Source: Lachnospiraceae bacterium JLR.KK008 (GTDB taxonomy: Bacteria; Bacillota; Clostridia; Lachnospirales; Lachnospiraceae). From it: a DNA stretch of 64,000 nucleotides. The stretch lies in contig CP143548.1 of NCBI GenBank assembly GCA_037015955.1, forward strand, positions 2,474,001-2,538,000. Direction: 5' to 3'. Within the stretch, counting starts at the first letter, position 1. Each line of letters begins with the position of its first letter. Shown here piece after piece: positions 1 through 64,000 of this stretch. The position numbers and the translations under genes are program-made. The notes under the pieces were generated by a model that was not told the DNA's origin, did not search any database, and was given only the letters and a program-made list of their open reading frames with translations.

Positions 1-255
1 GGACAGAAGAAGGAATTGAAAAACATATTCCGTATTCCTTACAAAATCCTGCGAAATCCAAATATTTCCCACCTGCATCAATAAAAAATCTGTCAGCAAC
101 ATCAGGCAGTAATTCAGACAGGAAAAAAACATGCCCTGTTTCCACCTAATGCGGTAAAACAGCATACAGCATACCATGAGCACGGGTATGATCAAACACG
201 GTTTCCACATTACGATACCAAGCCACCGGTTTATGCGGACGGCAGTCACAATTAG
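1..255 (+). pseudogene. Frameshifted C-terminal tail of an unknown protein, cut by the left edge
   Basis: A coding-like frame enters from the window edge at base 3 and stays open to a run of seven A at 123-129. Dropping one A moves to a second frame that stays open to TAG at 253-255. The joined reading is rich in His, Tyr, Pro and Asp near its end (for example YHEHGYDQTRFPHYDTKPP followed by VYADGSHN). That is a compact, polar C-terminus of the kind found on secreted or polymorphic-toxin proteins, but I do not recognise a family. No start codon is present because the gene begins outside the window. The frameshift may be decay or a sequencing error in the homopolymer. Seen: two frames joined at A7. 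Inferred: one former gene. Confidence 0.35.
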
Positions 256-564
256 AAGAAAAAGAATCCCGTATCTGTATTTCCATAACTGCCCTGTTTT
301 CCTTTGCTCCAAAAAAGTGTCAAAAAAATACATGCTCCCCCATGTTTCTATATTTTAAAAATCATAACCGCAGGCTTCCAGCAGCGCCCGCAGCGCACCC
401 CTGTTCATTTACGCTGCTTATTCCCATTGCTAAATGTCACTCCATTATTTTTAATTTGTTACCAGGCAGCCATACCTTTGCCATTCAAAACTGCACCAGC
501 TCTCAATCTACAAAGCGCGGAGGATACCTGCCCTGTTCTGCTATGGCTTATTGGGTATGCCTTC
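256..564. other. Gene-poor stretch, nothing recognised
   Basis: Short open frames exist on both strands, but none has a ribosome-binding site together with a plausible protein. I see no hairpin terminator or repeat here. It lies between the left-edge protein tail and the 3' end of the minus-strand gene ending at 565. Confidence 0.4.
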
Positions 565-1062
565 TTATAATTTTTCCAGCTTCTCCAAAAACGCTCTGTA
601 AAATTCCCCTTCTTTGATACGGGCCTGCTGAACCTCTATGCTCCTGGGCGTATATACTATGGGATGCTCCAAATCGTACAGCGCCTTTTTCGTTGCCTGG
701 ATCGCAGATTGCACGGTGTTCCCAAGAATGTCAAAATTCTCCGTTTTGCCATTAAGCTGTTTATTAAGCCTCTGCACCATCATCTGCGATATGTGGCTCA
801 TCATTCCGTTGCCCCGGATTCCCATGCCATCCGCATTTACCTCTTTCGCCGCCTCCATCCATACATCCTTAACGCCATGCGGGGCGTTCGGGCCGACCAT
901 CTCAAAGGCTTTCTCATCCTGGTCGGCTGCCTTTCCCTGCGCCGTCTTTTCTTCTACCGTTTCCATGAAACCCACAAACCCGGATTCTGCGCCTCTTTCT
1001 GCCTTTCTTGCCGTATATCCTGTTATCGGATATCCCGCTACTCCAATTCCATTAATACCCAT
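565..1062 (-). CDS. Hypothetical protein of the Lachnospiraceae FlxA-like neighbourhood
   Basis: About 165 residues starting MGINGIGVAGYP. I chose the ATG at 1062 because GGAGG sits ten bases upstream; an in-frame TTG at 1071 is too close to it. There is no signal peptide and no membrane segment. The N-terminus (GINGIG, then Tyr/Thr/Arg) resembles that of the protein at 9448-10248 (MKINGING). The middle carries a helix-rich segment (MMVQRLNKQLNGKTENFDILG). The function is unknown. Other genes of this style lie at 8612-10248 and 14892-16474, so I read it as an outlying member of that set. Decayed coding sequence at 1478-1566, about 400 bases upstream, has a sister copy beside the 15608-16474 gene. 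Confidence 0.6.
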   Translation of the reverse strand: MGINGIGVAGYPITGYTARKAERGAESGFVGFMETVEEKTAQGKAADQDEKAFEMVGPNAPHGVKDVWMEAAKEVNADGMGIRGNGMMSHISQMMVQRLNKQLNGKTENFDILGNTVQSAIQATKKALYDLEHPIVYTPRSIEVQQARIKEGEFYRAFLEKLEKL

Positions 1063-1698
1063 TTCCTTCAAGCCTCCATATCTTCAACCCTTTAATCGTT
1101 CAGAGCCACATCTGCTCTGTAATCTTCAGCGGTGGCTCCGTAATCACCAAAAAACAGTCCGGAGCAGGGGCGACAGAGCCTGTCACATCACGCCTGATTA
1201 CAGACAACTTATGTTTACACACACCATGTAGCTCTCCGTTTCGTGCCGCACCTTACGGATGCCTCCATCCCTTTGATATTCCTGCACAGGCTAAACGTCA
1301 TTACTGCCAATCATACCGAGTAAGAAAATACTAAGCAGAGTTTGCCAGATACTGGACATCAGGAAAAGCATATTCTGTAATGCTGCATTCCGCGCCCTGC
1401 TTTTGATAAGCGACACAAGATAAGACCTTATATTTTATCATCAACACATGCCGCAGTTCTTATCGTTTCTGTCACCTTCAGTCTTCAACTAACTTATCGG
1501 AAAAATCAGGGGGATTTCTAACATCTACTTCGTGAATAGTTAATCTGGCTGTATGAATCGCAGATTATTAGTTTTTCATGTATAAACCGCCCTTATTATT
1601 CCCAATGAAATAGGGACGGATGCCCTGCAAAGTGGCACAAACGTAAACTGCCGCATATGGTAGTGAGCCACAGCGATGGTTGTCTTTTGTGTAATTCT
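1063..1698. other. Intergenic region without an intact gene
   Basis: About 640 bases between the hypothetical protein gene and the radical SAM gene. It contains the decayed coding repeat at 1478-1566, listed separately, and must contain the promoter of the gene ending at 565. I see no other open frame with a ribosome-binding site. The sequence looks like worn-down coding DNA. Confidence 0.4.
1478..1566 (-). repeat. Decayed coding repeat, copy 1 (sister at 16522-16608)
   Basis: On the minus strand this reads IHTARLTIHEVDVRN...DFSDKLVED and then stops at TGA (1478-1480). The copy at 16522-16608 reads IHTIR-stop-TVHEDGVRN...DDSDKLVEDML in the matching frame. By eye the DNA identity is roughly three quarters. 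Keeping the same reading frame in both copies suggests the 3' end of a formerly shared gene rather than a regulatory repeat. Neither copy has a visible start. Confidence 0.5.
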
Positions 1699-2580
1699 TC
1701 ATCCTAAAGATTTCAGGTTTCTGCGATATTCCGCCATTTCCTCCTCACTTACCGTATCCTTGATGTGCTTTAGCTCGCTAACCACAAAATCCCGCTCCTT
1801 CGGCAGATAGGCGGTGACCGGATAAAAGTTTGAACTGGAGTTGGCAAAAAGGTGTGTCCGTATCTGCAAATTTTTGATAAACACCTGCAGTTCCTCCAGG
1901 CGCTCCTTCTCCCCGGCAGGGGCAAACTGCCCCTCCTGCTTCATGCGGTACAGCTCCGTATCCGGAAACAGCGTGAGTGAATCTACCGAGATAAAATAGG
2001 GGTTGAGCTGGCTGAACAGCTTTGCGCTGTTCACCGCATTCCAGTATCCCCTGCCCCTCCCCGCAAGCCCGGTCATATAAACGAAATAATATTCAATCCC
2101 CGCCTCGTCCAGCTTCCGGCACTGCTCCAGAATGTCAGCCGCCGTATATCCCTTGCCCGCCAGCGCAAGTGTGTCATCGTCACCGCTCTCCGTCCCGATG
2201 GTCAGCCCGTTTATCCCCATCGCCCGGAGCTTCTTAAGCTGCCACACTTCCTTGTTTTTTATATCTCTGATGCTTGCGAACATGGACATCGTCTGGCATT
2301 TGATGAGGTAATCCCGCACCGTAAGCGCCCGTAGTTTCAGATTCTCATAGCTCATGGCAAACGGGTTCGCCCCTGTCCAGAAGATGCGCCTCGCATATGG
2401 CTGGTAACTTTTAATCTCCGCCAGGTCTTCCTCGAACTCCTTCATCGGAGACATACGGAAACACTCGTTTTTGTAAAGGCTGCAGAAACGGCATTTCCCG
2501 TAAGTACAGCCGGAAGTTGCCTGTATGATGACGGAATTCGCCTCGTAGGGCGGCCTCCACGTCCTTCCCGTAAAGTGCAT
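1699..2580 (-). CDS. Radical SAM protein (Elp3/MiaB-like fold)
   Basis: 293 residues with a strong GAGGAGG site before the ATG. Near residue 25 the cluster motif reads CTYGKCRFCSLY, a CX4CX2C spacing used by a clostridial radical SAM subfamily instead of the usual CX3CX2C. It should bind a 4Fe-4S cluster and cleave S-adenosylmethionine. Later segments fit the partial TIM barrel: GANPF, a glycine-rich GTESGDDDTL near residue 130 and a YFVYMTGLAGRGRG strand. There is no recognisable substrate domain or SPASM cysteine cluster at the C-terminus, so the reaction is unknown. A broken copy of its first ~40 codons lies at 8504-8600. It probably once followed a FliD-like gene directly, since the tail of such a gene remains at 2636-2658. 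Confidence 0.85.
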   Translation of the reverse strand: MHFTGRTWRPPYEANSVIIQATSGCTYGKCRFCSLYKNECFRMSPMKEFEEDLAEIKSYQPYARRIFWTGANPFAMSYENLKLRALTVRDYLIKCQTMSMFASIRDIKNKEVWQLKKLRAMGINGLTIGTESGDDDTLALAGKGYTAADILEQCRKLDEAGIEYYFVYMTGLAGRGRGYWNAVNSAKLFSQLNPYFISVDSLTLFPDTELYRMKQEGQFAPAGEKERLEELQVFIKNLQIRTHLFANSSSNFYPVTAYLPKERDFVVSELKHIKDTVSEEEMAEYRRNLKSLG

Positions 2581-2658
2581 CTTTCATTCCTCCTCGCTCC
2601 TTGCCTCTTTTGCACTAAATTACCTCTGAAACTCCATGAAATCAAGTACTGTCTTTTT
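2471..2658. repeat. Island boundary repeat, copy A
   Basis: This segment holds the 5' end of the intact radical SAM gene, preceded on the minus strand by a short tail encoding KKDST-stop. The same two elements recur at 8504-8631, where the KKDST end belongs to an intact FliD-like gene and the radical SAM part is broken. The copies match closely over about 110 bases. Copy A has about 58 extra bases between the two elements. The AT-rich island lies between the copies. Confidence 0.7.
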
Positions 2659-2725
2659 TAGTCGGTAGTTCACTTTTTCGTACTATCTGTCAAAAATAAC
2701 CGTACCCTCCGTGGACAAGGGTATC

Positions 2726-2753
2726 TTGATTCTCCACCCTGCCGGTATATACT
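2726..2753 (+). promoter_or_regulatory. Sigma-A type promoter for the small gene at 2777
   Basis: TTGATT (2726-2731), a 16-base spacer and TATACT (2748-2753) on the plus strand, 24 bases before an ATG that has its own GAGGTGG ribosome-binding site. Confidence 0.5.
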
Positions 2754-2776
2754 CATAGGAAAGAGGTGGATGTAGA

Positions 2777-2941
2777 ATGTCCGACAATAAATTCAACAAC
2801 GAAGAAACCATTGTCCGCCGCGTCCCTATGGGCCGACTCCAGTCCGTGATCGGCGGCAATATAAAAAAAGGACTGCCGAAACAGCCCTTTTTTTCATTCA
2901 TCCTATATTCAAACCTTTTAATGATTGCCTGCTATCGTTAA
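2777..2941 (+). CDS. Possible small protein, 54 residues
   Basis: A short frame starting MSDNKFNNEETIVRRVPMGR, with a good promoter and GGAAAGAGGTGG ribosome-binding site. It is odd because the reading frame runs straight through a strong terminator hairpin at 2862-2894, so most transcripts should end before the stop codon. It may be the trimmed remains of a longer gene whose 3' part was deleted, or a leader peptide. I do not recognise the sequence. It is one of the few plus-strand units in this half of the window. Confidence 0.35.
   Translation: MSDNKFNNEETIVRRVPMGRLQSVIGGNIKKGLPKQPFFSFILYSNLLMIACYR
2862..2894. terminator. Bidirectional terminator hairpin
   Basis: AAAAGGACTG (2866-2875), loop CCGAAA, CAGCCCTTTT (2882-2891), with T-rich flanks on both strands. 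It is placed to end the plus-strand small gene and the minus-strand Fic gene. A near twin occurs at 12664-12686. Confidence 0.7.
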
Positions 2942-3062
2942 AAGGAAGTGCGGACTTGGAGGGCAAAATGCCCACCCATCGGAAAAACTTCTTTCTTGTC
3001 AAATTCATCATCCAATCCATAGTATTCTAAAACAAACATACAGATCCTTCCCCATATAGTTA

Positions 3063-3953
3063 TTATTCCAATATCATCAAGTAACTGTCCAGCCTTGCAT
3101 TCACATAACCTGCAAACAGCTTTTCCATTGCACCAAGATTATGCTTTACATGGTATTCGTCGAATGCATTGTAATATGAAATCCGGTCTGCAAATTTAAT
3201 ATCAATTGGCGGGTATCCTGCTTTCATCAATTCCAAATTCACAAGCAGCCTCCCCGTTCTGCCATTTCCGTCTATAAAAGGATGAATCCCTTCGAATTCA
3301 ATATGGAAGCGTGCGAGCCGGGGAATGATATGATCTGTACTATTCCTATAAGCCTCCAACAACTGTTCCATTTCAGGCTGGATCAAGTAGGGCTGAACCG
3401 GTTCATGCTTCGCACCCATAATTCTGACGGGGACTCTTCTGTAAACTCCCCGGTCCTCCCGTTTATCCGCTAATACAAGATAGTGTATCTGCTTGATAAT
3501 ACTCTCCGATAAAGAATTCTGCTCTTTTACCAAATCCCGCACAAAATCAAACGCTTCTTTATGCCCGACCGCCTCCATATGGTCTTTTAACGGCTTCCTG
3601 TCAATCGTCAGGCCGCGCAAAACCATATCCGTCTCACGAAGGGTTAAAGTGTTTCCCTCAATTGCATTTGAATTATAAGTATACTCAATAGTAAATTCCT
3701 CAGTCAAGCGTTCCAGCTCACCCTCAGTCAACGAGCGTCTGGTATCCAGTTCTCTTTTCTTCCTGTCTATGGCTTTCAGTAAACTTTCTGCAGCCTTAAA
3801 ACGTCCATCCTGTGGTTTTTTCGCATCTGATGGGATCATCCAACTGTGCCCTTCTCGTGTGACTCCCGAGATTTTTCCTTCCGAGCAAAGTATACGCACT
3901 CGTCTGTCAGAAATCCCCCACTTTTCTGCTGCCTGCTTTACTGTAATATACAT
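3063..3953 (-). CDS. Fic family protein (AMPylase-type) with N-terminal HTH
   Basis: 296 residues. Residues 1-45 form an excisionase/MerR-like winged helix (VKQAAEKWGISDRRVRILC). Around 95-105 TYNSNAIEGNTL carries the inhibitory-helix motif with its glutamate, placed N-terminal to the Fic core as in class II Fic proteins. The core has HPFIDGNGRTGRLL near residue 225, the complete HPFxxGNGRxxR active site, so NMP transfer from ATP to a target hydroxyl is expected and the inhibitory helix should keep it off by default. A sigma-A promoter (3980-4008) lies just upstream. The DNA-binding domain and a direct repeat at 4015-4044 suggest autoregulation. The target is unknown. Confidence 0.9.
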   Translation of the reverse strand: MYITVKQAAEKWGISDRRVRILCSEGKISGVTREGHSWMIPSDAKKPQDGRFKAAESLLKAIDRKKRELDTRRSLTEGELERLTEEFTIEYTYNSNAIEGNTLTLRETDMVLRGLTIDRKPLKDHMEAVGHKEAFDFVRDLVKEQNSLSESIIKQIHYLVLADKREDRGVYRRVPVRIMGAKHEPVQPYLIQPEMEQLLEAYRNSTDHIIPRLARFHIEFEGIHPFIDGNGRTGRLLVNLELMKAGYPPIDIKFADRISYYNAFDEYHVKHNLGAMEKLFAGYVNARLDSYLMILE

Positions 3954-3979
3954 ATAGATTGCACCTCTTTTCCCTCAAT

Positions 3980-4008
3980 AGTATATCTCGTTTCCGGAAC
4001 ATAATCAA
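3980..4008 (-). promoter_or_regulatory. Promoter of the Fic gene
   Basis: On the minus strand: TTGATT (4008-4003), 17-base spacer, TATACT (3985-3980). The start codon of the Fic gene follows 27 bases downstream. Confidence 0.6.
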
Positions 4009-4014
4009 CCAAAA

Positions 4015-4044
4015 GGAATAATATTAGATTATTTTCGGAATAAT
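4015..4044. promoter_or_regulatory. Direct repeat GGAATAAT x2, possible operator
   Basis: GGAATAAT occurs at 4015-4022 and 4037-4044, 22 bases apart (about two helical turns), immediately upstream of the Fic promoter -35 box. A candidate site for the Fic protein's own HTH domain or another regulator. Inference from position only. Confidence 0.3.
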
Positions 4045-4079
4045 AAGAAGTTACAAAATGCCTTTTCTTTTTTAACTGC

Positions 4080-4272
4080 TCCCTTACATTCAACTGTTCC
4101 AGTTCGTCCTTGGCATCTTCTGATTTGAGATAGGTATATACATAAGTTTAAGGTAGTTGCTATATCTGCGTGCCCCATGAGATATTACAGTGTTTTAAAT
4201 GCTATTCCCGATTTTGCCATATTCGTACAATGGGTATCGTCTGCATATATGAGATGTGATTTTTTTCTACAT
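4080..4272 (-). pseudogene. Decayed C-terminus of a tyrosine integrase
   Basis: The minus strand reads KITSHICR, then after a one-base shift THCTNMAKSGIAFKTL, a stop, and YLMGHADIATTLNLCIYL. A second shift gives SEDAKDELEQLNV. This is the catalytic tail of a conjugative-element or phage tyrosine recombinase (family pattern HVxRHTxCTNMA...YLMGHxDIxTTLxVYTHL). It has two frameshifts and an internal stop, and the position of the nucleophilic tyrosine is Cys. It is non-functional, but shows the segment passed through an integrative element. Confidence 0.75.
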
Positions 4273-4385
4273 ACCTGATTTCTGTCAGCAAAGAATAATT
4301 CTCCAAAGACACAAGATTATTGACAGTCTCCAGCTACCATAAACACTCTTGAAACTCAAAAGCCACTTCTCTATATTTTGCTTCT

Positions 4386-5147
4386 TTATTTCTTACTCTG
4401 AGCTTTTTTAAATAGCTTACGTTTTTCAACCATAATCATTGGTCCACCATAATAATCAATCCTCACTATGTCGCTTTCTTTAATTCGTATTTCTTCATCA
4501 TATCCATTTGCATATCTATTTACAATTATCCATTACCCGTACTTCTTTATACTTCCAGCCTCTGCGAATTGCGCACGTTCACTCCCTTTTACATAAATAT
4601 CCGCATATCTGTTATCCAAAATAAAAGCTGCATCACAGTAATTGAATAAACAGATTGCCCAAACGAAAATTAATATACAAAATATAATTCTTACAATCGA
4701 ATTATATTTACCATACCATCCAGAAAAGAATGGAATTCCATATATCAAATAGAGTGTAAATATCAGTACTCCTTTTGCCTTTCCATTCTTCCAAAATTCT
4801 ATCTTACCATTGGCACTTCTACAATTCCAAAAAACAAACAGAGCATTTATGCCAAAATACCAAATTCCAGAAAAAATATACGAAAATGTCATTCCTTTCC
4901 AAAAGCAGAGTATCGCTTCAACCATATATGCAACCAGCAAATTTGTTGCCATCATTTTGTAAATTTTTGTTGCAATATTTGGAAAAGTAGGTAGTTTTCT
5001 ACATTTCAGCATCCAATACCCCAATTCTTTATTCTTCTCTTTAGGGTCACGTTCGTTTTTTACCCATCCCAACAGAACTATTGCTATAGGCACAACAACA
5101 TAATGCACTATCTCACTGTTAAGTATCCTTAGTAAAATTTCTTTCAT
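4386..5147 (-). pseudogene. Multi-pass membrane protein broken by a stop codon
   Basis: The first 204 residues form an open frame from ATG 5147 to TAA at 4533-4535. They contain at least four hydrophobic segments (near residues 12-27, 65-85, 90-108, 120-140 and 148-168). The same frame continues after the TAA for another 48 codons (WIIVNRYANGYDEEIRI... ending AQSKK) before a second TAA at 4386-4388, with coding-like composition. I infer a nonsense mutation in a gene once about 253 residues long. The family is unknown. It is very AT-rich compared with the surrounding chromosome. The truncated form could still be made, since its ribosome-binding site (AAGGGGAA) is intact. Confidence 0.65.
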
Positions 5148-5167
5148 ATCTCGCTAAGTTCCCCTTT

Positions 5168-5345
5168 TCATATACTTGTGTCCGAATGCCCCACGATATA
5201 CTGTAGTCTCCTGGGATTGACCCCTGCCTTTGCCTTATTGCTGCAAAACTTATGCCTTGCTGCATGATATTTCCCTCCGGTAAATTCATGTTCCAGTGCG
5301 ATTTTGACATGCTTCATTACATGCTGATCCGTAACGCCCGGTTCC
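5168..5345 (-). pseudogene. Second decayed tyrosine integrase C-terminus
   Basis: The minus strand reads GGKYHAARHKFCSNKAKAG followed by VNPRRLQYIVGHSDTSI and a stop. This matches the HxxRH...GHSD region of tyrosine recombinases (family pattern HxLRHTFCTNMAxAGxNPKxLQYxMGHSxI). It differs in sequence from the remnant at 4080-4272, so it comes from another recombinase. The nucleophile-bearing last segment is missing. Confidence 0.7.
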
Positions 5346-5368
5346 CCATCTGTATGTCGGGATGGTCG

Positions 5369-5530
5369 TCATGCATCGTTGTTTAAGTTGTTATCTTCAA
5401 TAATCTCTCGTATCTGCTCCTTTGCTGCTGGCATAAAAAAACCTCCTTTACAATAAGAATTGTCAGATCTTGATTCTTACCAGAAAAGAGGTATTTTTCC
5501 TTGGACACAAACTATTTTACATTACCTTCT
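5369..5530 (-). mobile_element. Left end of an IS256-family (Mutator) insertion sequence, remnant
   Basis: On the minus strand an end-like sequence (AATGTAAAATAGTTTGTGTCC) near 5526-5503 is followed by AAAGGAGG and an ATG at 5434. It opens MPAAKEQIREIIEDNNLNND and stops after 21 codons. This N-terminus and spacing are typical of IS256-type transposases (MxxxKEQIxxIIxENN...). The rest of the element is gone and integrase remnant sequence follows. The family call rests on memory of such starts and ends, not on a search. Confidence 0.45.
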
Positions 5531-5547
5531 ACACACAACGCCCCTGA

Positions 5548-6069
5548 TTATTCATAATAATAATCTATTGCTTCTTTAATGCAATCTCCTAACTCAATCC
5601 ATATTTCTTCACTTATTGTCATGTTCATATCTGATTTTTCTGATAAAATAACATTCATATCAGAAGTCATTACGATCTCAGCAATTTTCCCATATATTAC
5701 ATTCGCCTTTTCAATCTGCTGAAATTTTTCTTTATCTCCTTCTGCTGCATTTCCAGATGCAAAATTATTTAAATAGGACGTCCATGTCGGGCTCTCATAT
5801 AATCTATGTCCTAAATCGTCTATTTCATCTGCTACAAAATCAATGGATTGTTCCTTGCTAATATCTATTGGATTATACCACTCAGTAACTTCAGGCAGAA
5901 ATTCTTTTATCAACTCAACATCTGAGTTTTGCAATTCACTAACACTTTCCATATTGAATTTATTATCCTTAGGTTTCTCAATATAATATTCTGATTTTGA
6001 TGAACATCCAGAAAGCAACAATGCTGTCATCAAACATAAGGCTAAAAGCATTCTTTCTTTTGATCTCAT
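5548..6069 (-). CDS. Predicted lipoprotein, unknown function
   Basis: 173 residues with a GGAGG site before the ATG. The N-terminus MRSKERMLLALCLMTALLLSGCSS is a lipoprotein signal peptide with lipobox LSGC, so the mature protein should be anchored by Cys21 to the outer face of the membrane. The rest is acidic and helix-prone, with no motif I can name (EFLPEVTEWYNPIDIS, ELGDCIKEAIDYYYE). It is AT-rich and lies inside the island. It may travel with the genes on either side. Confidence 0.75.
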   Translation of the reverse strand: MRSKERMLLALCLMTALLLSGCSSKSEYYIEKPKDNKFNMESVSELQNSDVELIKEFLPEVTEWYNPIDISKEQSIDFVADEIDDLGHRLYESPTWTSYLNNFASGNAAEGDKEKFQQIEKANVIYGKIAEIVMTSDMNVILSEKSDMNMTISEEIWIELGDCIKEAIDYYYE

Positions 6070-6299
6070 AAAATTTTCTCCCTCCGTGTCATTCTGTTAT
6101 CTATAATTATAGTCACTTTCACATATTCCAAAATCAAACATACAACTTAAGATTTCAGCCATAACCCCAATATTCTGCCAACTTATCATCCACAGCTATT
6201 CATAGTAAAAATTAAATATCTGAGAAAGCTACTGAACAAAACAAAATCTTCTAAAATAAAATCAACGGAAAATAGTTTATTTTTATTATGTCCAGTCGG

Positions 6300-6983
6300 T
6301 CATACTCTTTTCTGTCTTGATATAATATGGCATATAATTCTGTTTATCCATCCGCCTTTTATCTCTTTCTGATAATATTTTTGCATTGGATCCATGGGAG
6401 TGATCAATTCATTGATCTTTTTTAGAACATAACCATATCCACCCTCTTTTCCACCTGGAAATGTAGCGTTTTCTTTAAAATGCTTACAAGCTGATATTAC
6501 CTGTTTATTTGTCTTACTATAAATGCTGGAAGAATCATTTGACATAAAAACCTCATGATGGCAATTATCATGTAAATATTCGCGTATATGAAATATGGTA
6601 TTTTCATCTATTTTTATTGTTTCTAATGGTGTTGACATTAACATATCTTTATGCGTTTTATTTTTATATTTGTATTCAACTTCACTGATAATAACTAAAA
6701 ACGGATAAGTTTCTACCATTATATGAAAATCTTCTTCTAACTTGACTGAGTCATGTATAATATCTCTTTCTCCCTTCTTGGCTCTGAAATTTACAGGTAA
6801 TTTTGAATCGGCCTCATTTATGAGTTCATAATATGGTGCGTTTGTCCACAGATTTTGAACAATACTGAAACCAGGTCTTTCTTCCCCCCCATCCTGACAA
6901 AATGTGTTTTCAGAGAGATCAGTAAAGATATGATAAATCACAAACGGTGAAATTTTGATCACATAATCCATGTATTCTTCCAT
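6300..6983 (-). CDS. Hypothetical protein, AT-rich island gene
   Basis: 227 residues without signal peptide or clear membrane segment. It is rich in Ile, Lys, Asn and Tyr, in line with the low GC of the DNA. Visible stretches such as FHIREYLHDNCHHEVFMSND and KHFKENATFPGGKEGGYGYV do not match a family I know. The ribosome-binding site is weak (GAGGAAG about 15 bases upstream). A role cannot be assigned; the setting among mobile-element debris suggests a transferred gene. Confidence 0.6.
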   Translation of the reverse strand: MEEYMDYVIKISPFVIYHIFTDLSENTFCQDGGEERPGFSIVQNLWTNAPYYELINEADSKLPVNFRAKKGERDIIHDSVKLEEDFHIMVETYPFLVIISEVEYKYKNKTHKDMLMSTPLETIKIDENTIFHIREYLHDNCHHEVFMSNDSSSIYSKTNKQVISACKHFKENATFPGGKEGGYGYVLKKINELITPMDPMQKYYQKEIKGGWINRIICHIISRQKRV

Positions 6984-7067
6984 CTAATATATCACTTCTT
7001 CCTCTAAAATACTTGTCCCAATAACCCCTTTTTTATCATAATCATGCAGCTTAATCTCTCTTCCCTT

Positions 7068-7490
7068 TTACAGATTATCACATATCCAACTGTTGATAAT
7101 CTTGTCATCTCCATTCCCCATAAAGGAATGTTCACTATGTTCAGAAATAGTCAAATCAACAGGATTGGACTTGACAAAATTTTCTATCACTTGTAAAGAC
7201 TGTAAATTGTCTTTGCCTCCGTAAAGGATACAGGTTGGACTGTTCCATCCTGTTATGGGACTTTTCTTTACATACTGGTAATAATCCCAGGACAGAGTGT
7301 CAATCGGTGTCGGAATTTCTCTTTTAGCATAAAGCATTTCTTCTGTGACATGAAACCAGAGGAACATATTTTTGATGAGATATTCCATATTAACGATTGG
7401 AGACAGAAAAAAGCACTTTTCAAAACGAATATCTTTATATGCCTGCAAACTGAAATTTTTCTCCCCAGATAATGCCAGAAATTTTCCCAA
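7068..7490 (-). pseudogene. Truncated alpha/beta hydrolase (C-terminal part only)
   Basis: The 140-residue frame aligns in style with the second half of small alpha/beta-fold hydrolases: KCFFLSPIVNMEYLI, then TLSWDYYQYV, then the acid-bearing strand SPTCILYGGKDN and the histidine-bearing SEHSEHSFM. The first ~100 residues, with the oxyanion loop and the GxSxG nucleophile, are absent. Sequence upstream is interrupted by stops. A +1 frame (KILYWENFWHYLG) seems to preserve worn traces of the nucleophile strand. The fragment starts at a TTG and probably is not translated. Confidence 0.6.
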
Positions 7491-7633
7491 TATAAAATTT
7501 TAATGTTTTCATCTTTTATCACCGATCACATTGTATCATCAGAGAATAACATTTACAATCTACTGTCACCTGCAAAAGTGTTTTTTACTGACAGGAACCT
7601 CCTCCGAAGCTTCCTGTCTGATGTGTGGCGACG

Positions 7634-7664
7634 CAAAAAGAGAGGCCGCAAAACTACGGCCTCT
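7634..7664 (-). terminator. Terminator of the acetyltransferase gene
   Basis: Stem AGAGGCCG (7641-7648) / CGGCCTCT (7657-7664), followed on the minus strand by CTTTTTG. A second hairpin, GACAGGAA...TTCCTGTC, lies at about 7590-7618. Confidence 0.7.
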
Positions 7665-7735
7665 GAAATTACATTTCTTTTTGCTGTCTTTTCTCAAGGG
7701 AACGTAAAGCATCGTCCTGATTACATTTACGTAGT

Positions 7736-8365
7736 TTATCTTAACTGTTCAATGTTTCCATTCTGTATAGCATCAATGTTTCCTGCGATTTTTTCCTCAG
7801 ACCAGTTCCACCATTGAATCTCCAGTAATGCAGAAATCGTTTCTTCCGGAAATCGTCTCCTTATCAGTTTTGCGGGAACACCGCCAACAATCGTATATGG
7901 CGGGACGTCTTGCGTGACAACCGCACGAGTTCCAATGATCGCTCCGTCTCCAACCGTGACACCTGCCAAAATAACGGCTTCATAACCAATCCAAACGTCA
8001 TTGCCTATGACAATATCGCCTTTATTATCCCATGCCCTCGTCACGTCCTTTTTCTCCAATCCCCACTCCTCAAAAAATAACGGGAATGGATATGTAGACA
8101 ACGACGATAGCGTATGATTGGCACTGTTGAAAAGAAACTTTGCACCACAGGCAATGGAACAGAATTTCCCAATCTGCAGTTTGTCATGATTTATCGGATA
8201 ATGATATAATACATTGTTTTTCTCAAATAACGCCGGTTCATTCACAAAATCATTATACATTGTAAAATCTCCAACCGTTATATGGGGATTTTTGATTACA
8301 TGTTTCAAATAAATTGTTTCTTTATCTCCTGTACGGGGATAAATCTGTTTTACTGGAATAGTCAT
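7736..8365 (-). CDS. Vat/CatB-type xenobiotic O-acetyltransferase
   Basis: 209 residues of left-handed beta-helix acetyltransferase. The N-terminal YPRTGDKETIYLKHVI is typical of the streptogramin A acetyltransferase (Vat) side of the family. LQIGKFCSIACGAKFLFNSANHTLSSL contains the catalytic-type histidine (ANH), and hexapeptide repeats follow (IVIGNDVWIGYEAVILAG, GAIIGTRAVVT). The end, WWNWSEEKI, is conserved across Vat and CatB. The expected reaction is acetyl-CoA dependent acetylation of a hydroxyl on a drug-like acceptor. Resistance cannot be claimed from sequence alone because many chromosomal homologues have unknown substrates. AGGAGG precedes the ATG. It is the last gene inside the island. 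Confidence 0.85.
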   Translation of the reverse strand: MTIPVKQIYPRTGDKETIYLKHVIKNPHITVGDFTMYNDFVNEPALFEKNNVLYHYPINHDKLQIGKFCSIACGAKFLFNSANHTLSSLSTYPFPLFFEEWGLEKKDVTRAWDNKGDIVIGNDVWIGYEAVILAGVTVGDGAIIGTRAVVTQDVPPYTIVGGVPAKLIRRRFPEETISALLEIQWWNWSEEKIAGNIDAIQNGNIEQLR

Positions 8366-8503
8366 TCAAAGTCCTCCTGTCAGTTTTAGTCCTGTCTACT
8401 TAACTATTCCAGATAAAGCAATGCAGAGTTTCATTTCAACCACCTCTCTTTTAATTTAAAGACAATTATAGACGCTGTTCGATCAGAAAGCAATAACCAG
8501 GCG

Positions 8504-8631
8504 TTGTAAAGGCTGAGAAACGGCATCTTTTTCAGGTACAGCCGGACGTCGTCTGTATCATAATGGAATGCGCCTCATAGAGCGGCCTCCACGTCCTTCC
8601 GTAATATGAAATCAAGTACTGTCTTTCTTTG
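8504..8631 (-). repeat. Island boundary repeat, copy B, with broken radical SAM 5' end
   Basis: Bases 8504-8605 match the first ~40 codons of the radical SAM gene at 1699-2580 (shared blocks TTGTAAAGGCTG, GTACAGCCGGA and GCGGCCTCCACGTCCTTCC) but with small deletions that destroy the frame. Bases 8608-8631 are the 3' end of the FliD-like gene and match 2636-2658. The two copies are direct repeats around the 2.6-8.5 kb island. Confidence 0.7.
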
Positions 8632-9436
8632 AAGATGTATTTGAACTCTTGCAGGAATCCGTGTCCTTATCATCCCCAACTTTCTTATCCACTGTGCTGG
8701 AAAACAACTTTGAAAGAGTATCGGAATAACTGCCGTTACTTGTATATGTTGTCCCCTTAACCTTCGCCGCCGCATTAGCGGCAGCATTGCTGATACCGCC
8801 CGCCTTTTGGGAAATCTTATCGGCAAAAGAGCCTGGGCCGGTGAACAGGGTCTTCAGGGTGATGATATTGGCTTCCTTTAAGGAGTCTTCATCCAGCTCC
8901 AGTTTATTGCCTTTTCCTATGGTAATTCCAACTGTTGAAAGCAGTTTCTCGTTACTGTCTGTTATACCTGTCATCCACATTGCATTGCGAAGTACATGTT
9001 TCGTATCACAATCGCCCGCCTGACCCACTACGGCGTTATAATCCGCAATAAACGCTTTTACCGCTTTTGTAATGGAATCCCAATCATAATCTTCTGTTTC
9101 GGTTTCTTCCCCTGTCTCCTCATCTTTTTTCCTGATCTTCTTTTTCTCCCAAAGGGAAACATTGTTCAGAGCATCCGCTGATTTTTTAAGGGAATCTGCG
9201 CTTGACCGCATGAGCGTCAGCTTCTGCCTGCTGTCTCCCGACACCGATGCGCTTTCTGCATCCTGTTTTGCATAATAGGCTTTCAGTACTTTTCCATAGC
9301 TTCCGTTTTTAATAGAAGCGTAGTCTGAAAGCAGGCTGCCGGAAGAATTGGCAGTTTCGCCCATGAGAGCAGAAAGGTCATAACTCGAATCGTAGTTTGC
9401 ATAGTTTGCATAATCATTAAAATTAACCCCTGACAT
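8612..9436 (-). CDS. Orphan FliD C-terminal-like protein
   Basis: 274 residues, AGGAGGG before ATG. The central part follows the pattern of the flagellar cap protein FliD C-terminal domain: ALNNVSLW near 90, AVKAFIADYNAVVGQAG near 125, then LLSTVGITIGKGNKLELDED and IITLKTLFTGPGSFADKI. Those are the paired helices around the 'early-subdomain' that in FliD ends in an lF-g...a..l motif. FliD itself is longer (400-700 residues) and is followed by fliS. Neither is present here and no flagellar gene lies nearby. The C-terminus is Ser/Thr/Lys-rich (SSNTSSKKDST). It is likely an exported or surface protein borrowing the fold, and forms an operon with the FlxA-like gene 11 bases upstream. Confidence 0.65.
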   Translation of the reverse strand: MSGVNFNDYANYANYDSSYDLSALMGETANSSGSLLSDYASIKNGSYGKVLKAYYAKQDAESASVSGDSRQKLTLMRSSADSLKKSADALNNVSLWEKKKIRKKDEETGEETETEDYDWDSITKAVKAFIADYNAVVGQAGDCDTKHVLRNAMWMTGITDSNEKLLSTVGITIGKGNKLELDEDSLKEANIITLKTLFTGPGSFADKISQKAGGISNAAANAAAKVKGTTYTSNGSYSDTLSKLFSSTVDKKVGDDKDTDSCKSSNTSSKKDST

Positions 9437-9447
9437 ACGTTTCCCTC

Positions 9448-10248
9448 CTATAAACGAATATCCACCGACACATGGGCCGCCGGTCTCTGTGATGTGGTCC
9501 CGGCTGCCGCCGCACCATTGGAACCGGGAATAATATCTGCCTGTGTATTTACATCTTCTCTCTGTGCATCTGCACCAGGCACATTCTCATCTGCATCTTT
9601 TCCGTTAGCGTTCTTTGTACCCTTATCATCCTTTTCTTCCCTGCTGTCCGTCTTTGCTGCTTCCTCCATTGCCTTGCCTGCGTCTGCCAGCGCAGAAAGC
9701 TGTGCGGATGACGCTGCCTGTGCTTTCTGTTCAACTTTGGCAAGTTCTTCTTCCTTTTTCTGCGTATCACCGCCTCTGGTCTGATCCAGCTTGATTTCGG
9801 ATTGCAGGATTCCGGATCTTCCTTCCATTTTGGTCGCCACGCTGCCCTGTACCTTCGCCTGTTTTACAGAGCTGTCCGCAGAAATCATTGCTGTCATACT
9901 TGCCTGTGACAGTCCGGCGCTTTTATTCCCCGCTTTTGTATTTCCTGCGTTTCCTGTGCCTCCAAACATATTGTCCACAGAGGAACCTTTTGCCTGTTGT
10001 TTCTCTTTGCGCTGCTCCATCTGATGCTGCCTTAACTGCATATTCATGTCACTGATCTTCTGCTGTATTTCCTGCCGCTTCTTCATCTTTTCTTCCAATG
10101 AAATATCCTCATTGGAAGAGAGCTCCTGCAGCTGCTTCTGCGCATTGGCAATCTGGTTCTGAATACTCCGGCTGTAAGAATCTGTTGCCTTGTTCATTCC
10201 CATCCGCCCCATTTGTGTGTCTGCCCCGTTAATACCATTGATTTTCAT
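9448..10248 (-). CDS. FlxA-like coiled-coil protein
   Basis: 266 residues, AGGAGG before ATG. Residues 25-95 are a heptad-like coiled coil (IQNQIANAQKQLQELSSNED, KMKKRQEIQQKISDMNMQLR) typical of the FlxA-like family, whose founding member is a flagellar-regulon gene of unknown function in E. coli. The rest is low-complexity Ala, Lys, Glu and Asp, ending VSVDIRL. There is no signal peptide or membrane segment. It heads a two-gene unit with the FliD-like gene and sits next to an AgrC/AgrA-like pair that might control it. The family assignment is by pattern only. Confidence 0.65.
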   Translation of the reverse strand: MKINGINGADTQMGRMGMNKATDSYSRSIQNQIANAQKQLQELSSNEDISLEEKMKKRQEIQQKISDMNMQLRQHQMEQRKEKQQAKGSSVDNMFGGTGNAGNTKAGNKSAGLSQASMTAMISADSSVKQAKVQGSVATKMEGRSGILQSEIKLDQTRGGDTQKKEEELAKVEQKAQAASSAQLSALADAGKAMEEAAKTDSREEKDDKGTKNANGKDADENVPGADAQREDVNTQADIIPGSNGAAAAGTTSQRPAAHVSVDIRL

Positions 10249-10455
10249 GTCTCTTTTCCTCCTGATACAAATTAGATATTGTTTTCAACAGCGGTTGCTT
10301 ACACTTTTTCCTGATTCCCACCTGTTCTCAATTTTTGTTTCGGAGTTAAATTCCACATATGAAACGGATATGCAGTGAACCGGCCTTTTTCTGCTGTGAG
10401 CCCATAATAATACCTCTCATGCCAGAACGGTTTATCTGACACAAGAGGCTCTTTT

Positions 10456-11832
10456 TCATTCCATCATCAGCATAACACTGAGGCGGAATTCGTCATCTTT
10501 CAGATCAATGGCTATATCCCCGGAATATTTCCTTGCCACCATGCGGATATTGGATAACCCATATCCATGACCTTCCGTCTTTTCTTTTGACGTAACAGGC
10601 AGCTCCCGTTCTTCATCCCATCGCAGATTTCCGATAAAGCTGTTGCTTATCTCGATCATATAGGCATTATTTCTGTGGTAAGAAAGGACGGATATATATG
10701 GCTCTTTGCTCTTTCCTGCATTCTCCATTGCGTTTTGCAGAGCATTGTTCAAGATCACGCTGACGTCAAAAGCGTTGATGTTCGTGCCACTGGGATAATA
10801 AAAATCAGACCGGAAACATATCTTTCTTTTCTCTGCTTCCCTTTTTAATTCCTGCAGGATCACATCCGTTACAGGATTCCCGCTTTTTATCTCCCCTGTT
10901 ATCCGGGACAGGGCGGACTTTAATTCCTCGCCATAATCCATTGCTTCCTTCATATTGTTTCCGGCATAAAGCCTTTCCAGCGTAAGGATATGATTTGTCA
11001 TGTCATGCCTGATGCTGCGTATGTTCTGATACAGGCTCTCTACCTGTCCGATATGCCTTTTCATGCTGTCAACCTGTGTGGCAAGCAGTTCGTTCTGCAG
11101 CTTTTCTTCCTGTCTCGCCTTGATGTTCTGGAACAGCACGGTCATTACTACGATCGTAACAATGGATATGCCAAAATGCAGAAATGCCAGTCCATTGTAT
11201 AAACCATCAATAGGCTCCATCCAACTCATTCCCGAACTGGTTTGATACTGTATCAGGATTCCGTATCCTGTCATTCCTGTGATGGAAGGTACAATCAGCA
11301 TAAACATTTCCTTTATGTTCATGTCCTCCCTTTTGTAAACATAAGTCTTTGCAATATATCTTACACTGATTCCCAACAATGCGAAGCTGATCCCCGTGTC
11401 CAGCAGTTCCACTCCGCCAAATATCAATATCTTAGCAAGCAGGTGTCTTTCCGGTATATAAAAGGCTTCAGACACAATCTTTATGTTATATATGGCATCT
11501 GTTATTATCCTCGTCATATACCCTGATAGCCAGTGCAGGGAAAAGAATGTTGCCGCTATAAACGTCTTCTGCTTATAATTCCTGCGGTCTATCCTGCACA
11601 TGACAAGAAATGCCGACAAGATCCCCAAACTGTATGCCACAAATATATTTATTTCCATTGGCACAAGATACAGAAGCAGCATTGTGGCAAAATAAGCGAT
11701 CCCGATACAGGCCGATCCCTTCTTATTTTCCATGAATGGCTTGGCAAAACGATATAGAATATACCCTGCTCCACACATTGCCGCTATGGCATCGACCGCA
11801 GATATTACCGTCAATATATCCATGTGTTCCAT
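10456..11832 (-). CDS. AgrC-like sensor histidine kinase (GHKL ATPase)
   Basis: 458 residues. The first ~230 hold six or seven membrane segments, as in quorum-sensing peptide receptors. A linker coiled coil leads to SIRHDMTNHILTLERLY near residue 275, the HPK10 phospho-acceptor motif. The ATPase domain has N boxes NALQNAMENA and glycine-rich GHGYGLSNIRM near the C-terminus. It should phosphorylate the response regulator encoded immediately upstream (start codon abuts that stop). No AgrB/AgrD-type peptide genes are visible nearby, so the ligand is unknown. Neighbouring FlxA/FliD-like genes are possible targets. Confidence 0.9.
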   Translation of the reverse strand: MEHMDILTVISAVDAIAAMCGAGYILYRFAKPFMENKKGSACIGIAYFATMLLLYLVPMEINIFVAYSLGILSAFLVMCRIDRRNYKQKTFIAATFFSLHWLSGYMTRIITDAIYNIKIVSEAFYIPERHLLAKILIFGGVELLDTGISFALLGISVRYIAKTYVYKREDMNIKEMFMLIVPSITGMTGYGILIQYQTSSGMSWMEPIDGLYNGLAFLHFGISIVTIVVMTVLFQNIKARQEEKLQNELLATQVDSMKRHIGQVESLYQNIRSIRHDMTNHILTLERLYAGNNMKEAMDYGEELKSALSRITGEIKSGNPVTDVILQELKREAEKRKICFRSDFYYPSGTNINAFDVSVILNNALQNAMENAGKSKEPYISVLSYHRNNAYMIEISNSFIGNLRWDEERELPVTSKEKTEGHGYGLSNIRMVARKYSGDIAIDLKDDEFRLSVMLMME

Positions 11833-12555
11833 CTATCTTCTCCTTTTCCTCTGGTTATAACGCAGATACTGTTTTACAAACCCCTGGTAATTCTGCTTTG
11901 CCATCAGTGCCTGCCCTTTTTTGAGATAGACGGTTGTTGCATCATATTTCCTGATATACCTGAAGTTCACAAGAAACGACCTGTGGGTGCGGTAAAATTC
12001 ATCCCCTGCTTTTTCTTCAAGTTCTTTCATTTTCCCATAATATTCTATATCTGCATCCATCATATGCAGAATTACTTTCCGGTCAAATACCTCCGCATAT
12101 ACAACATCCTCCAGATTGACAGTGATATGTTTTCCTCCTGTGGTTATGAGCAGGCTCGGCATTTCCTTTTTCCTGCTTTCACTCTCCAGCTTCTTTCTGT
12201 CCACAGACTGTTTTACGGCATTTTGCAATACCTTTGCAAATTTCCTGTCATCAAAGGGTTTTACCAGATAATGGAACGCCCCTACGTCGAATGCCTGAAA
12301 CACAAAATCATCCAGAGCAGTCACAAAGATAATAATCGCCTTTTTATTTTTTCTACGCAGTTCCTTTGCTGTTTCCATGCCATTCTTCCCCGGCATCTGA
12401 ATATCGAGCAGCAGAATATCCGGCTCTTTCTCTGACGACAGCAGCTCCTCCCCTGACCTGTACAGTGACAGATCTGCTTTCGGATAGAGTTTCCCTATCT
12501 TTTCCGCAAACATATCCCTGATTTCTTTTTCATCGTCACATACTGCTATCTGCAT
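11833..12555 (-). CDS. LytTR-family response regulator (AgrA-like)
   Basis: 240 residues. The N-terminal receiver has the acidic pair CDDEKE, phospho-acceptor Asp in LLLDIQMPGKNG near residue 55, Thr in FVTAL and Lys in LVKPFDD. The C-terminal LytTR DNA-binding domain (from about 135) shows EVFDRKVILHM, EEKAGDEFYRTHRSFLVN and a basic end, QRKRRR. It is co-transcribed with the AgrC-like kinase. LytTR proteins bind spaced direct repeats; I could not identify a convincing pair upstream of the FlxA-like gene. Confidence 0.9.
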   Translation of the reverse strand: MQIAVCDDEKEIRDMFAEKIGKLYPKADLSLYRSGEELLSSEKEPDILLLDIQMPGKNGMETAKELRRKNKKAIIIFVTALDDFVFQAFDVGAFHYLVKPFDDRKFAKVLQNAVKQSVDRKKLESESRKKEMPSLLITTGGKHITVNLEDVVYAEVFDRKVILHMMDADIEYYGKMKELEEKAGDEFYRTHRSFLVNFRYIRKYDATTVYLKKGQALMAKQNYQGFVKQYLRYNQRKRRR

Positions 12556-12663
12556 TTTTTCACTCCCTTTGTATTTCCATAAGATTATATCGGAACGATA
12601 TGGTTGCCGGTAAAATGGGGATGATGTGAGACGGCTTTTTTCCGCTGTGGATTATCAAGACAT

Positions 12664-12686
12664 AAAAAGGACTGTCGAAACAGTCC
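12664..12686 (-). terminator. Terminator downstream of the MBL-fold gene
   Basis: Stem GGACTG (12669-12674) / CAGTCC (12681-12686), extended by T.A pairs, with TTTTTATG after it on the minus strand. It closely resembles the hairpin at 2862-2894. Confidence 0.7.
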
Positions 12687-12732
12687 CTCCTCCATTCTGT
12701 CTTCCCACTCCCCACACAAAGGGGACGATCCC

Positions 12733-13611
12733 CTATCCCCTCTGCCAGAGCAGCATGTTATCCTGAAATTCAACCGTCAGTTTCCCATTATCTTTCAGCC
12801 ATGAAAGGTAAGACCGCACCGTGCTTCCCACCAATCCATACTGCTCAAAATTCATGGTAAGCCCGTAGCCTTTGAACACTTCCTGCAAAATATGCTCAAA
12901 GCATACCGGCTTTTCACAGACAGATAAAATCCTCTCTGCGATACTCTGCACCTTATCTCTGTTGTAACGGACAAGTTCCTTCACATCGGCAGAGGCTTCC
13001 GCATGAGCGGGGACAAACATGGCGGCCTCCATCTTCTCCACCCTATCCAATGTCTGCAGATAGGCGCCCACATCATAAATGAACGAGACAGCATACTTGT
13101 CCAATGTCTCCCTGCTGCTGATGCAGTCTGCGAGGAACACTACACCATCTGGCATACGGAAACCTACCATATCGAAAAAATGTCCAGGCAAGGGTATCAC
13201 TTCAATCTCCTTCGGGAAACCTGCCTCTGAGAAATCTGTCACCTCGCTCGCCGGCGCCATCAAAAACTTATGTCGCAAGTCCCTGCACGGATAGCCGCCG
13301 TACAGGAAGGACGGCTCCAATAGCGGATATTTTGTAAATGCCGCCTCAATACCACTGGAATAAATCCTGCATCCCGTCTGCCCTTGCAAGTATTTGTTAC
13401 CGCCAATATGGTCTGCGTTGGAGTGAGTATTCAGTATTGCCGTCAGATGCCAGCCGTTCCTGTCCAGTATCTGCCTGACCTTCCGCCCCGCATCTTTGTC
13501 ATTCCCGCTGTCAATCAGGTAGACATGATCCTTGTCCGCCACATAGACGCCTATTTTTGCCGGACAGTTTATGTAATAGCATTTCTCACTGATCTGTACC
13601 AATTCATACAT
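12733..13611 (-). CDS. Metallo-beta-lactamase-fold hydrolase with altered metal motif
   Basis: 292 residues. The fold signatures are present: IGVYVADKDHVYLIDSGND at the start, LNTHSNADHIGG near 62, PGHFFDMVG near 145 and FLADCI with VPAHAE later, then a winged-helix-like C-terminal third. The first metal motif reads H-S-N-A-D-H where the family usually has HxHxDH, so one zinc ligand is Asn. That may leave a single metal site or a changed activity. The substrate is unknown; family members hydrolyse thioesters, nucleic acids or lactones. It is transcribed from one arm of the symmetric promoter at 13686-13720 and ends at a hairpin. Confidence 0.8.
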   Translation of the reverse strand: MYELVQISEKCYYINCPAKIGVYVADKDHVYLIDSGNDKDAGRKVRQILDRNGWHLTAILNTHSNADHIGGNKYLQGQTGCRIYSSGIEAAFTKYPLLEPSFLYGGYPCRDLRHKFLMAPASEVTDFSEAGFPKEIEVIPLPGHFFDMVGFRMPDGVVFLADCISSRETLDKYAVSFIYDVGAYLQTLDRVEKMEAAMFVPAHAEASADVKELVRYNRDKVQSIAERILSVCEKPVCFEHILQEVFKGYGLTMNFEQYGLVGSTVRSYLSWLKDNGKLTVEFQDNMLLWQRG

Positions 13612-13685
13612 TTTTGTTTTCTCCTTATTCCTTTGTTTCCAATTTACTTTGGCAGTAAGTCATTCCTGCCAGGGTAAATGTGTCC

Positions 13686-13720
13686 TTTGAATTATACCCG
13701 TATCTGTGATATAATTCAAA
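13686..13720. promoter_or_regulatory. Perfectly symmetric back-to-back promoter
   Basis: TTTGAATTATA (13686-13696) and its exact reverse complement TATAATTCAAA (13710-13720) create TTGAAT-17-TATAAT on both strands. Each -10 box overlaps the other strand's -35 box. On the plus strand it serves the gene at 13786, on the minus strand the MBL gene ending at 12733, each with a 5' leader of roughly 65-75 bases. Confidence 0.7.
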
Positions 13721-13785
13721 CTACCATACCGGCAGAGGCAGCTTATCACAACAAAGGGCGAGACAAGAGGGAAGTCAGGTGGATA

Positions 13786-14094
13786 ATGTTAGGTGGAATT
13801 TGTGATGCGTCCGCGTTTTTAGGTACGATAAGTATTTTGAACAATGTAGTTCATACGTGCAATGACCTGAATGATTTAAAACAATGGGCAGGCGCTAATT
13901 ACACAGGAGAGGCCAACTATATCGCCAAGCAGGCGGTATGCAATATAAATGTTGTAACCGCTAATGGCACGGCGCCTTTGGAATTTGCAAAAGAAATCCT
14001 GTTTGCATTAAATGTGGCTGATGAAAAAACTATCGCTGACTGGTACAATTTTCACAAAATAGACGTCTATACTGCTCCGATGCCTGAGATGTAG
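13786..14094 (+). CDS. Small hypothetical protein, 102 residues
   Basis: It starts at ATG 13786 after TCAGGTGG, downstream of the plus-strand arm of the symmetric promoter. The N-terminal third (LGGICDASAFLGTISILNNV) is mildly hydrophobic. The rest is soluble-looking with WAGANYTGEANYIAKQAV and ends IDVYTAPMPEM. The frame is open further upstream to 13678, but that part overlaps the promoter. No family recognised. Being driven by a promoter shared with a hydrolase suggests joint expression, but a functional link is only inferred. Confidence 0.5.
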   Translation: MLGGICDASAFLGTISILNNVVHTCNDLNDLKQWAGANYTGEANYIAKQAVCNINVVTANGTAPLEFAKEILFALNVADEKTIADWYNFHKIDVYTAPMPEM

Positions 14095-14140
14095 TTTCCT
14101 GCCTCTCATGAAGTTTGCTGTGGCTGTAGGTCAGACTCAA

Positions 14141-14180
14141 AAATACCGTTGCATGGATACAGACCCAGGTAGCGGTATTT
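14141..14180. terminator. Possible terminator between convergent genes
   Basis: AAATACCG (14141-14148) pairs with CGGTATTT (14173-14180) across a long loop with further partial pairing. It lies between the ends of the plus-strand gene at 13786 and the minus-strand YdeI-like gene. The U-tract is weak. Confidence 0.35.
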
Positions 14181-14237
14181 CCTTATCGATATTTGATGCA
14201 CCCTGGCAAGTTTCGTGTCTGGATGGCTGCTAAACAC

Positions 14238-14810
14238 TCATTCTGTCAATCTTCCATTATCATTCCATTCGCCATACATAACTCCGTTTTTGGTATTCTC
14301 TATTAGTTTCTGCAGTCTGCTCTGAAATAGTTCCGGCTGCTTCTTTTTGATCTGTATGGTATCAATCCGTACCCGCTGGTATAGGGGAGGGAATTTCTGA
14401 AAATGATTCCAGACATCCGCATCTGCTTTTAAGGCTCTTTCGATATCCTCGTCAATGACAAACCCTTCTGGCGACATGTCGGGCAGTACGGCTCTCCCGG
14501 CGTCAGTCATCAGCCCCAGACGTTCCATTCTCCGACAGCGTTCTTTATTTAACTCAGACCATAAACTTCTTTTTCTTCGGGGAGCCAGTCTCTGGGCAGT
14601 CACGCCGTTATCCATTTTTTTAGTAGTGCTGTCTATCCAGCCGAAGCACATGGCCTCTTCAACGGAATCTATATACCAGAAAGTGCCATCATCGACCGGG
14701 CGGCCCCGTTTTACGATTACCCAGCATTCTTTTTCTCTGTCATGGTTATTTATGAGCCATTCCCGCAGTTCATAGCGGTTTTTCGCTTCAAGCAGATTTG
14801 TAAATTCCAT
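14238..14810 (-). CDS. YdeI/OmpD-associated family protein
   Basis: 190 residues, CGGAGAAA before ATG. It shows the family's conserved start (REWLINNHDREKECWVIVKRG), the core VEEAMCFGWIDSTTKKMDNG near residue 50, and FQKFPPLYQRVRIDTIQIKK toward the C-terminus, with the RxxWSxxN segment (SLWSELN). Proteins of this group were linked to bacteriocin or stress tolerance in other bacteria, but the biochemical role is unsettled. It stands alone between hairpins, so it is probably a single-gene unit. Confidence 0.85.
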   Translation of the reverse strand: MEFTNLLEAKNRYELREWLINNHDREKECWVIVKRGRPVDDGTFWYIDSVEEAMCFGWIDSTTKKMDNGVTAQRLAPRRKRSLWSELNKERCRRMERLGLMTDAGRAVLPDMSPEGFVIDEDIERALKADADVWNHFQKFPPLYQRVRIDTIQIKKKQPELFQSRLQKLIENTKNGVMYGEWNDNGRLTE

Positions 14811-14891
14811 AAGTATTTCTCCGGTTTCGATACCCTCAGTGGACAGGGGCAGTAATTATTTATAGTAAAATCAAGCATTTTCCGCCGGCAG

Positions 14892-15611
14892 TCATGCCTT
14901 TCTGTCAAAGTTTCCCCCTGTTGGTAATGATTCGTCAGAAATCGCCTTCATCATCATTTGTGTAACGCTTTTTACCCCGGTGCCAGTGGCGGACAACGTA
15001 AATGTTTCCGGCTCTCTGCCCGCAGCCGGCTTTTTTCTTTCCTCCCGCAGCCGGACTGTCTTTTCTTCCTCCGCTTTTTTCTCCTCACGCCTTCTGGCAG
15101 CTTTTTCTTCGGCAGCTTTCTTCTCTTTTGCCCGCCGCTGTGCATTTTCTCTGGCTATCGTTCCATCCGGGTCATTGGTGCCTGAGGATATGGCGGTTAT
15201 ATTTCCATTCGCATCAATTTGATAACAAATACTTGTCAATGTTCCCTGTGAATGGGATACCGCATAGGAGGCACAATCCGGCAGGGCTGCCAGATTTTCC
15301 TCCAGATACTTGGCCTTTTGAGGATCATTCATACACTTTTTCAGGAAAATCCCCGATACGGATACCGTTGTCTGAACTCCCTGCATTGAGGTAATCCCCG
15401 TATTCATATAGCTGTATTTCCTCTGCAAGTATCGCGAATAGTCATTGACATTGCTGTAACCTGTCTTGATCTGTTCTGTCTTTGTTATGCCAGGTTTTGA
15501 GGTTTTCAGCTCCACTGTACTTGTTGTCACATTACCTTCCCTCATGGTATCTGTGCAATCTTTCCCATAATCGCTGTAACTGTTTGCAATTTCCATTAAC
15601 ATCATTCTCAT
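14892..15611 (-). CDS. Hypothetical protein, uncharacterised clostridial family (DUF6033-like)
   Basis: 239 residues; its start overlaps the stop of the preceding gene (ATGA), so the two are translationally coupled. It has an N-terminal segment with Ser/Tyr/Thr, a globular middle (SRYLQRKYSYM, VSVSGIFLKKCMNDPQKAKYL, then ICYQIDANGNITAI), then a strongly charged Ala/Glu/Lys/Arg helix at about 155-200 (EKKAAEEKAARRREEKKAEE). The pattern resembles an uncharacterised Lachnospiraceae family I associate with DUF6033; this is from memory. No signal peptide. Function unknown. Probably part of the same functional set as the FlxA-like and FliD-like genes. Confidence 0.6.
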   Translation of the reverse strand: MRMMLMEIANSYSDYGKDCTDTMREGNVTTSTVELKTSKPGITKTEQIKTGYSNVNDYSRYLQRKYSYMNTGITSMQGVQTTVSVSGIFLKKCMNDPQKAKYLEENLAALPDCASYAVSHSQGTLTSICYQIDANGNITAISSGTNDPDGTIARENAQRRAKEKKAAEEKAARRREEKKAEEEKTVRLREERKKPAAGREPETFTLSATGTGVKSVTQMMMKAISDESLPTGGNFDRKA

Positions 15612-16474
15612 CCTCTTTCCCAGAACCGTCCTGGTAACCTGCTGCCACTGCCGAATCTGTAATTTTGCATTACAAGCGTCCGGCCCGACTGTCTGTTTTC
15701 CTGATACAGCTTCATATAGGTGTCTTTCGCCTGATAAAGGCTGTCTCCCAATTCCTCAATCTCTTTTGTCGGTACCTCAGGAATTTTCCCCTGAAAAAAT
15801 TCTCTCTGTGCCGCTATTCTGGCACAGGACTTTTGCCATTCCACTTCCTGCTCGTACTGCATATCCAGCCATTTTATTTCTTCTTCCCTGGTCAGTACGG
15901 CCCCGTCTGCCTGATAATGCGTCTCCTTTTCATGGCGCTGTTCGATCTCAGAATACAGCCGCGCATAGCTCAGCCCACAGGCGTTCACAATATCTGAATA
16001 CCCATACTGACCTGTGTCCTCCCTCACTTGCTGTAATATTCCCGCTCTCATATCACTGAACGATGTCGCTGATTGCACCACCGTATGGCTGAGTTTATCC
16101 ATGACAGCCTCATAAGCGCTGGCTGCCTTCTCCATCTGCCACTCATCTGTCCATGCCTTTGACAGCCTGTTTCTCTGCCGCTCTGACTTCACACTCTTTT
16201 CATCCAGCAGTTCCTTCTGCTGTCTTTTTATCTGCATCCGCTCTTCCAGATATTCTTCCAGCTGGTTCTTTTTCCTGTCTTTTCCCTCACTCGTCTTCTT
16301 GTAAGAACTGTCCTGGGAACGGGCATAAAGTTCTTTTCTGTGTGCATCCATTTCTTCCCTTTTGGGCAGATCCTGTACGTCGTTCGTTTTCTCAGATCCG
16401 TTCATACCTTCAGAGCTTTTCGCCGCTGTCATAGTATTGTAATAATCATTTTGTCCAACTCCACGGATAGCCAT
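15608..16474 (-). CDS. Hypothetical coiled-coil protein, first gene of a coupled pair
   Basis: Start chosen at the ATG at 16474 (MAIRGVGQNDYY) because GGAGG lies eight bases upstream; an in-frame ATG at 16489 is part of that same GGAGG region. About 288 residues, highly charged, with long helical stretches (KNQLEEYLEERMQIKRQQKE, then EEEIKWLDMQYEQEVEW) and no membrane segment. The Tyr-Gly-Ser tail (MQNYRFGSGSRLPG) is distinct. No family recognised. It is coupled to the next gene by ATGA overlap. The opening, a short Gly/Asn motif followed by polar residues, is like those of the genes at 565 and 9448. Confidence 0.6.
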   Translation of the reverse strand: MAIRGVGQNDYYNTMTAAKSSEGMNGSEKTNDVQDLPKREEMDAHRKELYARSQDSSYKKTSEGKDRKKNQLEEYLEERMQIKRQQKELLDEKSVKSERQRNRLSKAWTDEWQMEKAASAYEAVMDKLSHTVVQSATSFSDMRAGILQQVREDTGQYGYSDIVNACGLSYARLYSEIEQRHEKETHYQADGAVLTREEEIKWLDMQYEQEVEWQKSCARIAAQREFFQGKIPEVPTKEIEELGDSLYQAKDTYMKLYQENRQSGRTLVMQNYRFGSGSRLPGRFWERG

Positions 16475-16521
16475 TTCCAAATCCTCCATACTGTTCCATC
16501 AATCCTGCTCTGTTCCCAACA

Positions 16522-16608
16522 TATCTTCCACTAATTTATCGGAATCATCACGAGAATTTCTGACGCCATCTTCATGAACGGTTCATCTGATTGTATGAAT
16601 CGGAAATT
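16522..16608 (-). repeat. Decayed coding repeat, copy 2
   Basis: Matches 1478-1566 in the same minus-strand frame; this copy contains an in-frame TGA early on and stops at 16499. It lies between the terminator at 16614-16640 and the start of the coupled hypothetical genes. Confidence 0.5.
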
Positions 16609-16613
16609 TGAAC

Positions 16614-16640
16614 AAAAAAAGGGCCACTCTGGCCCTTTTT
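16614..16640. terminator. Terminator of the sugar catabolism operon
   Basis: AAAGGGCCA-CTC-TGGCCCTTTTT hairpin with A and T runs on both sides, active in either direction. It lies about 110 bases after the PfkB kinase stop. Confidence 0.75.
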
Positions 16641-16750
16641 GTTTTGTCTTCCACCCGGTTCCGGAGACACTTGGGGTTCCCTGTGCCTGATCACGCAGGC
16701 GCAGCTTATTTCCCGCATATTGATATTTATTTTGCAGTCTTCTCTCTGTT

Positions 16751-17896
16751 TCACTCTGTTGTCTGCGGATTTACTTTCTGCCAGCCCTGACCGATCTTTT
16801 CCCGCAGCTGTGCAAAGGTCTTCAGCCCGCTCAGCGCATCGTAAGAAGCGACACAGGAGGCCCCGGTGGCAGCCGCCAGATGTAAGGACTCCTCGAGAGA
16901 ACATCCCTCTAACACTGCCGTCAGAAAAGCGGCAATACTCGTATCTCCGGCGCCTGTTCCTGATACGATCTTTTCCGGAACATAGCTGCTTTCAAATCCT
17001 TCCCTGTCTGCCCATGTCTGTAAATCCGGTAAAAGATCCCCGCCGATTGTCCGTAATACCTTTTCCTCTGCCGTGCGGTAGTAAATTCCCGGCGCACCGC
17101 ATTTGATTAGGAGAACTTTCGCACCCAGTTTCATACAGGTATCTGCCAGGGGTTTGATGTCCGTCTCCACATCGAGACATTCCGTAATATCTCTCCCTTT
17201 TGCCCGCTGCTGCCATTCCTCAAAACGCCCTCGATCAAGCATAAAGCATAATTCCTCCACGCTCGGAACAAAGAAATCCACATGGCGAAGAACTAGAACT
17301 CTGCGGAGAATCGCTTTCCATTCGGCCCTGCCTGCTTCCGAAGCCGCATCGACTGCCGCCATATCCAGCGACGTCGCAATGCCGGCAGCTTTCATCCGCT
17401 TCATGAGCTTTTCCAGTTCCATACCATCTCTTTCATACATCGCTTTCATCAGCGGCGGGTATCCGAAATGAAACAGCGAAACATCCTTTAATTTGTCCTC
17501 CGGAATGTCATCTGAGCGAAACGCATTGTTGGCCCCGGGATGGTGCAGAAAGATTCGATCGATTCCCGGAACTGCAATGACAACGGAATACGAGGTTGAC
17601 AACCGATCCGAGACAAGCATTCCCGACTCCGCATGATATTGCTTTAAAATGTTGAGAACCATCTCACCAAAGGCATCCCTGCCGATCTCCCCCATCAGTG
17701 TGACATCCGCACCTAGCAGTTTCATGGCCAGCCCCGTGTTCGCAACGGAACCGCCCGTATGTACATCCGCTTCTTTCATCTCCACCAGTTTTCCCGGAGA
17801 CAGAACATCCTCAAGATGTTCTGCTTCCGTACCGGAAAAGACTGGTGTAATATCAAGGCAGATATGACCTGCCACGATTACTTTTTTCTTCTTCAT
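16751..17896 (-). CDS. PfkB-family carbohydrate kinase
   Basis: 381 residues. It starts VIVAGHICLDITPVF, the family's first strand, with VHTGGSVANTGLAMKLLG near 45 (sugar-binding glycine pair) and the signature SGTGAGDTSIAAF near 310, whose Asp is the catalytic base. It should phosphorylate a sugar or sugar derivative with ATP in the cytoplasm. It is longer than typical ribokinases (about 310) because of an insertion around 200-240. It is the last gene of the minus-strand operon with an isomerase, an epimerase and a dehydrogenase, so its substrate is most likely the product of that pathway. Confidence 0.88.
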   Translation of the reverse strand: MKKKKVIVAGHICLDITPVFSGTEAEHLEDVLSPGKLVEMKEADVHTGGSVANTGLAMKLLGADVTLMGEIGRDAFGEMVLNILKQYHAESGMLVSDRLSTSYSVVIAVPGIDRIFLHHPGANNAFRSDDIPEDKLKDVSLFHFGYPPLMKAMYERDGMELEKLMKRMKAAGIATSLDMAAVDAASEAGRAEWKAILRRVLVLRHVDFFVPSVEELCFMLDRGRFEEWQQRAKGRDITECLDVETDIKPLADTCMKLGAKVLLIKCGAPGIYYRTAEEKVLRTIGGDLLPDLQTWADREGFESSYVPEKIVSGTGAGDTSIAAFLTAVLEGCSLEESLHLAAATGASCVASYDALSGLKTFAQLREKIGQGWQKVNPQTTE

Positions 17897-17905
17897 CCGA
17901 CCGTA

Positions 17906-18939
17906 TTATTCCACCCCCATGAGAAGATTCATCACATACATCTCCAGACTTTCAAAGTCGCGGTTTTCCACACACTGCTTCTGGAACTCATAGTCGAATC
18001 TATCAACTTTCTCTTCCAACGCCTTAAATATCTTCAGACTGTTTTCCAGATGTTTATAACTGTCTTCGTCCTTTGTCGTACGCATTGCCTTTACATCAAG
18101 GCCGACATATTCGCCGTTATTTCCATAGCCGTTTTCTTTTAACACCTTCACTTGATTGAATGCCGCGCGAAGGTTTTCCACGCCGAAGGATTTATCCTGA
18201 TCATAACGAATTCCATTCTGATCATTTAAGTGAACGGTCATCAGCTTGTTCATGGCCAGCGCAAATCCGATTTCATGCGCCGGGTCTAAGCCTGCAAGAA
18301 TCGCATGCGCACTCTCCAGGTTTCCGCCGACACGGGAGGGGTCAATCGTTGCCGCTGAAATTGCCATCACATGCCCCATTGTACCGCAGATACTTCTGTC
18401 GATCGGCTCGTTTGGCTTTGGCTCAATGCAGATACGAATCTTCGAATCATACTCTAGCATCTTATTGATCGCTTCAATCAGCATCTTTGTTGCCCAAACC
18501 GGTGATTTCGATTCCGCACATAAGGTGCCTTCTCTCGCAAGCCACAATACGACCATGTCTGTTCCCAATTCATTTGCAATATCAATCGAACGATATGCTC
18601 TCCACATCGCATACTCTCTGTCTTCTGCCGATGTGCTCATAAATCCGCCGTCTGCCGTACGTCCGTCCATCCACAGGCGCGGAGCAACAAATTCGGCCTT
18701 TAAGTTGTATTGATCCAATGTTTTCTTTAATACTCTTGCTTTTTGCTTTATCTCTTCTTCTGTGTAGTCGTTGATATTCGGTACGGCATCGTCATCATGA
18801 AACTGGATCGCAGAAAATCCCAGCTCCGCAAATTTTTTAAATTTTTCTTCCACCGGAATCTCTTTTCTCGTCTCCGGACCATAGGAATCGGCCCCGTATG
18901 TACATTCCACGGTCCTACTGAAAATTTGAATTTTGTCAT
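17906..18939 (-). pseudogene. Xylose-isomerase-like TIM barrel with an apparent one-base deletion
   Basis: The true start is ATG 18939, with GAGGAAAGAGGT upstream, reading MTKFKFSVGPWNVHTG. At the G4 run (18892-18895) the frame is lost: restoring one G joins this to ADSYGPETRKEIPVEEKFKK and the remaining 320 residues. Without it only a GTG at 18910 could start the main frame, with no ribosome-binding site. The body is a class I XylA-type barrel: FHDDDAVPNIND, VLWLAREGT, metal-binding EPKPNEP near 190 and VHLNDQNG. It would isomerise an aldose and ketose. I cannot tell real inactivation from a sequencing error. Its neighbours are intact, which makes an error or recent mutation likely. Confidence 0.75.
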
Positions 18940-18983
18940 AATGATACCTCTTTCCTCAATTATTTTATGTTTTTATCTGCCAA

Positions 18984-19982
18984 TTAGCTGTTTTTCAACG
19001 CATCGTCAAATGCAACGGTGGACGGTGAGAAATTGATCTTTTTCGTAAATTCACACGCTTCTGTTCCGCCGAAGATCCGCTCCATTCCGCTGTCCTCCCA
19101 TTCGATCGAAAGCGGCCCGTCATAACCGATCTGGTTTAACACACGAATGATATTGTCAAAATCAACATCTCCATGTCCCGGTGAAACAAAGTTCCAGCCT
19201 CTACGCTGGTCTCCAAAAGTAATATGTGAACCTAAGATTCCATTTCTTCCATTCAGATTTAATTTGGTGTCTTTTACATGCACATGATAAATCCGATCCG
19301 CAAAATCGTACAGGAATATCGCCGGATCAAGTCCCTGCCAGATCAGATGACTGGGGTCGAAATTAATACCCAGTGTCGGCCTGTATGCAAACACTTCCAG
19401 CAGTTTTTTCGTGCTCCAATAATCAAAGGCAATTTCTGTGGGATGCACTTCCAGGGCAAGCTTCACTCCGCAGGCATCGAACTCATCCATAATCGGACTC
19501 CATAATTCCCGGATCTTCTGATAACCCTCTTCGATCATTTCTTCCGAAGTCTGCGGGAACGAATACCAGTATTTCCAGATCGGTGACCCCATAAAGAATG
19601 TCACAACGTCGACCCCCATCGCCTTTGCCGCATGAGCCGTTGCTTTCATCTCATCAATCGCCCATTGTTGTATTGCCTCCGGTTTCCCGGCAAACTCTGC
19701 CGGGGCAAACCCGTCCAGCCGCGAATCATAGACGGAACCTATACTGTCAGCAACACACTGCCCTGCAAGATGGTTACTGATCGCCCAGCATCCCAGACCG
19801 TATTTTCCCAAAAGCTGCTTTACTTCTCTTACGTACTCCGGTTCATTCGCCGCACGCCTGATATTCAGATGAGACGCTGATAGTTCCAGGCCCTCATATC
19901 CCATTTCCTGTGCCTGCCTGCACATCTCCTCCAGTGGAAGGTCTCCCCATTGTATGGTAAATAATGTTACCGGCCTTGCCAT
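18984..19982 (-). CDS. Sugar phosphate isomerase/epimerase (AP-endonuclease 2-like barrel)
   Basis: The start is placed at 19982 (MARPVTLFTIQWGD) because AAAGGAG lies directly before it; 332 residues. TIM-barrel signatures: LELSASHLNI near 40, LALEVHPTEIAFDY near 190, INFDPSHLIWQGLDP near 215, YHVHVKDTKLN near 245 and SIEWED near 300. The Glu, Asp, His and Glu in these strands form the divalent-metal site of the IolE/DTE-like superfamily. Expected role: epimerisation, isomerisation or elimination on a sugar or keto-sugar. It sits between the XylA-like gene and a Gfo/Idh/MocA dehydrogenase, a pairing common in oxidative glycoside or inositol-type catabolism. Confidence 0.88.
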   Translation of the reverse strand: MARPVTLFTIQWGDLPLEEMCRQAQEMGYEGLELSASHLNIRRAANEPEYVREVKQLLGKYGLGCWAISNHLAGQCVADSIGSVYDSRLDGFAPAEFAGKPEAIQQWAIDEMKATAHAAKAMGVDVVTFFMGSPIWKYWYSFPQTSEEMIEEGYQKIRELWSPIMDEFDACGVKLALEVHPTEIAFDYWSTKKLLEVFAYRPTLGINFDPSHLIWQGLDPAIFLYDFADRIYHVHVKDTKLNLNGRNGILGSHITFGDQRRGWNFVSPGHGDVDFDNIIRVLNQIGYDGPLSIEWEDSGMERIFGGTEACEFTKKINFSPSTVAFDDALKNS

Positions 19983-20006
19983 CTCTTTTCTCCTTTCCAT
20001 ATGCTT

Positions 20007-21146
20007 CTATACTTCTACCCAAATGTTACCCTTTTCATTGCTCTCCAGACATGCTTCCACATATTTCAACCCGGCAATCCCCTCCTCAATCGTCGGATAA
20101 TCGATCATCTCCGGAGCAAATATTCCTTCCTTTTTCGCCTTAACGCATTCCGCAAAACTGTCATACAGATTTCCCATCGCTTCCAGCCAGCCTTCGGTAT
20201 GTCCGCCAGGCAGTCTGCCATATTTTCCGGCCGCCGGAGTAACCGCCCCGTTTCCTCTGCGTATGATCTGTGAGATTCCGTCTTCACGGATCAGTGTTAC
20301 TTCCTCGCATGTTTCCTGGAACCAGAGTATTGTTCCCTTGGACCCATAGATTCTCACCCGCAGGCTGTTATCACAGCCGATCGCAAACTGCGACGTCCAG
20401 TTGATTCCGGTCGCTCCATTCTCATATTCCACAAGAATCTGATCATTGTCATCAAGGAGCCTTCCCGGAACTACGACATCCATTTTGGCAAGCACTCTCT
20501 TTACTTTCAGTCCGGTCATTGTGGCAACCGCATTTTCCACATGAGTACCCAGATCGCCAAGGCAATTCACTTTTCCCGACTGGGCGGGATCACATCTCCA
20601 GGCTCCCTGTTTTCCTCCATCGTCCTGTTCATTATAAAGCCAGCCCTGCGGATATTCCGCCATAACCGTTCTCACTGTTCCGATCTCCCCATTGGCGATC
20701 AGATCGCGGATAAATTTAGCGGTGACATGCCCTACATAAGTATACGTGACCATGAACAGCAGTCCCTTCTCATCTGCGATCACTTTTAATTCCTCTGCCT
20801 GCCCGCTCTCCGTTACCAGCGGTTTGTCGCAGACGACATGAATCCCCGCTTCGAGAAATGCCCTGCAAATCTGATAATGCGTGTTATTGGGCGTCACCAC
20901 TACCACAAAATCAATCCCGTCTTCCCGCGCCGCTTCCTTTTCTGCCATTTCCCTGTAATTGGCATAACATCTGTCACTGCTTACCCCCAGCGCCTCTCCC
21001 TGCGCTTTCGTCTTTTCCGGTGTTCTGGAGAAACAGCCCGCGACTAGATCCGCCGTATCATCAATATTGATCGCCTTTCGGTGAGCATCACCAATAAAAG
21101 CGTCAGGTCCCCCGCCAACCATTCCGTATTTAAGTGTACGATTCAT
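20007..21146 (-). CDS. Gfo/Idh/MocA-family NAD(P)-dependent sugar dehydrogenase
   Basis: Start at 21146 (MNRTLKYGMVGGG) with AGGAGGAAAAGG upstream; 379 residues. N-terminal Rossmann domain GMVGGGPDAFIGDAHRKAI, then VVVTPNNTHYQICRAFLEAG and the family CDKPL motif near 105 (usually EKP). The C-terminal domain has DLGTHVENAVATMTG, with the histidine that acts in catalysis. It oxidises or reduces a sugar ring carbon using NAD(P). It is the first gene of the operon and is divergent from the AraC regulator, which probably controls it. Confidence 0.9.
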   Translation of the reverse strand: MNRTLKYGMVGGGPDAFIGDAHRKAINIDDTADLVAGCFSRTPEKTKAQGEALGVSSDRCYANYREMAEKEAAREDGIDFVVVVTPNNTHYQICRAFLEAGIHVVCDKPLVTESGQAEELKVIADEKGLLFMVTYTYVGHVTAKFIRDLIANGEIGTVRTVMAEYPQGWLYNEQDDGGKQGAWRCDPAQSGKVNCLGDLGTHVENAVATMTGLKVKRVLAKMDVVVPGRLLDDNDQILVEYENGATGINWTSQFAIGCDNSLRVRIYGSKGTILWFQETCEEVTLIREDGISQIIRRGNGAVTPAAGKYGRLPGGHTEGWLEAMGNLYDSFAECVKAKKEGIFAPEMIDYPTIEEGIAGLKYVEACLESNEKGNIWVEV

Positions 21147-21371
21147 TCCTTTTCCTCCTGACATTTTTAATTTGTTTCCCTGAAAAGTATGACATGAACT
21201 AAATGATAACGCATACCCCAACTGATATTCTCACTATAAATAAAACAGCCTGCTTTCTTCAATGCGTTTCTTGCTATAAGGAAACGACAAGTTTTCTATT
21301 TTTATAGACAACTTCATTTTCTCTGTCATATAATGAAATACACAGACATGCAAGTACTAAAGGAGTTTTGG

Positions 21372-22340
21372 ATGGACAGAGAACCGAACGGAAAACAGGA
21401 AATCAAAGAATATGAAAAAGTCTCTCATACACAGATCCGCAATATCAATTTCTTCCTGATCAACCTCACTTACCGCACCCCTCATACCCACCATGATTTT
21501 GAAATCCTTCAGGTGATAGAAGGCGAGCTGCATGTCAAAACTCTTACGGAAAATTTTATTATAGGTCCCGGTGAGATTGCACTTTTCAATCCGGACACAT
21601 TTCATACGCTGTACAGCGTGCAGAGCCATTGTATCCTGCTGACCATACAGGCTGACCCATCCTTTTGTGCTTCCCACTATCCTGCAATCCATCACATACA
21701 ATTTGACACAGCCAATGCAACCTCCGGCATTCCTTTTCAGAAAGCACTTGAACTCATTCATGTCTGCTTCAGCCTTGGGTATCATTATTGTCGAGGCGAC
21801 GCCGGATTTGAACTTCGATGCATAAGCGATCTCTATCGTTTATTTTCATATTTTGTCGTATATGTGCCCAATCATTTTGAAAAGGAAACGGACAGCTTTC
21901 ATACGAAAGAAAAAGAACAGCGGTTCACACGTATCATCAACTATATCCATCAACACTATACGGAGAAATTAACTCTGTCAAAACTGGCGGAATCAGAAAA
22001 CCTCTCCATGACCTATCTGTCTCACCTGTTCCGCAATGCAATCCATATGTCCTTTCAGGAATATCTGAATTCACTGCGGTTTGAACATGCTCTGCTGTTG
22101 CTGAAAAAGACAGACAGGAGCATCACTGATATTTGCCTGGAAAGTGGCTTCTCTGACAGCAGATATTTGAACAAGAGACTGAAAGCAGTCTACAATCTGT
22201 CACTGAAAAACTTCAGAAATACGAATCTGAATGTGAATAAAAATGTCGCAGGCAACTGGGAAGAACAGTACATTTATACGCCTGAAGAAAGTCTGAAAAT
22301 CATGCAAAAACACCATCATTTTGACCGTGATTTAAGATAG
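21372..22340 (+). CDS. AraC-family transcriptional regulator
   Basis: Start at 21372 (MDREPNGKQEIKEY), chosen because AAAGGAG lies seven bases upstream; 322 residues. An N-terminal cupin sensor (TPHTHHDFEILQVIEGELHV, then FIIGPGEIALFNPDTFH) binds a sugar-like ligand. The C-terminal ~100 residues are two HTH motifs (KLTLSKLAESENLSMTYLSH and SITDICLESGFSDSRYLNKR). It is divergent from the sugar operon starting at 21146, with the promoters in the 225 bases between, and is the obvious regulator of that operon. Confidence 0.92.
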   Translation: MDREPNGKQEIKEYEKVSHTQIRNINFFLINLTYRTPHTHHDFEILQVIEGELHVKTLTENFIIGPGEIALFNPDTFHTLYSVQSHCILLTIQADPSFCASHYPAIHHIQFDTANATSGIPFQKALELIHVCFSLGYHYCRGDAGFELRCISDLYRLFSYFVVYVPNHFEKETDSFHTKEKEQRFTRIINYIHQHYTEKLTLSKLAESENLSMTYLSHLFRNAIHMSFQEYLNSLRFEHALLLLKKTDRSITDICLESGFSDSRYLNKRLKAVYNLSLKNFRNTNLNVNKNVAGNWEEQYIYTPEESLKIMQKHHHFDRDLR

Positions 22341-22426
22341 ACGCATTTCAATCGGCTTCCGGTTTTCCTCACAAGAATGGGATACCGCCTCTTTCTAAAA
22401 ACAATCTTTTGTACCTGTAAATTTCT

Positions 22427-22472
22427 TAATCTGAATCAGGTTGGATATGCGTAATCTGAAACGGGTTAGATA
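22427..22472. promoter_or_regulatory. Tandem 21-base repeats, candidate operator
   Basis: TAATCTGAATCAGGTTGGATA (22427-22447) and TAATCTGAAACGGGTTAGATA (22452-22472) match at 18 of 21 positions with a 25-base period. They lie about 55 bases before the small XRE regulator, so they may be its own binding sites. Confidence 0.45.
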
Positions 22473-22526
22473 AAATAAACATATGATACAGATACATACA
22501 AAAGATAAGATAAGGAGAGGAACGCC

Positions 22527-22751
22527 ATGTATTCACGTCTGAGAGATTTAAGAGAAGATAAAGATTTATCACAAAAAGATATGAGCACGATACTAAGTAT
22601 GTCACAGACCGGTTATTCCAAATATGAAACCGGTGAAAACGATATTCCGACGGCAATCCTGGTCGAGCTTGCCGTCTATCACAATACAAGCGTCGACTAC
22701 CTTCTGAATCTTACGGACATCAAACAGCCATATCCGAGAGCTAAAAAGTAA
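22527..22751 (+). CDS. Small XRE-family DNA-binding regulator
   Basis: 74 residues, AAGGAGAGG before ATG. It is a single Cro/CI-type HTH domain: LRDLREDKDLSQKDMSTILS, then SQTGYSKYETGENDIP, then LAVYHNTSVDYLLNLTD. No sensor domain. Such stand-alone proteins repress small local regulons. Paired 21-base repeats lie upstream. A strong hairpin overlaps its end and that of the convergent response regulator gene. Confidence 0.88.
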   Translation: MYSRLRDLREDKDLSQKDMSTILSMSQTGYSKYETGENDIPTAILVELAVYHNTSVDYLLNLTDIKQPYPRAKK

Positions 22752-22753
22752 CA

Positions 22754-22780
22754 GACGGGAGGGCACCCTCCCGCCCCGTC
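22754..22780. terminator. Terminator between convergent genes
   Basis: GACGGGAGGG-CA-CCCTCCCG...CCGTC forms a GC-rich hairpin between the XRE gene stop and the response-regulator stop. The U-tract is poor on both strands. Confidence 0.5.
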
Positions 22781-23565
22781 TAAGAGACCATTCCCTCATT
22801 CAATACTTTTCCAATCTCCGCAAGCAGTTTGTCTTTTACCGCTGGTTTCAGAAAGTATCCTGCCGGTTTTAATTTCAATACTGCTTCGATATTTTCCCGG
22901 TCATTGACCGCCGTCAGGAAAATGACCGGAATACTTTTCATATCTTCATCCGCACGGATCATTTCCAGTGTCATTTTTCCGTCGCAGACCGGCATCTCAT
23001 AGTCCAGCAGGATCAGATCCGGCCGCTTTTTCCCGATAGAAGTCATTGCCTGCGCGCCCGAGATCGCCAGTGCAACTTCATAATACTGTTCCAGCATTGC
23101 TTTCATCGTCCGCAGCGTCGTGCCATTGTCATCGACTACCAGGATTCGTTTCCTCTCTGTCCCTGCCTTTTTCTCTTCCGCCGCATCACGCTGAACTTCC
23201 GCCACACCCACGCCGATCTTCCGGCAGACCGCATTCATAATGTCCGTATTCTCTACCGGACGAATCAGGTTTTCAAACTGACTGCTCTCATAATATTTAA
23301 AAAAGGTATCGCTCTCCTCCTTTGTTCCGACCGTCAGAACGGGAATCTGCGCATATTGGTCACTGAGCATATAAAATATCGATGTATCGATGTCATAAGC
23401 CCCGATCAGGCTGATCACGACCAGATCGGGATTGACGATCTTCATCATGCCTTCCACGACACCTGCATTTTCCGAACAGAGCTGTACATGAAAAAACTGC
23501 GACAAAAACTGGTTCATCTCTTTGATGACATGATTTAATTTACCTATCAATAGAATATGTTTCAT
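22780..23565 (-). CDS. Response regulator with two receiver domains
   Basis: 261 residues. The first receiver (1-115) looks degenerate: VVISLIGAYDID takes the place of the phospho-acceptor strand. After an acidic linker the second receiver (from about 135) is complete: ILVVDDNGTT, Asp in LILLDYEMPVCDG, Thr in FLTAV and Lys in FLKPAV. There is no output domain, so it probably relays phosphate or acts by protein contact, like CheY/Spo0F-type proteins. It follows the hybrid kinase gene by 14 bases and is its likely partner. Confidence 0.85.
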   Translation of the reverse strand: MKHILLIGKLNHVIKEMNQFLSQFFHVQLCSENAGVVEGMMKIVNPDLVVISLIGAYDIDTSIFYMLSDQYAQIPVLTVGTKEESDTFFKYYESSQFENLIRPVENTDIMNAVCRKIGVGVAEVQRDAAEEKKAGTERKRILVVDDNGTTLRTMKAMLEQYYEVALAISGAQAMTSIGKKRPDLILLDYEMPVCDGKMTLEMIRADEDMKSIPVIFLTAVNDRENIEAVLKLKPAGYFLKPAVKDKLLAEIGKVLNEGMVS

Positions 23566-23579
23566 TTCTTCCTCTCATT

Positions 23580-26500
23580 TCATTTTGCCGCTTTCACTAC
23601 TTTATCATTTATCTGCCCGATCAGCAGATCTGCAAGGCGGTCTGCTTCTTCCGGATCAAGATTCGTCACTGCCTCCGCGAGCTTTCGCATATTAAGTTCT
23701 ATCTCTTCCGGATACGCATATGCCTGTAACTGCCCGATCAGCTCATCTGCCTGATCAATATCCATCTCCTGCATGCGGAAGCGTACCATCTCCACCAACG
23801 CCTGCACGACCGGGACATCCGTTACTTCTTTTGTACTCACAGCGCCTATGTCAAAAACCGCCTTCAGTTTTTCATGATAGCTGCGCCACTCCTCCAGAAA
23901 CGGGGCCGTGACAGATGTAATTACATCTATTCTACCATCTTTGGCCGCATATTCCAATATCTTTGCAACGCCGGACAGGGGGATGATGCCTATCGTCGCC
24001 GCCAGACTTTTCATCGCGTGCACCTGAATGCGGTATTGCTCGAGCTGCTCCGGTTTTTCTATCTGTCTGTATGCTTGTTCTAACTTTTCAGCGGCAGAAT
24101 CAATCTGCCCATAAAATTCTTTCACTGTATACTGAAGCAGCTCCATATCCGGCAGATGCAGCCAGGCATATTGCCAATCCAGCCCATCCACCGACGGAAG
24201 TTCATCCGGGCAGTCCACCGCCCTGTCCATGGTACCCGTCGTACCCGTCTGCGCAGCGGATAGCTCCGCTTCTTCCCCGACAGCTTCCATCTGCAATTCG
24301 TCCGGCAGCATTCTTATTATCATGTGCTCCAGTTTCTCCGGGACGACCGGCTTGGATAAAAAGTCGTCGAACCCTTCCGCCAGATATTTTTCTTTTGCTC
24401 CTGAAACCGCATTCGCAGTCAGTACAACGATCGGCGTATCCTGACATGGGAAATCGGATAACCCTCTGATATGATGAAGCGTCTCCACCCCATCCATCTC
24501 AGGCATCATATGGTCAAGGAAGATCAGATCATAATGATTGTTCTTCACCAATTCCAGACATTCCACACCGCCTCCCGCTTCCATTACCTGAATCTGTGTT
24601 TCCTTTAAGAGATTGCGCAGGACTTTCCGGTTGACTGCATTGTCATCCACAACCAGTATCTTCGCGTCAGGCGCATAAAGTTTCGTATGATAATGATAGT
24701 CTTCCGCGATCTGGTGCACTCTGGACTCAAAGTCCCCGATCGGCATATCGTCTATAATCTTCTGCTCAAGTTCAAAATAAAATTTGGACCCCTTCCCATA
24801 GACGCTCTCAACCTGCAGTCTGCTGCCGAGCAGAGACAAAAGCCGGACCGTGATATTCATGCCAAGCCCGCTGCCCTCAATATTGCGGTTCCGGTCTTCT
24901 TCCAGCCGCTCAAACTCCGAAAAAAGTCTGGGCAGATCCTCTTCTCTGATCCCGATCCCCGTGTCCTCCACCTCAAACCTGAGCACGGCTGTCCCCTGTA
25001 CGCTGTGGCTATGTACGCGCAGCCACACGGTTCCCTCATGTGTATATTTGACCGCATTCGTAAGAATATTCGTCAATACCTGACGGATACGCACATCATC
25101 TCCATACAGCCGGGAAGGAATCCCACGGTCAGCCTCAACCTGCAGTCTGATATTTTTATTTTCCGCCCGTTGTGACGCCATCGTTGCCAGATCATGAATC
25201 AAACTGCTTGTATCATATTCTACCGGCACGATCTCCATTTTCCCGGATTCTATTTTAGAGAAATCCAAAATATCGTTGATCAGCGAAAGCAGAGTCTGCC
25301 CCGCCGTATAAATATCCATCGCATATCCTTTGATATGCTGTTCCTTCGATTCACGCAGGATCATTTCATCCATACCAAGTACCGCATTGATCGGCGTGCG
25401 GATCTCATGGGACATGTGCGCGAGAAATTTTCCCTTCGCCTCGCTGGCAGCCTGTGCCTCCCGTCTCGCTGCATCCGCATCCTGCTTCGCCCGAAGCAGC
25501 TGCTGATTCTGCTGCTCTGCCGCCGCTGCCTTTTCCTCCGCACTTGCCCGATATTCTTTGGAGAGCTGAAGGATGTGCATAACGGCCATCATGATACTGA
25601 ACACCGTCATGCTATACTGCCCGGCCGTATTGACATGTTCTTCTTCGAAGACCGTATTCATAATCACGTTGGCGATCCCTCCAGCCAGCAGTATGATCAT
25701 CGACAGCACTGTCAAAAGTGTCTGATACCGCTTCGTCCGGTAATCATACTCAAGCAGACTTACGATGGCGGTCACGCAGACGATACCGATCACAGCCGCT
25801 GAGAAATTAATCATATCCTCCAGATTCCTGATACCTGCTGTATGCATCATGATCTGCACCGCCGCATGGATACTCACACACCACAATAATACGGAAAAGC
25901 GGCGCGGATACAGTGTATGGAGAATGCGTTCAAAATACAGCGCCAGAAAGAGCGGAAGCAGCAGCACGAGATACTCCTGCATCGCATACGCTTCCTGTAT
26001 ATTGTAGAAGATACTCAAAGTATCCGTTCCGATAAAGCAATAGAGGCCCGCTGCCAGTCCTGCCAGCCCCAAAAACAATTCTCCCCGGGAAGGCTGACTC
26101 GTATAACGCCTGATCAGCGCCAATACAAACATGATAATCGCCGCGATCACAATCAACAGGCAACAGCCAATATCGGCAACACTGTTTCCGACCACTCCTA
26201 TGTACACCGTCTGGTGCAGCCCGACTTTCATACTGCCAAGCACCTCCGGCATATCTGGCTCCGGCGCTGTCAATATGATCCAGAAGTCTCCCTCCTCAAA
26301 GCCGTATGGAAGATACACAATATTGTCATGCGTTTTCGTTCCCGACCCGTCATCCGCCCTGTACTCATAGATCATTTCGCCGTCCAGAAACGCACAGACG
26401 CCAGAGGCAGTGGAGGAAAAGGTAAGCGCCGCTCCTGCGTATTCTTCCGGCAATGTATTTCGAAAAACGAGCAGATCAAACGCCGAATCTTCTCCCGCAA

Positions 26501-26780
26501 ATGGAAGACTTATCTCCCGGAAGTCTGCTTCCGCCACCGCACCGAGAATCTGCTCCTGCATATTGGCAGGATCTGTCGATCCATTCGCAAAAAGTTCCAT
26601 GTCCGTATCATTCAGCCCGCCTGCCTGCCAGTTCTCGTTCCAATAATATTCTACCGGCTCCGCTACCAGAGCCATTTCTTCCTCCGCCCCGGACCGCATC
26701 AATGCGATCACCATAAAAATGACGATGAAAAGAATCGTAATCCCTGTCAATTTTCGTAGTTTCTTCCGTCTATCTTCCAT
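23580..26780 (-). CDS. Large hybrid sensor histidine kinase (7TM, HK, receiver, HPt)
   Basis: Start set at the ATG at 26780 (MEDRRKKLRKL), which has AGGAG upstream and clears the previous gene; about 1066 residues. Order: one membrane segment, an outside domain of ~170 residues with beta-sandwich look (7TMR-DISM-like), about seven membrane segments, a coiled coil, HisKA FLAHMSHEIRTPINAVLGM, ATPase with ILTNAVKYT, DTGIGI and GSGLGM, receiver with LIFLDHMMPEMDG, and a C-terminal HPt with VHAMKSLAATIG. This is a complete phosphorelay in one chain. Signal unknown; sugar or glycan ligands are common for this sensor type. Confidence 0.9.
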   Translation of the reverse strand: MEDRRKKLRKLTGITILFIVIFMVIALMRSGAEEEMALVAEPVEYYWNENWQAGGLNDTDMELFANGSTDPANMQEQILGAVAEADFREISLPFAGEDSAFDLLVFRNTLPEEYAGAALTFSSTASGVCAFLDGEMIYEYRADDGSGTKTHDNIVYLPYGFEEGDFWIILTAPEPDMPEVLGSMKVGLHQTVYIGVVGNSVADIGCCLLIVIAAIIMFVLALIRRYTSQPSRGELFLGLAGLAAGLYCFIGTDTLSIFYNIQEAYAMQEYLVLLLPLFLALYFERILHTLYPRRFSVLLWCVSIHAAVQIMMHTAGIRNLEDMINFSAAVIGIVCVTAIVSLLEYDYRTKRYQTLLTVLSMIILLAGGIANVIMNTVFEEEHVNTAGQYSMTVFSIMMAVMHILQLSKEYRASAEEKAAAAEQQNQQLLRAKQDADAARREAQAASEAKGKFLAHMSHEIRTPINAVLGMDEMILRESKEQHIKGYAMDIYTAGQTLLSLINDILDFSKIESGKMEIVPVEYDTSSLIHDLATMASQRAENKNIRLQVEADRGIPSRLYGDDVRIRQVLTNILTNAVKYTHEGTVWLRVHSHSVQGTAVLRFEVEDTGIGIREEDLPRLFSEFERLEEDRNRNIEGSGLGMNITVRLLSLLGSRLQVESVYGKGSKFYFELEQKIIDDMPIGDFESRVHQIAEDYHYHTKLYAPDAKILVVDDNAVNRKVLRNLLKETQIQVMEAGGGVECLELVKNNHYDLIFLDHMMPEMDGVETLHHIRGLSDFPCQDTPIVVLTANAVSGAKEKYLAEGFDDFLSKPVVPEKLEHMIIRMLPDELQMEAVGEEAELSAAQTGTTGTMDRAVDCPDELPSVDGLDWQYAWLHLPDMELLQYTVKEFYGQIDSAAEKLEQAYRQIEKPEQLEQYRIQVHAMKSLAATIGIIPLSGVAKILEYAAKDGRIDVITSVTAPFLEEWRSYHEKLKAVFDIGAVSTKEVTDVPVVQALVEMVRFRMQEMDIDQADELIGQLQAYAYPEEIELNMRKLAEAVTNLDPEEADRLADLLIGQINDKVVKAAK

Positions 26781-26821
26781 ACCGGCTCCTGAATCACTGA
26801 GTACACTAATCCGCAGTCCCT

Positions 26822-27292
26822 TCACCTATGCACTTTACACGATATTTCTGTTACTTCCAGTTTAAAAACAGTCACTTTATGCAGCGCATCCGCCGGGAAC
26901 TCCCAGTCCTCTCTGCCGGAATAGTGGCGCATAATACAGCGAAGCGCATGTTCCTTCCCTTCGTCGTCTTCGATGAAATCGACGCGGCCTGTACCGATCA
27001 CGCTCTGAAAGCGGGCAGTATATCCGCAGGCCACATCGGCCTCCTGTAGCTGGTAATCGGTATCCAGCTCAAATCCGGCCTCCTGTGTGCTTTTGATCAG
27101 TTCTATTTTCCGCCCCTGCGCCGCGCCATGAAAATAAAATATTCTCCTGCCGTCCCTTTCTTCATACCCAAAGTTCAGCGGGACAAGATAGACACTGCCA
27201 TTATCGTTGAACCCGAGCCGACAGCAGTGACAAGCCTCTATGATCTCACGAATCTTTGCAGAATCGGTAATCTCTCTGTCTGATCTTCTCAT
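26822..27292 (-). CDS. Pyridoxamine 5'-phosphate oxidase-fold flavoprotein, NimA-like
   Basis: 156 residues. N-terminal RREITDxxxIxEII pattern (REITDSAKIREIIEACHCCR), then GSVYLVPLNFGYEERDG and IFYFHGAAQGRKIELIK, which are the FMN-binding strands of the 5-nitroimidazole-reductase-like group. The DVACGYTARFQSVIGTGRV segment completes the split barrel. It probably binds FMN or haem; the natural substrate is unknown and homologues are common in clostridia without drug exposure. It is the first gene in line with the hybrid kinase, 41 bases upstream of it. Confidence 0.85.
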   Translation of the reverse strand: MRRSDREITDSAKIREIIEACHCCRLGFNDNGSVYLVPLNFGYEERDGRRIFYFHGAAQGRKIELIKSTQEAGFELDTDYQLQEADVACGYTARFQSVIGTGRVDFIEDDEGKEHALRCIMRHYSGREDWEFPADALHKVTVFKLEVTEISCKVHR

Positions 27293-27419
27293 AATCCATT
27301 CTCCGTCCTTTCCCTTTCCAGGCCAGGGATCTCATCATATGCTCAAAAACTGTCCGGTACCAGTGTCAGTTTCCTGATATTTCCCTTAATTTCCTGATCT
27401 TTTCCATAATAGGAAGAAG

Positions 27420-27441
27420 AGGACGCTCCGCTAAGCGCCCT
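27420..27441 (-). terminator. Probable terminator of metNIQ
   Basis: AGGACGCT (27420-27427) / AGCGCCCT with one internal mismatch, followed on the minus strand by CTCTTCTTCC. It lies about 75 bases after the metQ stop. Confidence 0.4.
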
Positions 27442-27516
27442 CCTGTCTAAATCACCTTATTTTATCTCGCTGTTTCCTACCTGATTCGGCAGTCTGTCGA
27501 CGGCCTGCGCATCTGC

Positions 27517-28428
27517 TCAGCCCTCAAATGGAACGACACTGCCCTGATACTTATCATTGATAAATTTCCTGATCTCCTCTGACTTCAGAACGTTCACCAG
27601 AGCTTTGACACCTTCGTTTTCCTCATTGCCTTCTCTGACGACAATGATATTGACATACGTCTTAGCCGCTTCAGAATCCGAAGTCTCGATTGCCAGTGCG
27701 TCAGCCTGCGCGTTCAGTCCTGCTTCCAGTGCGTAGTTGCCGTTCAATACGACAAAAGCCACTTCCGGGAGCACTCTCGATACCTGCGCTGCCTCCAGCT
27801 CAATAAACTTCACGTTGTGCGGATTTTCTGCTATATCATTGACTGTCGCTTCAATACCCACACCTTCTTTTAATGTGATCAGCCCGTTATCCTGAAGCAG
27901 TAACAGCGCTCTCGCCTCGTTTGTCGTATCATTGGGGATCGCGATTTCCACGCCATCCTCGATACTGCTCAGGTCGGAAGCCGTACCCGGATAAATGCCG
28001 AGAGGCTCATAATGGATCTCACCTACATTGACAAGGTGTGTCCCTTTCTCTTCATTAAAACTGTCCAGATATGGCGTATGCTGGAAGTAATTTGCATCAA
28101 AATCTCCTGCCTCCACTACTTCATTCGGCTGTACATAGTCCTGAAACTCTGTCACTTCCAGCGTCCAGCCCTGCTCTGCAAGGATCGGCTTAGCCGCCTC
28201 AAGAATCTCCGCATGGGGCACACTGGTCGCTGCCACTTTGACTGTCCCTTTCGCTTCTGCGCTGCCTCCCTGTGCATCCTCTGTGGCAGCCCCTTCATTT
28301 CCTGATGCTGCCTCACCTTCTGCGCCACTTTCCGCCCCGGGCTGTGCCTCTTCCTGTGAACCACAGGCAGACAATACTCCTGCTGTCAGCACTGCCGCTA
28401 GGACGATCGATACCAATCTCTTTTTCAT
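27517..28428 (-). CDS. metQ: Methionine ABC transporter substrate-binding lipoprotein
   Basis: 303 residues with signal peptide and lipobox (AAVLTAGVLSACGS, Cys22), then an acidic Gly/Glu linker and the NlpA/MetQ fold: VKVAATSVPHAEILEAAKPI, FQDYVQPNEVVEAGDFDANY, FQHTPYLDSFN and IAIPNDTTNEARALLLLQ. These segments line the methionine pocket of the family. The protein delivers L- or D-methionine to MetNI. It lies 133 bases after metI in the same orientation, suggesting one operon. I saw no SAM riboswitch or T-box upstream of metN. Confidence 0.93.
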   Translation of the reverse strand: MKKRLVSIVLAAVLTAGVLSACGSQEEAQPGAESGAEGEAASGNEGAATEDAQGGSAEAKGTVKVAATSVPHAEILEAAKPILAEQGWTLEVTEFQDYVQPNEVVEAGDFDANYFQHTPYLDSFNEEKGTHLVNVGEIHYEPLGIYPGTASDLSSIEDGVEIAIPNDTTNEARALLLLQDNGLITLKEGVGIEATVNDIAENPHNVKFIELEAAQVSRVLPEVAFVVLNGNYALEAGLNAQADALAIETSDSEAAKTYVNIIVVREGNEENEGVKALVNVLKSEEIRKFINDKYQGSVVPFEG

Positions 28429-28561
28429 AATCGTTCTCCTCTTTTCTTTTCATTTCTCTGTTTATCTGAATCCCTTCCGGGAATACGGACCCTTTTTTCT
28501 GAATATTCTGTCTGCTTCCCTGAACTGGTCTGATACTGTCTGTTCCCACTATCGGCCGATA

Positions 28562-29224
28562 CTATCTGCTTCGCTTATCGAGCTTTTTTGACATCCTTGT
28601 TCCAATAATCTGTAAGATCTGCACCAGGAGCACGAGCAGGATAACCGTCGCCCACATGATGTCCGATTCATACCGGTGATACCCGTAACGGATGGCAACA
28701 TCGCCCAGACCGCCGCCGCCGACCGTACCGGCCATCGCGGAATATCCGAGAATCGTGCCGAGGGCGATCGTCGCCCCTACAATCAGAGAGGTCCTTGCTT
28801 CCGCCAGAAGTACTTTAACAATGATCGTCCCTGTACCGGCGCCCATACTCTGCGCCGCTTCAATCACACCCTTGTCCACCTCCAGGAGAGAGGACTCCAC
28901 AAGACGGGCGATAAATGGCGCCGCCGCAAACGTCAGCGGTACGATGGTTGCCGTCGCTCCATAGCTTTTCCCTACGATCGCCCGCGTGAGCGGAATGATA
29001 AGGATCAGTAAAATAAGAAAGGGAACACTTCGCACGATATTGACAATGACATCCAATATCTTATAGACCACCGCATTGGGACGCAGACCGTCTCTGGCTG
29101 TTACCACGAGGGCAATGCCGAGCGGAAGTCCAATCACATAAGCCATCAATGTGGAAGTCAGTGTCATATACAGCGTAAGCCCCGTGTTTTCAACGAGCAT
29201 TCCGATCGTTTCATTAGTCCACAT
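28562..29224 (-). CDS. metI: Methionine ABC transporter permease
   Basis: 220 residues with five membrane segments. The coupling EAA motif reads VIEAAQSMGAGTGTIIVKVLLAEA near residue 130. The C-terminal GGGGLGDVAIRYGYHRYE is typical of MetI. It forms the membrane dimer of the MetNIQ importer. Its start overlaps the 3' end of metN by 11 bases, giving translational coupling. Confidence 0.93.
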   Translation of the reverse strand: MWTNETIGMLVENTGLTLYMTLTSTLMAYVIGLPLGIALVVTARDGLRPNAVVYKILDVIVNIVRSVPFLILLILIIPLTRAIVGKSYGATATIVPLTFAAAPFIARLVESSLLEVDKGVIEAAQSMGAGTGTIIVKVLLAEARTSLIVGATIALGTILGYSAMAGTVGGGGLGDVAIRYGYHRYESDIMWATVILLVLLVQILQIIGTRMSKKLDKRSR

Positions 29225-30224
29225 AATCTACCAGCTCCTCTACTGTAAGATTTCTCTCCTTCAGATAATGGATCATCTTTTCCGCAGTCACCGGGTCTTC
29301 CGGAAGCTGCAATACCATCTGCCCGTGGGCGGTACCGCCGATGTCCTTCGTATCCGCCAGAAGAATGTTGACCGGCGTCTTGCAGGCCAGCACCATATTG
29401 CCGATAACCGGCTCAAAAGACGAATTTTCGCTGAATACAATGCGGATACAGCGCTTTCCTTTCATCAGAGAGGCGCTGCGCTCTCCCTGAAATACGAGTT
29501 TCTGCGCCGCTCTCGTCTTCGGCCGTGAAAATACCTCTTCCACACTGCCGCTCTCTACGAGATTGCCGTTATCGATAATTGCCACCTGATTACAGATTTC
29601 CTGTACAACGCTCATCTCATGGGTGATGATAACGATTGTGATTCCGTATTTCTCATTGATTTCTTTCAATAAAGTGAGAATGGACTTTGTCGTCGTCGGA
29701 TCAAGTGCGCTTGTCGCCTCGTCACAGAGCAGTATTTTAGGATTGTTGGCCAGCGCTCTGGCGATCGCCACTCGCTGCTTCTGTCCCCCGGAAAGCTGCG
29801 CCGGATACGCCTTTGCTTTCTCGGCAAGTCCCACCACTTCCAAAAGCTCCGCCGCCCGCTTTTTTGCCGCCTTGCGTTTCATGCCGACAATCTCCAGCGG
29901 AAAACAGATGTTGTCACGAACATTTCTCTGCATGAGCAGATTGAAATGCTGAAAGATCATGGCGATCTCCGTCCTCGTCCTGCGTAGCTGCTTATCGCTG
30001 ATCTTTCCCAGATCCTGGCCTTCGATGAGGACTGTACCGCTCGTCGGCTTCTCCAGAAAGTTCAGACATCTGACAAGTGTACTCTTTCCTGCGCCGCTCA
30101 TACCGATAATGCCGCAGATACTGCCTTTTTCTATATTCAGATTGATCCCCTTTAACGCCTCCACCTGGTTGTCACGGCCTGTAAAGGTTTTCGTCACATC
30201 TTTGATTTGGATCATTGCTTCCAT
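29214..30224 (-). CDS. metN: Methionine ABC transporter ATPase with NIL sensor domain
   Basis: 336 residues. Walker A GMSGAGKST near 41, Q-loop MIFQHFNLL, signature LSGGQKQRVAIARAL, Walker B ILLCDEATSALDP and switch histidine VIITHE. Residues 260-336 form the NIL domain (IRIVFSENSSFEPVIGNMVL), which binds methionine and inhibits transport when the cell is replete. First gene of metNIQ and divergent from the carbamate kinase gene. Confidence 0.95.
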   Translation of the reverse strand: MEAMIQIKDVTKTFTGRDNQVEALKGINLNIEKGSICGIIGMSGAGKSTLVRCLNFLEKPTSGTVLIEGQDLGKISDKQLRRTRTEIAMIFQHFNLLMQRNVRDNICFPLEIVGMKRKAAKKRAAELLEVVGLAEKAKAYPAQLSGGQKQRVAIARALANNPKILLCDEATSALDPTTTKSILTLLKEINEKYGITIVIITHEMSVVQEICNQVAIIDNGNLVESGSVEEVFSRPKTRAAQKLVFQGERSASLMKGKRCIRIVFSENSSFEPVIGNMVLACKTPVNILLADTKDIGGTAHGQMVLQLPEDPVTAEKMIHYLKERNLTVEELVDYVD

Positions 30225-30489
30225 CTCATCACTCCATTATGTGAATCTCGTTCTGACTTTAACTCGTAAATCATATCACACTTTCCCTGCTTCTGCAAAT
30301 ATAATCTCTTTTCCGGCGCAGGAATGACGCAGGAAGCACAGGATTAAGCCGCAGCCATTTTTCCGGTATACAAATTTCTCAAACTTTGGTATACTGGATA
30401 TATATTTTTTCTGTGCACAGATGCTTATGAAAGATCGGTGCATACAGCAGATTTGCAATAAAATCTCTTAAAACAAAGGGGATACAGAT

Positions 30490-31428
30490 ATGAAAAAAAG
30501 AAAAGCCGTCGTCTCCCTCGGCCATCAGGCACTGGGGTACACGACAACAGAACAGTGGGATGCCGTAAAGAAGACGGCCAAAGCGCTGGCAGACCTTGCG
30601 CAGGCTGATTATCAGCTCACGATCACACACAGCAACGGCCCACAGGTCAGTATGATTCATAAAGCAATGACCGAGCTGCGCCGGGTGAATCCGGACTATA
30701 CGCCGGTTCCCATGTGCGTCTGCTCCGCCATGAGCCAGGGCTATGTCGGATACGACATCCAGAACTCCCTTCGTTCGGAATTTTTGAGCCGCGGTATCTC
30801 CACTCCTGTCAGCATGGTGCTCACGCAGGTGACGGTAGACCCTTATGACGAGGCATTCTATGAACCGAATAAAATCATCGGCAGATATATGACAAAAGAA
30901 GAGGCGGAGACCGAACTGAACAAAGGCAATTACGTGACCGAATATCCCGGAAAAGGATTTCGTCGCATCGTAGCCGCTCCCAAACCGCTTCAGATCGTAG
31001 AGATCGAAACGATTCGCACTCTCTCTGACGCCGGTCAGGTTGTAATCGCCTGCGGCGGAGGCGGCATTCCGGTCATTGAACAGCGTCATGCCCTGAAAGG
31101 TGCTTCCGCTGTCATCGAAAAGGATTCCATCGCCGGCAAACTGGCCTCCGATTTGGAAGCTGATCTGCTCATCATTCTCACCAGCGTAGAACAGGTCTGC
31201 AAAAACTATGGTCAGGAGAATCAGCAGGCAATCTCCTCCATGACAGTCGCCGAGGCAAAGTCTTATATCGAAGAGGGCCAATTCGGTAAAGGTAATATGC
31301 TGCCGAAGATTGAGGCTGCTGTCTCTTATCTGGAATCAGTGCCGTCCGGAAACGTGCTGATCACTTCCATCTCCTGTGCACTGGAAGCCATAAAGGGCAA
31401 AACGGGAACGGTCATCACCAAAGACTGA
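30490..31428 (+). CDS. Carbamate kinase family protein with altered phosphate-binding loops
   Basis: 312 residues, AAAGGGG before ATG. Overall match to carbamate kinase (ArcC/YqeA) is clear: NGPQVSMIHKAM, CVCSAMSQGYVGYDIQNSL, VIACGGGGIPVIE near 190, GASAVIEKDSIAGKLASDLE, and GNMLPKIEAAVSYLES near 265. But the first loop, normally LGGNAL, reads LGHQAL, and the second, normally THGNGPQ, reads THSNGPQ. Both touch the substrate phosphates. It may have altered activity or another acyl-phosphate substrate. No arginine deiminase or ornithine transcarbamoylase genes are in view, so an arginine-degradation role is not supported here. Confidence 0.85.
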   Translation: MKKRKAVVSLGHQALGYTTTEQWDAVKKTAKALADLAQADYQLTITHSNGPQVSMIHKAMTELRRVNPDYTPVPMCVCSAMSQGYVGYDIQNSLRSEFLSRGISTPVSMVLTQVTVDPYDEAFYEPNKIIGRYMTKEEAETELNKGNYVTEYPGKGFRRIVAAPKPLQIVEIETIRTLSDAGQVVIACGGGGIPVIEQRHALKGASAVIEKDSIAGKLASDLEADLLIILTSVEQVCKNYGQENQQAISSMTVAEAKSYIEEGQFGKGNMLPKIEAAVSYLESVPSGNVLITSISCALEAIKGKTGTVITKD

Positions 31429-31496
31429 AACACCGTCTGACGGCGTATATTTTTCCGTTTTCTGCACATGCTGTTCCTGAAAGAGAGGAATCGCAG

Positions 31497-31727
31497 ATGA
31501 GTACAGAAAAAAACAGTGCAGGCAGCACACACAGACAAAACAACAACGATTTTCATTCGATTGATAACTACCCAACGAACAGCAGTTCGACCGGCAACTA
31601 TCCGACAAACGGCAATCCGGCCGATAACTATCCGACGGACTGCCATTCCCCGAAAGACAGTTCCCGGTACAGTCACCCGGATACGAGACCGTCAAAACCC
31701 GGTCCGGGCGGAGAAGCGGAAGAGTAA
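31497..31727 (+). CDS. Possible low-complexity protein with NYPT repeats
   Basis: 76 residues, GAGAGGAATCGCAG before ATG. Ser, Asn, Thr, Pro and Asp dominate, with three NYPT units (IDNYPTN, GNYPTNG, DNYPTD). Its TAA stop forms the start of the loop of a perfect 11-base-pair terminator hairpin. No signal peptide or family. The repeats and the tight fit to the terminator suggest a short translated unit after the carbamate kinase, but it may be spurious. Confidence 0.35.
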   Translation: MSTEKNSAGSTHRQNNNDFHSIDNYPTNSSSTGNYPTNGNPADNYPTDCHSPKDSSRYSHPDTRPSKPGPGGEAEE

Positions 31728-31743
31728 AACTCTTCCGCTTCTT
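31714..31743 (+). terminator. Terminator after the carbamate kinase unit
   Basis: AAGCGGAAGAG (31714-31724), loop TAAAA, CTCTTCCGCTT (31730-31740), then CTTTATC. Perfect stem. Confidence 0.8.
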
Positions 31744-31833
31744 TATCTGTCAGTCACCAATTCCGCAGAAGCCAGCTTGTCAATGAGAATGGCGTTATCA
31801 TCAGATATAAAAGTAATTATTATTTTTTATCCA

Positions 31834-32577
31834 TCAGCAGATCCCAAAAGCATTTTTTATATTATCCTCAAAGCATTTCGCACTATCGCATTGCTCTGTC
31901 ACAGCGTTCCATTCTTTACTCACTTCCCGCACCAGCCTGCTATAGACCGAAATGCTCTTTTTGGTTCCGGGTATCCGGATGCCATGATATGTTTTCTTCC
32001 TCGCAATAATGTTTTCCCATGGATCTGCCACCACCTCAACATTTTCACAATCCCGGTAAGCCGCGACAATCCATGCGTCCGTACTGTCGCAGGGAACTGT
32101 GATCACAATATCGCTCCGGTCTGCACTGACCCGTAAATACTTTCTGAGCAACATCTCCAGATGATTCCTGTAACCTTCAGAATTTTGCAAATGCTCCCTG
32201 CAGGGAAGCACGATCGGACACAGCTCTTTTATCACTTTTTCACATTGTAAAGGATGGCTGTCCTCTCTGCTCTCGCACACTGTCGTCCCGCACAGACAAT
32301 GTGATTCTTTTTCCTTTCTTGAAACATCTGCATCCATCTGAATCACAAGCAGATCGATCCCGGGAGTGACTTCATGGAGATACTGATCTAATATCTCTGA
32401 TGTAGTCTCGCACCATTTCCATACACCCTTCCAGCCATTTCCAAAACGCCCGGCCATGTCCGGTTCCGGCTGCAACCGCCGATAATCATTCTTTCTGCCT
32501 GTAATATGATCGATAGCCTCTTTGATAACGATATAGTCCGTCGGCCCCTCTCCGACAATGCCAATCATCTTTTTCAT
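31834..32577 (-). CDS. TOPRIM-like protein, partner of the AAA ATPase
   Basis: Start at ATG 32577 (MKKMIGIVGEGPTDY), overlapping the ATPase stop as ATGA; 247 residues. IGIVGEGPTDYIVIKEAI has the Glu and Asp spacing of TOPRIM motif 1 (hydrophobic strand, EGxxD), and DLLVIQMDADVSRKE near 90 fits the DxD motif that holds the metal. Several Cys (CLCGTTVCESRE, CEKVIKELC) could form a metal site. IVITVPCDSTDAWIVAAY near 165 is a second conserved-looking strand. This is the nuclease-like half found beside OLD/AAA15 ATPases in phage-defence pairs such as PARIS. The exact family is uncertain. Confidence 0.65.
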   Translation of the reverse strand: MKKMIGIVGEGPTDYIVIKEAIDHITGRKNDYRRLQPEPDMAGRFGNGWKGVWKWCETTSEILDQYLHEVTPGIDLLVIQMDADVSRKEKESHCLCGTTVCESREDSHPLQCEKVIKELCPIVLPCREHLQNSEGYRNHLEMLLRKYLRVSADRSDIVITVPCDSTDAWIVAAYRDCENVEVVADPWENIIARKKTYHGIRIPGTKKSISVYSRLVREVSKEWNAVTEQCDSAKCFEDNIKNAFGIC

Positions 32578-33749
32578 ATCAGCTCCGGAACTCCCCCCAG
32601 TCTCCCGTTGATCCATAATCTTGATAATGACTGCCCGGATTCCAGTAACTCATTGGAAACCTGAATTCGATCTATCACCGCATAACCATTCTGATCCCTG
32701 CTGACAGCAAAAAGACGGATGTCATCATTGCACAGATCTAATCCGTCCAATACAAGCGGATTATGTGTTGTCATAAAGACTGTCCGTCCCGATTCCTGTA
32801 TCAACTGACAAAACAATTCTGCTATTTTCTGAGCCAGTCTGGGATTCAATGCATGGTCAAAGCTGTCAATCGCAAACATGGACGGAGACTCCGGGTGCAT
32901 AGCCATACACAGCATAAACAACACATACAATGCCCCTTCACTGGCATCATAACCGGTAAAAACAGCATTCGTCTTTAAAAAGCGATCCTTAAATTCAATC
33001 ACCTGACGCATGGAGGGAACCCCTCGATTGAGATTAATTTTCTTCGGTGTCGTAATGGAAAAACCTGACGCCCAATCGATCAGATCAAGAATTTCTTCCA
33101 TATACAGCGTACCAAATTTCATATCGCCATCCACATTTTTCATCATTTCCTGTAACGCTTCTGCAATCCGCCCACCATGCAGTCCAACCGGGGCTGTCTG
33201 AGCAGGATCCATAACGGTCCCCCGAAGCGTCTGTGTATCCGGCTGGTAAATGCCATATTTCTCAATATATTGCCCCATTTTACGACATCTGGACCCGTCT
33301 AACTCTTCTGTCAGCATATAGTATCCGATGTGATTATTGAGAGGCGCATACGAGCGATTGCTTCTTCCCCACAGGGAGTTTCCATTCTCACTGATATTTT
33401 CCGAATGATATTTCCATGTATCGTCATCCGTTGGCGTTGTCAGATGAACGGAATATTTATACTCGTCTTCATCTTCCCAATCGATATCCAGGCTTACTGT
33501 CAATCCATCCCTGTTCATTGATTTAAATTTTGACTTATATAAAGCTGATGTACTTAATCGTATCCCTTTTTTCTGAAGACTGCTGCTGTTCACTCTGTCT
33601 GTCATTGCAGCGCTCAACACGCCAATCGCCTCCAATATGGTAGATTTGCCCGAACCATTGGCACCGATCAGTACATTTACTTTCCCCGGTTGGAAACTTA
33701 CGTCATACAGGGATTTGAAATTTCTGATTCTGATTTCCTTGATCGTCAT
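32574..33749 (-). CDS. ABC/SMC-like AAA family ATPase (AAA15/21 type), candidate defence component
   Basis: 391 residues, AAAGGAGAC before ATG. MTIKEIRIRNFKSLYDVSFQ then Walker A GANGSGKST near 33; signature-like YDASEGALYVLFML near 270; Walker B MFAIDSFDHALNPRL near 295, in which the position of the usual catalytic Glu is not Glu; H-loop MTTHNPLVL near 335. RecF/SMC-like head with no long coiled coil. Coupled by ATGA to the TOPRIM-like gene. In such two-gene systems the ATPase senses a phage factor and releases the nuclease. The upstream 250 bases are very AT-rich, which is unlike the flanks and fits horizontal gain. Confidence 0.85.
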   Translation of the reverse strand: MTIKEIRIRNFKSLYDVSFQPGKVNVLIGANGSGKSTILEAIGVLSAAMTDRVNSSSLQKKGIRLSTSALYKSKFKSMNRDGLTVSLDIDWEDEDEYKYSVHLTTPTDDDTWKYHSENISENGNSLWGRSNRSYAPLNNHIGYYMLTEELDGSRCRKMGQYIEKYGIYQPDTQTLRGTVMDPAQTAPVGLHGGRIAEALQEMMKNVDGDMKFGTLYMEEILDLIDWASGFSITTPKKINLNRGVPSMRQVIEFKDRFLKTNAVFTGYDASEGALYVLFMLCMAMHPESPSMFAIDSFDHALNPRLAQKIAELFCQLIQESGRTVFMTTHNPLVLDGLDLCNDDIRLFAVSRDQNGYAVIDRIQVSNELLESGQSLSRLWINGRLGGVPELI

Positions 33750-33917
33750 ATTGTCTCCTTTTGAAATCCATAATAGCCATTTTTATTTTTACTATTATAG
33801 CATATAGAATGCAGATATGTGTATCTAAATTTCAAAAAAATCATATATTATCTGGTTTTTCTGTATTTAGATATATGGTAATTTTATAAATATCCTTTTT
33901 TCGTCAATTTTTTTACG

Positions 33918-33949
33918 GCAAAAACAGCGCCACCGAAGCCGCGCTGTTT
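33918..33949 (-). terminator. Terminator of the pentose operon
   Basis: AAACAGCGC (33922-33930) / GCGCTGTTT (33941-33949), followed on the minus strand by TTTTTGCC. About 57 bases after the ribulokinase stop. Confidence 0.8.
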
Positions 33950-34005
33950 CTGTAAACCCAAACCATTCTTATTCCGTTTTCCTGCTGGCTTTGTCCGGTT
34001 GCCTC

Positions 34006-35664
34006 TCACTCTTTCCACTGATCAGCCAGCATCGCCAGCCGGAGGTATTCCCCATATTTCTGATGATAAAACGCTCTCTTCTTCTCATCCGGTACAAATT
34101 CCCGAATGCTCTTTGCCGCCATATTAACTGACGCTTCCTGCATCGTTTCATAGGCCCCGCCCGCCACGGCCGCATAAACTGCCGCTCCGAGCGCGCACGT
34201 CTGATCCGCATCAAGGATAGAAATCTTCTTGCCCAGCACATCGGCCATCATCTGCATCACAAATTCCGATTTTTTGGAGATGCCGCCGACGGCGACGACT
34301 TTCTCCAGCTCGATACCAGCTGCTTCAAACCCGTCCACAATCCGCCTCAGACCGCATACCGCGCCAAATACAAGCGAACGGAATAGGTAAGGCGCTTCCG
34401 TGCCGAGCGTCAGACCGCCAATCATCCCTCTCTGGAAGTCGTCTGTGTCCGGATACCTGCGCCCGTTAAACCAGTCGAGCGAGATCGGAAACAGATCCTG
34501 TGGCAGATCCTGCGCCTCCTTTTGCAATTTCGCCAGCATCGTATCACTCATTGTCTCACAAAGTCTGTCATATTCTTCCGCAGGCAGACAGTCCTTCGTC
34601 TGACAGATCGGCCACATGAGCACTTTCTTAAACCAGCCGAAAATATCACCAAACGCCGCCTGTCCGGTCTCGATGCCGACATAGTCCGGCAAAATCGAAT
34701 TTTCCGCCTGTCCGCCAAAGCTGCGTATGTCTTTTCCGGCCAAATCCTGTGCCTTTCCCACAAGCATATCCACCGCAGAAGTTCCGATCGTGCAGACGAG
34801 CACTTTCTCCCGGATTCCCGCACCCACCGCACCCGCATGCGCATCAAAGGAACTGCCGGAAACGCCAATTCCCTCCGGAAGGCCCAGTCTGTCTGCCCAC
34901 TCTTGCGTGAGCCGGCCGGCTTTCACTGCCGCAGGCTGCGGACTGTTGCCGTATCGCTCTTTCACAAGCGTGAGATACGGGTCGAGCGTCGACAGAATTT
35001 CATCTGACGGAAGGCCGTTCCATTTACTGTGCCACAACGCCTTATGTCCGGCGGCACAGGCGCTGTGATAAATGGTTTCCGGTCTCGTATCGCCACAGAG
35101 CAGTCCGACCATCCAGTCGCAGTGCTCTGTCCACGTATAAGCTGCCTCTTTTATTTTTTCATCCTGCCGGATCGTATGCAGAATCTTTGCCCAGAACCAT
35201 TCCGCACAATATTTTCCCTGATAAACACCATAATCAATATCACTTCCATGGGCAAAGAGCCTGTCGATCTCCTCTGCCTCCGATACGGCGGACTTGTCTT
35301 TCCAGAGCTGGAACATGGCATTCTCACATTCCGCAAACTGCGGCTTCAGTGCCAACGGCACACCTTCCCGGTCTACAGGGACCGGGGTCGATCCTGTCGT
35401 ATCGACCCCGATGCCTATGATATTGCTTTTTTGAGACTGCGAAAGACAGGCCACCGCTTCTTTGACGCATTTTTCCAGAGACTCCAGATAATCAAGGGGA
35501 TGCTGGCGAAAAACACTCTGCTCCGGATGTTGGTAGAGCCCCTGTGCCCACCGGGGATAAAGAGCTGTTCCGCCTCCTGCCGGTGTTCCGGAAGCGACAC
35601 TTACGATCGTTGCCCGGACAGAATCGCTTCCAAAATCCACACCAACCACAAACTTATCTTCCAT
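34006..35664 (-). CDS. araB: FGGY-family kinase, ribulokinase type
   Basis: 552 residues. GVDFGSDSVRATIVS is the ATP/sugar-binding start, GIGVDTTGSTPVPVD follows, TEHCDWMVGLLCG near 185 and GSSFDAHAGAVGAG near 275 are ribulokinase signatures, and VAVGGISKKSEFVMQMMADV near 455 is the ADP-binding motif. It phosphorylates L- or D-ribulose. Neither an arabinose isomerase nor ribulose-5-phosphate 4-epimerase gene accompanies it. It is the last gene of an operon with split transketolase and a ribose-type transporter, so the true substrate may be another ketopentose or tetrulose. Confidence 0.88.
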   Translation of the reverse strand: MEDKFVVGVDFGSDSVRATIVSVASGTPAGGGTALYPRWAQGLYQHPEQSVFRQHPLDYLESLEKCVKEAVACLSQSQKSNIIGIGVDTTGSTPVPVDREGVPLALKPQFAECENAMFQLWKDKSAVSEAEEIDRLFAHGSDIDYGVYQGKYCAEWFWAKILHTIRQDEKIKEAAYTWTEHCDWMVGLLCGDTRPETIYHSACAAGHKALWHSKWNGLPSDEILSTLDPYLTLVKERYGNSPQPAAVKAGRLTQEWADRLGLPEGIGVSGSSFDAHAGAVGAGIREKVLVCTIGTSAVDMLVGKAQDLAGKDIRSFGGQAENSILPDYVGIETGQAAFGDIFGWFKKVLMWPICQTKDCLPAEEYDRLCETMSDTMLAKLQKEAQDLPQDLFPISLDWFNGRRYPDTDDFQRGMIGGLTLGTEAPYLFRSLVFGAVCGLRRIVDGFEAAGIELEKVVAVGGISKKSEFVMQMMADVLGKKISILDADQTCALGAAVYAAVAGGAYETMQEASVNMAAKSIREFVPDEKKRAFYHQKYGEYLRLAMLADQWKE

Positions 35665-35693
35665 ATATCAAGTCCATCTCTTTCTGATCTCAT

Positions 35694-36638
35694 TTATCTC
35701 TTGCGCGCGATCGCTTTCTTTGCGCACTCTGCAATATGCTCCGGAGTCAGTCCAAACTTCTCCAGCAGCTCCTGCGGTCCGCCGGAATGCCCGAACGTAT
35801 CTTCCACCCCTACGAACTCTACCGGTACCGGCTCTGTAGCGGAGACCACTTCCGCTACGGCGGCGCCAAGTCCGCCAATCACGTTGTGCTCCTCAGCGGT
35901 AACGATCGCCCCTGTCTCTCTGGCTGCCTTCACAATCAGCTCTCTGTCGATCGGCTTGATCGTGTGCATATCAATCACGCGGGCATGGATGCCTTCTCCT
36001 GCCAATGCTTTCTGCGCCTTCAGCGCTTCCTGTACCATCAGTCCACAGGCAACAATCGTCACATCGCTGCCGTCAACGAGCTGTACGCCTTTGCCGATCT
36101 CAAACGTATATCCGTCAAAGCCATCCGTCACACAGTCCAGCTCACAGCGGCCCGTCCGCAGATAGCACGGTCCCTTGTGGTCAAGAATAGCGCGGGTTGC
36201 CAGCCTTGCCTCATTGGCATCACAGGGAACGACAACCGTCATGCCCGGTATTGTGCGCATGAGACTGATGTCCTCAATGCACTGATGAGTAGCGCCGTCC
36301 TCGCCAACTGTGAGTCCTGCATGGCTGCCCACAACCTTTACGTTCAGATTCGGATAGGCAACGCTGTTGCGGACCTGATCATAGACACGTCCCGCCGCGA
36401 ACATTGCAAATGTATGTACGAGAGCGGTCGCCCCGCAGGTGGCAAACCCTGCCGCCACATCAACCATATTTGCTTCTGCAATCCCGATATTGTAAAACCG
36501 CTGCGGATATTCCTCCGAAAAATATTTCGTCATTGTACAGCTCTTCAGGTCTGCGTCAAACACGTAAATATCATCCCTGCCGCCAAATTCTTTCAGCGCT
36601 CTGCCGTATGCTTCTCTTGTAGATAGATTTTCTCCCAT
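35694..36638 (-). CDS. Transketolase, C-terminal subunit
   Basis: 314 residues. Pyrimidine-binding and C-terminal domains: DADLKSCTMTKYF, IAEANMVDVAAGFATCG with the catalytic Glu near 55, HAGLTVGEDGATHQCIED near 110, and VTAEEHNVIGGLGAAVAEV near 250. It works with the N-terminal subunit encoded six bases upstream to bind thiamine diphosphate and transfer two-carbon units between ketose and aldose phosphates. Split transketolases are common in clostridial sugar operons. Confidence 0.93.
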   Translation of the reverse strand: MGENLSTREAYGRALKEFGGRDDIYVFDADLKSCTMTKYFSEEYPQRFYNIGIAEANMVDVAAGFATCGATALVHTFAMFAAGRVYDQVRNSVAYPNLNVKVVGSHAGLTVGEDGATHQCIEDISLMRTIPGMTVVVPCDANEARLATRAILDHKGPCYLRTGRCELDCVTDGFDGYTFEIGKGVQLVDGSDVTIVACGLMVQEALKAQKALAGEGIHARVIDMHTIKPIDRELIVKAARETGAIVTAEEHNVIGGLGAAVAEVVSATEPVPVEFVGVEDTFGHSGGPQELLEKFGLTPEHIAECAKKAIARKR

Positions 36639-36644
36639 ATCTCT

Positions 36645-37484
36645 CTAGCCCTCCAGTTCCGCTATTTTACGATCCAGTTCCTCGTAAGCCGTCTTCCATT
36701 CCTCTGCGGATGGCTGGCCCCCATGGAAACGGACCTGATTTTCGAATACAGAAACCCCTTTTCCTTTTACCGTATCTGCAACGATAACAGTCGGTTTTCC
36801 CTCTGTGGCAAGCGCCTGCTCTACGGCGCCGACAAGCGCTTCCACATTATTTCCGTCCGCCTCGATGACATTCCAGCCAAAGGCTTTGAACTTTTCACCG
36901 ATCGGATACGGAGACATCACTTCCTCCAGGGAACCGTCAAGCTGCAGTTTGTTATTGTCCACAAAGGCGATCAGATTATCAGCCTTGTAAAATCCTGCCG
37001 CCATCGCCGCTTCCCAGATCTGCCCTTCCTGGATCTCACCGTCTCCCATAATGCAGTACACATGGTTTCCCTGCTTTTTATTCTTTGCATACAGCGCCAT
37101 GCCGAGTGCCACCGATAAGCCCTGTCCGAGAGAACCGGCAGACATGTCGACACCCGGAACGTGGATCTCCACATGACCGGAGAGGTCGCTGTCTATCTTC
37201 CGGAACGTGGACAGATGCTCCTCCGGGAAAAATCCCCGCAGTGCCAGCGTGGCATACATCGTCGGCGTGCAATGCCCCTTTGACAGGACGAGTCTGTCTC
37301 TGTCCGCCTGACCGGGATTTTTTGGGTCTACGTTCATCTTGTCAAAATACAAGACCGATAATATCTCTGCGATGGAAAAAGAGCCGCCGATATGTCCGGA
37401 ACCTGCCGTCTGAATCGTCTTCAGCGCAGTCCTGCGGATCTTATGCGCCCATAACTCCAGTTCTTTTTTCTTTGTAACGTCCAT
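36645..37484 (-). CDS. Transketolase, N-terminal subunit
   Basis: 279 residues. HKIRRTALKTIQTAGSGHIG near 15 is the substrate/ThDP entry, LSKGHCTPTMYATLALRG near 70, then the thiamine diphosphate motif GDGEIQEGQIWEAAMAAGF ending in NNKLQLDG near 175. It forms the heterotetramer with the next gene product. It lies 25 bases after the transporter permease, in one operon. Confidence 0.94.
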   Translation of the reverse strand: MDVTKKKELELWAHKIRRTALKTIQTAGSGHIGGSFSIAEILSVLYFDKMNVDPKNPGQADRDRLVLSKGHCTPTMYATLALRGFFPEEHLSTFRKIDSDLSGHVEIHVPGVDMSAGSLGQGLSVALGMALYAKNKKQGNHVYCIMGDGEIQEGQIWEAAMAAGFYKADNLIAFVDNNKLQLDGSLEEVMSPYPIGEKFKAFGWNVIEADGNNVEALVGAVEQALATEGKPTVIVADTVKGKGVSVFENQVRFHGGQPSAEEWKTAYEELDRKIAELEG

Positions 37485-37509
37485 ATTTTTGATTCCTCAA
37501 CTTTCCCCT

Positions 37510-38490
37510 TTATTTTGCTGCATTCTGACGTTTCTGTTTCAGCATATCCACATATACCGCTACGATAATGATAACGCCTTTTAACACATATTGCCAGTAG
37601 GAATTGACACGCATCAGATTTAACCCATTGGAAATGATGCCGATGATAAGCACGCCTACGATCAGACCGCCTACCGTACCGGTTCCACCGAAGAAGGAAG
37701 TACCGCCGAGTACAGACGCCGCAATCGCATCTGTCTCATAGCCCTCGCCTGTCGACGGCTGGCCGGACGACAGTCTGGCCGCCAGCACGACGCCGCAAAA
37801 GCCCGCCATCACACCACTGATCGTCCATACGAGTATTTTGATTTTCTTAACATTGATACCGGAGAAGCGGGCTGATGTCTCATTACCGCCTACCGCATAA
37901 ATATGACGCCCTGTTCTTGTCTTATTTAAAAGGAACGCATCCAGGATCAGGAAGATGATCATATAGATAACCGGATAAGGGATCGGTCCCAGAGAACCGG
38001 TTCCGAAATTTCCGAAAGAACGATTTGTCGTCGTCACCGGAGAACCGTTGGCCATCAGGTAAGCCGTACCACGGCAGATCGACTGCATTGCCAGCGTCAC
38101 TACGAAAGGATGAATCCCTGTATATGTAATGATCACCCCGTTGACCATACCGACGATCATACCTACCAGAATACCGATAGCAATCCCCAGCCACATCGGA
38201 AGTCCGGCATTCTCAAAAGACATAACACAGATTACACCACTCAGAGCTGCCAGAGCGCCGCCTGTCAGATCGATACCTGCCAGTATGATGGCAAGCTGCA
38301 CACCAATGGCAAGATAACAGTTCGTCGCGCAAGTACGCAGCAGGTTTACAATATTCGTCTTAGTCAGAAAGTTTTTGCCGAATATCGAAAAGAAGATGCA
38401 CATCACGAGCAAAGCTAACAAAATACCCCAATTCTGTCGGAAATATTCCTGAATCGGGCTGATGAAACGATTATTTGACTTTTTATTCAT
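37510..38490 (-). CDS. Ribose-family sugar ABC transporter permease
   Basis: 326 residues with about nine membrane segments and the RbsC-type core VQLAIILAGIDLTGGALAAL near 65, GIHPFVVTLAMQSICRGTAY near 125, and ETDAIAASVLGGTSFFGGTG near 255. It forms the channel with the RbsA-like ATPase, whose 3' end it overlaps by eight bases. Substrate not readable from sequence; a pentose fits the operon. Confidence 0.93.
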   Translation of the reverse strand: MNKKSNNRFISPIQEYFRQNWGILLALLVMCIFFSIFGKNFLTKTNIVNLLRTCATNCYLAIGVQLAIILAGIDLTGGALAALSGVICVMSFENAGLPMWLGIAIGILVGMIVGMVNGVIITYTGIHPFVVTLAMQSICRGTAYLMANGSPVTTTNRSFGNFGTGSLGPIPYPVIYMIIFLILDAFLLNKTRTGRHIYAVGGNETSARFSGINVKKIKILVWTISGVMAGFCGVVLAARLSSGQPSTGEGYETDAIAASVLGGTSFFGGTGTVGGLIVGVLIIGIISNGLNLMRVNSYWQYVLKGVIIIVAVYVDMLKQKRQNAAK

Positions 38491-39982
38491 TGCCTGTTAC
38501 CCCCATAGCATATTTCAATATTAGTTCCTGCGAATATTCTTCGTGATCCACCTCTCCGGTGATATGTCCCTCATTCATGATCATCATTCGGTCGCTCATA
38601 TTCATGACCTCCGGCATCTCGGAAGAGATCAGGATAATAGCCAGACCTTTTTTCGCCAGATCATTGATGATCGTATAGATCTCGGCTTTCGCCCCCACAT
38701 CAATACCGCGGGTCGGTTCATCGAGAATGAGCACCTTGGGATCGGTAGCAAGCCATTTGGCCAGCAGTACTTTCTGCTGATTTCCGCCCGAAAGTGTGGA
38801 ACAGTTCACCTGAGCCGAAGGAGCTTTGACACGAAGTGATTTCATACCATTGTCAATGATCTCCTCTTCTTTATCCCGGTCTACCCGCAAATGGTTGATA
38901 AACCGGTGCAGGATCGGCAGCGTAATATTAAACCCGATCGTATTTTTCAGGAGAAGTCCTTCCGTTTTACGACTTTCGGGTACGAGCGCAACCCCTTTGT
39001 TCTGCATATACATTGGATCCGGTTTCTTTACCTGCTCCCCATTCAGATAAATCTCACCGGAATCCATCGGATCAAGCCCCATGACCGCTTTCATCAATTC
39101 CGAACGTCCTGATCCCACCAGACCGTAAAATCCCAGTATCTCTCCGCTGCGGACCGAAAAATCGCAGTGGACGGCACGCTTGCCCGCGCAGATGTCTTTT
39201 GCCTCCAGCAAGACTTCCCCCGGCTTGTTAAACGTACGGACATAATAATTGCCCAGCTCGCGCCCCACCATCAGCGAGATCAACTGGCTTTCCGTACACT
39301 CGCTTGATTGCAGACTGCCCATGAATTCTCCATCCCGCATGATCGTGACCGCATCACAGAGCTGGAACACTTCGGCCATCTTATGCGTGATAAAGATGAC
39401 TCCCATTCCCTGCGCTTTCAGATCGCGGACAGTCCGGAATAAAATATCAACCTCTTTTTCGGAAAGCGAAGAGGTCGGTTCGTCCAATATGAGCAATTTG
39501 GCATTCAGCGAAAATGATTTCGCAATCTCGACCATCTGCTGCTGCCCGAGAGAAAGCCGGCCGACAAATTCGGTCGGGTCCACATCAAGACCTACCCTCT
39601 CCAGAAACGGCTTGGCAGCTTCCGCCATTTTTGTCTTACTGATCATTCCCAGAGAATTCTTCATCTCACGTCCAAGGAAGATATTCTCCGCGATCGTCAG
39701 ATACGGCTCAAGCGCAAGTTCCTGATGAATGAACGCCACACCCAGCGACTGTGAATCATGCACGGAATGAATATCAACCTTTTTGCCCTCAATATAGATT
39801 TCACCGGAGTCTGCCGGAAACACGCCGCCGAGAACATTCATCAGCGTCGACTTACCTGCTCCGTTTTCTCCCATAAACCCCATCACTTCTCCTGCATGCA
39901 CTGTGATCGCAGCATTATTTAAGGCACGGACACCGGGAAAGGTCTTTACAATATTTTCCATACGTAAAAGTTCCTGTTTCAT
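38483..39982 (-). CDS. Ribose-family sugar ABC transporter ATPase (tandem domains)
   Basis: 499 residues with two ABC domains. The first has Walker A GENGAGKST, signature LSLGQQQMVEIAKS and Walker B LLILDEPTSSLS. The second has the typical degenerate GLVGSGRSEL loop, signature LSGGNQQKVLLAKWL and Walker B LILDEPTRGIDVGAK. AGGAG before ATG. It powers the RbsC-like permease. A strong hairpin separates it from the upstream binding-protein gene. Confidence 0.94.
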   Translation of the reverse strand: MKQELLRMENIVKTFPGVRALNNAAITVHAGEVMGFMGENGAGKSTLMNVLGGVFPADSGEIYIEGKKVDIHSVHDSQSLGVAFIHQELALEPYLTIAENIFLGREMKNSLGMISKTKMAEAAKPFLERVGLDVDPTEFVGRLSLGQQQMVEIAKSFSLNAKLLILDEPTSSLSEKEVDILFRTVRDLKAQGMGVIFITHKMAEVFQLCDAVTIMRDGEFMGSLQSSECTESQLISLMVGRELGNYYVRTFNKPGEVLLEAKDICAGKRAVHCDFSVRSGEILGFYGLVGSGRSELMKAVMGLDPMDSGEIYLNGEQVKKPDPMYMQNKGVALVPESRKTEGLLLKNTIGFNITLPILHRFINHLRVDRDKEEEIIDNGMKSLRVKAPSAQVNCSTLSGGNQQKVLLAKWLATDPKVLILDEPTRGIDVGAKAEIYTIINDLAKKGLAIILISSEMPEVMNMSDRMMIMNEGHITGEVDHEEYSQELILKYAMGVTGNE

Positions 39983-40012
39983 TTCTTCACTCCTTTTTGT
40001 CCTGGAACCAAA

Positions 40013-40049
40013 TCGGAAAGGAACGTCCTGTCGAATCGTCCCTTTCCGA
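40013..40049 (-). promoter_or_regulatory. Intercistronic hairpin between binding-protein and ATPase genes
   Basis: TCGGAAAGG...ACG pairs with CGT.CCTTTCCGA across about eleven bases. On the minus strand it is followed by a short T-rich stretch. It lies 24 bases after the binding-protein stop and 31 bases before the ATPase start, the usual place for a partial terminator or RNA-stabilising loop that keeps the binding protein in excess. Confidence 0.5.
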
Positions 40050-40072
40050 AATCAGACCTTAAATCGTATTAC

Positions 40073-41125
40073 TTACTGCCAATCTGTAACATCGAACTGA
40101 TTGATATTTTCCTTTGTAATGAATGCAACATCTACGACGATCTCGGATTCTACGGACTCACCTGCCAGATATGCAAGAGCCGTATCCACTGCGTTGCTAC
40201 CGATCACGGAAGGCTGCTGTGCGGAAGAACCTGTTGCGGAACCGTCAGCTACATAACCCATAAAGTCAGGGTTGCCGTCCACACCATAGATTACGATGTC
40301 GTCTCTGCCTGCTGCCGCACATGCCTGTACACAGCCAAGCGCTGCCATATCATTGATGCAGAAGAAACCAGCCAGATCGCTGTCGCCTGTGATCGCATCG
40401 TCAGCTACCGGAAGTGTCGTTGCCGTGTCTCCGGAAGTATCGGATGTACCAACAATTTCAAAATATTCGCCTACTGTGTCACGGAAACCCTGCTCACGCT
40501 GTACGCAGGCACTGCCGGACGGCTGGTTCATAATATAGATCTTGGAACCTTCGTCAAGTTTCGCCATCATATCCTCTGCGCACTGAACGCCTGCGCCATA
40601 GTTATCGGAAGCGATTACGGATACGACAAGGTCAGTACGGTCAACTGCCGTGTCAACATTGATAACCGGAATCCCTGCGTCTACACACGCCTGAAGCGCT
40701 TCCGTACATGCCGTACAGTCCATGGGAGCCATAATCACAACATCTACTTCCTGATTGATCAGGTCATAAATGTAGTTGTTCATCGTTGCCTGATCGCTGT
40801 CGGCATCAACCGTTACAAGCTGTGTGGAAGGATCCATGCCCTTTGCTTCCATCTCTGCGGTGATACCACCCATCATTGCCGTCCAGAACGGATTGTTCAT
40901 TGTCGTCGGAACGTATGCGATCGTCAACTCGGAAACGTCAACTGCTCCCGCTTCTCCTCCTTCTGCCGGAGCCTCAGCTGCCGGCGCTTCTTCCTCTGCA
41001 GCCGGTGCCTCTGTCTCGGCTGCAGGTGCTTCAGCCGGAGCAGATGTGTCAGCCGTCGAACCGCAGCCAACCATACATGCCGTCATAGCGATGGCCATTG
41101 TCAGTGCTAATAATTTCTTTCTCAT
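40073..41125 (-). CDS. Sugar ABC transporter substrate-binding lipoprotein (RbsB-like)
   Basis: 350 residues. Lipoprotein signal MRKKLLALTMAIAMTACMVG with Cys21, an Ala/Glu/Pro linker at 25-60, then a periplasmic-binding-protein fold of type I: LTIAYVPTTMNNPFWTAMMG, VDVVIMAPMDCTACTEALQ, IPVINVDTAVDRTD, and FCINDMAALGCVQAC near 245. The pocket resembles ribose/galactose binders, but the aromatic residues do not let me name the sugar. First transporter gene after the ROK regulator. Confidence 0.93.
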   Translation of the reverse strand: MRKKLLALTMAIAMTACMVGCGSTADTSAPAEAPAAETEAPAAEEEAPAAEAPAEGGEAGAVDVSELTIAYVPTTMNNPFWTAMMGGITAEMEAKGMDPSTQLVTVDADSDQATMNNYIYDLINQEVDVVIMAPMDCTACTEALQACVDAGIPVINVDTAVDRTDLVVSVIASDNYGAGVQCAEDMMAKLDEGSKIYIMNQPSGSACVQREQGFRDTVGEYFEIVGTSDTSGDTATTLPVADDAITGDSDLAGFFCINDMAALGCVQACAAAGRDDIVIYGVDGNPDFMGYVADGSATGSSAQQPSVIGSNAVDTALAYLAGESVESEIVVDVAFITKENINQFDVTDWQ

Positions 41126-41311
41126 AATTACCTTCCTCTTCTCCTTTTTATTTTTATATTTTCATTTTCCTGCTAGCACGGAAAATAAAATATCACGTTT
41201 TCTTCTGTCTGACTGACGCTGCCTGCTTTTCTGTTTCCCTTTTATATGTATTCTGTCGTTGTCTTTTCTATCGTTTATGAATGTTATGCGCTTTCACTAT
41301 ACCTCATTCGT

Positions 41312-42541
41312 CTAGTCTATCGTCCGCTGGATCTTTTCCAGTATCGTGTTGTCTTTGAACAGACTTTCCAGCACATAATAATATCCGCCGAACAAAAAGG
41401 AGTCCTCACTTAACCGGGAATAGCGGATAGAAATACTGTCGCCCACGAGCGGGTGGACAAATTCCCTGACGACCCGTTTCACCTCTTCCAGAAAAGCATC
41501 TGTCTCCGGATAATCCGGTCCCAGGATAATACAGTCCGGATTGATAATATAAATGATATTGGCAATGCCGTAACCGAGCATCCATGCCATCTTATTGATT
41601 GCATACACGGCAAGCGGATCATTGTCCATATAAGCGTCCACGACATCTTTATAGGTGCTCTCTTCCTGAAGGGCACTGTCCGGATATTCGTAGAGACGTT
41701 CCAGTACATAGCGCATGGCGCTGTCTGTCCCCGCGCAGTACTCAAATGTACCTGTCATCTCTTTCTGCGTCCGCCGACTGTTATACTGTATGCCCATATG
41801 CCCGATTTCTCCGGCAATTCCCACCTGTCCTTCTACGATCTTGCCATTGATCACGAGTCCCGCACCGATCCCGAATCCTCTCGACCGGATAATGATCAGA
41901 CTGGCATTTTTATCTTCTCTGACTTCTTCCGCATTTCTCCATTCCGCATAGGCTCCCAGCTTTGCGTCATGTTTCATCAGCACCGGAAGGCCAAGCGCCT
42001 CCTCCAGCTCACTGCGGATATTGATCTGACTCAGCTCCTCAAACTCGGATACCTGAAACGTCTCTCTCTCTTCTGTCTTTCTTCTAATTATGTATGGTCC
42101 GGGGACCGCAAGCGAGATGCCGGCAAAATTTTTCCTGCCAAATTTACTCTGCTGGCCGACTGCGCTCTCTTTGAGTTTCTTCATAATAATACGGATGTCC
42201 GTATGTTGTTTAAATTGGTATCTGATATGATCGACCCGCTTCCCGTCGAGCGAATAGATCGCAATTTGATAATCCTTTCTCGTAATACCGATGGACATGA
42301 TATAGATCCCGTTCAGCTTCAGGCAGATATTCTCCCCCCGGCGGCCTGACGCCGCATCCCCATCCGTACCGATAATACCCATCTCGATAAACTCATTGAC
42401 GATATTGGTAATCGTCGCTTTCTGAAGACCGATCTCAGATGCCAGTTCCGTCCTAGTCATCGCCCCGCACTCCAGCAGCGTCTTGAAAACAAGCGTCCTG
42501 TTATTTTTCTGCATTTCGCTGCCATTCATCCCTCGGTTCAT
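41312..42541 (-). CDS. ROK-family transcriptional regulator (XylR/NagC type)
   Basis: 409 residues. An N-terminal winged helix (TLLECGAMTRTELASEIGLQ, then KATITNIVNEFIEMGI) is followed by a ROK domain with SIGITRKDYQIAIYSLDG, LAVPGPY near 145, IIRSRGFGIGAGLVINGKIV near 225 and GEIGHMG near 255. The zinc-binding CxCGxxGC cluster of sugar-kinase ROK proteins is not complete (FEYCAGTDS). It likely represses the downstream sugar operon, with sugar as inducer. Two TTAA-rich candidate operators lie upstream. Confidence 0.9.
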   Translation of the reverse strand: MNRGMNGSEMQKNNRTLVFKTLLECGAMTRTELASEIGLQKATITNIVNEFIEMGIIGTDGDAASGRRGENICLKLNGIYIMSIGITRKDYQIAIYSLDGKRVDHIRYQFKQHTDIRIIMKKLKESAVGQQSKFGRKNFAGISLAVPGPYIIRRKTEERETFQVSEFEELSQINIRSELEEALGLPVLMKHDAKLGAYAEWRNAEEVREDKNASLIIIRSRGFGIGAGLVINGKIVEGQVGIAGEIGHMGIQYNSRRTQKEMTGTFEYCAGTDSAMRYVLERLYEYPDSALQEESTYKDVVDAYMDNDPLAVYAINKMAWMLGYGIANIIYIINPDCIILGPDYPETDAFLEEVKRVVREFVHPLVGDSISIRYSRLSEDSFLFGGYYYVLESLFKDNTILEKIQRTID

Positions 42542-42568
42542 ACTGTCCTCACTGCAAGTCTATTTTGT

Positions 42569-42724
42569 GTTCATCGATTTAACTATATTTCTGTCTTTTT
42601 AATTCATCGAATTGATTGCTTTGCTTATCTTGTATTTCATAATATCTTATTTTTTCAAATATGTCAATCTTTTTTTGTGTATTTTGTAGGATATTCATCT
42701 TCTTTATGTTCATTCATTTAACAA
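42569..42724. promoter_or_regulatory. Two candidate ROK operator sites
   Basis: GTTCATCGATTTAACTA (42569-42585) and GTTCATTCATTTAACAA (42708-42724) share GTTCAT.xATTTAAC. The reverse strand reads TAGTTAAAT...GAAC, close to the TTAGTTAA-type half-sites bound by XylR/NagC-like proteins. Both lie upstream of the ROK gene in AT-rich DNA. Confidence 0.4.
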
Positions 42725-42815
42725 TAATCTCCGCTTAACTACGATTCGATTAACACAATGCCTGCATAACAGAAAATCTTTCCAAAACAGTGGATGCCGC
42801 TAATTTTCAGGGAAA

Positions 42816-42858
42816 TAAAAAAAGAGCGCAGGTAGTCCTCCCACTTACGCTCTCTTTT
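42816..42858 (-). terminator. Terminator after the HAD phosphatase
   Basis: AAAGAGCG (core GAGCG 42824-42828) pairs with CGCTC (42848-42852) with further G.U pairing inside, flanked by A and T runs. Between the HAD gene end and the ROK upstream region; works in both directions. Confidence 0.6.
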
Positions 42859-42922
42859 TGCTGAATAATTATAACATACCGCTCGGCGGAACATGCCCGC
42901 CGCACAATGGCATACGATTATC

Positions 42923-43564
42923 TCACATTCTCCCGACCGTTTCTTCCAGCTGTGCAAATCGTTCGATGCGATATGCCGCTTCCTTTACTTCTCCAAACCC
43001 GTAGGCGGCAAATACAAAAGGAATCCCCGCTATCGCACAGGCTTCATAATCACCCATCGTATCGCCGATATAGACTGTCTCTTCCGGCCGCATTCCATGC
43101 CGTTCCATCAATACCCGGATCGTCTCTCCCTTACAAGTACCGGTATTTCCATAGCATTCATGGTCGCGGATAAAAGGTCCGATCCCCGTCTTACTCATCA
43201 CCAGCTCAATATATCCGATCTGGCAGTTGCTGACAATGTAGAGGTCATAGCTCTGTGCCAGTTTCTCCATCTCTTCAGCCACACCCGGATAAGCGAGGTC
43301 TCTCGTGTTCCGCTCCAGATACAGATGTTCATACTCGCAGCACTTATCCATAAGCTGCCGACGCTTTTCCATATCGGTCACATCCGGAAAGAGATGATCC
43401 GCGACCACATCCATCGTCTGTCCGAATTCCCGCTGAAGCACCTGCGCTGTGATGACCGGCCCGTCGCCGATCGTCTCCCGGATCGCCCGGTTCCACCCTT
43501 CCGCCGCCACTTCAGTGGAATTCCATATCGTCCCGTCCACATCAAAGATCAGATTTTTTCTCAT
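42923..43564 (-). CDS. HAD-superfamily phosphatase (phosphoglycolate-phosphatase-like)
   Basis: 213 residues, AGGAGGAGG before ATG. Motif I FDVDGTIWNS with the nucleophile Asp, motif II LYIVSNCQ near 110, and motif IV GDTMGDYEAC near 165, with a helical cap between residues 15 and 85. It should dephosphorylate a small phosphorylated metabolite in the cytoplasm. It is 27 bases downstream of the signal peptidase II gene, with no obvious functional link. Confidence 0.9.
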   Translation of the reverse strand: MRKNLIFDVDGTIWNSTEVAAEGWNRAIRETIGDGPVITAQVLQREFGQTMDVVADHLFPDVTDMEKRRQLMDKCCEYEHLYLERNTRDLAYPGVAEEMEKLAQSYDLYIVSNCQIGYIELVMSKTGIGPFIRDHECYGNTGTCKGETIRVLMERHGMRPEETVYIGDTMGDYEACAIAGIPFVFAAYGFGEVKEAAYRIERFAQLEETVGRM

Positions 43565-43590
43565 CCTGTCGTCCTCCTCCTGACACCTTT

Positions 43591-44040
43591 TTATCGATCC
43601 GAATTACATACCGCTATCACTGTTCCGATCAGAATACAGAAATCGGAAATATTAAAGACAATCTTACGCAGTGGCTTCCATGTTACGCCAAAGCTGAAAT
43701 AGTCCACCACATATTTACGCCGCAGCCGGTCATACGTATTGCTGAGCGCACCGCCCAGCAGAAGTGCAAACCCCGTTTTCAACGCTCTGCCGCCCTTCTG
43801 TCCCAGCGTCAGCGCAAAGACGGCAGCAGCACATACTGTGAGCACAAGAGAAGCCGCAGCCACAAGCGGCCGCACCTGCCTTCCTGCATCCAAAAAGGCC
43901 CCTTTGTTATGGTACTTTCTCAGAATCAGCGCGCCCTTGCATACTTCTCTCTCTTCCCCCTCTGCCGTGCACGCTTCCACATGGTTTTTGATCCATAATT
44001 CCAATAAAAATATGCCCGCGGCAATGCCAATGTATATCAT
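43591..44040 (-). CDS. lspA: Signal peptidase II-like membrane protease
   Basis: Start at ATG 44040 (MIYIGIAAGIF), with AAAGGA upstream; 149 residues. Four hydrophobic segments. The catalytic aspartates lie in GGALSNTYDRLRRKYVVDYF near 105 (family GGxxGNxxDR...VvDf) and FNISDFCILIG near 130 (family FNxAD). The first motif has SNTYDR instead of GNLIDR. It cleaves lipoprotein signal peptides before the lipidated Cys, the step needed for lipoproteins such as those at 5548, 27517 and 40073. As it is atypical, it may be a second copy with special substrates. Confidence 0.8.
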   Translation of the reverse strand: MIYIGIAAGIFLLELWIKNHVEACTAEGEEREVCKGALILRKYHNKGAFLDAGRQVRPLVAAASLVLTVCAAAVFALTLGQKGGRALKTGFALLLGGALSNTYDRLRRKYVVDYFSFGVTWKPLRKIVFNISDFCILIGTVIAVCNSDR

Positions 44041-44102
44041 AAACAATCCTTTCTCACAGCTCTGATCTCATGGCCTGTTCCCAGCCTCAGACGCAGACGC
44101 CC

Positions 44103-45818
44103 TCAGCGAAACAGACCCGACAGCTCTTCAAAAGTACGCTGTACGTTGATCTTTCCGTAACCCCATTCTTTGCTTGGGTATTCAATGTTACTGTCTCTGA
44201 CCGCACCCAGCATCAGATAATAGGTCAGCTCTCTGCCGGAGGCGAGCAGGTATTGTCCGTCGATGACCGCCCACTGCATGAGCTGTGTCACCGCCCCCGC
44301 GGCGATCGCCGCCGCCAGAGAACTGCCGGTCCGTTTGCCAAGCGACGTGGATACGTTCACGCCCGGCGCCGCAAACTGCGGTTTCACACGCCCGTCCGCC
44401 GCAAATCCCCGGCCCGACTTTTCATAAAAACTCCCGTCCTCATCATTGTAAGCGTTGATCGTAATCACTCCTCCTGACATGGACGGCGCCGTCAACGTAA
44501 TATCCGGCTCCGGCCGCAGAAAGAAAGTATCATCCCGCACAAAGTCCTCAATCGGAAGCCACATATTATACGAACTGCCCTGGATAAAGGAAACGGTCTC
44601 AATCGTAAAAGTCCACACCCCCTGAGTGGGTGTGACAAACCGAAACAGCAACAGTCCTCTGCCCGTAGATTCCGCCAGCAGCAGACTGTTGACCATAATG
44701 ATCGTGCGGTCGAATACAAACCGGTATTCCTGCGTCCTCCTGCTTCTGTCCACGATTCCTGATATTTTCTCCCCGCCCGGTGTGCGGATCGTCATCCGGT
44801 AATGGCTCGGTCCCTCTGTCCACATTTCCAGCAGAAATCCGTTTTCCGCCTCCCCCACACGCATCTCTACCGTCTGCACCTCCGAAGAAAGCACACTGCG
44901 AAAATGATGGGACGCCGCCCCTTCATTGCCCCCGCAGACGACGATCGCCCGGTTCCTTCTCTCCGATATGGTTGTCAGATAGCGGTCCAGCACTGAGGAA
45001 CCGGTATGGCTGCCAAAATTAGTGCCGATCCCCAGACAGATGACGACCGGCCTCTCGAGATCGATGGCAAAGCTCTCAATATATTTCACCGCCATGACAA
45101 CATCCGTCTCCGCAAAAGCCGGCACATTCTCCGGCAAAATATAATAATCTCTCAGATATTGTTTGGCGCCCCGGAGCTTGACGACTACAATATCGGCATC
45201 CGGCGCCGCACCGACAAAGCGCCGGCCGCTTTCCAGATTGCTGCCGGCCGCCACACTGGCCATCGCCGTACCATGTCCGTCCGTATCCCAGCTCGGCACG
45301 ATCTCCCGCGGCATTGGCGAACGCAGCGCTTCATTGATCTGCTGCCGGCCATATTCCGTCCCATAGAGAAAGCCATCCGGCGGACTGCCGTCATAGATCG
45401 TCTGATCCCAGATCGAGAGAATTCTGCTCTCCCCCGCAGCATTGCGGAATACGTCCTGCGTGTATCGGATACCGGTATCAATAAATCCGATGACAACGCC
45501 TCTTCCCGTCAGAGACAGCGGTTCGCGCTGTACCTGCAAAATTCCGGCATCAGACAGCGCCAGAGAATCAAACGGTCCCTGCTCCGACGGCTGTTCCTGC
45601 TGCATGAGCCCATAGCATTTCGGCACTTCATTGTACGGATAGAGACTGATGTCCACCATCTCATTTGGATTGATCTGATAATAAATAATACTGATATTGC
45701 CGTCCACGACTACTCTGCAATAGTCCCGGGCATCATGCGTGGCTTCCGTCTCCTCAAAATTATAGTCGATCAGCAGTTCCCTGTAATCTTCCGATCTGAT
45801 CCGCTCTTCACATGTCAT
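44103..45818 (-). CDS. Subtilase (S8) family protease, CspB-like
   Basis: 571 residues, no signal peptide. Triad: Asp114 in VVIGFIDTGI, His182 in DGHGTAMASVAAG and Ser500 in TGSSLAAAIAAG (consensus GTSxA). A ~200-residue insertion between His and Ser carries a jelly-roll-like domain (VWTFTIETVSFIQGSSYNMW), as in clostridial Csp germination proteases and related large subtilases. The N-terminal ~90 residues look like a propeptide. It could act in spore germination or general proteolysis; sequence alone cannot decide. GAGAGG lies before ATG. Confidence 0.85.
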   Translation of the reverse strand: MTCEERIRSEDYRELLIDYNFEETEATHDARDYCRVVVDGNISIIYYQINPNEMVDISLYPYNEVPKCYGLMQQEQPSEQGPFDSLALSDAGILQVQREPLSLTGRGVVIGFIDTGIRYTQDVFRNAAGESRILSIWDQTIYDGSPPDGFLYGTEYGRQQINEALRSPMPREIVPSWDTDGHGTAMASVAAGSNLESGRRFVGAAPDADIVVVKLRGAKQYLRDYYILPENVPAFAETDVVMAVKYIESFAIDLERPVVICLGIGTNFGSHTGSSVLDRYLTTISERRNRAIVVCGGNEGAASHHFRSVLSSEVQTVEMRVGEAENGFLLEMWTEGPSHYRMTIRTPGGEKISGIVDRSRRTQEYRFVFDRTIIMVNSLLLAESTGRGLLLFRFVTPTQGVWTFTIETVSFIQGSSYNMWLPIEDFVRDDTFFLRPEPDITLTAPSMSGGVITINAYNDEDGSFYEKSGRGFAADGRVKPQFAAPGVNVSTSLGKRTGSSLAAAIAAGAVTQLMQWAVIDGQYLLASGRELTYYLMLGAVRDSNIEYPSKEWGYGKINVQRTFEELSGLFR

Positions 45819-45908
45819 AGAAACCTCTCATTTTTTTAACCTTATTTCTATCATATGAAGAAACTGTCTTTGTGACCCTCTTTTCTGTCAGACCAAAAAT
45901 CCCGCGTC

Positions 45909-47546
45909 TCACTCTGCCGGCTCTTCAATCCGCCGCATACTGTCCATCTCTTCCAGCGTACAACCGTTGCTGCGAATATCGATTACCGGTCCGCCGGTCC
46001 CCTCAATATATTCCCTTGTGATTGTCACTCTGCCAATGTTGTCATCTTTGGGGATCTCATACATAATATCCAGCATAAATTCTTCGATGATCGCCCGCAG
46101 CGCTCTCGCGCCCGTGTCTTTCTCCATCGCTTTCTCAGCGATCGCCTCCAGTGCGCCGTCGTCAAATTCCAGTTTCACTTCGTCGAGCGACAGCAGCTTC
46201 TGATACTGTTTTAAGATCGCGTTTTTGGGCTCTTTCAGGATATTGATCATCATCTCTTTCGTCAGCCCGCTGAGCGTATACAGAATCGGAAGTCTTCCGA
46301 GAAACTCCGGAATCATACCGAATTTCTTCAGGTCCTCGATCACGACCTTACTCAAGATGTTTTTATCTTTGTCGTATTTATCCTTCAATTCCGCATTGTA
46401 CCCGATTGAAGTCTGTTTATTCAGCCGCTGCTTGATGATCTCCTCCAGGTCCGGAAATGCCCCTCCGCAGATAAAGAGAATATTTCTCGTGTTCACCGTG
46501 GCAAGCGGAACCATGGCGTTTTTACTGTTGGCTCCCACCGGCACTTCCACTTCCGCCCCTTCCAGCAGACGCAGCATTCCCTGCTGTACGGATTCCCCGC
46601 TCACGTCCCGGGACGTCGTATTTTTCTTCTTGGCGATTTTGTCAATCTCATCGATAAAGATAATTCCTTTTTCCGCCCGCTCCACATCATTGTCCGCAGC
46701 AGCCAGCAGTTTGGAGACAACGCTCTCAATATCATCCCCGATGTAGCCCGCCTCCGTCAGCGAGGTGGCATCCGTGATCGCAAGCGGCACGTCGAGCAGT
46801 TTTGCCAGTGTTTTCACAAGATATGTCTTACCGCAGCCGGTAGGCCCGATCATCAGCATATTGGACTTCTCGATCTCAATCTCATCCATCGTGTCCGTGG
46901 CCACTCTCTTATAATGATTATACACCGCGACAGAAATCACCTTTTTGGCATGTTCCTGTCCCACCACATAGTCGTCAAGCTGTGCCTTGATCTTATGCGG
47001 AGCAGGGATGTGCCTGATGTCCAGTACCGGCTTTGCTTTTTTCTTCTGTTTCTTTTTCTTTAATTTCTGCTTATTCGGAATGCCGCCCTCTCCCTGCAGG
47101 TCCGCTATATTGACAAAGCTGATGCTCGGAAACCCTTTGCCGTTTTTGCCCATATTGTCAAACATGTTGTTGTTCAGCATACCCTGATAATCAAACTGGC
47201 TGACCGTGTCCATCGTTTTGTGCATACAGTCGTTGCAGACGCAGATATTGTTTGGCAGTTTAAACATCTTGCCCGTCTTACTCTCCGGGCGGCGGCAGAT
47301 GAAGCATACGTCTTCGTATTCGCTCTCTTTCTTCTCGTCCTTCTGATCCCGGCCCTGCTTCTTATCCGCATGAGATGCTTCGTCCTCTTCGCTCTCCTGC
47401 TGCTCCAGCCCCTCCTTCAGATAGCGTTCCAGCTCTCTTTGAAGCTCCTGCGCCTCCTGCTCGGTAAGATCGTCCTCTTTGATTACTTTTTCTATCTTTT
47501 CTATTTCTGTTTCTTTTATTTCGTCATCATCATAAAAGTCTGACAT
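45909..47546 (-). CDS. ClpX-like AAA+ unfoldase, diverged paralogue
   Basis: 545 residues, longer than ordinary ClpX (~420). An acidic, Glu-rich stretch of ~75 residues comes first, then a C4 zinc finger (CFIC...ICVCNDC), a Lys-rich linker, and a ClpX AAA+ module: Walker A GPTGCGKTYL, pore loop EAGYIGDD, Walker B IIFIDEIDKIAKK, sensor and C-terminal domain. Two functional motifs differ: the RKH loop is replaced by SKNAMVPLATVN and the ClpP-docking IGF is IGY (TSIGYNAE). It should still hydrolyse ATP and unfold proteins, perhaps with other substrates or a weaker ClpP contact. A normal clpX presumably lies elsewhere. Confidence 0.85.
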   Translation of the reverse strand: MSDFYDDDEIKETEIEKIEKVIKEDDLTEQEAQELQRELERYLKEGLEQQESEEDEASHADKKQGRDQKDEKKESEYEDVCFICRRPESKTGKMFKLPNNICVCNDCMHKTMDTVSQFDYQGMLNNNMFDNMGKNGKGFPSISFVNIADLQGEGGIPNKQKLKKKKQKKKAKPVLDIRHIPAPHKIKAQLDDYVVGQEHAKKVISVAVYNHYKRVATDTMDEIEIEKSNMLMIGPTGCGKTYLVKTLAKLLDVPLAITDATSLTEAGYIGDDIESVVSKLLAAADNDVERAEKGIIFIDEIDKIAKKKNTTSRDVSGESVQQGMLRLLEGAEVEVPVGANSKNAMVPLATVNTRNILFICGGAFPDLEEIIKQRLNKQTSIGYNAELKDKYDKDKNILSKVVIEDLKKFGMIPEFLGRLPILYTLSGLTKEMMINILKEPKNAILKQYQKLLSLDEVKLEFDDGALEAIAEKAMEKDTGARALRAIIEEFMLDIMYEIPKDDNIGRVTITREYIEGTGGPVIDIRSNGCTLEEMDSMRRIEEPAE

Positions 47547-47756
47547 CCGTTTTCTCCTTTAATCTTATCTCTCCCCTATTGCAAACATAAATCAGGGTGC
47601 ATACGTTTTTATTATATCTCATTGCCTGTTTCCCTACAAGCTGGCATTTTCTAAAAATATACGGAAATACCTGTAAATAATCCGGAAAATTTTTCTGAAA
47701 TCCATATATGTCAAAATCATAAAAAATATAATTCTGACATGAAAACCCTGTACGCC

Positions 47757-47786
47757 AAAAGACACCGCATCGTTTCATGCGGTGTC
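47757..47786. terminator. Terminator of the htrA gene
   Basis: GACACCGCAT (47761-47770), loop CGTTTC, ATGCGGTGTC (47777-47786), with TTTTGG after it on the minus strand and TTTTATTTT further on the plus strand. Confidence 0.8.
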
Positions 47787-47815
47787 CCGGGTTTTATTTT
47801 ATCTCTTTCCTGTTG

Positions 47816-49168
47816 TCAGTCCTCTTCGGCATCGGCGCGGGAGCCAAGGATCACTTTGACCTTCTTCTCCTGATACCCGTCCGGGCTGCCCTGCTGAATC
47901 GTGATCTCCACTTCGGTCCCGGCCGCATAGTATTCCATCATGCTCTGAAGCTCCTCCATCGAAGATACACTGCTGCCGTCAAATTTCGTGATGATGTCGC
48001 CCTTTACCAGTCCGGCTGCCTGCGCCGCCGTACCTTCATAGACCTGGCCTACATAGACGCCCTTGGGCATCCCGTACATCTGCGACACTTCTCCGGTCAC
48101 GTTGACGCCTGAGATTCCCAGATAAGATTTCTGGTCTTCCGCCACTTTTTCACCTTTTGTCGTCTTGGACATCAGATCTTCAATGATCGGTTTGGCGGAA
48201 GAGATCGGAATCGCATAGCCCATCCCTTCGACGACACTGCCGCCAATCTTATTGGAATTGATACCGATGACCTCTCCGCTCACATTGAGCAGAGCCCCGC
48301 CGGAATTACCCGGATTGATGGCCGCATCGGTCTGAATCAGCTTATTGCCATTGTTCGTGCCCTCGATCTCCCGGTCAAGTGCACTGATGACACCTGTCGT
48401 CACAGACTGCCCATATCCGAGTGCATTGCCGATAGCGATAGCCGGCTCTCCCACCGTCAGATTGTCCGAATCACCGAGTGTGGCAACGACGATGGCCTCT
48501 CTGGTCGAGCTCTTGATCTGATCAAGCGGCAGAGCAATCACGGCCAGATCCTTATCGGAATCATAACCCTTTACCTGTGCATCCACCTGCTCTCCGTCAA
48601 TAAACTGCACGCTCAACACATCCGCGTCTTCGATCACATGCTGATTAGTCACGACGAGCAGTTCCGCGTCATTTTCTCCGACGATAATGCCGGAGCCGCT
48701 TGCCTGTCCCTGACTTTCCAGTGTCTGACCGAAGAAATTCGACTGTTCCGTATAGACATTCGTGATCGATACAACCGCCGGCATCACATTCTTGACAACG
48801 CCTGTCACATCGGTCGTCACCGTCGTCACAGAGCTGTTTGTGCCTACCCCGTCCGTCGTCACCGCTTTCACGGAATCACTGGAAGCCGAAGCTATCGGCT
48901 CCGTCTGCGTATTGGTCTCCTCTGTCGTCACGTTGACACCGGTCAGCGTCATGATCGACTGCACCGCATAAAGGCCCAGACCCGCAAAGATACCAAAACA
49001 CAGGCCAACGCCTGCCGCGACAAGAAATTTCTTCCATAACTTTATCTCTTTTTTCGGTTTCTGTGGCTCCTCCGGTATCTGCGGCGCATTTTGATAACCG
49101 CTGTAAATCCCATACGTATCATTTTCCGGCTTTCTGTCAAAGTCATTGGGATAATTGTTTCCGTACAT
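47816..49168 (-). CDS. HtrA/DegP-like serine protease with PDZ domain
   Basis: Start at ATG 49168 (MYGNNYPND), with AAAGGAGG upstream; 450 residues. An N-terminal cytoplasmic tail rich in Asn, Pro and Lys is followed by one membrane anchor (FLVAAGVGLCFGIFAGLGLY). The outside trypsin-like domain has His in VTNQHVIEDAD, Asp in DKDLAVI and Ser in INPGNSGGALLN, then a PDZ domain (YVGQVYEGTAAQAAGLVKGD). It degrades misfolded secreted and membrane proteins. It stands as a single-gene unit ending at a strong hairpin. Confidence 0.93.
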   Translation of the reverse strand: MYGNNYPNDFDRKPENDTYGIYSGYQNAPQIPEEPQKPKKEIKLWKKFLVAAGVGLCFGIFAGLGLYAVQSIMTLTGVNVTTEETNTQTEPIASASSDSVKAVTTDGVGTNSSVTTVTTDVTGVVKNVMPAVVSITNVYTEQSNFFGQTLESQGQASGSGIIVGENDAELLVVTNQHVIEDADVLSVQFIDGEQVDAQVKGYDSDKDLAVIALPLDQIKSSTREAIVVATLGDSDNLTVGEPAIAIGNALGYGQSVTTGVISALDREIEGTNNGNKLIQTDAAINPGNSGGALLNVSGEVIGINSNKIGGSVVEGMGYAIPISSAKPIIEDLMSKTTKGEKVAEDQKSYLGISGVNVTGEVSQMYGMPKGVYVGQVYEGTAAQAAGLVKGDIITKFDGSSVSSMEELQSMMEYYAAGTEVEITIQQGSPDGYQEKKVKVILGSRADAEED

Positions 49169-49340
49169 AACGCAACCTCCTTTTCCTGATCGGCTTTTTC
49201 TGTCCTGACAGTCTGTTTTCACTGTCTCCTGATTTCTGACCCTAGTATAGTGGACACTTGTGTCCAAAATGTGATGAAACTATGCAAATTTTATGAAATT
49301 GTCTGTAAAGACAGGCTTTAATTTTTGTGGTAAAAACATT

Positions 49341-51167
49341 CTATTCCACTGTTACTGATTTTGCAAGGTTTCTCGGTTTATCTACGTCGCAGCCTTTGCC
49401 GACAGCCACATAATATCCAAACAGCTGCAGAGGAATAATCGCCAGGGAATTGGTAAAATACGGATTTGTCTCCGGTATATAGATGACATAATCCGAAACT
49501 TTCTCTATCTCTTTGTTTCCCTCATTCGTCACTGCCAGCAAAAAGGCACCTCTGGACTTTACCTCCACCATATTACTGATCGTCTTCTGATAAAGTTCCG
49601 GCTGAGTGGAAACCGCAGCCACAAGCGTCCCTTCCTCGATCAGCGAGATCGTCCCATGCTTTAGCTCTCCGGCCGCGTATGCCTCCGAGTGAATATAGGA
49701 AATCTCTTTCAGTTTCAGGGACCCTTCCAGAGAAATGGCATAGTCGATACCTCTGCCGATAAAAAATACATCTCTGGCGCCGATATAGCGGTTGGCAAAA
49801 TGCTGTATCTTCTCCTTACTGCCCAGGAGCAGCTCGATCTGATCCGGAAGTCTGTGCAGATCGCGCAGCAATGCCTGATATGTCTTTTCATCGATCGTTT
49901 TCCGGACAGAGGCAAACAGTACCGCCAGCAGATAGAGGGTGATGAGCTGCGCACTGTATGCCTTCGTCGTCGCCACGGCGATCTCCGGCCCTGCCCATGT
50001 GTACATCACATTGTCGGCCTCACGTGCGATCGAACTGCCAACGACATTGACAATGCCGAGTACCCGCAGACCCCTGCGTTTCGACTCCCGCGTCGCCGCC
50101 AGTGTGTCGGCAGTCTCTCCCGACTGGCTGATGACAATAACGACGGCCCCTTCCTCAAAGACCGGATTCCGGTAACGAAATTCCGACGCCAGATCCACTT
50201 CCACCGGAATTCTCGCAAGCCCCTCCAGCACATATTTACCGGTGACTCCCGCATGATAGGCGCTGCCACAGGCAACAATATGTATTTTTCTGATTCCCCG
50301 GATGTCCTCGTCGCTGAGATCCAGTTCCTCGATCTCGATCCTGCCTTTCTTGATCCGCGGTGCGAGCGTATCCATAACGATTTTGGGCTGCTCATACATC
50401 TCTTTGAGCATAAAATGTTCATAGCCGGCCTTTTCCGCTGCATCCGCATCCCAGGCAATCGTAGCGGATTCTTTCTCGATCTCTTCCTCATCCATCGTGT
50501 AGAAATGGATGTGATCTGCCTCCAGACGCACTACTTCCTGCTCATCGACAAAAAACACCTTTCGCGTGTATCTGAGAATGGCGGGCACATCGGAAGCGAT
50601 AAAGCATCCGTCCTCACTCTGTCCTGCGATCAGCGGACTGCCTTTGCGCGCTGCGAAGATCTCCCCCGCATGATCGGCAAACATAATGCCGACCGCATAA
50701 GACCCTTCGACTCTGTGAAGCACTTTGAGAATGGTTTCCATCGGATTACCGTTATAATAATAATCGAGCATCTGGGCTATCACTTCCGTGTCTGTCTCCG
50801 ACACAAACTCATATCCTTTTTTCATCAGTTTATTTCTGAGAGGTATATAGTTCTCAATGATGCCGTTGTGTACGACTGTGATGGTTCTGTCTTTGTTAAA
50901 ATGTGGATGAGAATTGGCGTCACTCGGAACCCCATGGGTCGCCCATCTCGTATGTCCGATCCCTACCGTGCCAGGCATCGTCTCCCCGCCGTGCGTCAGT
51001 TCCTCAAGCACTTTCAGTCTGCCGACCGCCTTTGTGATATTGACTTTTTCACCGTCAAACACCGCCATGCCGGCGGAGTCATAGCCCCTGTATTCCAGCC
51101 TCGCAAGTCCATCCAGAATCACCGGCGCCGCCTGACTCTTTCCGATATATCCTACAATCCCGCACAT
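49341..51167 (-). CDS. glmS: Glutamine-fructose-6-phosphate aminotransferase
   Basis: 608 residues, full length. It starts CGIVGYIG, where Cys1 after Met removal is the glutaminase nucleophile; RWATHGVPSDANSHPH and NGIIENY follow. Two SIS domains come later (ACGSAYHAGVTGKYVLEG, then SQSGETADTLAATRE and GRGIDYAISLEGSLKLKEIS), with the C-terminal DKPRNLAKSVTVE. It makes glucosamine-6-phosphate for peptidoglycan and glycans. The start lies six bases after a glycosyltransferase stop, so there is no room for a glmS ribozyme directly upstream. Confidence 0.97.
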   Translation of the reverse strand: MCGIVGYIGKSQAAPVILDGLARLEYRGYDSAGMAVFDGEKVNITKAVGRLKVLEELTHGGETMPGTVGIGHTRWATHGVPSDANSHPHFNKDRTITVVHNGIIENYIPLRNKLMKKGYEFVSETDTEVIAQMLDYYYNGNPMETILKVLHRVEGSYAVGIMFADHAGEIFAARKGSPLIAGQSEDGCFIASDVPAILRYTRKVFFVDEQEVVRLEADHIHFYTMDEEEIEKESATIAWDADAAEKAGYEHFMLKEMYEQPKIVMDTLAPRIKKGRIEIEELDLSDEDIRGIRKIHIVACGSAYHAGVTGKYVLEGLARIPVEVDLASEFRYRNPVFEEGAVVIVISQSGETADTLAATRESKRRGLRVLGIVNVVGSSIAREADNVMYTWAGPEIAVATTKAYSAQLITLYLLAVLFASVRKTIDEKTYQALLRDLHRLPDQIELLLGSKEKIQHFANRYIGARDVFFIGRGIDYAISLEGSLKLKEISYIHSEAYAAGELKHGTISLIEEGTLVAAVSTQPELYQKTISNMVEVKSRGAFLLAVTNEGNKEIEKVSDYVIYIPETNPYFTNSLAIIPLQLFGYYVAVGKGCDVDKPRNLAKSVTVE

Positions 51168-51173
51168 AATGTA

Positions 51174-52124
51174 TTACCCCCGTCTTTTTGACAGTCCATA
51201 CCAATAGTTTCTGTTCATACTGCACTTGATCACAAGTTTTTCCGGCAGTCTGCGATAGTTTTTTCCTAACCGGTATCCGACAAATTTCCATCCGCTCTTC
51301 CAGATCATCGGTATCATCAGCCTGCCGTTCCCGGTCTCCCGCAAATACCGGGCCGTCTCTTTCACCAGTCTGATCCCCTCCGATTCCGACTGAAACTGTG
51401 CGAACACTTCCGGATGATCGGCCTGCGAGACACCAAGATCAAAATTCCTGTGAAAATTTTGCTGCCACGTATAATTGTGCGAGTGCAGTACCCGGGCCTC
51501 CGCCACATAAGCAATCTTTCCCCCGGCGCCGGCTACACCCGCCGCATAGATCATATCTTCATTAAATATCGTATGTCGGATAAATCCTCCCAATTCGTCA
51601 AAGGTGCTCCGCTTATAGGCGGCGCAGGCGTTAGAACAGAAAAATGTCTTTATGCCCAGCTCCGGAATGTCTTCCTGTCCTTTGAGCCGCGACTGATCCG
51701 GATAATTAAAATTTTTTGTAAACTGCTCGATCGGGTCGCAGCCCTCCTTCGGCAGCTGCCTCGCATAGCTGACCGCCGCCTCCCCGGCCAGCAGAGGCTC
51801 CAGCAATTTTTCAATCACATAAGAGTCCGCCAGAACAGCATCCTGTGTCATGCAGACAAAATACGGCGCCTTAGATTTCTTTACACCCTGATTTCTCGTA
51901 TTGCCGTGATCAAATTCCCGGCTTGAGAGATGATGCAGTTCCACGTTCGGATATTTCTTCAGACCTTTCTTACCCATCTTCAGACGCTCAAAATATTTCT
52001 CTTCCGTATTCATAATGATGATCTTGTTTATTTTCACGGTCTGTGATTCCAGGCCGGTCAGCAGTTCCACAAACTCTTCCCCCGGATCACAGGTCGGTAT
52101 GATCACATCTACGATTGGTTCCAT
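51174..52124 (-). CDS. GT2-family glycosyltransferase (rhamnosyltransferase-like)
   Basis: 316 residues. GT-A fold start VDVIIPTCDPGEEFVELLTG, SREFDHGNTRNQGVKKSKAP, then FVCMTQDAVLADSYVIEKLL with the DxD-like TQDA motif near 95, and FNEDMIYAAGVAGAGGKIAY near 205. The pattern fits dTDP-rhamnose transferases of wall polysaccharides. It lies just downstream of a terminator hairpin and directly upstream of glmS in the same direction, so both are probably read from a promoter near 52140 or by read-through. Confidence 0.9.
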   Translation of the reverse strand: MEPIVDVIIPTCDPGEEFVELLTGLESQTVKINKIIIMNTEEKYFERLKMGKKGLKKYPNVELHHLSSREFDHGNTRNQGVKKSKAPYFVCMTQDAVLADSYVIEKLLEPLLAGEAAVSYARQLPKEGCDPIEQFTKNFNYPDQSRLKGQEDIPELGIKTFFCSNACAAYKRSTFDELGGFIRHTIFNEDMIYAAGVAGAGGKIAYVAEARVLHSHNYTWQQNFHRNFDLGVSQADHPEVFAQFQSESEGIRLVKETARYLRETGNGRLMIPMIWKSGWKFVGYRLGKNYRRLPEKLVIKCSMNRNYWYGLSKRRG

Positions 52125-52148
52125 TGCCCTTGTTTCCTTTCAAGCAGA

Positions 52149-52173
52149 AAAAGGGGCCAGTTTACGGCCCCTT
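52149..52173 (-). terminator. Terminator after the LCP gene
   Basis: AAGGGGCC (52151-52158) / GGCCCCTT (52166-52173), followed on the minus strand by TTTTTCTGC. It ends 20 bases after the LCP stop and only about 25 bases before the next gene. Confidence 0.75.
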
Positions 52174-52193
52174 CCGATTTTTGATCTTCCTGT

Positions 52194-53729
52194 CTATTCA
52201 TTTCCTTCATCCGCAGCCGCCACTTCATTTTCCTCTTTCTGTGTGAATTCATCGGCAGCGGTATCCGCATATTTGCCCGTATCGCTTGATACTTTCTTGC
52301 TGAATTCCTGAACTTCCGGCGAAACCTGATAATCGCTTTCATCAAACAGGAACCTATGCAGTTCCACGACATTCCGCTCAAGATCCATGGGAATGACGCA
52401 GCTTCCTTTCTTGACCGTGCCCGTCGTACGGTACTGCTCAAAGGGGAAGCCATCGTTGGCAACGATGCTGTATTTCGGCAGGTCCTTCATCACACTGAGA
52501 ATCTCCTTAATGTCAAGAGAGGTGGAAATATTCCCCATCACACCGTTGGCGATGTCATTGAGCGTACCGACATCGGCCTTTTTCGCCTTCTCGGAAACTG
52601 CCATGATCACGTCGCGCTGACGCTGTGCACGCTGGAAATCATTGCCGATATAACGGATACGGCAATAAGCCGTCGCCTGCAGGCCGTTGAGAGTCTGCAA
52701 ACCGCCGTGTTCCACCGGAGTATAGTCCACGCCCTCTTTGGCCGTAAAGTTTACGCCGTCACTCGTCGTACCGACCATACTGATCTGATAATCATTCAGA
52801 TAGGAGACTTCGGCGTCGGTCACATTGATTTCCACGCCTCCCAGTGCATCGATGACCTCAATCAGACCGTCAAAGCCAACGGTAATATAATCCGTAATAT
52901 TCAGATCCAGGTTACGGTTCAGCATCATGATCGCCTGCTCCGGACCGCCCTTGGCGTAAGCCGCATTACATTTGTTATAAGTATCATTGCCAAGGTTCAG
53001 ATACGTGTCACGGAAGACAGAAATGAGCTTTACGTCACCGGTATCCTGATTGATGGAAGCGATGATGATCGTATCGCTGCGGGTACCTTTCCCGAGTGAA
53101 CCTTCCCTGGAATCCACACCGAACAGAGCAATGTTCCGGTATCCTTTCATGACTTCATTCGTCTCGACCGTCTCATTCATCTCCATAACGATATTTTCTT
53201 CGTCAATCTTGATCTTCTCCATTTTCTCTGTCTTCATGACAGTGTAGAGTACGCCAAGCATGACAAACAGCAGGATGATTTCTGCCGCAAATAATATGAT
53301 CCTCTTACGCCGCTTTGCCGCTCTCTTTTTCGCAGAAAGTCTTCTGCCACCCGAGCCTCTCCCGCTTCCCGAACGCCGCGGACCGCCTGCACTCTCCGCA
53401 TACCTTCTCGAGCCGCCTTCGCTCTCCGCATACCTTCTCGAGCTACCGGCGCTTTCCCCATATCTCCTTGCACTGCCCGAACTTTCCGAATGTCTCCGCG
53501 AACTGCCCATGCTCTCCGCACGTCTCCGCGTGCCGCCTTCACTCTCCGCATATCTTCTCGAGCTGCCGGCGCTTTCCCTGTATCTCATCTCGCCGGCATT
53601 TCTCGAACTGCCGGCGCTTCTTGCATGATCTGGTCTTCTCGAACCGCCGGGATTCCTGGCGCTGCCGGCGCTTCTTGCATTTCTTGTACTGCCTGCATCT
53701 CTCGCACTCCTCGCATTCTTTGTTGACAT
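52194..53729 (-). CDS. LCP-family cell-wall glycan ligase with repetitive basic tail
   Basis: Start at ATG 53729 (MSTKNARSARDAG) because GGGAG precedes it; an upstream in-frame ATG has none. 511 residues. Residues 1-130 are cytoplasmic Arg/Ser/Gly/Glu repeats (units like SSRRYAESEGG), followed by a basic stretch and one membrane segment (IILFAAEIILLFVMLGVLYTV). The outside LytR-CpsA-Psr domain has NIALFGVDSREGSLGKGTRSD near 200, SVFRDTYLNLG and CRIRYIGNDFQRAQRQRDVI, the Arg/Asp pocket for polyprenyl pyrophosphate. It attaches lipid-linked glycan to peptidoglycan, which fits its neighbour, the initiating transferase. Confidence 0.92.
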   Translation of the reverse strand: MSTKNARSARDAGSTRNARSAGSARNPGGSRRPDHARSAGSSRNAGEMRYRESAGSSRRYAESEGGTRRRAESMGSSRRHSESSGSARRYGESAGSSRRYAESEGGSRRYAESAGGPRRSGSGRGSGGRRLSAKKRAAKRRKRIILFAAEIILLFVMLGVLYTVMKTEKMEKIKIDEENIVMEMNETVETNEVMKGYRNIALFGVDSREGSLGKGTRSDTIIIASINQDTGDVKLISVFRDTYLNLGNDTYNKCNAAYAKGGPEQAIMMLNRNLDLNITDYITVGFDGLIEVIDALGGVEINVTDAEVSYLNDYQISMVGTTSDGVNFTAKEGVDYTPVEHGGLQTLNGLQATAYCRIRYIGNDFQRAQRQRDVIMAVSEKAKKADVGTLNDIANGVMGNISTSLDIKEILSVMKDLPKYSIVANDGFPFEQYRTTGTVKKGSCVIPMDLERNVVELHRFLFDESDYQVSPEVQEFSKKVSSDTGKYADTAADEFTQKEENEVAAADEGNE

Positions 53730-53761
53730 CTTACTTATCTCCCTTGTCATTTGCATGTACG

Positions 53762-55171
53762 TTAATATGCGTTTTTATTAATAAACCCTTTGAAAATCGT
53801 CAAAAACAGAATCTTAATGTCAAGTCCCATCGTCCAGTTTTCAATATAGAAAATATCATAATCAATCCTTCTGCGGATCGAAGTATCGCCCCTGTAGCCA
53901 TTGATCTGCGCCCATCCGGTCAACCCCGGCCTCACCTGATGCTTGATCATATAGCGAGGGATCTCTTCTTTGAATTTTTCGACAAAGAGAGGCCGCTCCG
54001 GCCTCGGCCCTACGAGACTCATATCCCCGCGCAGAATATTGTAGAGCTGGGGGAACTCGTCCAGGCTTGTCATACGCAGGAATTTTCCTACTTTTGTCAC
54101 CCGCGGATCGTTTTTCACAGTCCACGCCTTTTTCTCTGCCGACTCTTTCTGGATCGCCATGGTCCGGAACTTGTACATCTGGAACGGTTTGTTGTGAAGC
54201 CCGATCCGTTCCTGTTTAAAAATAATCGGTCCCGGGCTTGAGAGTTTTACCGCAAGCGCAGTCAGCAGCATGATCGGGGACACGAGTACGAGTCCCACTG
54301 CCGAGCCCACAACATCCACCGTCCGCTTCAAGATCCAGTTTAATGTGTTGGTGAGCGGCACATATCTGATATTGATGACCGGAAGTCCCATCAGATCTTC
54401 CGTATAAGGTCTGCTCGGTATGAGACTGTTATAATCCGGTATGAACTTAGTATGCACACCAGACTTCTCACATAAATCAACAATTTTTTCCAATCTGCCG
54501 TAATCCTGCAAAGATAAGGTAATAGCAATTTCATCCAGCCTGTTTTCCGGAAGGATGATCGTCAGATTGGCGATAGAGCCTAACACCTTGACTCCTTTAT
54601 ATAAAGTACCTCTCGGCACTCTGTCATCAAGAATTCCTCTGACTACATATCCCCACTGCGGATTGGCATTAATTCTTGTAATATATTCCTCGGCCGCTCT
54701 GGAATAGCCCACGAGCAGAATATATTTCAGGTTATATCCTTTTCTGCGGAAATATTGCAGCAGATTGCGCAGGATCTGCCTGCTCAGCGTCGTCAGCACA
54801 ATATTAATCACGTAAAAGATAAAGATCATCGTACGCGAAAAGTTGGGCTGGTTGACAACATACAGCGCCACGATAAAGAGCAGAGCGCCGACCGTATTCG
54901 ACTTTAAAATCCCATATACTTCATACTTTCTGCGCGCCGTCCGCTTTGACGTGTACATATTGAATGAATAATAGAGGATAATATAGCCCGGCACAATAAA
55001 ATAAAGGGCGTAGAAGTAAGTTTCCATCCCCAGAACACCTACGCCCAGTCTCTTTGTCGCAAAAACGCTCTCAAACTTCAAATACCACGCCAGCATATAG
55101 GAGCATGCCACGATAACAGCGTCGATCAACAAATGCAATCTGTTAAAATATTTCTGATTATCTTTTATCAT
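53762..55171 (-). CDS. Polyprenyl glycosylphosphotransferase (WcaJ/CpsE type)
   Basis: 469 residues. Four to five N-terminal membrane segments, a CoA-binding-like Rossmann domain (YNLKYILLVGYSRAAEEYIT), then the catalytic domain: KRTVDVVGSAVGLVLVSPIM, PGPIIFKQERIGLHNKPFQM, YKFRTM and GPRPERPLFVEKF, ending VRPGLTGWAQINGY. It moves a sugar-1-phosphate from a UDP-sugar to undecaprenyl phosphate, the first step of an exopolysaccharide or wall glycan. It is followed by the LCP gene 32 bases on, an initiation-attachment pairing. Confidence 0.95.
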   Translation of the reverse strand: MIKDNQKYFNRLHLLIDAVIVACSYMLAWYLKFESVFATKRLGVGVLGMETYFYALYFIVPGYIILYYSFNMYTSKRTARRKYEVYGILKSNTVGALLFIVALYVVNQPNFSRTMIFIFYVINIVLTTLSRQILRNLLQYFRRKGYNLKYILLVGYSRAAEEYITRINANPQWGYVVRGILDDRVPRGTLYKGVKVLGSIANLTIILPENRLDEIAITLSLQDYGRLEKIVDLCEKSGVHTKFIPDYNSLIPSRPYTEDLMGLPVINIRYVPLTNTLNWILKRTVDVVGSAVGLVLVSPIMLLTALAVKLSSPGPIIFKQERIGLHNKPFQMYKFRTMAIQKESAEKKAWTVKNDPRVTKVGKFLRMTSLDEFPQLYNILRGDMSLVGPRPERPLFVEKFKEEIPRYMIKHQVRPGLTGWAQINGYRGDTSIRRRIDYDIFYIENWTMGLDIKILFLTIFKGFINKNAY

Positions 55172-55243
55172 AACGGCACACTGCAGCTCCTGTTCTCATA
55201 ACATATTACAATAATATTACGAAAAGTACAACTTAAATTTTTC

Positions 55244-56326
55244 TTAACAAAACAGACGGCGTACAAAGAGATTATACAGCAGTTCTCCCTGTATGCGGAG
55301 ACAGGCAGGAAAAAAATGCCTGCAAAAAGGGATTCTGCGGGCTTTTCCCTCCTCGGAAAGGCATAGCTTCAGCCCCTTCCAAAGCCCCTTTACATAGATC
55401 CGTCCGAAGCCTTTTCTTAAAAAAAATAAATATTTGACCAGAAATCCCAGCAACAAAAACGGCAGATTAACCGCAATCTGCAGCGCCGGCATATTCTTCC
55501 CGATCAGATAGACACTGTTTCTGGAAGAAAGTCTTATTTTAAATTCATTGTACCGGGACCCGGAGGATGCGCTCCCTGCGTGATATACGACCGCCTCCGG
55601 CGCATACCGGTTGCGATAGCCATGAAGCCGCGCCCGGTAACCGATGTCGATGTCTTCCAGATAGGCAAAATGCGCTTCGTCAAAAAGTCCCAGCTCCCGG
55701 AGCACATCCGTCCGGTAAATGGCCGCTCCCCCACAGGCGGCAAAGACATCGCAGGGCTTCTGATAACGCGTCCGGCTCCTGCCTTTTCCCCTTGCGAACG
55801 CCCAGCCAAGCGCACAGTAATAATCCCCCGCGTCATCAATGATCTCCGGATTGTCCATACACAGCATCTTCGCCCCCGCGGAAAAATACCGGTCACTTTC
55901 CATGACCGCAGCCGTCAGCCGGGTAACAAACTGTGACTCCACTGTCGTGTCATTATTGAGCAGGATGACAAATGGCGTACAGGCCGCGCTAATGCCTGCA
56001 TTGACAGCCGCACAAAATCCCCGGTTCTCCGGGAAGCGGATCAGCGTCACCGCCGGAAACTCCCGCTCCACCAGCGCTGCGCTGCCATCCGTGGAACCGT
56101 TATCCACGACGATGACCGGAACGCTCTCTTCTTCACAGGCAGACAGCGACCGCAGACAGTTTCCCAGATATTTTATGCCGTTCAGATTGGGAATCACGAC
56201 GGTTGTCTTCTTTCTTATCCCCGCTATTGCGTTATTTGATGTTACTTCACTTGCCGTTCCTTTATTTGTCATTCCTGTATATTCTGATCTTTTTCTCTGC
56301 TTCTCGTTTACTGCCTTTTCTGTCAT
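55244..56326 (-). CDS. GT2-family glycosyltransferase
   Basis: Start at ATG 56326 (MTEKAVNEKQ), overlapping the previous stop as ATGA; 360 residues. GT-A core TTVVIPNLNGIKYLGNCL near 42, VVDNGSTDGSAALVE, VILLNNDTTVESQFV with the NND nucleotide/metal motif near 120, and YLEDIDIGYRARLHGYRNRY near 225. One or two hydrophobic helices near the C-terminus (LPFLLLGFLVKYLFFL) suggest membrane attachment. It extends a lipid-linked glycan in the cytoplasm; donor sugar unknown. Confidence 0.92.
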   Translation of the reverse strand: MTEKAVNEKQRKRSEYTGMTNKGTASEVTSNNAIAGIRKKTTVVIPNLNGIKYLGNCLRSLSACEEESVPVIVVDNGSTDGSAALVEREFPAVTLIRFPENRGFCAAVNAGISAACTPFVILLNNDTTVESQFVTRLTAAVMESDRYFSAGAKMLCMDNPEIIDDAGDYYCALGWAFARGKGRSRTRYQKPCDVFAACGGAAIYRTDVLRELGLFDEAHFAYLEDIDIGYRARLHGYRNRYAPEAVVYHAGSASSGSRYNEFKIRLSSRNSVYLIGKNMPALQIAVNLPFLLLGFLVKYLFFLRKGFGRIYVKGLWKGLKLCLSEEGKARRIPFCRHFFPACLRIQGELLYNLFVRRLFC

Positions 56327-57618
56327 CTCTTCTCCATCAGCGGGTCCCACAGAAGCCGATACCCCAGCTTCGCGGCTTCCCTGCCAAAATGCAGGCTGGC
56401 CGCCACCGGGTCCGGCTGCGCATTCCGAATCTGCTCCAGCAAAGGACGCAGCTGCGGACGCACCCGCATATTCCGTATATCGACGGCATCGACGTCCTGC
56501 TGCAGCACAGCACGGTGCATCGTACCGCTGAAGTGCACTGGCAGGCCCTCATACAGAACATGGCCGTCTGCCTCGTAAGCGCCGCCCGTGATCCTGCCCC
56601 GGCTGACAATACGTCCGCCGACCGCTGCCAGATCACTGCGCTGCTCCAAAATGTCTCCCGCATATTCGACCCGGAAAAAGCCGAGGTGCCTTGTATGTGT
56701 CACCTGCACCTTCCATCCCCGCTGCCTGCAAAAATCCTCGACCGCCCGCTTTCCTGCCTCATAGGCATACGCTTTGCTCTGCGGATTCTCAGCCGTCGAA
56801 CCGTCATGACAGCGCCAGTGATAGAGCACATAGGGCACATGAACGATCGTCTCCGTGCGCTCCCACAGCTCTGCGGCTGCCCGCAGCACCAGGTCATGAT
56901 CCTGTGCGCCGTCATATTCACTGCGAAAGCCGAGAGAACGGATCAGCGGTGTCCTCATCACCATAAAATGACAGATGTAATTATTGCTTAATATTAAATC
57001 AAGATTGAATTTATTTTTAAGGTGTGGCTCGTAAAACCGCGACATATCCGCATCACCTTTGTCTTCATCGGAATAGAGTACCTGCGGCCCTTCCCCGTAC
57101 GTCTCACGATAGTCATGGATTGCTTCCATCACCCGGTACAGCGCGTCCGCTTCCAGTGTATCGTCATGATCGAGCAGACCTACATAGCTGCCTCTGACTG
57201 CCTGCAGCGCCTCATTGGTATTTTCCGATATTCCTCTGTTTTCCTCCAGCCTCAGATAGCGGATCCGGCTGTCTTTATAGTATTTCATAACTTCCAGGAG
57301 TTTATCCGAGTCACTGGCATCTGCAATGATCAGTTCAAACCGCTCATACGTCTGCGCAAGTACCGAATCTATCATCTCCCGGAACTGGCGGACCTCTGTC
57401 TCGTAGGCCGGCACAAGGATGCTGAACCATTCCTCCTCGTTCCAGAGCGTCTTTCTCTGTCGTTCCTGCTCCTGCGGAGAGACAATCCGTTTCTCATAAC
57501 ACACGTTTTTATTCTGAATCCGCTCCAGCGCCGCATAGAAAGCCGGCAGCAATCCGTTTTTCTTAAAATAACGATATGTTTTTTTTAAGTCAGACAGTCT
57601 GATCATTGCCTTCGCCAT
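56323..57618 (-). CDS. GT2-family glycosyltransferase
   Basis: 431 residues, GGGAGA before ATG. An N-terminal helix (YRYFKKNGLLPAFYAALERI) is followed by WFSILVPAYETEVRQFREMI near 65, EENRGISENTNEALQ, VGLLDHDDTLEADALYRVME with the DHDD motif near 155, LILSNNYICHFMVMRTPLI, and the EYDGAQDHDLVLRAA acceptor loop. The later half (HLGFFRVEYAGDILEQRSDL) is a shorter second domain. It resembles the N-terminal half of the 672-residue enzyme at 61309, so the two may be paralogues adding different residues to the same glycan. Confidence 0.92.
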   Translation of the reverse strand: MAKAMIRLSDLKKTYRYFKKNGLLPAFYAALERIQNKNVCYEKRIVSPQEQERQRKTLWNEEEWFSILVPAYETEVRQFREMIDSVLAQTYERFELIIADASDSDKLLEVMKYYKDSRIRYLRLEENRGISENTNEALQAVRGSYVGLLDHDDTLEADALYRVMEAIHDYRETYGEGPQVLYSDEDKGDADMSRFYEPHLKNKFNLDLILSNNYICHFMVMRTPLIRSLGFRSEYDGAQDHDLVLRAAAELWERTETIVHVPYVLYHWRCHDGSTAENPQSKAYAYEAGKRAVEDFCRQRGWKVQVTHTRHLGFFRVEYAGDILEQRSDLAAVGGRIVSRGRITGGAYEADGHVLYEGLPVHFSGTMHRAVLQQDVDAVDIRNMRVRPQLRPLLEQIRNAQPDPVAASLHFGREAAKLGYRLLWDPLMEKR

Positions 57619-57631
57619 AGTATCTCCCTGG

Positions 57632-57667
57632 AGGGAAAAAGGATTCTGCGGATGCAGAATCCTTTTT
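57632..57667 (-). terminator. Terminator after the DUF4956 gene
   Basis: AAAAAGGATTCTGC (57636-57649), loop GGAT, GCAGAATCCTTTTT (57654-57667), a perfect 14-base-pair stem with T run on the minus strand. It separates the DUF4956/VTC unit from the downstream glycosyltransferases. Confidence 0.85.
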
Positions 57668-57690
57668 GCTCTTCATTCTTCTTCAAATTA

Positions 57691-58365
57691 TCAGAAATTC
57701 ACTTCCCCGTCGTGGGCAAGCAGGGATACCCCTGACACCCCGTCTAACGCCTGCAGCTTTGTCAACATCTCCGACGGTTCTTTTACTCTGCATTCGATCA
57801 CGAAATCGACTCCCGCCACGGAAGCATTCCTTGATCTGACGGAAACATGTTTTGCCTTCGCCTTCACAAGATCCATGATCTCCTTCTCTCTCTCCAAAGA
57901 GTTACAGTTGACGACAAGAATCCCGCTGGCGCTGCCTGTCGGCGTCAGCTCCAGCGCAAACAGCCCGATTGTCACGATCAGTGAGGAGATGACTGCAATC
58001 TCATAGATACCTGCGCCGCAAATGATTCCCACACTGATCGACCAGAACAGAAACACCAGATCTTTCGGGTCCTTGACCGCCGTACGGAACCGCACGATCG
58101 ACAGCGCGCCGACCATACCGAGAGAGATCGCCAGGTTAGACTGCATCGCCAGAATGATACTCGCCGTGATGACTGCAATCGCCGCCAGAGACACGTTGAA
58201 CGTCTTATTATAAAATGTCTTTCTCGCGGAAAGATAATAGACGATAAAAATATATAGTGCCAGAACAATCGTGATCGCCAGTGTCACACAAACTGTCACT
58301 GTCGTAATGCTGCTTCCCGTAAAGCTCTCTAACACGGACTTCTTTATGATGTCTCTGAAACTCAT
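57691..58365 (-). CDS. DUF4956 membrane protein, partner of the VTC-domain polymerase
   Basis: 224 residues. Four membrane segments in the first 140 (TVTVCVTLAITIVLALYIFI, NVSLAAIAVITASIILAM, SIVRFRTAVKDPKDLVFLFW, then FEIAVIS-like), followed by a cytoplasmic ferredoxin-like domain (GILVVNCNSLEREKEIMDLV). The RFRTAVKDPKDL loop is the family's conserved motif. DUF4956 genes typically sit beside VTC-domain genes, as here (4-base overlap). It may form the channel or regulatory part of the polyphosphate machine; function not established. Confidence 0.88.
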   Translation of the reverse strand: MSFRDIIKKSVLESFTGSSITTVTVCVTLAITIVLALYIFIVYYLSARKTFYNKTFNVSLAAIAVITASIILAMQSNLAISLGMVGALSIVRFRTAVKDPKDLVFLFWSISVGIICGAGIYEIAVISSLIVTIGLFALELTPTGSASGILVVNCNSLEREKEIMDLVKAKAKHVSVRSRNASVAGVDFVIECRVKEPSEMLTKLQALDGVSGVSLLAHDGEVNF

Positions 58366-59090
58366 CGTAGCCTACCTCCTGCACAGGGAACTGTGTACTT
58401 TCTTCCTAAATAGTATTTGGAAAAGCTCGTCTGCTGTAATCTGCCGATCTCCAGGTTGTCTCTGAGAAAGGAAGGAAGATACTCGTCAAACTTCACTTCC
58501 ATCAACTGCTGCCCTCTGGCAAGCACTGGATAACGCAGGTCGTCCTTCTCAAAGAAACGCTTCACTTCCATGGAAGAAGTGATGTTTCTGTCAAAGGTAA
58601 TGCGCACATTGCCCGACCGATAGATGAAAGGAATTCTCTCATATTCCACGATCGTCCTGGCCCGCATCCCCCGGGTCATCATCAGCACGAGAAACTGTTT
58701 CAACACTTCCTCATACTGCTGTACTGACTGCTCGTCCATCGGGAGCGGAACGCCCTTCAGGAGAAGGTCACACTGCGCACGTGTCAGGGGCGCAGATTCC
58801 TTGCAGGTCATGCCATTTTTCTTACTCTTGCGCTCAAGCCGTATCTTTTTGTCCGATACATTATAGATCCTGATCCTGTATTTCGCTCTTTCGTTGATGC
58901 CATCCTCATTCTCATGGAAACAACTGTCTCTGTAATCGTCAAAATAGACACTGCGAATCCAGTAATGTCCTTCTTCTCCCACATGGCTGTCAAGCGGGAT
59001 CAGATTTTTCAGACGATAATACAACAGCGCTTTTTCTTTCTCATCGATCAGAAACTTATATTCATGTCTGTACTGTCTTTGCCCTTCCAT
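58362..59090 (-). CDS. VTC-domain polyphosphate polymerase
   Basis: 242 residues. The triphosphate-tunnel fold motifs are in order: RHEYKFLIDEKEKALL, WIRSVYFDDY, KYRIRIYN, IRLERKSKKNG, RARTIVEYERIPF, VRITFDRNI, MEVKFDEYLPSFL and SKYYLGR. The Arg, Lys and Glu residues line the tunnel that in yeast Vtc4 builds polyphosphate from ATP. It overlaps the DUF4956 gene (ATGA). Located inside a glycan locus, it may supply phosphate polymer for the cell surface or an energy store; that is inference. Confidence 0.9.
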   Translation of the reverse strand: MEGQRQYRHEYKFLIDEKEKALLYYRLKNLIPLDSHVGEEGHYWIRSVYFDDYRDSCFHENEDGINERAKYRIRIYNVSDKKIRLERKSKKNGMTCKESAPLTRAQCDLLLKGVPLPMDEQSVQQYEEVLKQFLVLMMTRGMRARTIVEYERIPFIYRSGNVRITFDRNITSSMEVKRFFEKDDLRYPVLARGQQLMEVKFDEYLPSFLRDNLEIGRLQQTSFSKYYLGRKYTVPCAGGRLR

Positions 59091-59100
59091 GCTGTCTCTG

Positions 59101-59529
59101 TCACGCTTTCTTTTCCAGAAAAATTTTTCTCGTTATGAAATTATAAACCATAACAATACCGGTGGCAATAACTTTTCCAAAAGTTTCCGCCCACTGTCTG
59201 CTCAGCGCCGCCGCCAGCGCGGGCATATGGTCATAGATCCCGCCGATGCAGAGGAAGATAATCAGCTCGTTCAGGACAAGGCCGATCACGCTCAGAACCG
59301 TAAAGACGGCAAACTCCGCCCTTTTATCGATATTGTCTCTACGCTCGAACACAAACTTCATGCTGGCCACATAGTTAAAAACAAGCGAAATCGTGAACCC
59401 AAAAAAGTTGGCGATCAGATAGTTTATGCCAAAAACACTGGAAAGGAGTTTAAAAATGCCAAAGTCAATGAAAAAGGCCAAAAACCCTACGACACCGAAT
59501 TTTAAGATCTGATCCATTAATTTCTTCAT
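59101..59529 (-). CDS. GtrA-family membrane protein
   Basis: 142 residues with four membrane segments: FGVVGFLAFFIDFGIFKLLS, INYLIANFFGFTISLVFNYV with the family NY motif, FTVLSVIGLVLNELIIFLCI and FGKVIATGIVMVYNFITRKI. The family is linked to moving lipid-linked sugars (polyprenyl-phosphate-glucose) across the membrane or to glycan modification. Ten bases before the VTC-domain gene start and in the same operon as the sugar mutase. Confidence 0.9.
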   Translation of the reverse strand: MKKLMDQILKFGVVGFLAFFIDFGIFKLLSSVFGINYLIANFFGFTISLVFNYVASMKFVFERRDNIDKRAEFAVFTVLSVIGLVLNELIIFLCIGGIYDHMPALAAALSRQWAETFGKVIATGIVMVYNFITRKIFLEKKA

Positions 59530-59539
59530 AATACTGCCT

Positions 59540-61273
59540 TTATTTTCCCTCGTCCAGTTTCTTCTTCAGCTGCGCGGTCAGCGCATCCACCTTCGCCTGT
59601 GCGTCCTCGAGATTTTCTCCTTTGACGCCCATGTAGAACTTGATCTTCGGCTCTGTGCCGGACGGTCTTGCACAGCACCAGGAATCGTTCGTCAGATCAA
59701 AATAGAGGACATTTGATTCCGGCAGACCGGTGTCTGACTGCGCGCCTGTGGCGATGTCCGTGACCTTGCCGCTCACATAGTCGCGCAGTGCCGTTACTTT
59801 CAGTTCTCCGAATTCCTTCGGCGGATCGTTTCTCAGCCGGTCCATGATCTCCGCGATCTGCCTAGAACCATCAATCCCCTTGAGTGTGATCGCATACTGG
59901 CTCTCTTTATAGTAACCAAACTGTTCATACAGGTTGAGCATCTGATCCCAGAGAGTAATGCCGTTTTTCTTACACCATGCGGCTGCCTCGCACAGACACA
60001 TAACAGCCACGACCGCGTCCTTATCTCTCGCATGGGTTCCCACAAGGCAGCCATAGCTCTCTTCCAGGCCGAACACATAGTGGTTGGACCCGGTCTGCTC
60101 GAACAGCTTGATCTGCTCGCCGATGAACTTAAAGCCGGTCAGGACTTCGATACATTTCACATGGTAAGTGTCAGAGATGGCTTTGGCCATATTCGTTGTC
60201 ACGATCGTAGTCACAAGCGCGGGATTTTCCGGCATTGTGCCCGTTGCCGTGCGCTCTCTGAGTGTGTATTCCGCAAGAATCATGCCGGACATATTTCCTG
60301 TAAACGGAACATATTCCCCACTCTTCGTATCCTTTGCATATATGCCGAGACGGTCTGCATCCGGGTCAGTCGCCAGGACAATATCCGCGTCTTTTTCCTT
60401 CGCCAGTTTCAGCGCCAGGGTAAACGCTTTCGGGTCTTCCGGATTGGGATAATCGAGCGTCGTGAAATCAGGATCCGGCATCTCCTGTTCCGGAACGACA
60501 TAGACATTCTTGAAGCCCAGCTCGGAAAGAATCCGTCTCACCGGCACATTTCCCGTACCGTTAAACGGCGTATAGACGATCTTGATGTCATCCGCCACTT
60601 CCCTGATGATCTCCGGATGAATGATCTGCTTTTTCAGCTCCGCCATATAGGCATCGTCGATCTGCGGGCCGATTACCTCATACAATCCCGCTTTCTTCGC
60701 TTCTTCCTTATCCATTGTCTTTACCGTATGATAATCGGTGACAGCCTTAACTTCAGCGATGATCTCTTTATCTTTTGGAGACGTTACCTGCGCGCCATCC
60801 TCCCAGTATACTTTATAACCGTTGTATTCCGGCGGATTGTGGCTGGCCGTGACAACGATCCCGGATATGCAGCCAAGTGTGCGCAGTGCGAACGAAAGCT
60901 CCGGCGTCGGGCGGAGCGCATCAAACACATACGCCTTGATCCCGTTGGCCGCCATGCAGAGCGCCGCCTCATCGGCAAACTCCGGCGACATCCGTCTGGA
61001 GTCATAAGCAATGGCGATTCCCTTTTCCCTGCCGCCTTTTTTGAGAATATAGTTGGCAAGTCCCTGTGTTGCCTTTCTGACCGTATAGATATTCATACGG
61101 TTTGTGCCGGCGCCGATCACACCGCGAAGTCCCCCTGTGCCGAATTCCAGCTCTTTATAAAACCGGTCTTCTACCTCCGCCTCATTGTCCTGGATCGCCC
61201 GCAGCTCCTTCTTTGTCTCCTCATCAAAATAAGAGTCCTCCAGCCAAAAATCAAATTCCTCTCTGTAGCTCAT
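59540..61273 (-). CDS. Phosphoglucomutase/phosphomannomutase (alpha-D-phosphohexomutase)
   Basis: 577 residues, the long clostridial PgcA type. FGTGGLRGVIGAGTNRMN near 45, catalytic Ser in VTASHNPPEYNGYKVYW near 142, metal-binding DPDADRLGIY near 300, GLEESYGCLVGTHARDKDA near 400 and phosphate-binding RPSGTEPKIKFYMGV near 540. It interconverts glucose-6-phosphate and glucose-1-phosphate (or mannose forms), giving the precursor of UDP-glucose for the glycans made around it. AGGAGG before ATG. Confidence 0.95.
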   Translation of the reverse strand: MSYREEFDFWLEDSYFDEETKKELRAIQDNEAEVEDRFYKELEFGTGGLRGVIGAGTNRMNIYTVRKATQGLANYILKKGGREKGIAIAYDSRRMSPEFADEAALCMAANGIKAYVFDALRPTPELSFALRTLGCISGIVVTASHNPPEYNGYKVYWEDGAQVTSPKDKEIIAEVKAVTDYHTVKTMDKEEAKKAGLYEVIGPQIDDAYMAELKKQIIHPEIIREVADDIKIVYTPFNGTGNVPVRRILSELGFKNVYVVPEQEMPDPDFTTLDYPNPEDPKAFTLALKLAKEKDADIVLATDPDADRLGIYAKDTKSGEYVPFTGNMSGMILAEYTLRERTATGTMPENPALVTTIVTTNMAKAISDTYHVKCIEVLTGFKFIGEQIKLFEQTGSNHYVFGLEESYGCLVGTHARDKDAVVAVMCLCEAAAWCKKNGITLWDQMLNLYEQFGYYKESQYAITLKGIDGSRQIAEIMDRLRNDPPKEFGELKVTALRDYVSGKVTDIATGAQSDTGLPESNVLYFDLTNDSWCCARPSGTEPKIKFYMGVKGENLEDAQAKVDALTAQLKKKLDEGK

Positions 61274-61308
61274 ACTATACCTCCTGATTTTATATATTTT
61301 GAGTGACT

Positions 61309-63327
61309 TCAGTCTGTGCCTTGCAGACGCAGGCTGAAGTCACTTCTGTCCAGTGAAAAATTCGGATTATAATAAGGGTCCCCCTTCTCCAGTGTCTCCT
61401 TCCATTTGGCCCGGAAACGCCCGGATTCCTCATTATACCGCTCCGCCTTCTCATCGGCATCATCAAGTCCCCGTGATTTGGACTCGAAATGATACAGTTC
61501 GGCAAAAGGCGTAAATACATTTAACAGCCCCTTCTGCCGCAGACGCAGACAAAAGTCCACATCGTTGAGCGCCACCGCAAAGCGCTCATCCAGACCCCCC
61601 AGCTCATCGAACCATTTCTTTCTCACGAGCAGACAGGCGCCTGTGACCGCAGATACGTCCTGGGCATAACAGAGCCTTCCCATATAACCCACATTTTCAA
61701 TGTTGACTTTGTAGTGAGAATGGCCGGCCGTGCGGTGCGCCCCCAGCGCCAGCACGATACCCGCATGTTGGATCGTCTTATCCGCATAATAAAGTTTTGC
61801 GCCCACTGCGCCCACATCGCCCCGCTGCCCATACATAAGCAGCTCTTCCATCCAGTTCACTGTGATGACCTGTGTATCGTTATTGAGCAGCAGTAAAAAT
61901 TCTCCATCTGCAAACGAAGCGCCAAAATTATTGATCTTCGAATAATTGAACGCTCCTTCATACGTGACGACTGTTATTTTCGGATGTCGGCGGATCTCCT
62001 CATAGTAGTCGATGATCTCTCTGTCCGTACTGTTATTTTCCACGACAATGATTTCATAGTTTTCATAGGTCGACCGGTCGAGTATCGATGTGATACACCG
62101 GCTCAGATCCTCATAGTGGTCTTTGTTTGCGATAACAATCGATATTTTAGGATGCCCCGTCAACTGGTATTTGATGCGGAAGATCGTCTCAAACGCTCTC
62201 GTACTCGTGATTTCGAAATGATCCATCCCGCATTTCCGCAGATGGTCGGCGATCGCTCCTCTCGCGGACTCGATGCAGTACATCTTGGCACTGATGTCCG
62301 AGGCGACGCTCGCCTTATGCGAACGCCAGTAATATAAGAGCCTGGGCACATGTACGACCTTCTTCGCCCGTGTCGTCAGCCGCAGAATCATATCATGATC
62401 CTGGCTGCCGTCAAACTGAGAGCGGAACAGCTCCGTGCCCTCCAGCAGCTCCCGGGAGAACGCACTGAAATGACAGATGTAATTATTCGCGCGCAGATTA
62501 TCGATGGCGTAGTCCGGCTTAAAGTGCAGGGTGATCATATTGTCAATATCACCGTTCTTAAAGGTTGCCTCGTCGCAGTAGATATAGTCGGCGCCCTGCT
62601 CACAGATCACTTTCATATACTCATATAAAACACTCGGATGCAGAATATCATCATGGTCAAACAGAGCGATATACTGTCCTGTAGCCATTTTATAACACTC
62701 GTTTGTATTGCCGGAAATGCCCTCATTCGCGGCGAGCTTCCGATAAACGATGCGCTTGTCCCTCTCGCAATACTGCCTGCAGATCTCGCCCACACAGGCA
62801 TGATCCGCATCCGAACCATCTGCCAGACACAGCTCCCATTTCCCGTATGTCTGTGCCGTCACGGAGTCGATCATCTCCGTGAGAAAGTTTTTCGGCGTAT
62901 TATAGAGCGGAACGAGAATGCTGAATGTGATGTCCTGCGGAAACACTTCCCGTTCCATCGCCTCACGCTGCTCGCGCGTGGGGAAACTGGCCTTACCATG
63001 CTGACGCATGGCTTTCCTCTCGATCATTTTACTGCGCAGCTTGCGCGCGATCCCTTTCGGGCTTCCCAGGCGGACGATACGGTCTTTCATGCGGATCATC
63101 CAGTGCATCACGCTGCGAAGAGGCCCTGTCATCTTCCAGACCGGATTATTCTTAATCCGCTTCAGCTTAAAGTCCAGATCTTCCGATACTGCCAGCGCAT
63201 CCGCCAGCTTTGCTGCCAGCTGCGTATTCTTCTCTTTTTCTTTCTCATAGGCGAGCCGGTAATATTCCAGCAGCTCCGCCGAATCAGTTTTCATTTCCCC
63301 GTCGCTTCTTTTTTTCGTATCACTCAT
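61309..63327 (-). CDS. Large GT2 glycosyltransferase with two catalytic domains
   Basis: 672 residues. Coiled coil at 20-60, then domain 1: TFSILVPLYNTPKNFLTEMI near 130, YIALFDHDDILHPSVLYEYM near 220 and FDGSQDHDMILRLTTRAK. Domain 2: ISIVIANKDHYEDLSRCITS near 395, VENNSTDREIIDYYEEI, LLLLNNDTQVITVNWMEELL near 475 and LNDVDFCLRLRQKGLLNVF near 590. Two GT-A units suggest it adds two sugars or builds a repeating chain. A 10-base-pair inverted repeat (61303-61312 / 61333-61342) spans its stop codon without a U-tract. Overlaps the next upstream gene by 4 bases. Confidence 0.93.
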   Translation of the reverse strand: MSDTKKRSDGEMKTDSAELLEYYRLAYEKEKEKNTQLAAKLADALAVSEDLDFKLKRIKNNPVWKMTGPLRSVMHWMIRMKDRIVRLGSPKGIARKLRSKMIERKAMRQHGKASFPTREQREAMEREVFPQDITFSILVPLYNTPKNFLTEMIDSVTAQTYGKWELCLADGSDADHACVGEICRQYCERDKRIVYRKLAANEGISGNTNECYKMATGQYIALFDHDDILHPSVLYEYMKVICEQGADYIYCDEATFKNGDIDNMITLHFKPDYAIDNLRANNYICHFSAFSRELLEGTELFRSQFDGSQDHDMILRLTTRAKKVVHVPRLLYYWRSHKASVASDISAKMYCIESARGAIADHLRKCGMDHFEITSTRAFETIFRIKYQLTGHPKISIVIANKDHYEDLSRCITSILDRSTYENYEIIVVENNSTDREIIDYYEEIRRHPKITVVTYEGAFNYSKINNFGASFADGEFLLLLNNDTQVITVNWMEELLMYGQRGDVGAVGAKLYYADKTIQHAGIVLALGAHRTAGHSHYKVNIENVGYMGRLCYAQDVSAVTGACLLVRKKWFDELGGLDERFAVALNDVDFCLRLRQKGLLNVFTPFAELYHFESKSRGLDDADEKAERYNEESGRFRAKWKETLEKGDPYYNPNFSLDRSDFSLRLQGTD

Positions 63328-64000
63328 AAACTAAAACTCATTTCTGTCCTCTTGTACAATCTCTGGTTGGAACATCTGTCTTTCGCCAGCATGGAAACCG
63401 TATACGTATCCGACGGCAGCGCATCCTTGGGAATCCGGCAGACAAAACCGGCGAGCGCCACATTTATCTGCTGTGGAAGAATATCCACCACATCCTCCCG
63501 GTACCGCTCCAGAATCCGCACTTCATAGATCGCCCCCTGACTTCCGTGGAGAAGAAGGGTCCGCCGATACCGGCAGTTATCCATTCCCAGCACATACGAC
63601 CAGCCCTCGATCCAGCAGACGTCGCCCCGCTCCGTGAATTCCAGCTTCTTTTCCTCTCTCGCATGTTCGATGTTGACGGTCAGGCAGTCATTGCACCATT
63701 TTACAGGTTCTTCCCCTTTCCATCGTTTTACTTCCGTATAATAATCCCGCTTTTCAAATTCATACATATAATTAGGATAATACAGACTCGAATGGACAGC
63801 CAGGTTCCGGCTGTAAAAGGGATCAAAACTTTTCAGAGACGGGTGTCTGGCAAATAATTTTTCTTTTTCTTCCAGCAGCCGGATCCACTTCTCATCGGAG
63901 AGATTGTCATCTCCCCGGCTGAAAGACTCATGATGCCAGAGCGTCGCACTGCCGACAAAGACATTATAATATCCAAGCTCATAAAGCGTAAAACAGAGAT
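63324..64000 (-). CDS. Glycosyltransferase, C-terminal part (runs off the right edge)
   Basis: The frame is open from the window edge to the stop at 63324, at least 224 residues. It reads YELGYYNVFVGSATLWHHES then FSRGDDNLSDEKWIRLLE, matching the end of a GT2 catalytic domain (G...NVF...A.L.HHES.SRG, as in the 61309 enzyme). A C-terminal domain follows (YMYEFEKRDYYTEVKRW, CWIEGWSYVLGMDNCRYRRT, YTVSMLAKDRCSNQRLYKRT) of beta-sandwich look. An ATG at 63767 is internal, not the start. Coupled by ATGA to the 61309 gene. Confidence 0.8.
   Translation of the reverse strand, partial: LCFTLYELGYYNVFVGSATLWHHESFSRGDDNLSDEKWIRLLEEKEKLFARHPSLKSFDPFYSRNLAVHSSLYYPNYMYEFEKRDYYTEVKRWKGEEPVKWCNDCLTVNIEHAREEKKLEFTERGDVCWIEGWSYVLGMDNCRYRRTLLLHGSQGAIYEVRILERYREDVVDILPQQINVALAGFVCRIPKDALPSDTYTVSMLAKDRCSNQRLYKRTEMSFSL

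What the first reader, a model, noticed from the sequence alone, without database searches (positions are those of the whole stretch)
31834..33749. Candidate two-gene defence system: SMC-like ATPase plus TOPRIM-like partner
The two genes overlap by ATGA, so they are made together. The ATPase has Walker A, a signature-like motif and an H-loop, but its Walker B (AIDSFDHALNP) lacks the usual catalytic Glu. The partner opens with GEGPTDY and later QMDADVS, the two acidic motifs of TOPRIM nucleases. This is the layout of OLD/PARIS-like phage defence, yet the partner's Cys-rich middle is not one I can place. Low-GC upstream DNA suggests transfer.
Basis: partly seen in the sequence, partly recalled or inferred. 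Interest (0 to 1): 0.8.

Follow-up and report, generated by a model that had tools for sequence, protein, structure and literature searches.

The report
Two-gene phage-defence candidate: ATPase plus nuclease
A gut bacterium carries a mobile two-gene module, an SMC-like ATPase paired with a probable metal-dependent nuclease, that likely protects against viruses; it belongs to a catalogued candidate defence family whose workings are not yet explained.

Summary
On the minus strand, gene A (33749-32574, 391 aa, ABC/SMC-like ATPase) overlaps gene B (32577-31834, 247 aa) by ATGA. Two name searches of open PMC papers gave no paper on it.

B is very probably a TOPRIM nuclease: with relatives down to 17% identity, 5 of the 11 invariant columns are E10, D14, D82, D84 and K207, in the order of the OLD-nuclease active site. 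Fold searches did not confirm this.

Two features stand out. The Walker-B glutamate of A is Ser or Asn in 32 of 32 aligned relatives, and the Cys/His cluster of B is in 28 of 32, missing from four distant ones, so it is an insertion, perhaps zinc-binding.

The pair is patchy, mobile and often broken; carriers include phage contigs and a plasmid with CBASS next to it. Clear defence systems among the nearest ORFs were seen at 2 of 32 loci. Best reading: a PARIS/AbiL-like switch; restraint, trigger, target and defence itself are inferred.

The parts
32574..33749 (-). Gene A: 391-aa ABC/SMC-like ATPase, PDC-M31A
   Evidence: PADLOC PDC-M31A 1.8e-154; Pfam AAA_21/AAA_15; AlphaFold2 model with Rad50/SMC-head matches
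31834..32577 (-). Gene B: 247-aa probable TOPRIM nuclease, PDC-M31B
   Evidence: PADLOC PDC-M31B 1.2e-99; conserved E10, D14, D82, D84, D/E167, K207
33642..33665 (-). Walker A of A (GANGSGKS, residues 29-36)
   Evidence: Lysine 35 is K in 32 of 32 relatives
32841..32876 (-). Walker B of A (FAIDSFDHALNP, residues 292-303), catalytic Glu replaced by Ser296
   Evidence: Position 296 is Ser in 28 and Asn in 4 of 32 relatives, never Glu
32536..32550 (-). First acidic motif of B (E10-G-P-T-D14)
   Evidence: E10 31 of 32, D14 32 of 32
32326..32334 (-). DxD motif of B (D82-A-D84)
   Evidence: D82 and D84 32 of 32
32191..32301 (-). Cys/His-rich insertion of B (H93 to H129), zinc binding inferred
   Evidence: C94, C96, C101, C112, C120 and H129 each in 28 of 32, lost together in four distant relatives
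33750..34005 (-). AT-rich stretch before A, probable promoter region
   Evidence: 36% GC at 33500-33999; promoter-like site 33823-33794, but sites in the region are no more than in shuffles (6 found, 5.6 expected)

Best explanation
The pair is a member of candidate defence family PDC-M31 and most likely works as a two-gene ATPase/TOPRIM switch of the PARIS/AbiL kind. A, an ABC-type ATPase that keeps the ATP-binding motifs but has lost the usual catalytic glutamate, forms a nucleotide-bound complex that holds B inactive and senses phage infection. When triggered, B acts as a two-metal TOPRIM nuclease that cleaves nucleic acid, rather RNA such as tRNA than phage DNA, and stops the infected cell. 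Shown here: the conserved gene pair, the conserved active-site constellation, the family-wide change in Walker B, and mobility. Inferred: restraint of B by A, loss of ATP hydrolysis, the trigger, the target, and defence itself. My estimates: B a TOPRIM nuclease 0.9; defence role 0.8; restraint and release 0.55; RNA target 0.5.
For: PADLOC PDC-M31A and PDC-M31B at 1.8e-154 and 1.2e-99. ATGA overlap in 26 of 31 loci; A and B distances correlate (r 0.92 over 21 pairs, 0 of 2000 permutations as high; shared ancestry not removed). E10, D14, D82, D84 and K207 invariant over 8 sequences down to 17% identity, position 167 acidic in 31 of 32; a class 2 OLD nuclease uses E, E+4, DxD, E and K (PMC6755086, passages). 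Predicted strand-helix order of B fits TOPRIM. A most resembles, after PDC-M31A, HEC-01A, AbiLi and other defence ATPases. Mobile carriers: phage contigs L053-L055 and a conjugative plasmid with CBASS beside the pair. Precedents: PARIS releases AriB, which cleaves tRNA; AAA proteins neutralise TOPRIM_OLD toxins (PMC10440598).
Against: No significant fold match for B in the PDB or viral libraries; no Pfam match above cut-off; hhalign with RloB aligned only the first motif. Few defence systems among nearest ORFs, 2 of 32 loci, and none by annotation beside the window's copy. Loss of the Walker-B Glu need not stop hydrolysis: in the OLD-family protein Cran1, alanine in place of either Walker-B glutamate had no effect (PMC12796447, passage). 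The one AAA-neutralised pair screened against phages in PMC10440598 gave no protection. No functional data for PDC-M31 were found.
Confidence: 0.55

Rival explanations
1. Split OLD/Gabija-like DNA nuclease: A and B form a standing complex that nicks or degrades phage DNA when activated, for example by falling nucleotide levels; B is not a released toxin.
For: The active-site order of B is that of a DNA-cutting class 2 OLD nuclease. GajA is described as having probably lost ATP hydrolysis while keeping nucleotide binding (PMC12796447, discussion passage), as Ser/Asn296 could suggest here. A shows sequence and fold similarity to OLD.
Against: Two separate genes, as in PARIS and AbiL, rather than one chain. 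After PDC-M31A the PADLOC ranking puts HEC-01A and AbiLi well above GajA. No helicase gene beside the window's pair.
Confidence: 0.27
2. Toxin-antitoxin or addiction module whose main role is to stabilise mobile elements, with phage defence absent or incidental.
For: AAA plus TOPRIM_OLD pairs behave as toxin-antitoxin pairs in E. coli (PMC10440598). Distant relatives sit on small mobilizable plasmids and in near-identical DNA of three genera.
Against: Many copies are chromosomal between ordinary genes and 8 of 29 uncut loci have disrupted frames, which a strict addiction module would resist.
Confidence: 0.12
3. Cellular DNA-repair or chromosome-maintenance pair.
For: A resembles RecF, Rad50 and SMC heads; an archaeal OLD protein, Cran1, has a cell-cycle role (PMC12796447, passages).
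Against: Patchy: 14 of 299 family genomes with any match, 7 of them full-length; A in 1 of 10 genomes of the genus. Disrupted copies and horizontal transfer.
Confidence: 0.06

Closest known systems
PDC-M31 (PADLOC-DB 2.0.0 candidate system)
   Same: Both proteins match over nearly full length
   Different: Nothing tested sets it apart; the library gives a model name but no mechanism
PARIS (AriA/AriB)
   Same: Two genes, ABC ATPase plus TOPRIM nuclease; A matches AriA models (6e-20)
   Different: B matches no DUF4435; PDC-M31A fits A far better than AriA
AbiL (AbiLi/AbiLii, RloA/RloB)
   Same: Two genes, AAA ATPase plus TOPRIM_OLD partner (PMC10440598); A matches AbiLi at 7.3e-25
   Different: B matches no AbiLii model; two AbiLi-type ATPases looked at keep Asp-Glu in Walker B
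OLD nucleases and Gabija (GajA)
   Same: ABC ATPase with a TOPRIM active site of E, acid at +4, DxD, acid and K
   Different: OLD and GajA join both domains in one chain (PMC10568477, passages); here two genes and no helicase neighbour

Membership tests
PDC-M31 | A matches PDC-M31A and the adjacent B matches PDC-M31B | tested here: met
   1.8e-154 and 1.2e-99, genes overlap by 4 bases
TOPRIM nuclease | Conserved Glu after strand 1 and DxD after strand 3 | tested here: met
   E10 31 of 32, D82 and D84 32 of 32; E10 follows strand 4-8 and D82 strand 76-80 in the model
TOPRIM nuclease | Fold similar to solved TOPRIM domains | tested here: inconclusive
   No PDB match at E <= 0.001; a RloB-like viral protein ranks 5th in BFVD at E 0.059, probability 0.72; model pLDDT 79.8
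PARIS | Partner of the DUF4435 (AriB) family | tested here: not met
   No DUF4435 match for B nor in the listing for 23 relatives
AbiL | Partner of the AbiLii/RloB family | tested here: not met
   No AbiLii match at E <= 1; no RloB match; hhalign aligned only the first motif
Gabija | ATPase and TOPRIM in one chain (GajA) with a helicase gene (GajB) | tested here: not met
   Two separate genes; neighbours are transport and sugar-metabolism genes
Anti-phage defence system in general | Measured protection against phage | not testable with these tools
   No experimental report of PDC-M31 found in two name searches

The most novel reading that the evidence does not exclude
PDC-M31 is its own class of ATPase/TOPRIM immunity: A is a naturally hydrolysis-dead, ATP-locked ABC protein (Ser or Asn in place of the catalytic Glu in 32 of 32 relatives), so the switch reads nucleotide state rather than running a hydrolysis cycle, and a zinc-binding insertion in B of the gut Bacillota sets trigger or substrate specificity while the nuclease core stays fixed.
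Probability: 0.2. Interest if true: 0.7.

Novelty: new member of a known kind. Interest (0 to 1): 0.48.

Why it matters
PDC-M31 is catalogued but, in the open papers searched, unexplained. This work gives it a testable mechanism: a conserved active-site constellation in B, an altered switch residue in A, and natural forms of B with and without the Cys insertion. If borne out it would add a distinct branch to the ATPase/TOPRIM immune systems, in which loss of the Walker-B glutamate is a family trait.

Tried and rejected
Rejected: DUF4435/AriB or RloB/AbiLii membership for B. RNA component: no Rfam match in 31000-34500 at E <= 1. tRNA-anchored island: no tRNA found in the window. Fixed housekeeping operon: apart from A and B, the largest cluster of flanking genes is in 5 of 36 loci, an ABC ATPase. 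Exact empty site: not shown. The metNIQ-carbamate kinase block was found in 6 of the 9 other genomes of the genus and the ribulokinase-transketolase block in one (G599); there the two are on different contigs, with no ribulokinase in the 8.7 kb after carbamate kinase.

Led nowhere: PDB sequence search with B (none) and with a B profile (two endoglucanases at E about 0.4); PDLC04571 in 299 genomes of the phylum found only the window's own; the Enterobacter pair had no match in E. coli genomes and its B none in viral contigs. DUF4435 and DUF4276 searches gave too few members for a profile comparison, so hhalign was run with RloB only.

Dropped rows: broken, cut and duplicate copies were left out of the motif counts. 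Some genomes seem to repeat records (equal contig lengths: L008, L018, L019, L027). Of the 115 nearest ORFs two very long ones were left out of the neighbour test, and three loci (L128-L130) were left out as repeat or remnant; that tool names families, not members, and lists at most 25 families. The eight proteins and ten were picked by eye and are no enrichment test.

Full report
Observation. The two genes lie on the minus strand, A 33749-32574 and B 32577-31834, overlapping by ATGA. A DNA search found the pair once in its 3.19 Mb genome.

Identity. PADLOC gives PDC-M31A for A (1.8e-154, residues 3-389 of 391) and PDC-M31B for B (1.2e-99). A is an AAA_21/AAA_15 ATPase with a Rad50/SMC-like predicted fold (pLDDT 81.7; best Foldseek E 4.8e-12). 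B has no Pfam match above cut-off (best OLD-like_TOPRIM, E 0.2; seen at E <= 1 in 12 of 23 relatives, best 0.019), and no NCBIfam or PHROG match. PDCs are putative candidates found by guilt-by-embedding, most without experimental validation, and many single-gene ones not tied to known defence islands (PMC12988326, passages). Two name searches of the open PMC library showed no paper on PDC-M31: one search found none, one search found no use of the names PDC-M31A or PDC-M31B among the 20 of 62 papers listed. Most subscription papers and all preprints on bioRxiv are outside that library.

Active site of B. Near relatives (26 distinct sequences) conserve too much to tell function. Distant partners lie beside A-like genes on an Enterobacter conjugative plasmid (L051), an IMG/VR contig (L132) and two small mobilizable plasmids (L133 Acinetobacter, L134 Paracoccus). 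L051 and L132 match both PDC-M31 proteins strongly. L133 and L134 match PDC-M31A (1e-56, 1.1e-70), but L134's partner matches the B models weakly (3.4e-11) and L133's partner none at E <= 1e-8; these two rows are the least certain. In an alignment of 8 with all four, 11 columns are invariant: E10, G11, D14, P37, W49, D75, D82, D84, W169, K207, Y212. Over 32 sequences E10 is 31, D14, D82, D84 and K207 are 32, and position 167 is D or E in 31. In a class 2 OLD nuclease E400, D455 and D457 serve metal A, E404, T506 and E508 metal B, and K562 assists (PMC6755086, passages). The order matches; pairing D167 with E508 and K207 with K562 is my inference. The AlphaFold2 model of B (pLDDT 79.8, 23 sequences) has strands 4-8, 31-34, 76-80 and 157-160 alternating with helices, E10 just after the first and D82 just after the third. 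Against this: fold searches gave nothing at E <= 0.001, and hhalign with RloB aligned only 24 columns round the first motif (P 0.029).

Cys/His cluster. C94, C96, C101, C112, C120 and H129 are each present in 28 of 32 sequences and missing together in L051, L132, L133 and L134, which have 15 to 26 fewer residues between D84 and W169 than the window's B. So it is an insertion on a shared core; its part of the model is poorly predicted (block pLDDT about 52-58). Zinc binding is inferred from the residues only.

Walker B of A. Position 296 is Ser in 28 and Asn in 4 of 32, never Glu; the Walker A Lys, the signature Gly and the H-loop His are 32 of 32. Two AbiLi-type ATPases near PDC-M31 copies keep Asp-Glu. 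GajA is described as having likely lost hydrolysis but kept nucleotide binding; on the other hand Cran1 tolerates loss of either Walker-B glutamate (PMC12796447, passages). So loss of hydrolysis in A is plausible, not shown.

Distribution and mobility. One genome scan gave 31 related loci. In the family 14 of 299 genomes have any match, 7 full-length including the window's own, and 0 of 14 control genomes. In the genus A is in 1 of 10 genomes, 1 of 4 of those at least 90% complete. Of 29 loci not cut by a contig end 21 are intact and 8 have a disrupted frame (with L003 counted as broken); assembly errors are possible, and L012, L013 and L015 are near-copies. Around the pair 15.7-18.5 kb are 99.47-99.99% identical between Flavonifractor, Anaeromassilibacillus and Pseudoflavonifractor records, strong evidence of recent transfer; a serine recombinase gene lies just outside that stretch in L012. 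In L053 the pair precedes terminase small subunit, terminase large subunit and portal genes; L054 and L055 have like flanks and count as one lineage. L052 is an unverified faecal phage scaffold.

Neighbours. In a test of 113 of the 115 nearest ORFs at 32 loci, not chosen by content, clear defence systems appeared at two: CBASS at L051 and AbiL at L123, where the PDC-M31 copy is a remnant. Families mad3 (5 members), mad8 (2), SspA and DndA (1 each) also appeared; I take these as generic matches, but the tool does not say which proteins they are. Further out and picked by eye: an AbiLi-type ATPase (L026), AbiEii (L125), a DpdE/ZorD-like helicase (L010) and an Mrr-type nuclease (L021). No control regions were scanned, so I claim no enrichment. 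The window's own neighbours are methionine transport, carbamate kinase, ribulokinase, transketolase and sugar transport.

Mechanism. Precedents point to a restrained nuclease. In PARIS a trigger makes AriA release AriB, which dimerises and cleaves tRNA-Lys (PMC11455837 and PMC12409363, passages). AAA proteins paired with TOPRIM_OLD toxins were shown to neutralise them in E. coli, and AbiL is cited as a related abortive-infection system; the AAA pair from Acinetobacter guerrae, with another toxin, gave no protection in a phage screen (PMC10440598, passages and first part of section 11). I take the restraint-and-release logic as most likely for PDC-M31, with a Gabija-like complex as main rival. 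Shown: gene pair, conserved active site, altered Walker B, mobility. Inferred: restraint, trigger, target, defence.

Verdict. A sound finding, read correctly in outline, of a catalogued but unexplained family. Interest 0.48.

Noticed in passing
window 31497-31742: A 76-aa ORF rich in Asn, Ser and Thr contains a 30-base unit repeated three times (31556-31645) and is followed by a perfect 14-base hairpin (31712-31742) between carbamate kinase and gene B; no NCBIfam match.
   Followed up: no
window 33822-33873: An imperfect 18-base inverted repeat lies upstream of A, over a promoter-like site; it could be an operator.
   Followed up: no
L012, L013, L015: Three chicken-gut type records of different genera (names An10, An250, An85) share 15.7-18.5 kb at 99.47-99.99% identity with the pair inside.
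   Followed up: partly
L133 1818-3814; L134 1786-3668: Two small mobilizable plasmids carry an A-like ATPase followed by a short partner with the same acidic motifs, possibly a sister family of PDC-M31.
   Followed up: partly
L123 6195-8078: An AbiL pair stands directly beside a PDC-M31 remnant, two related ATPase/TOPRIM-type systems at one spot.
   Followed up: partly
L006 8829-10756: A copy with a broken A lies between genes that look by eye like rpoA-rplQ on one side and ECF-transporter genes on the other.
   Followed up: no
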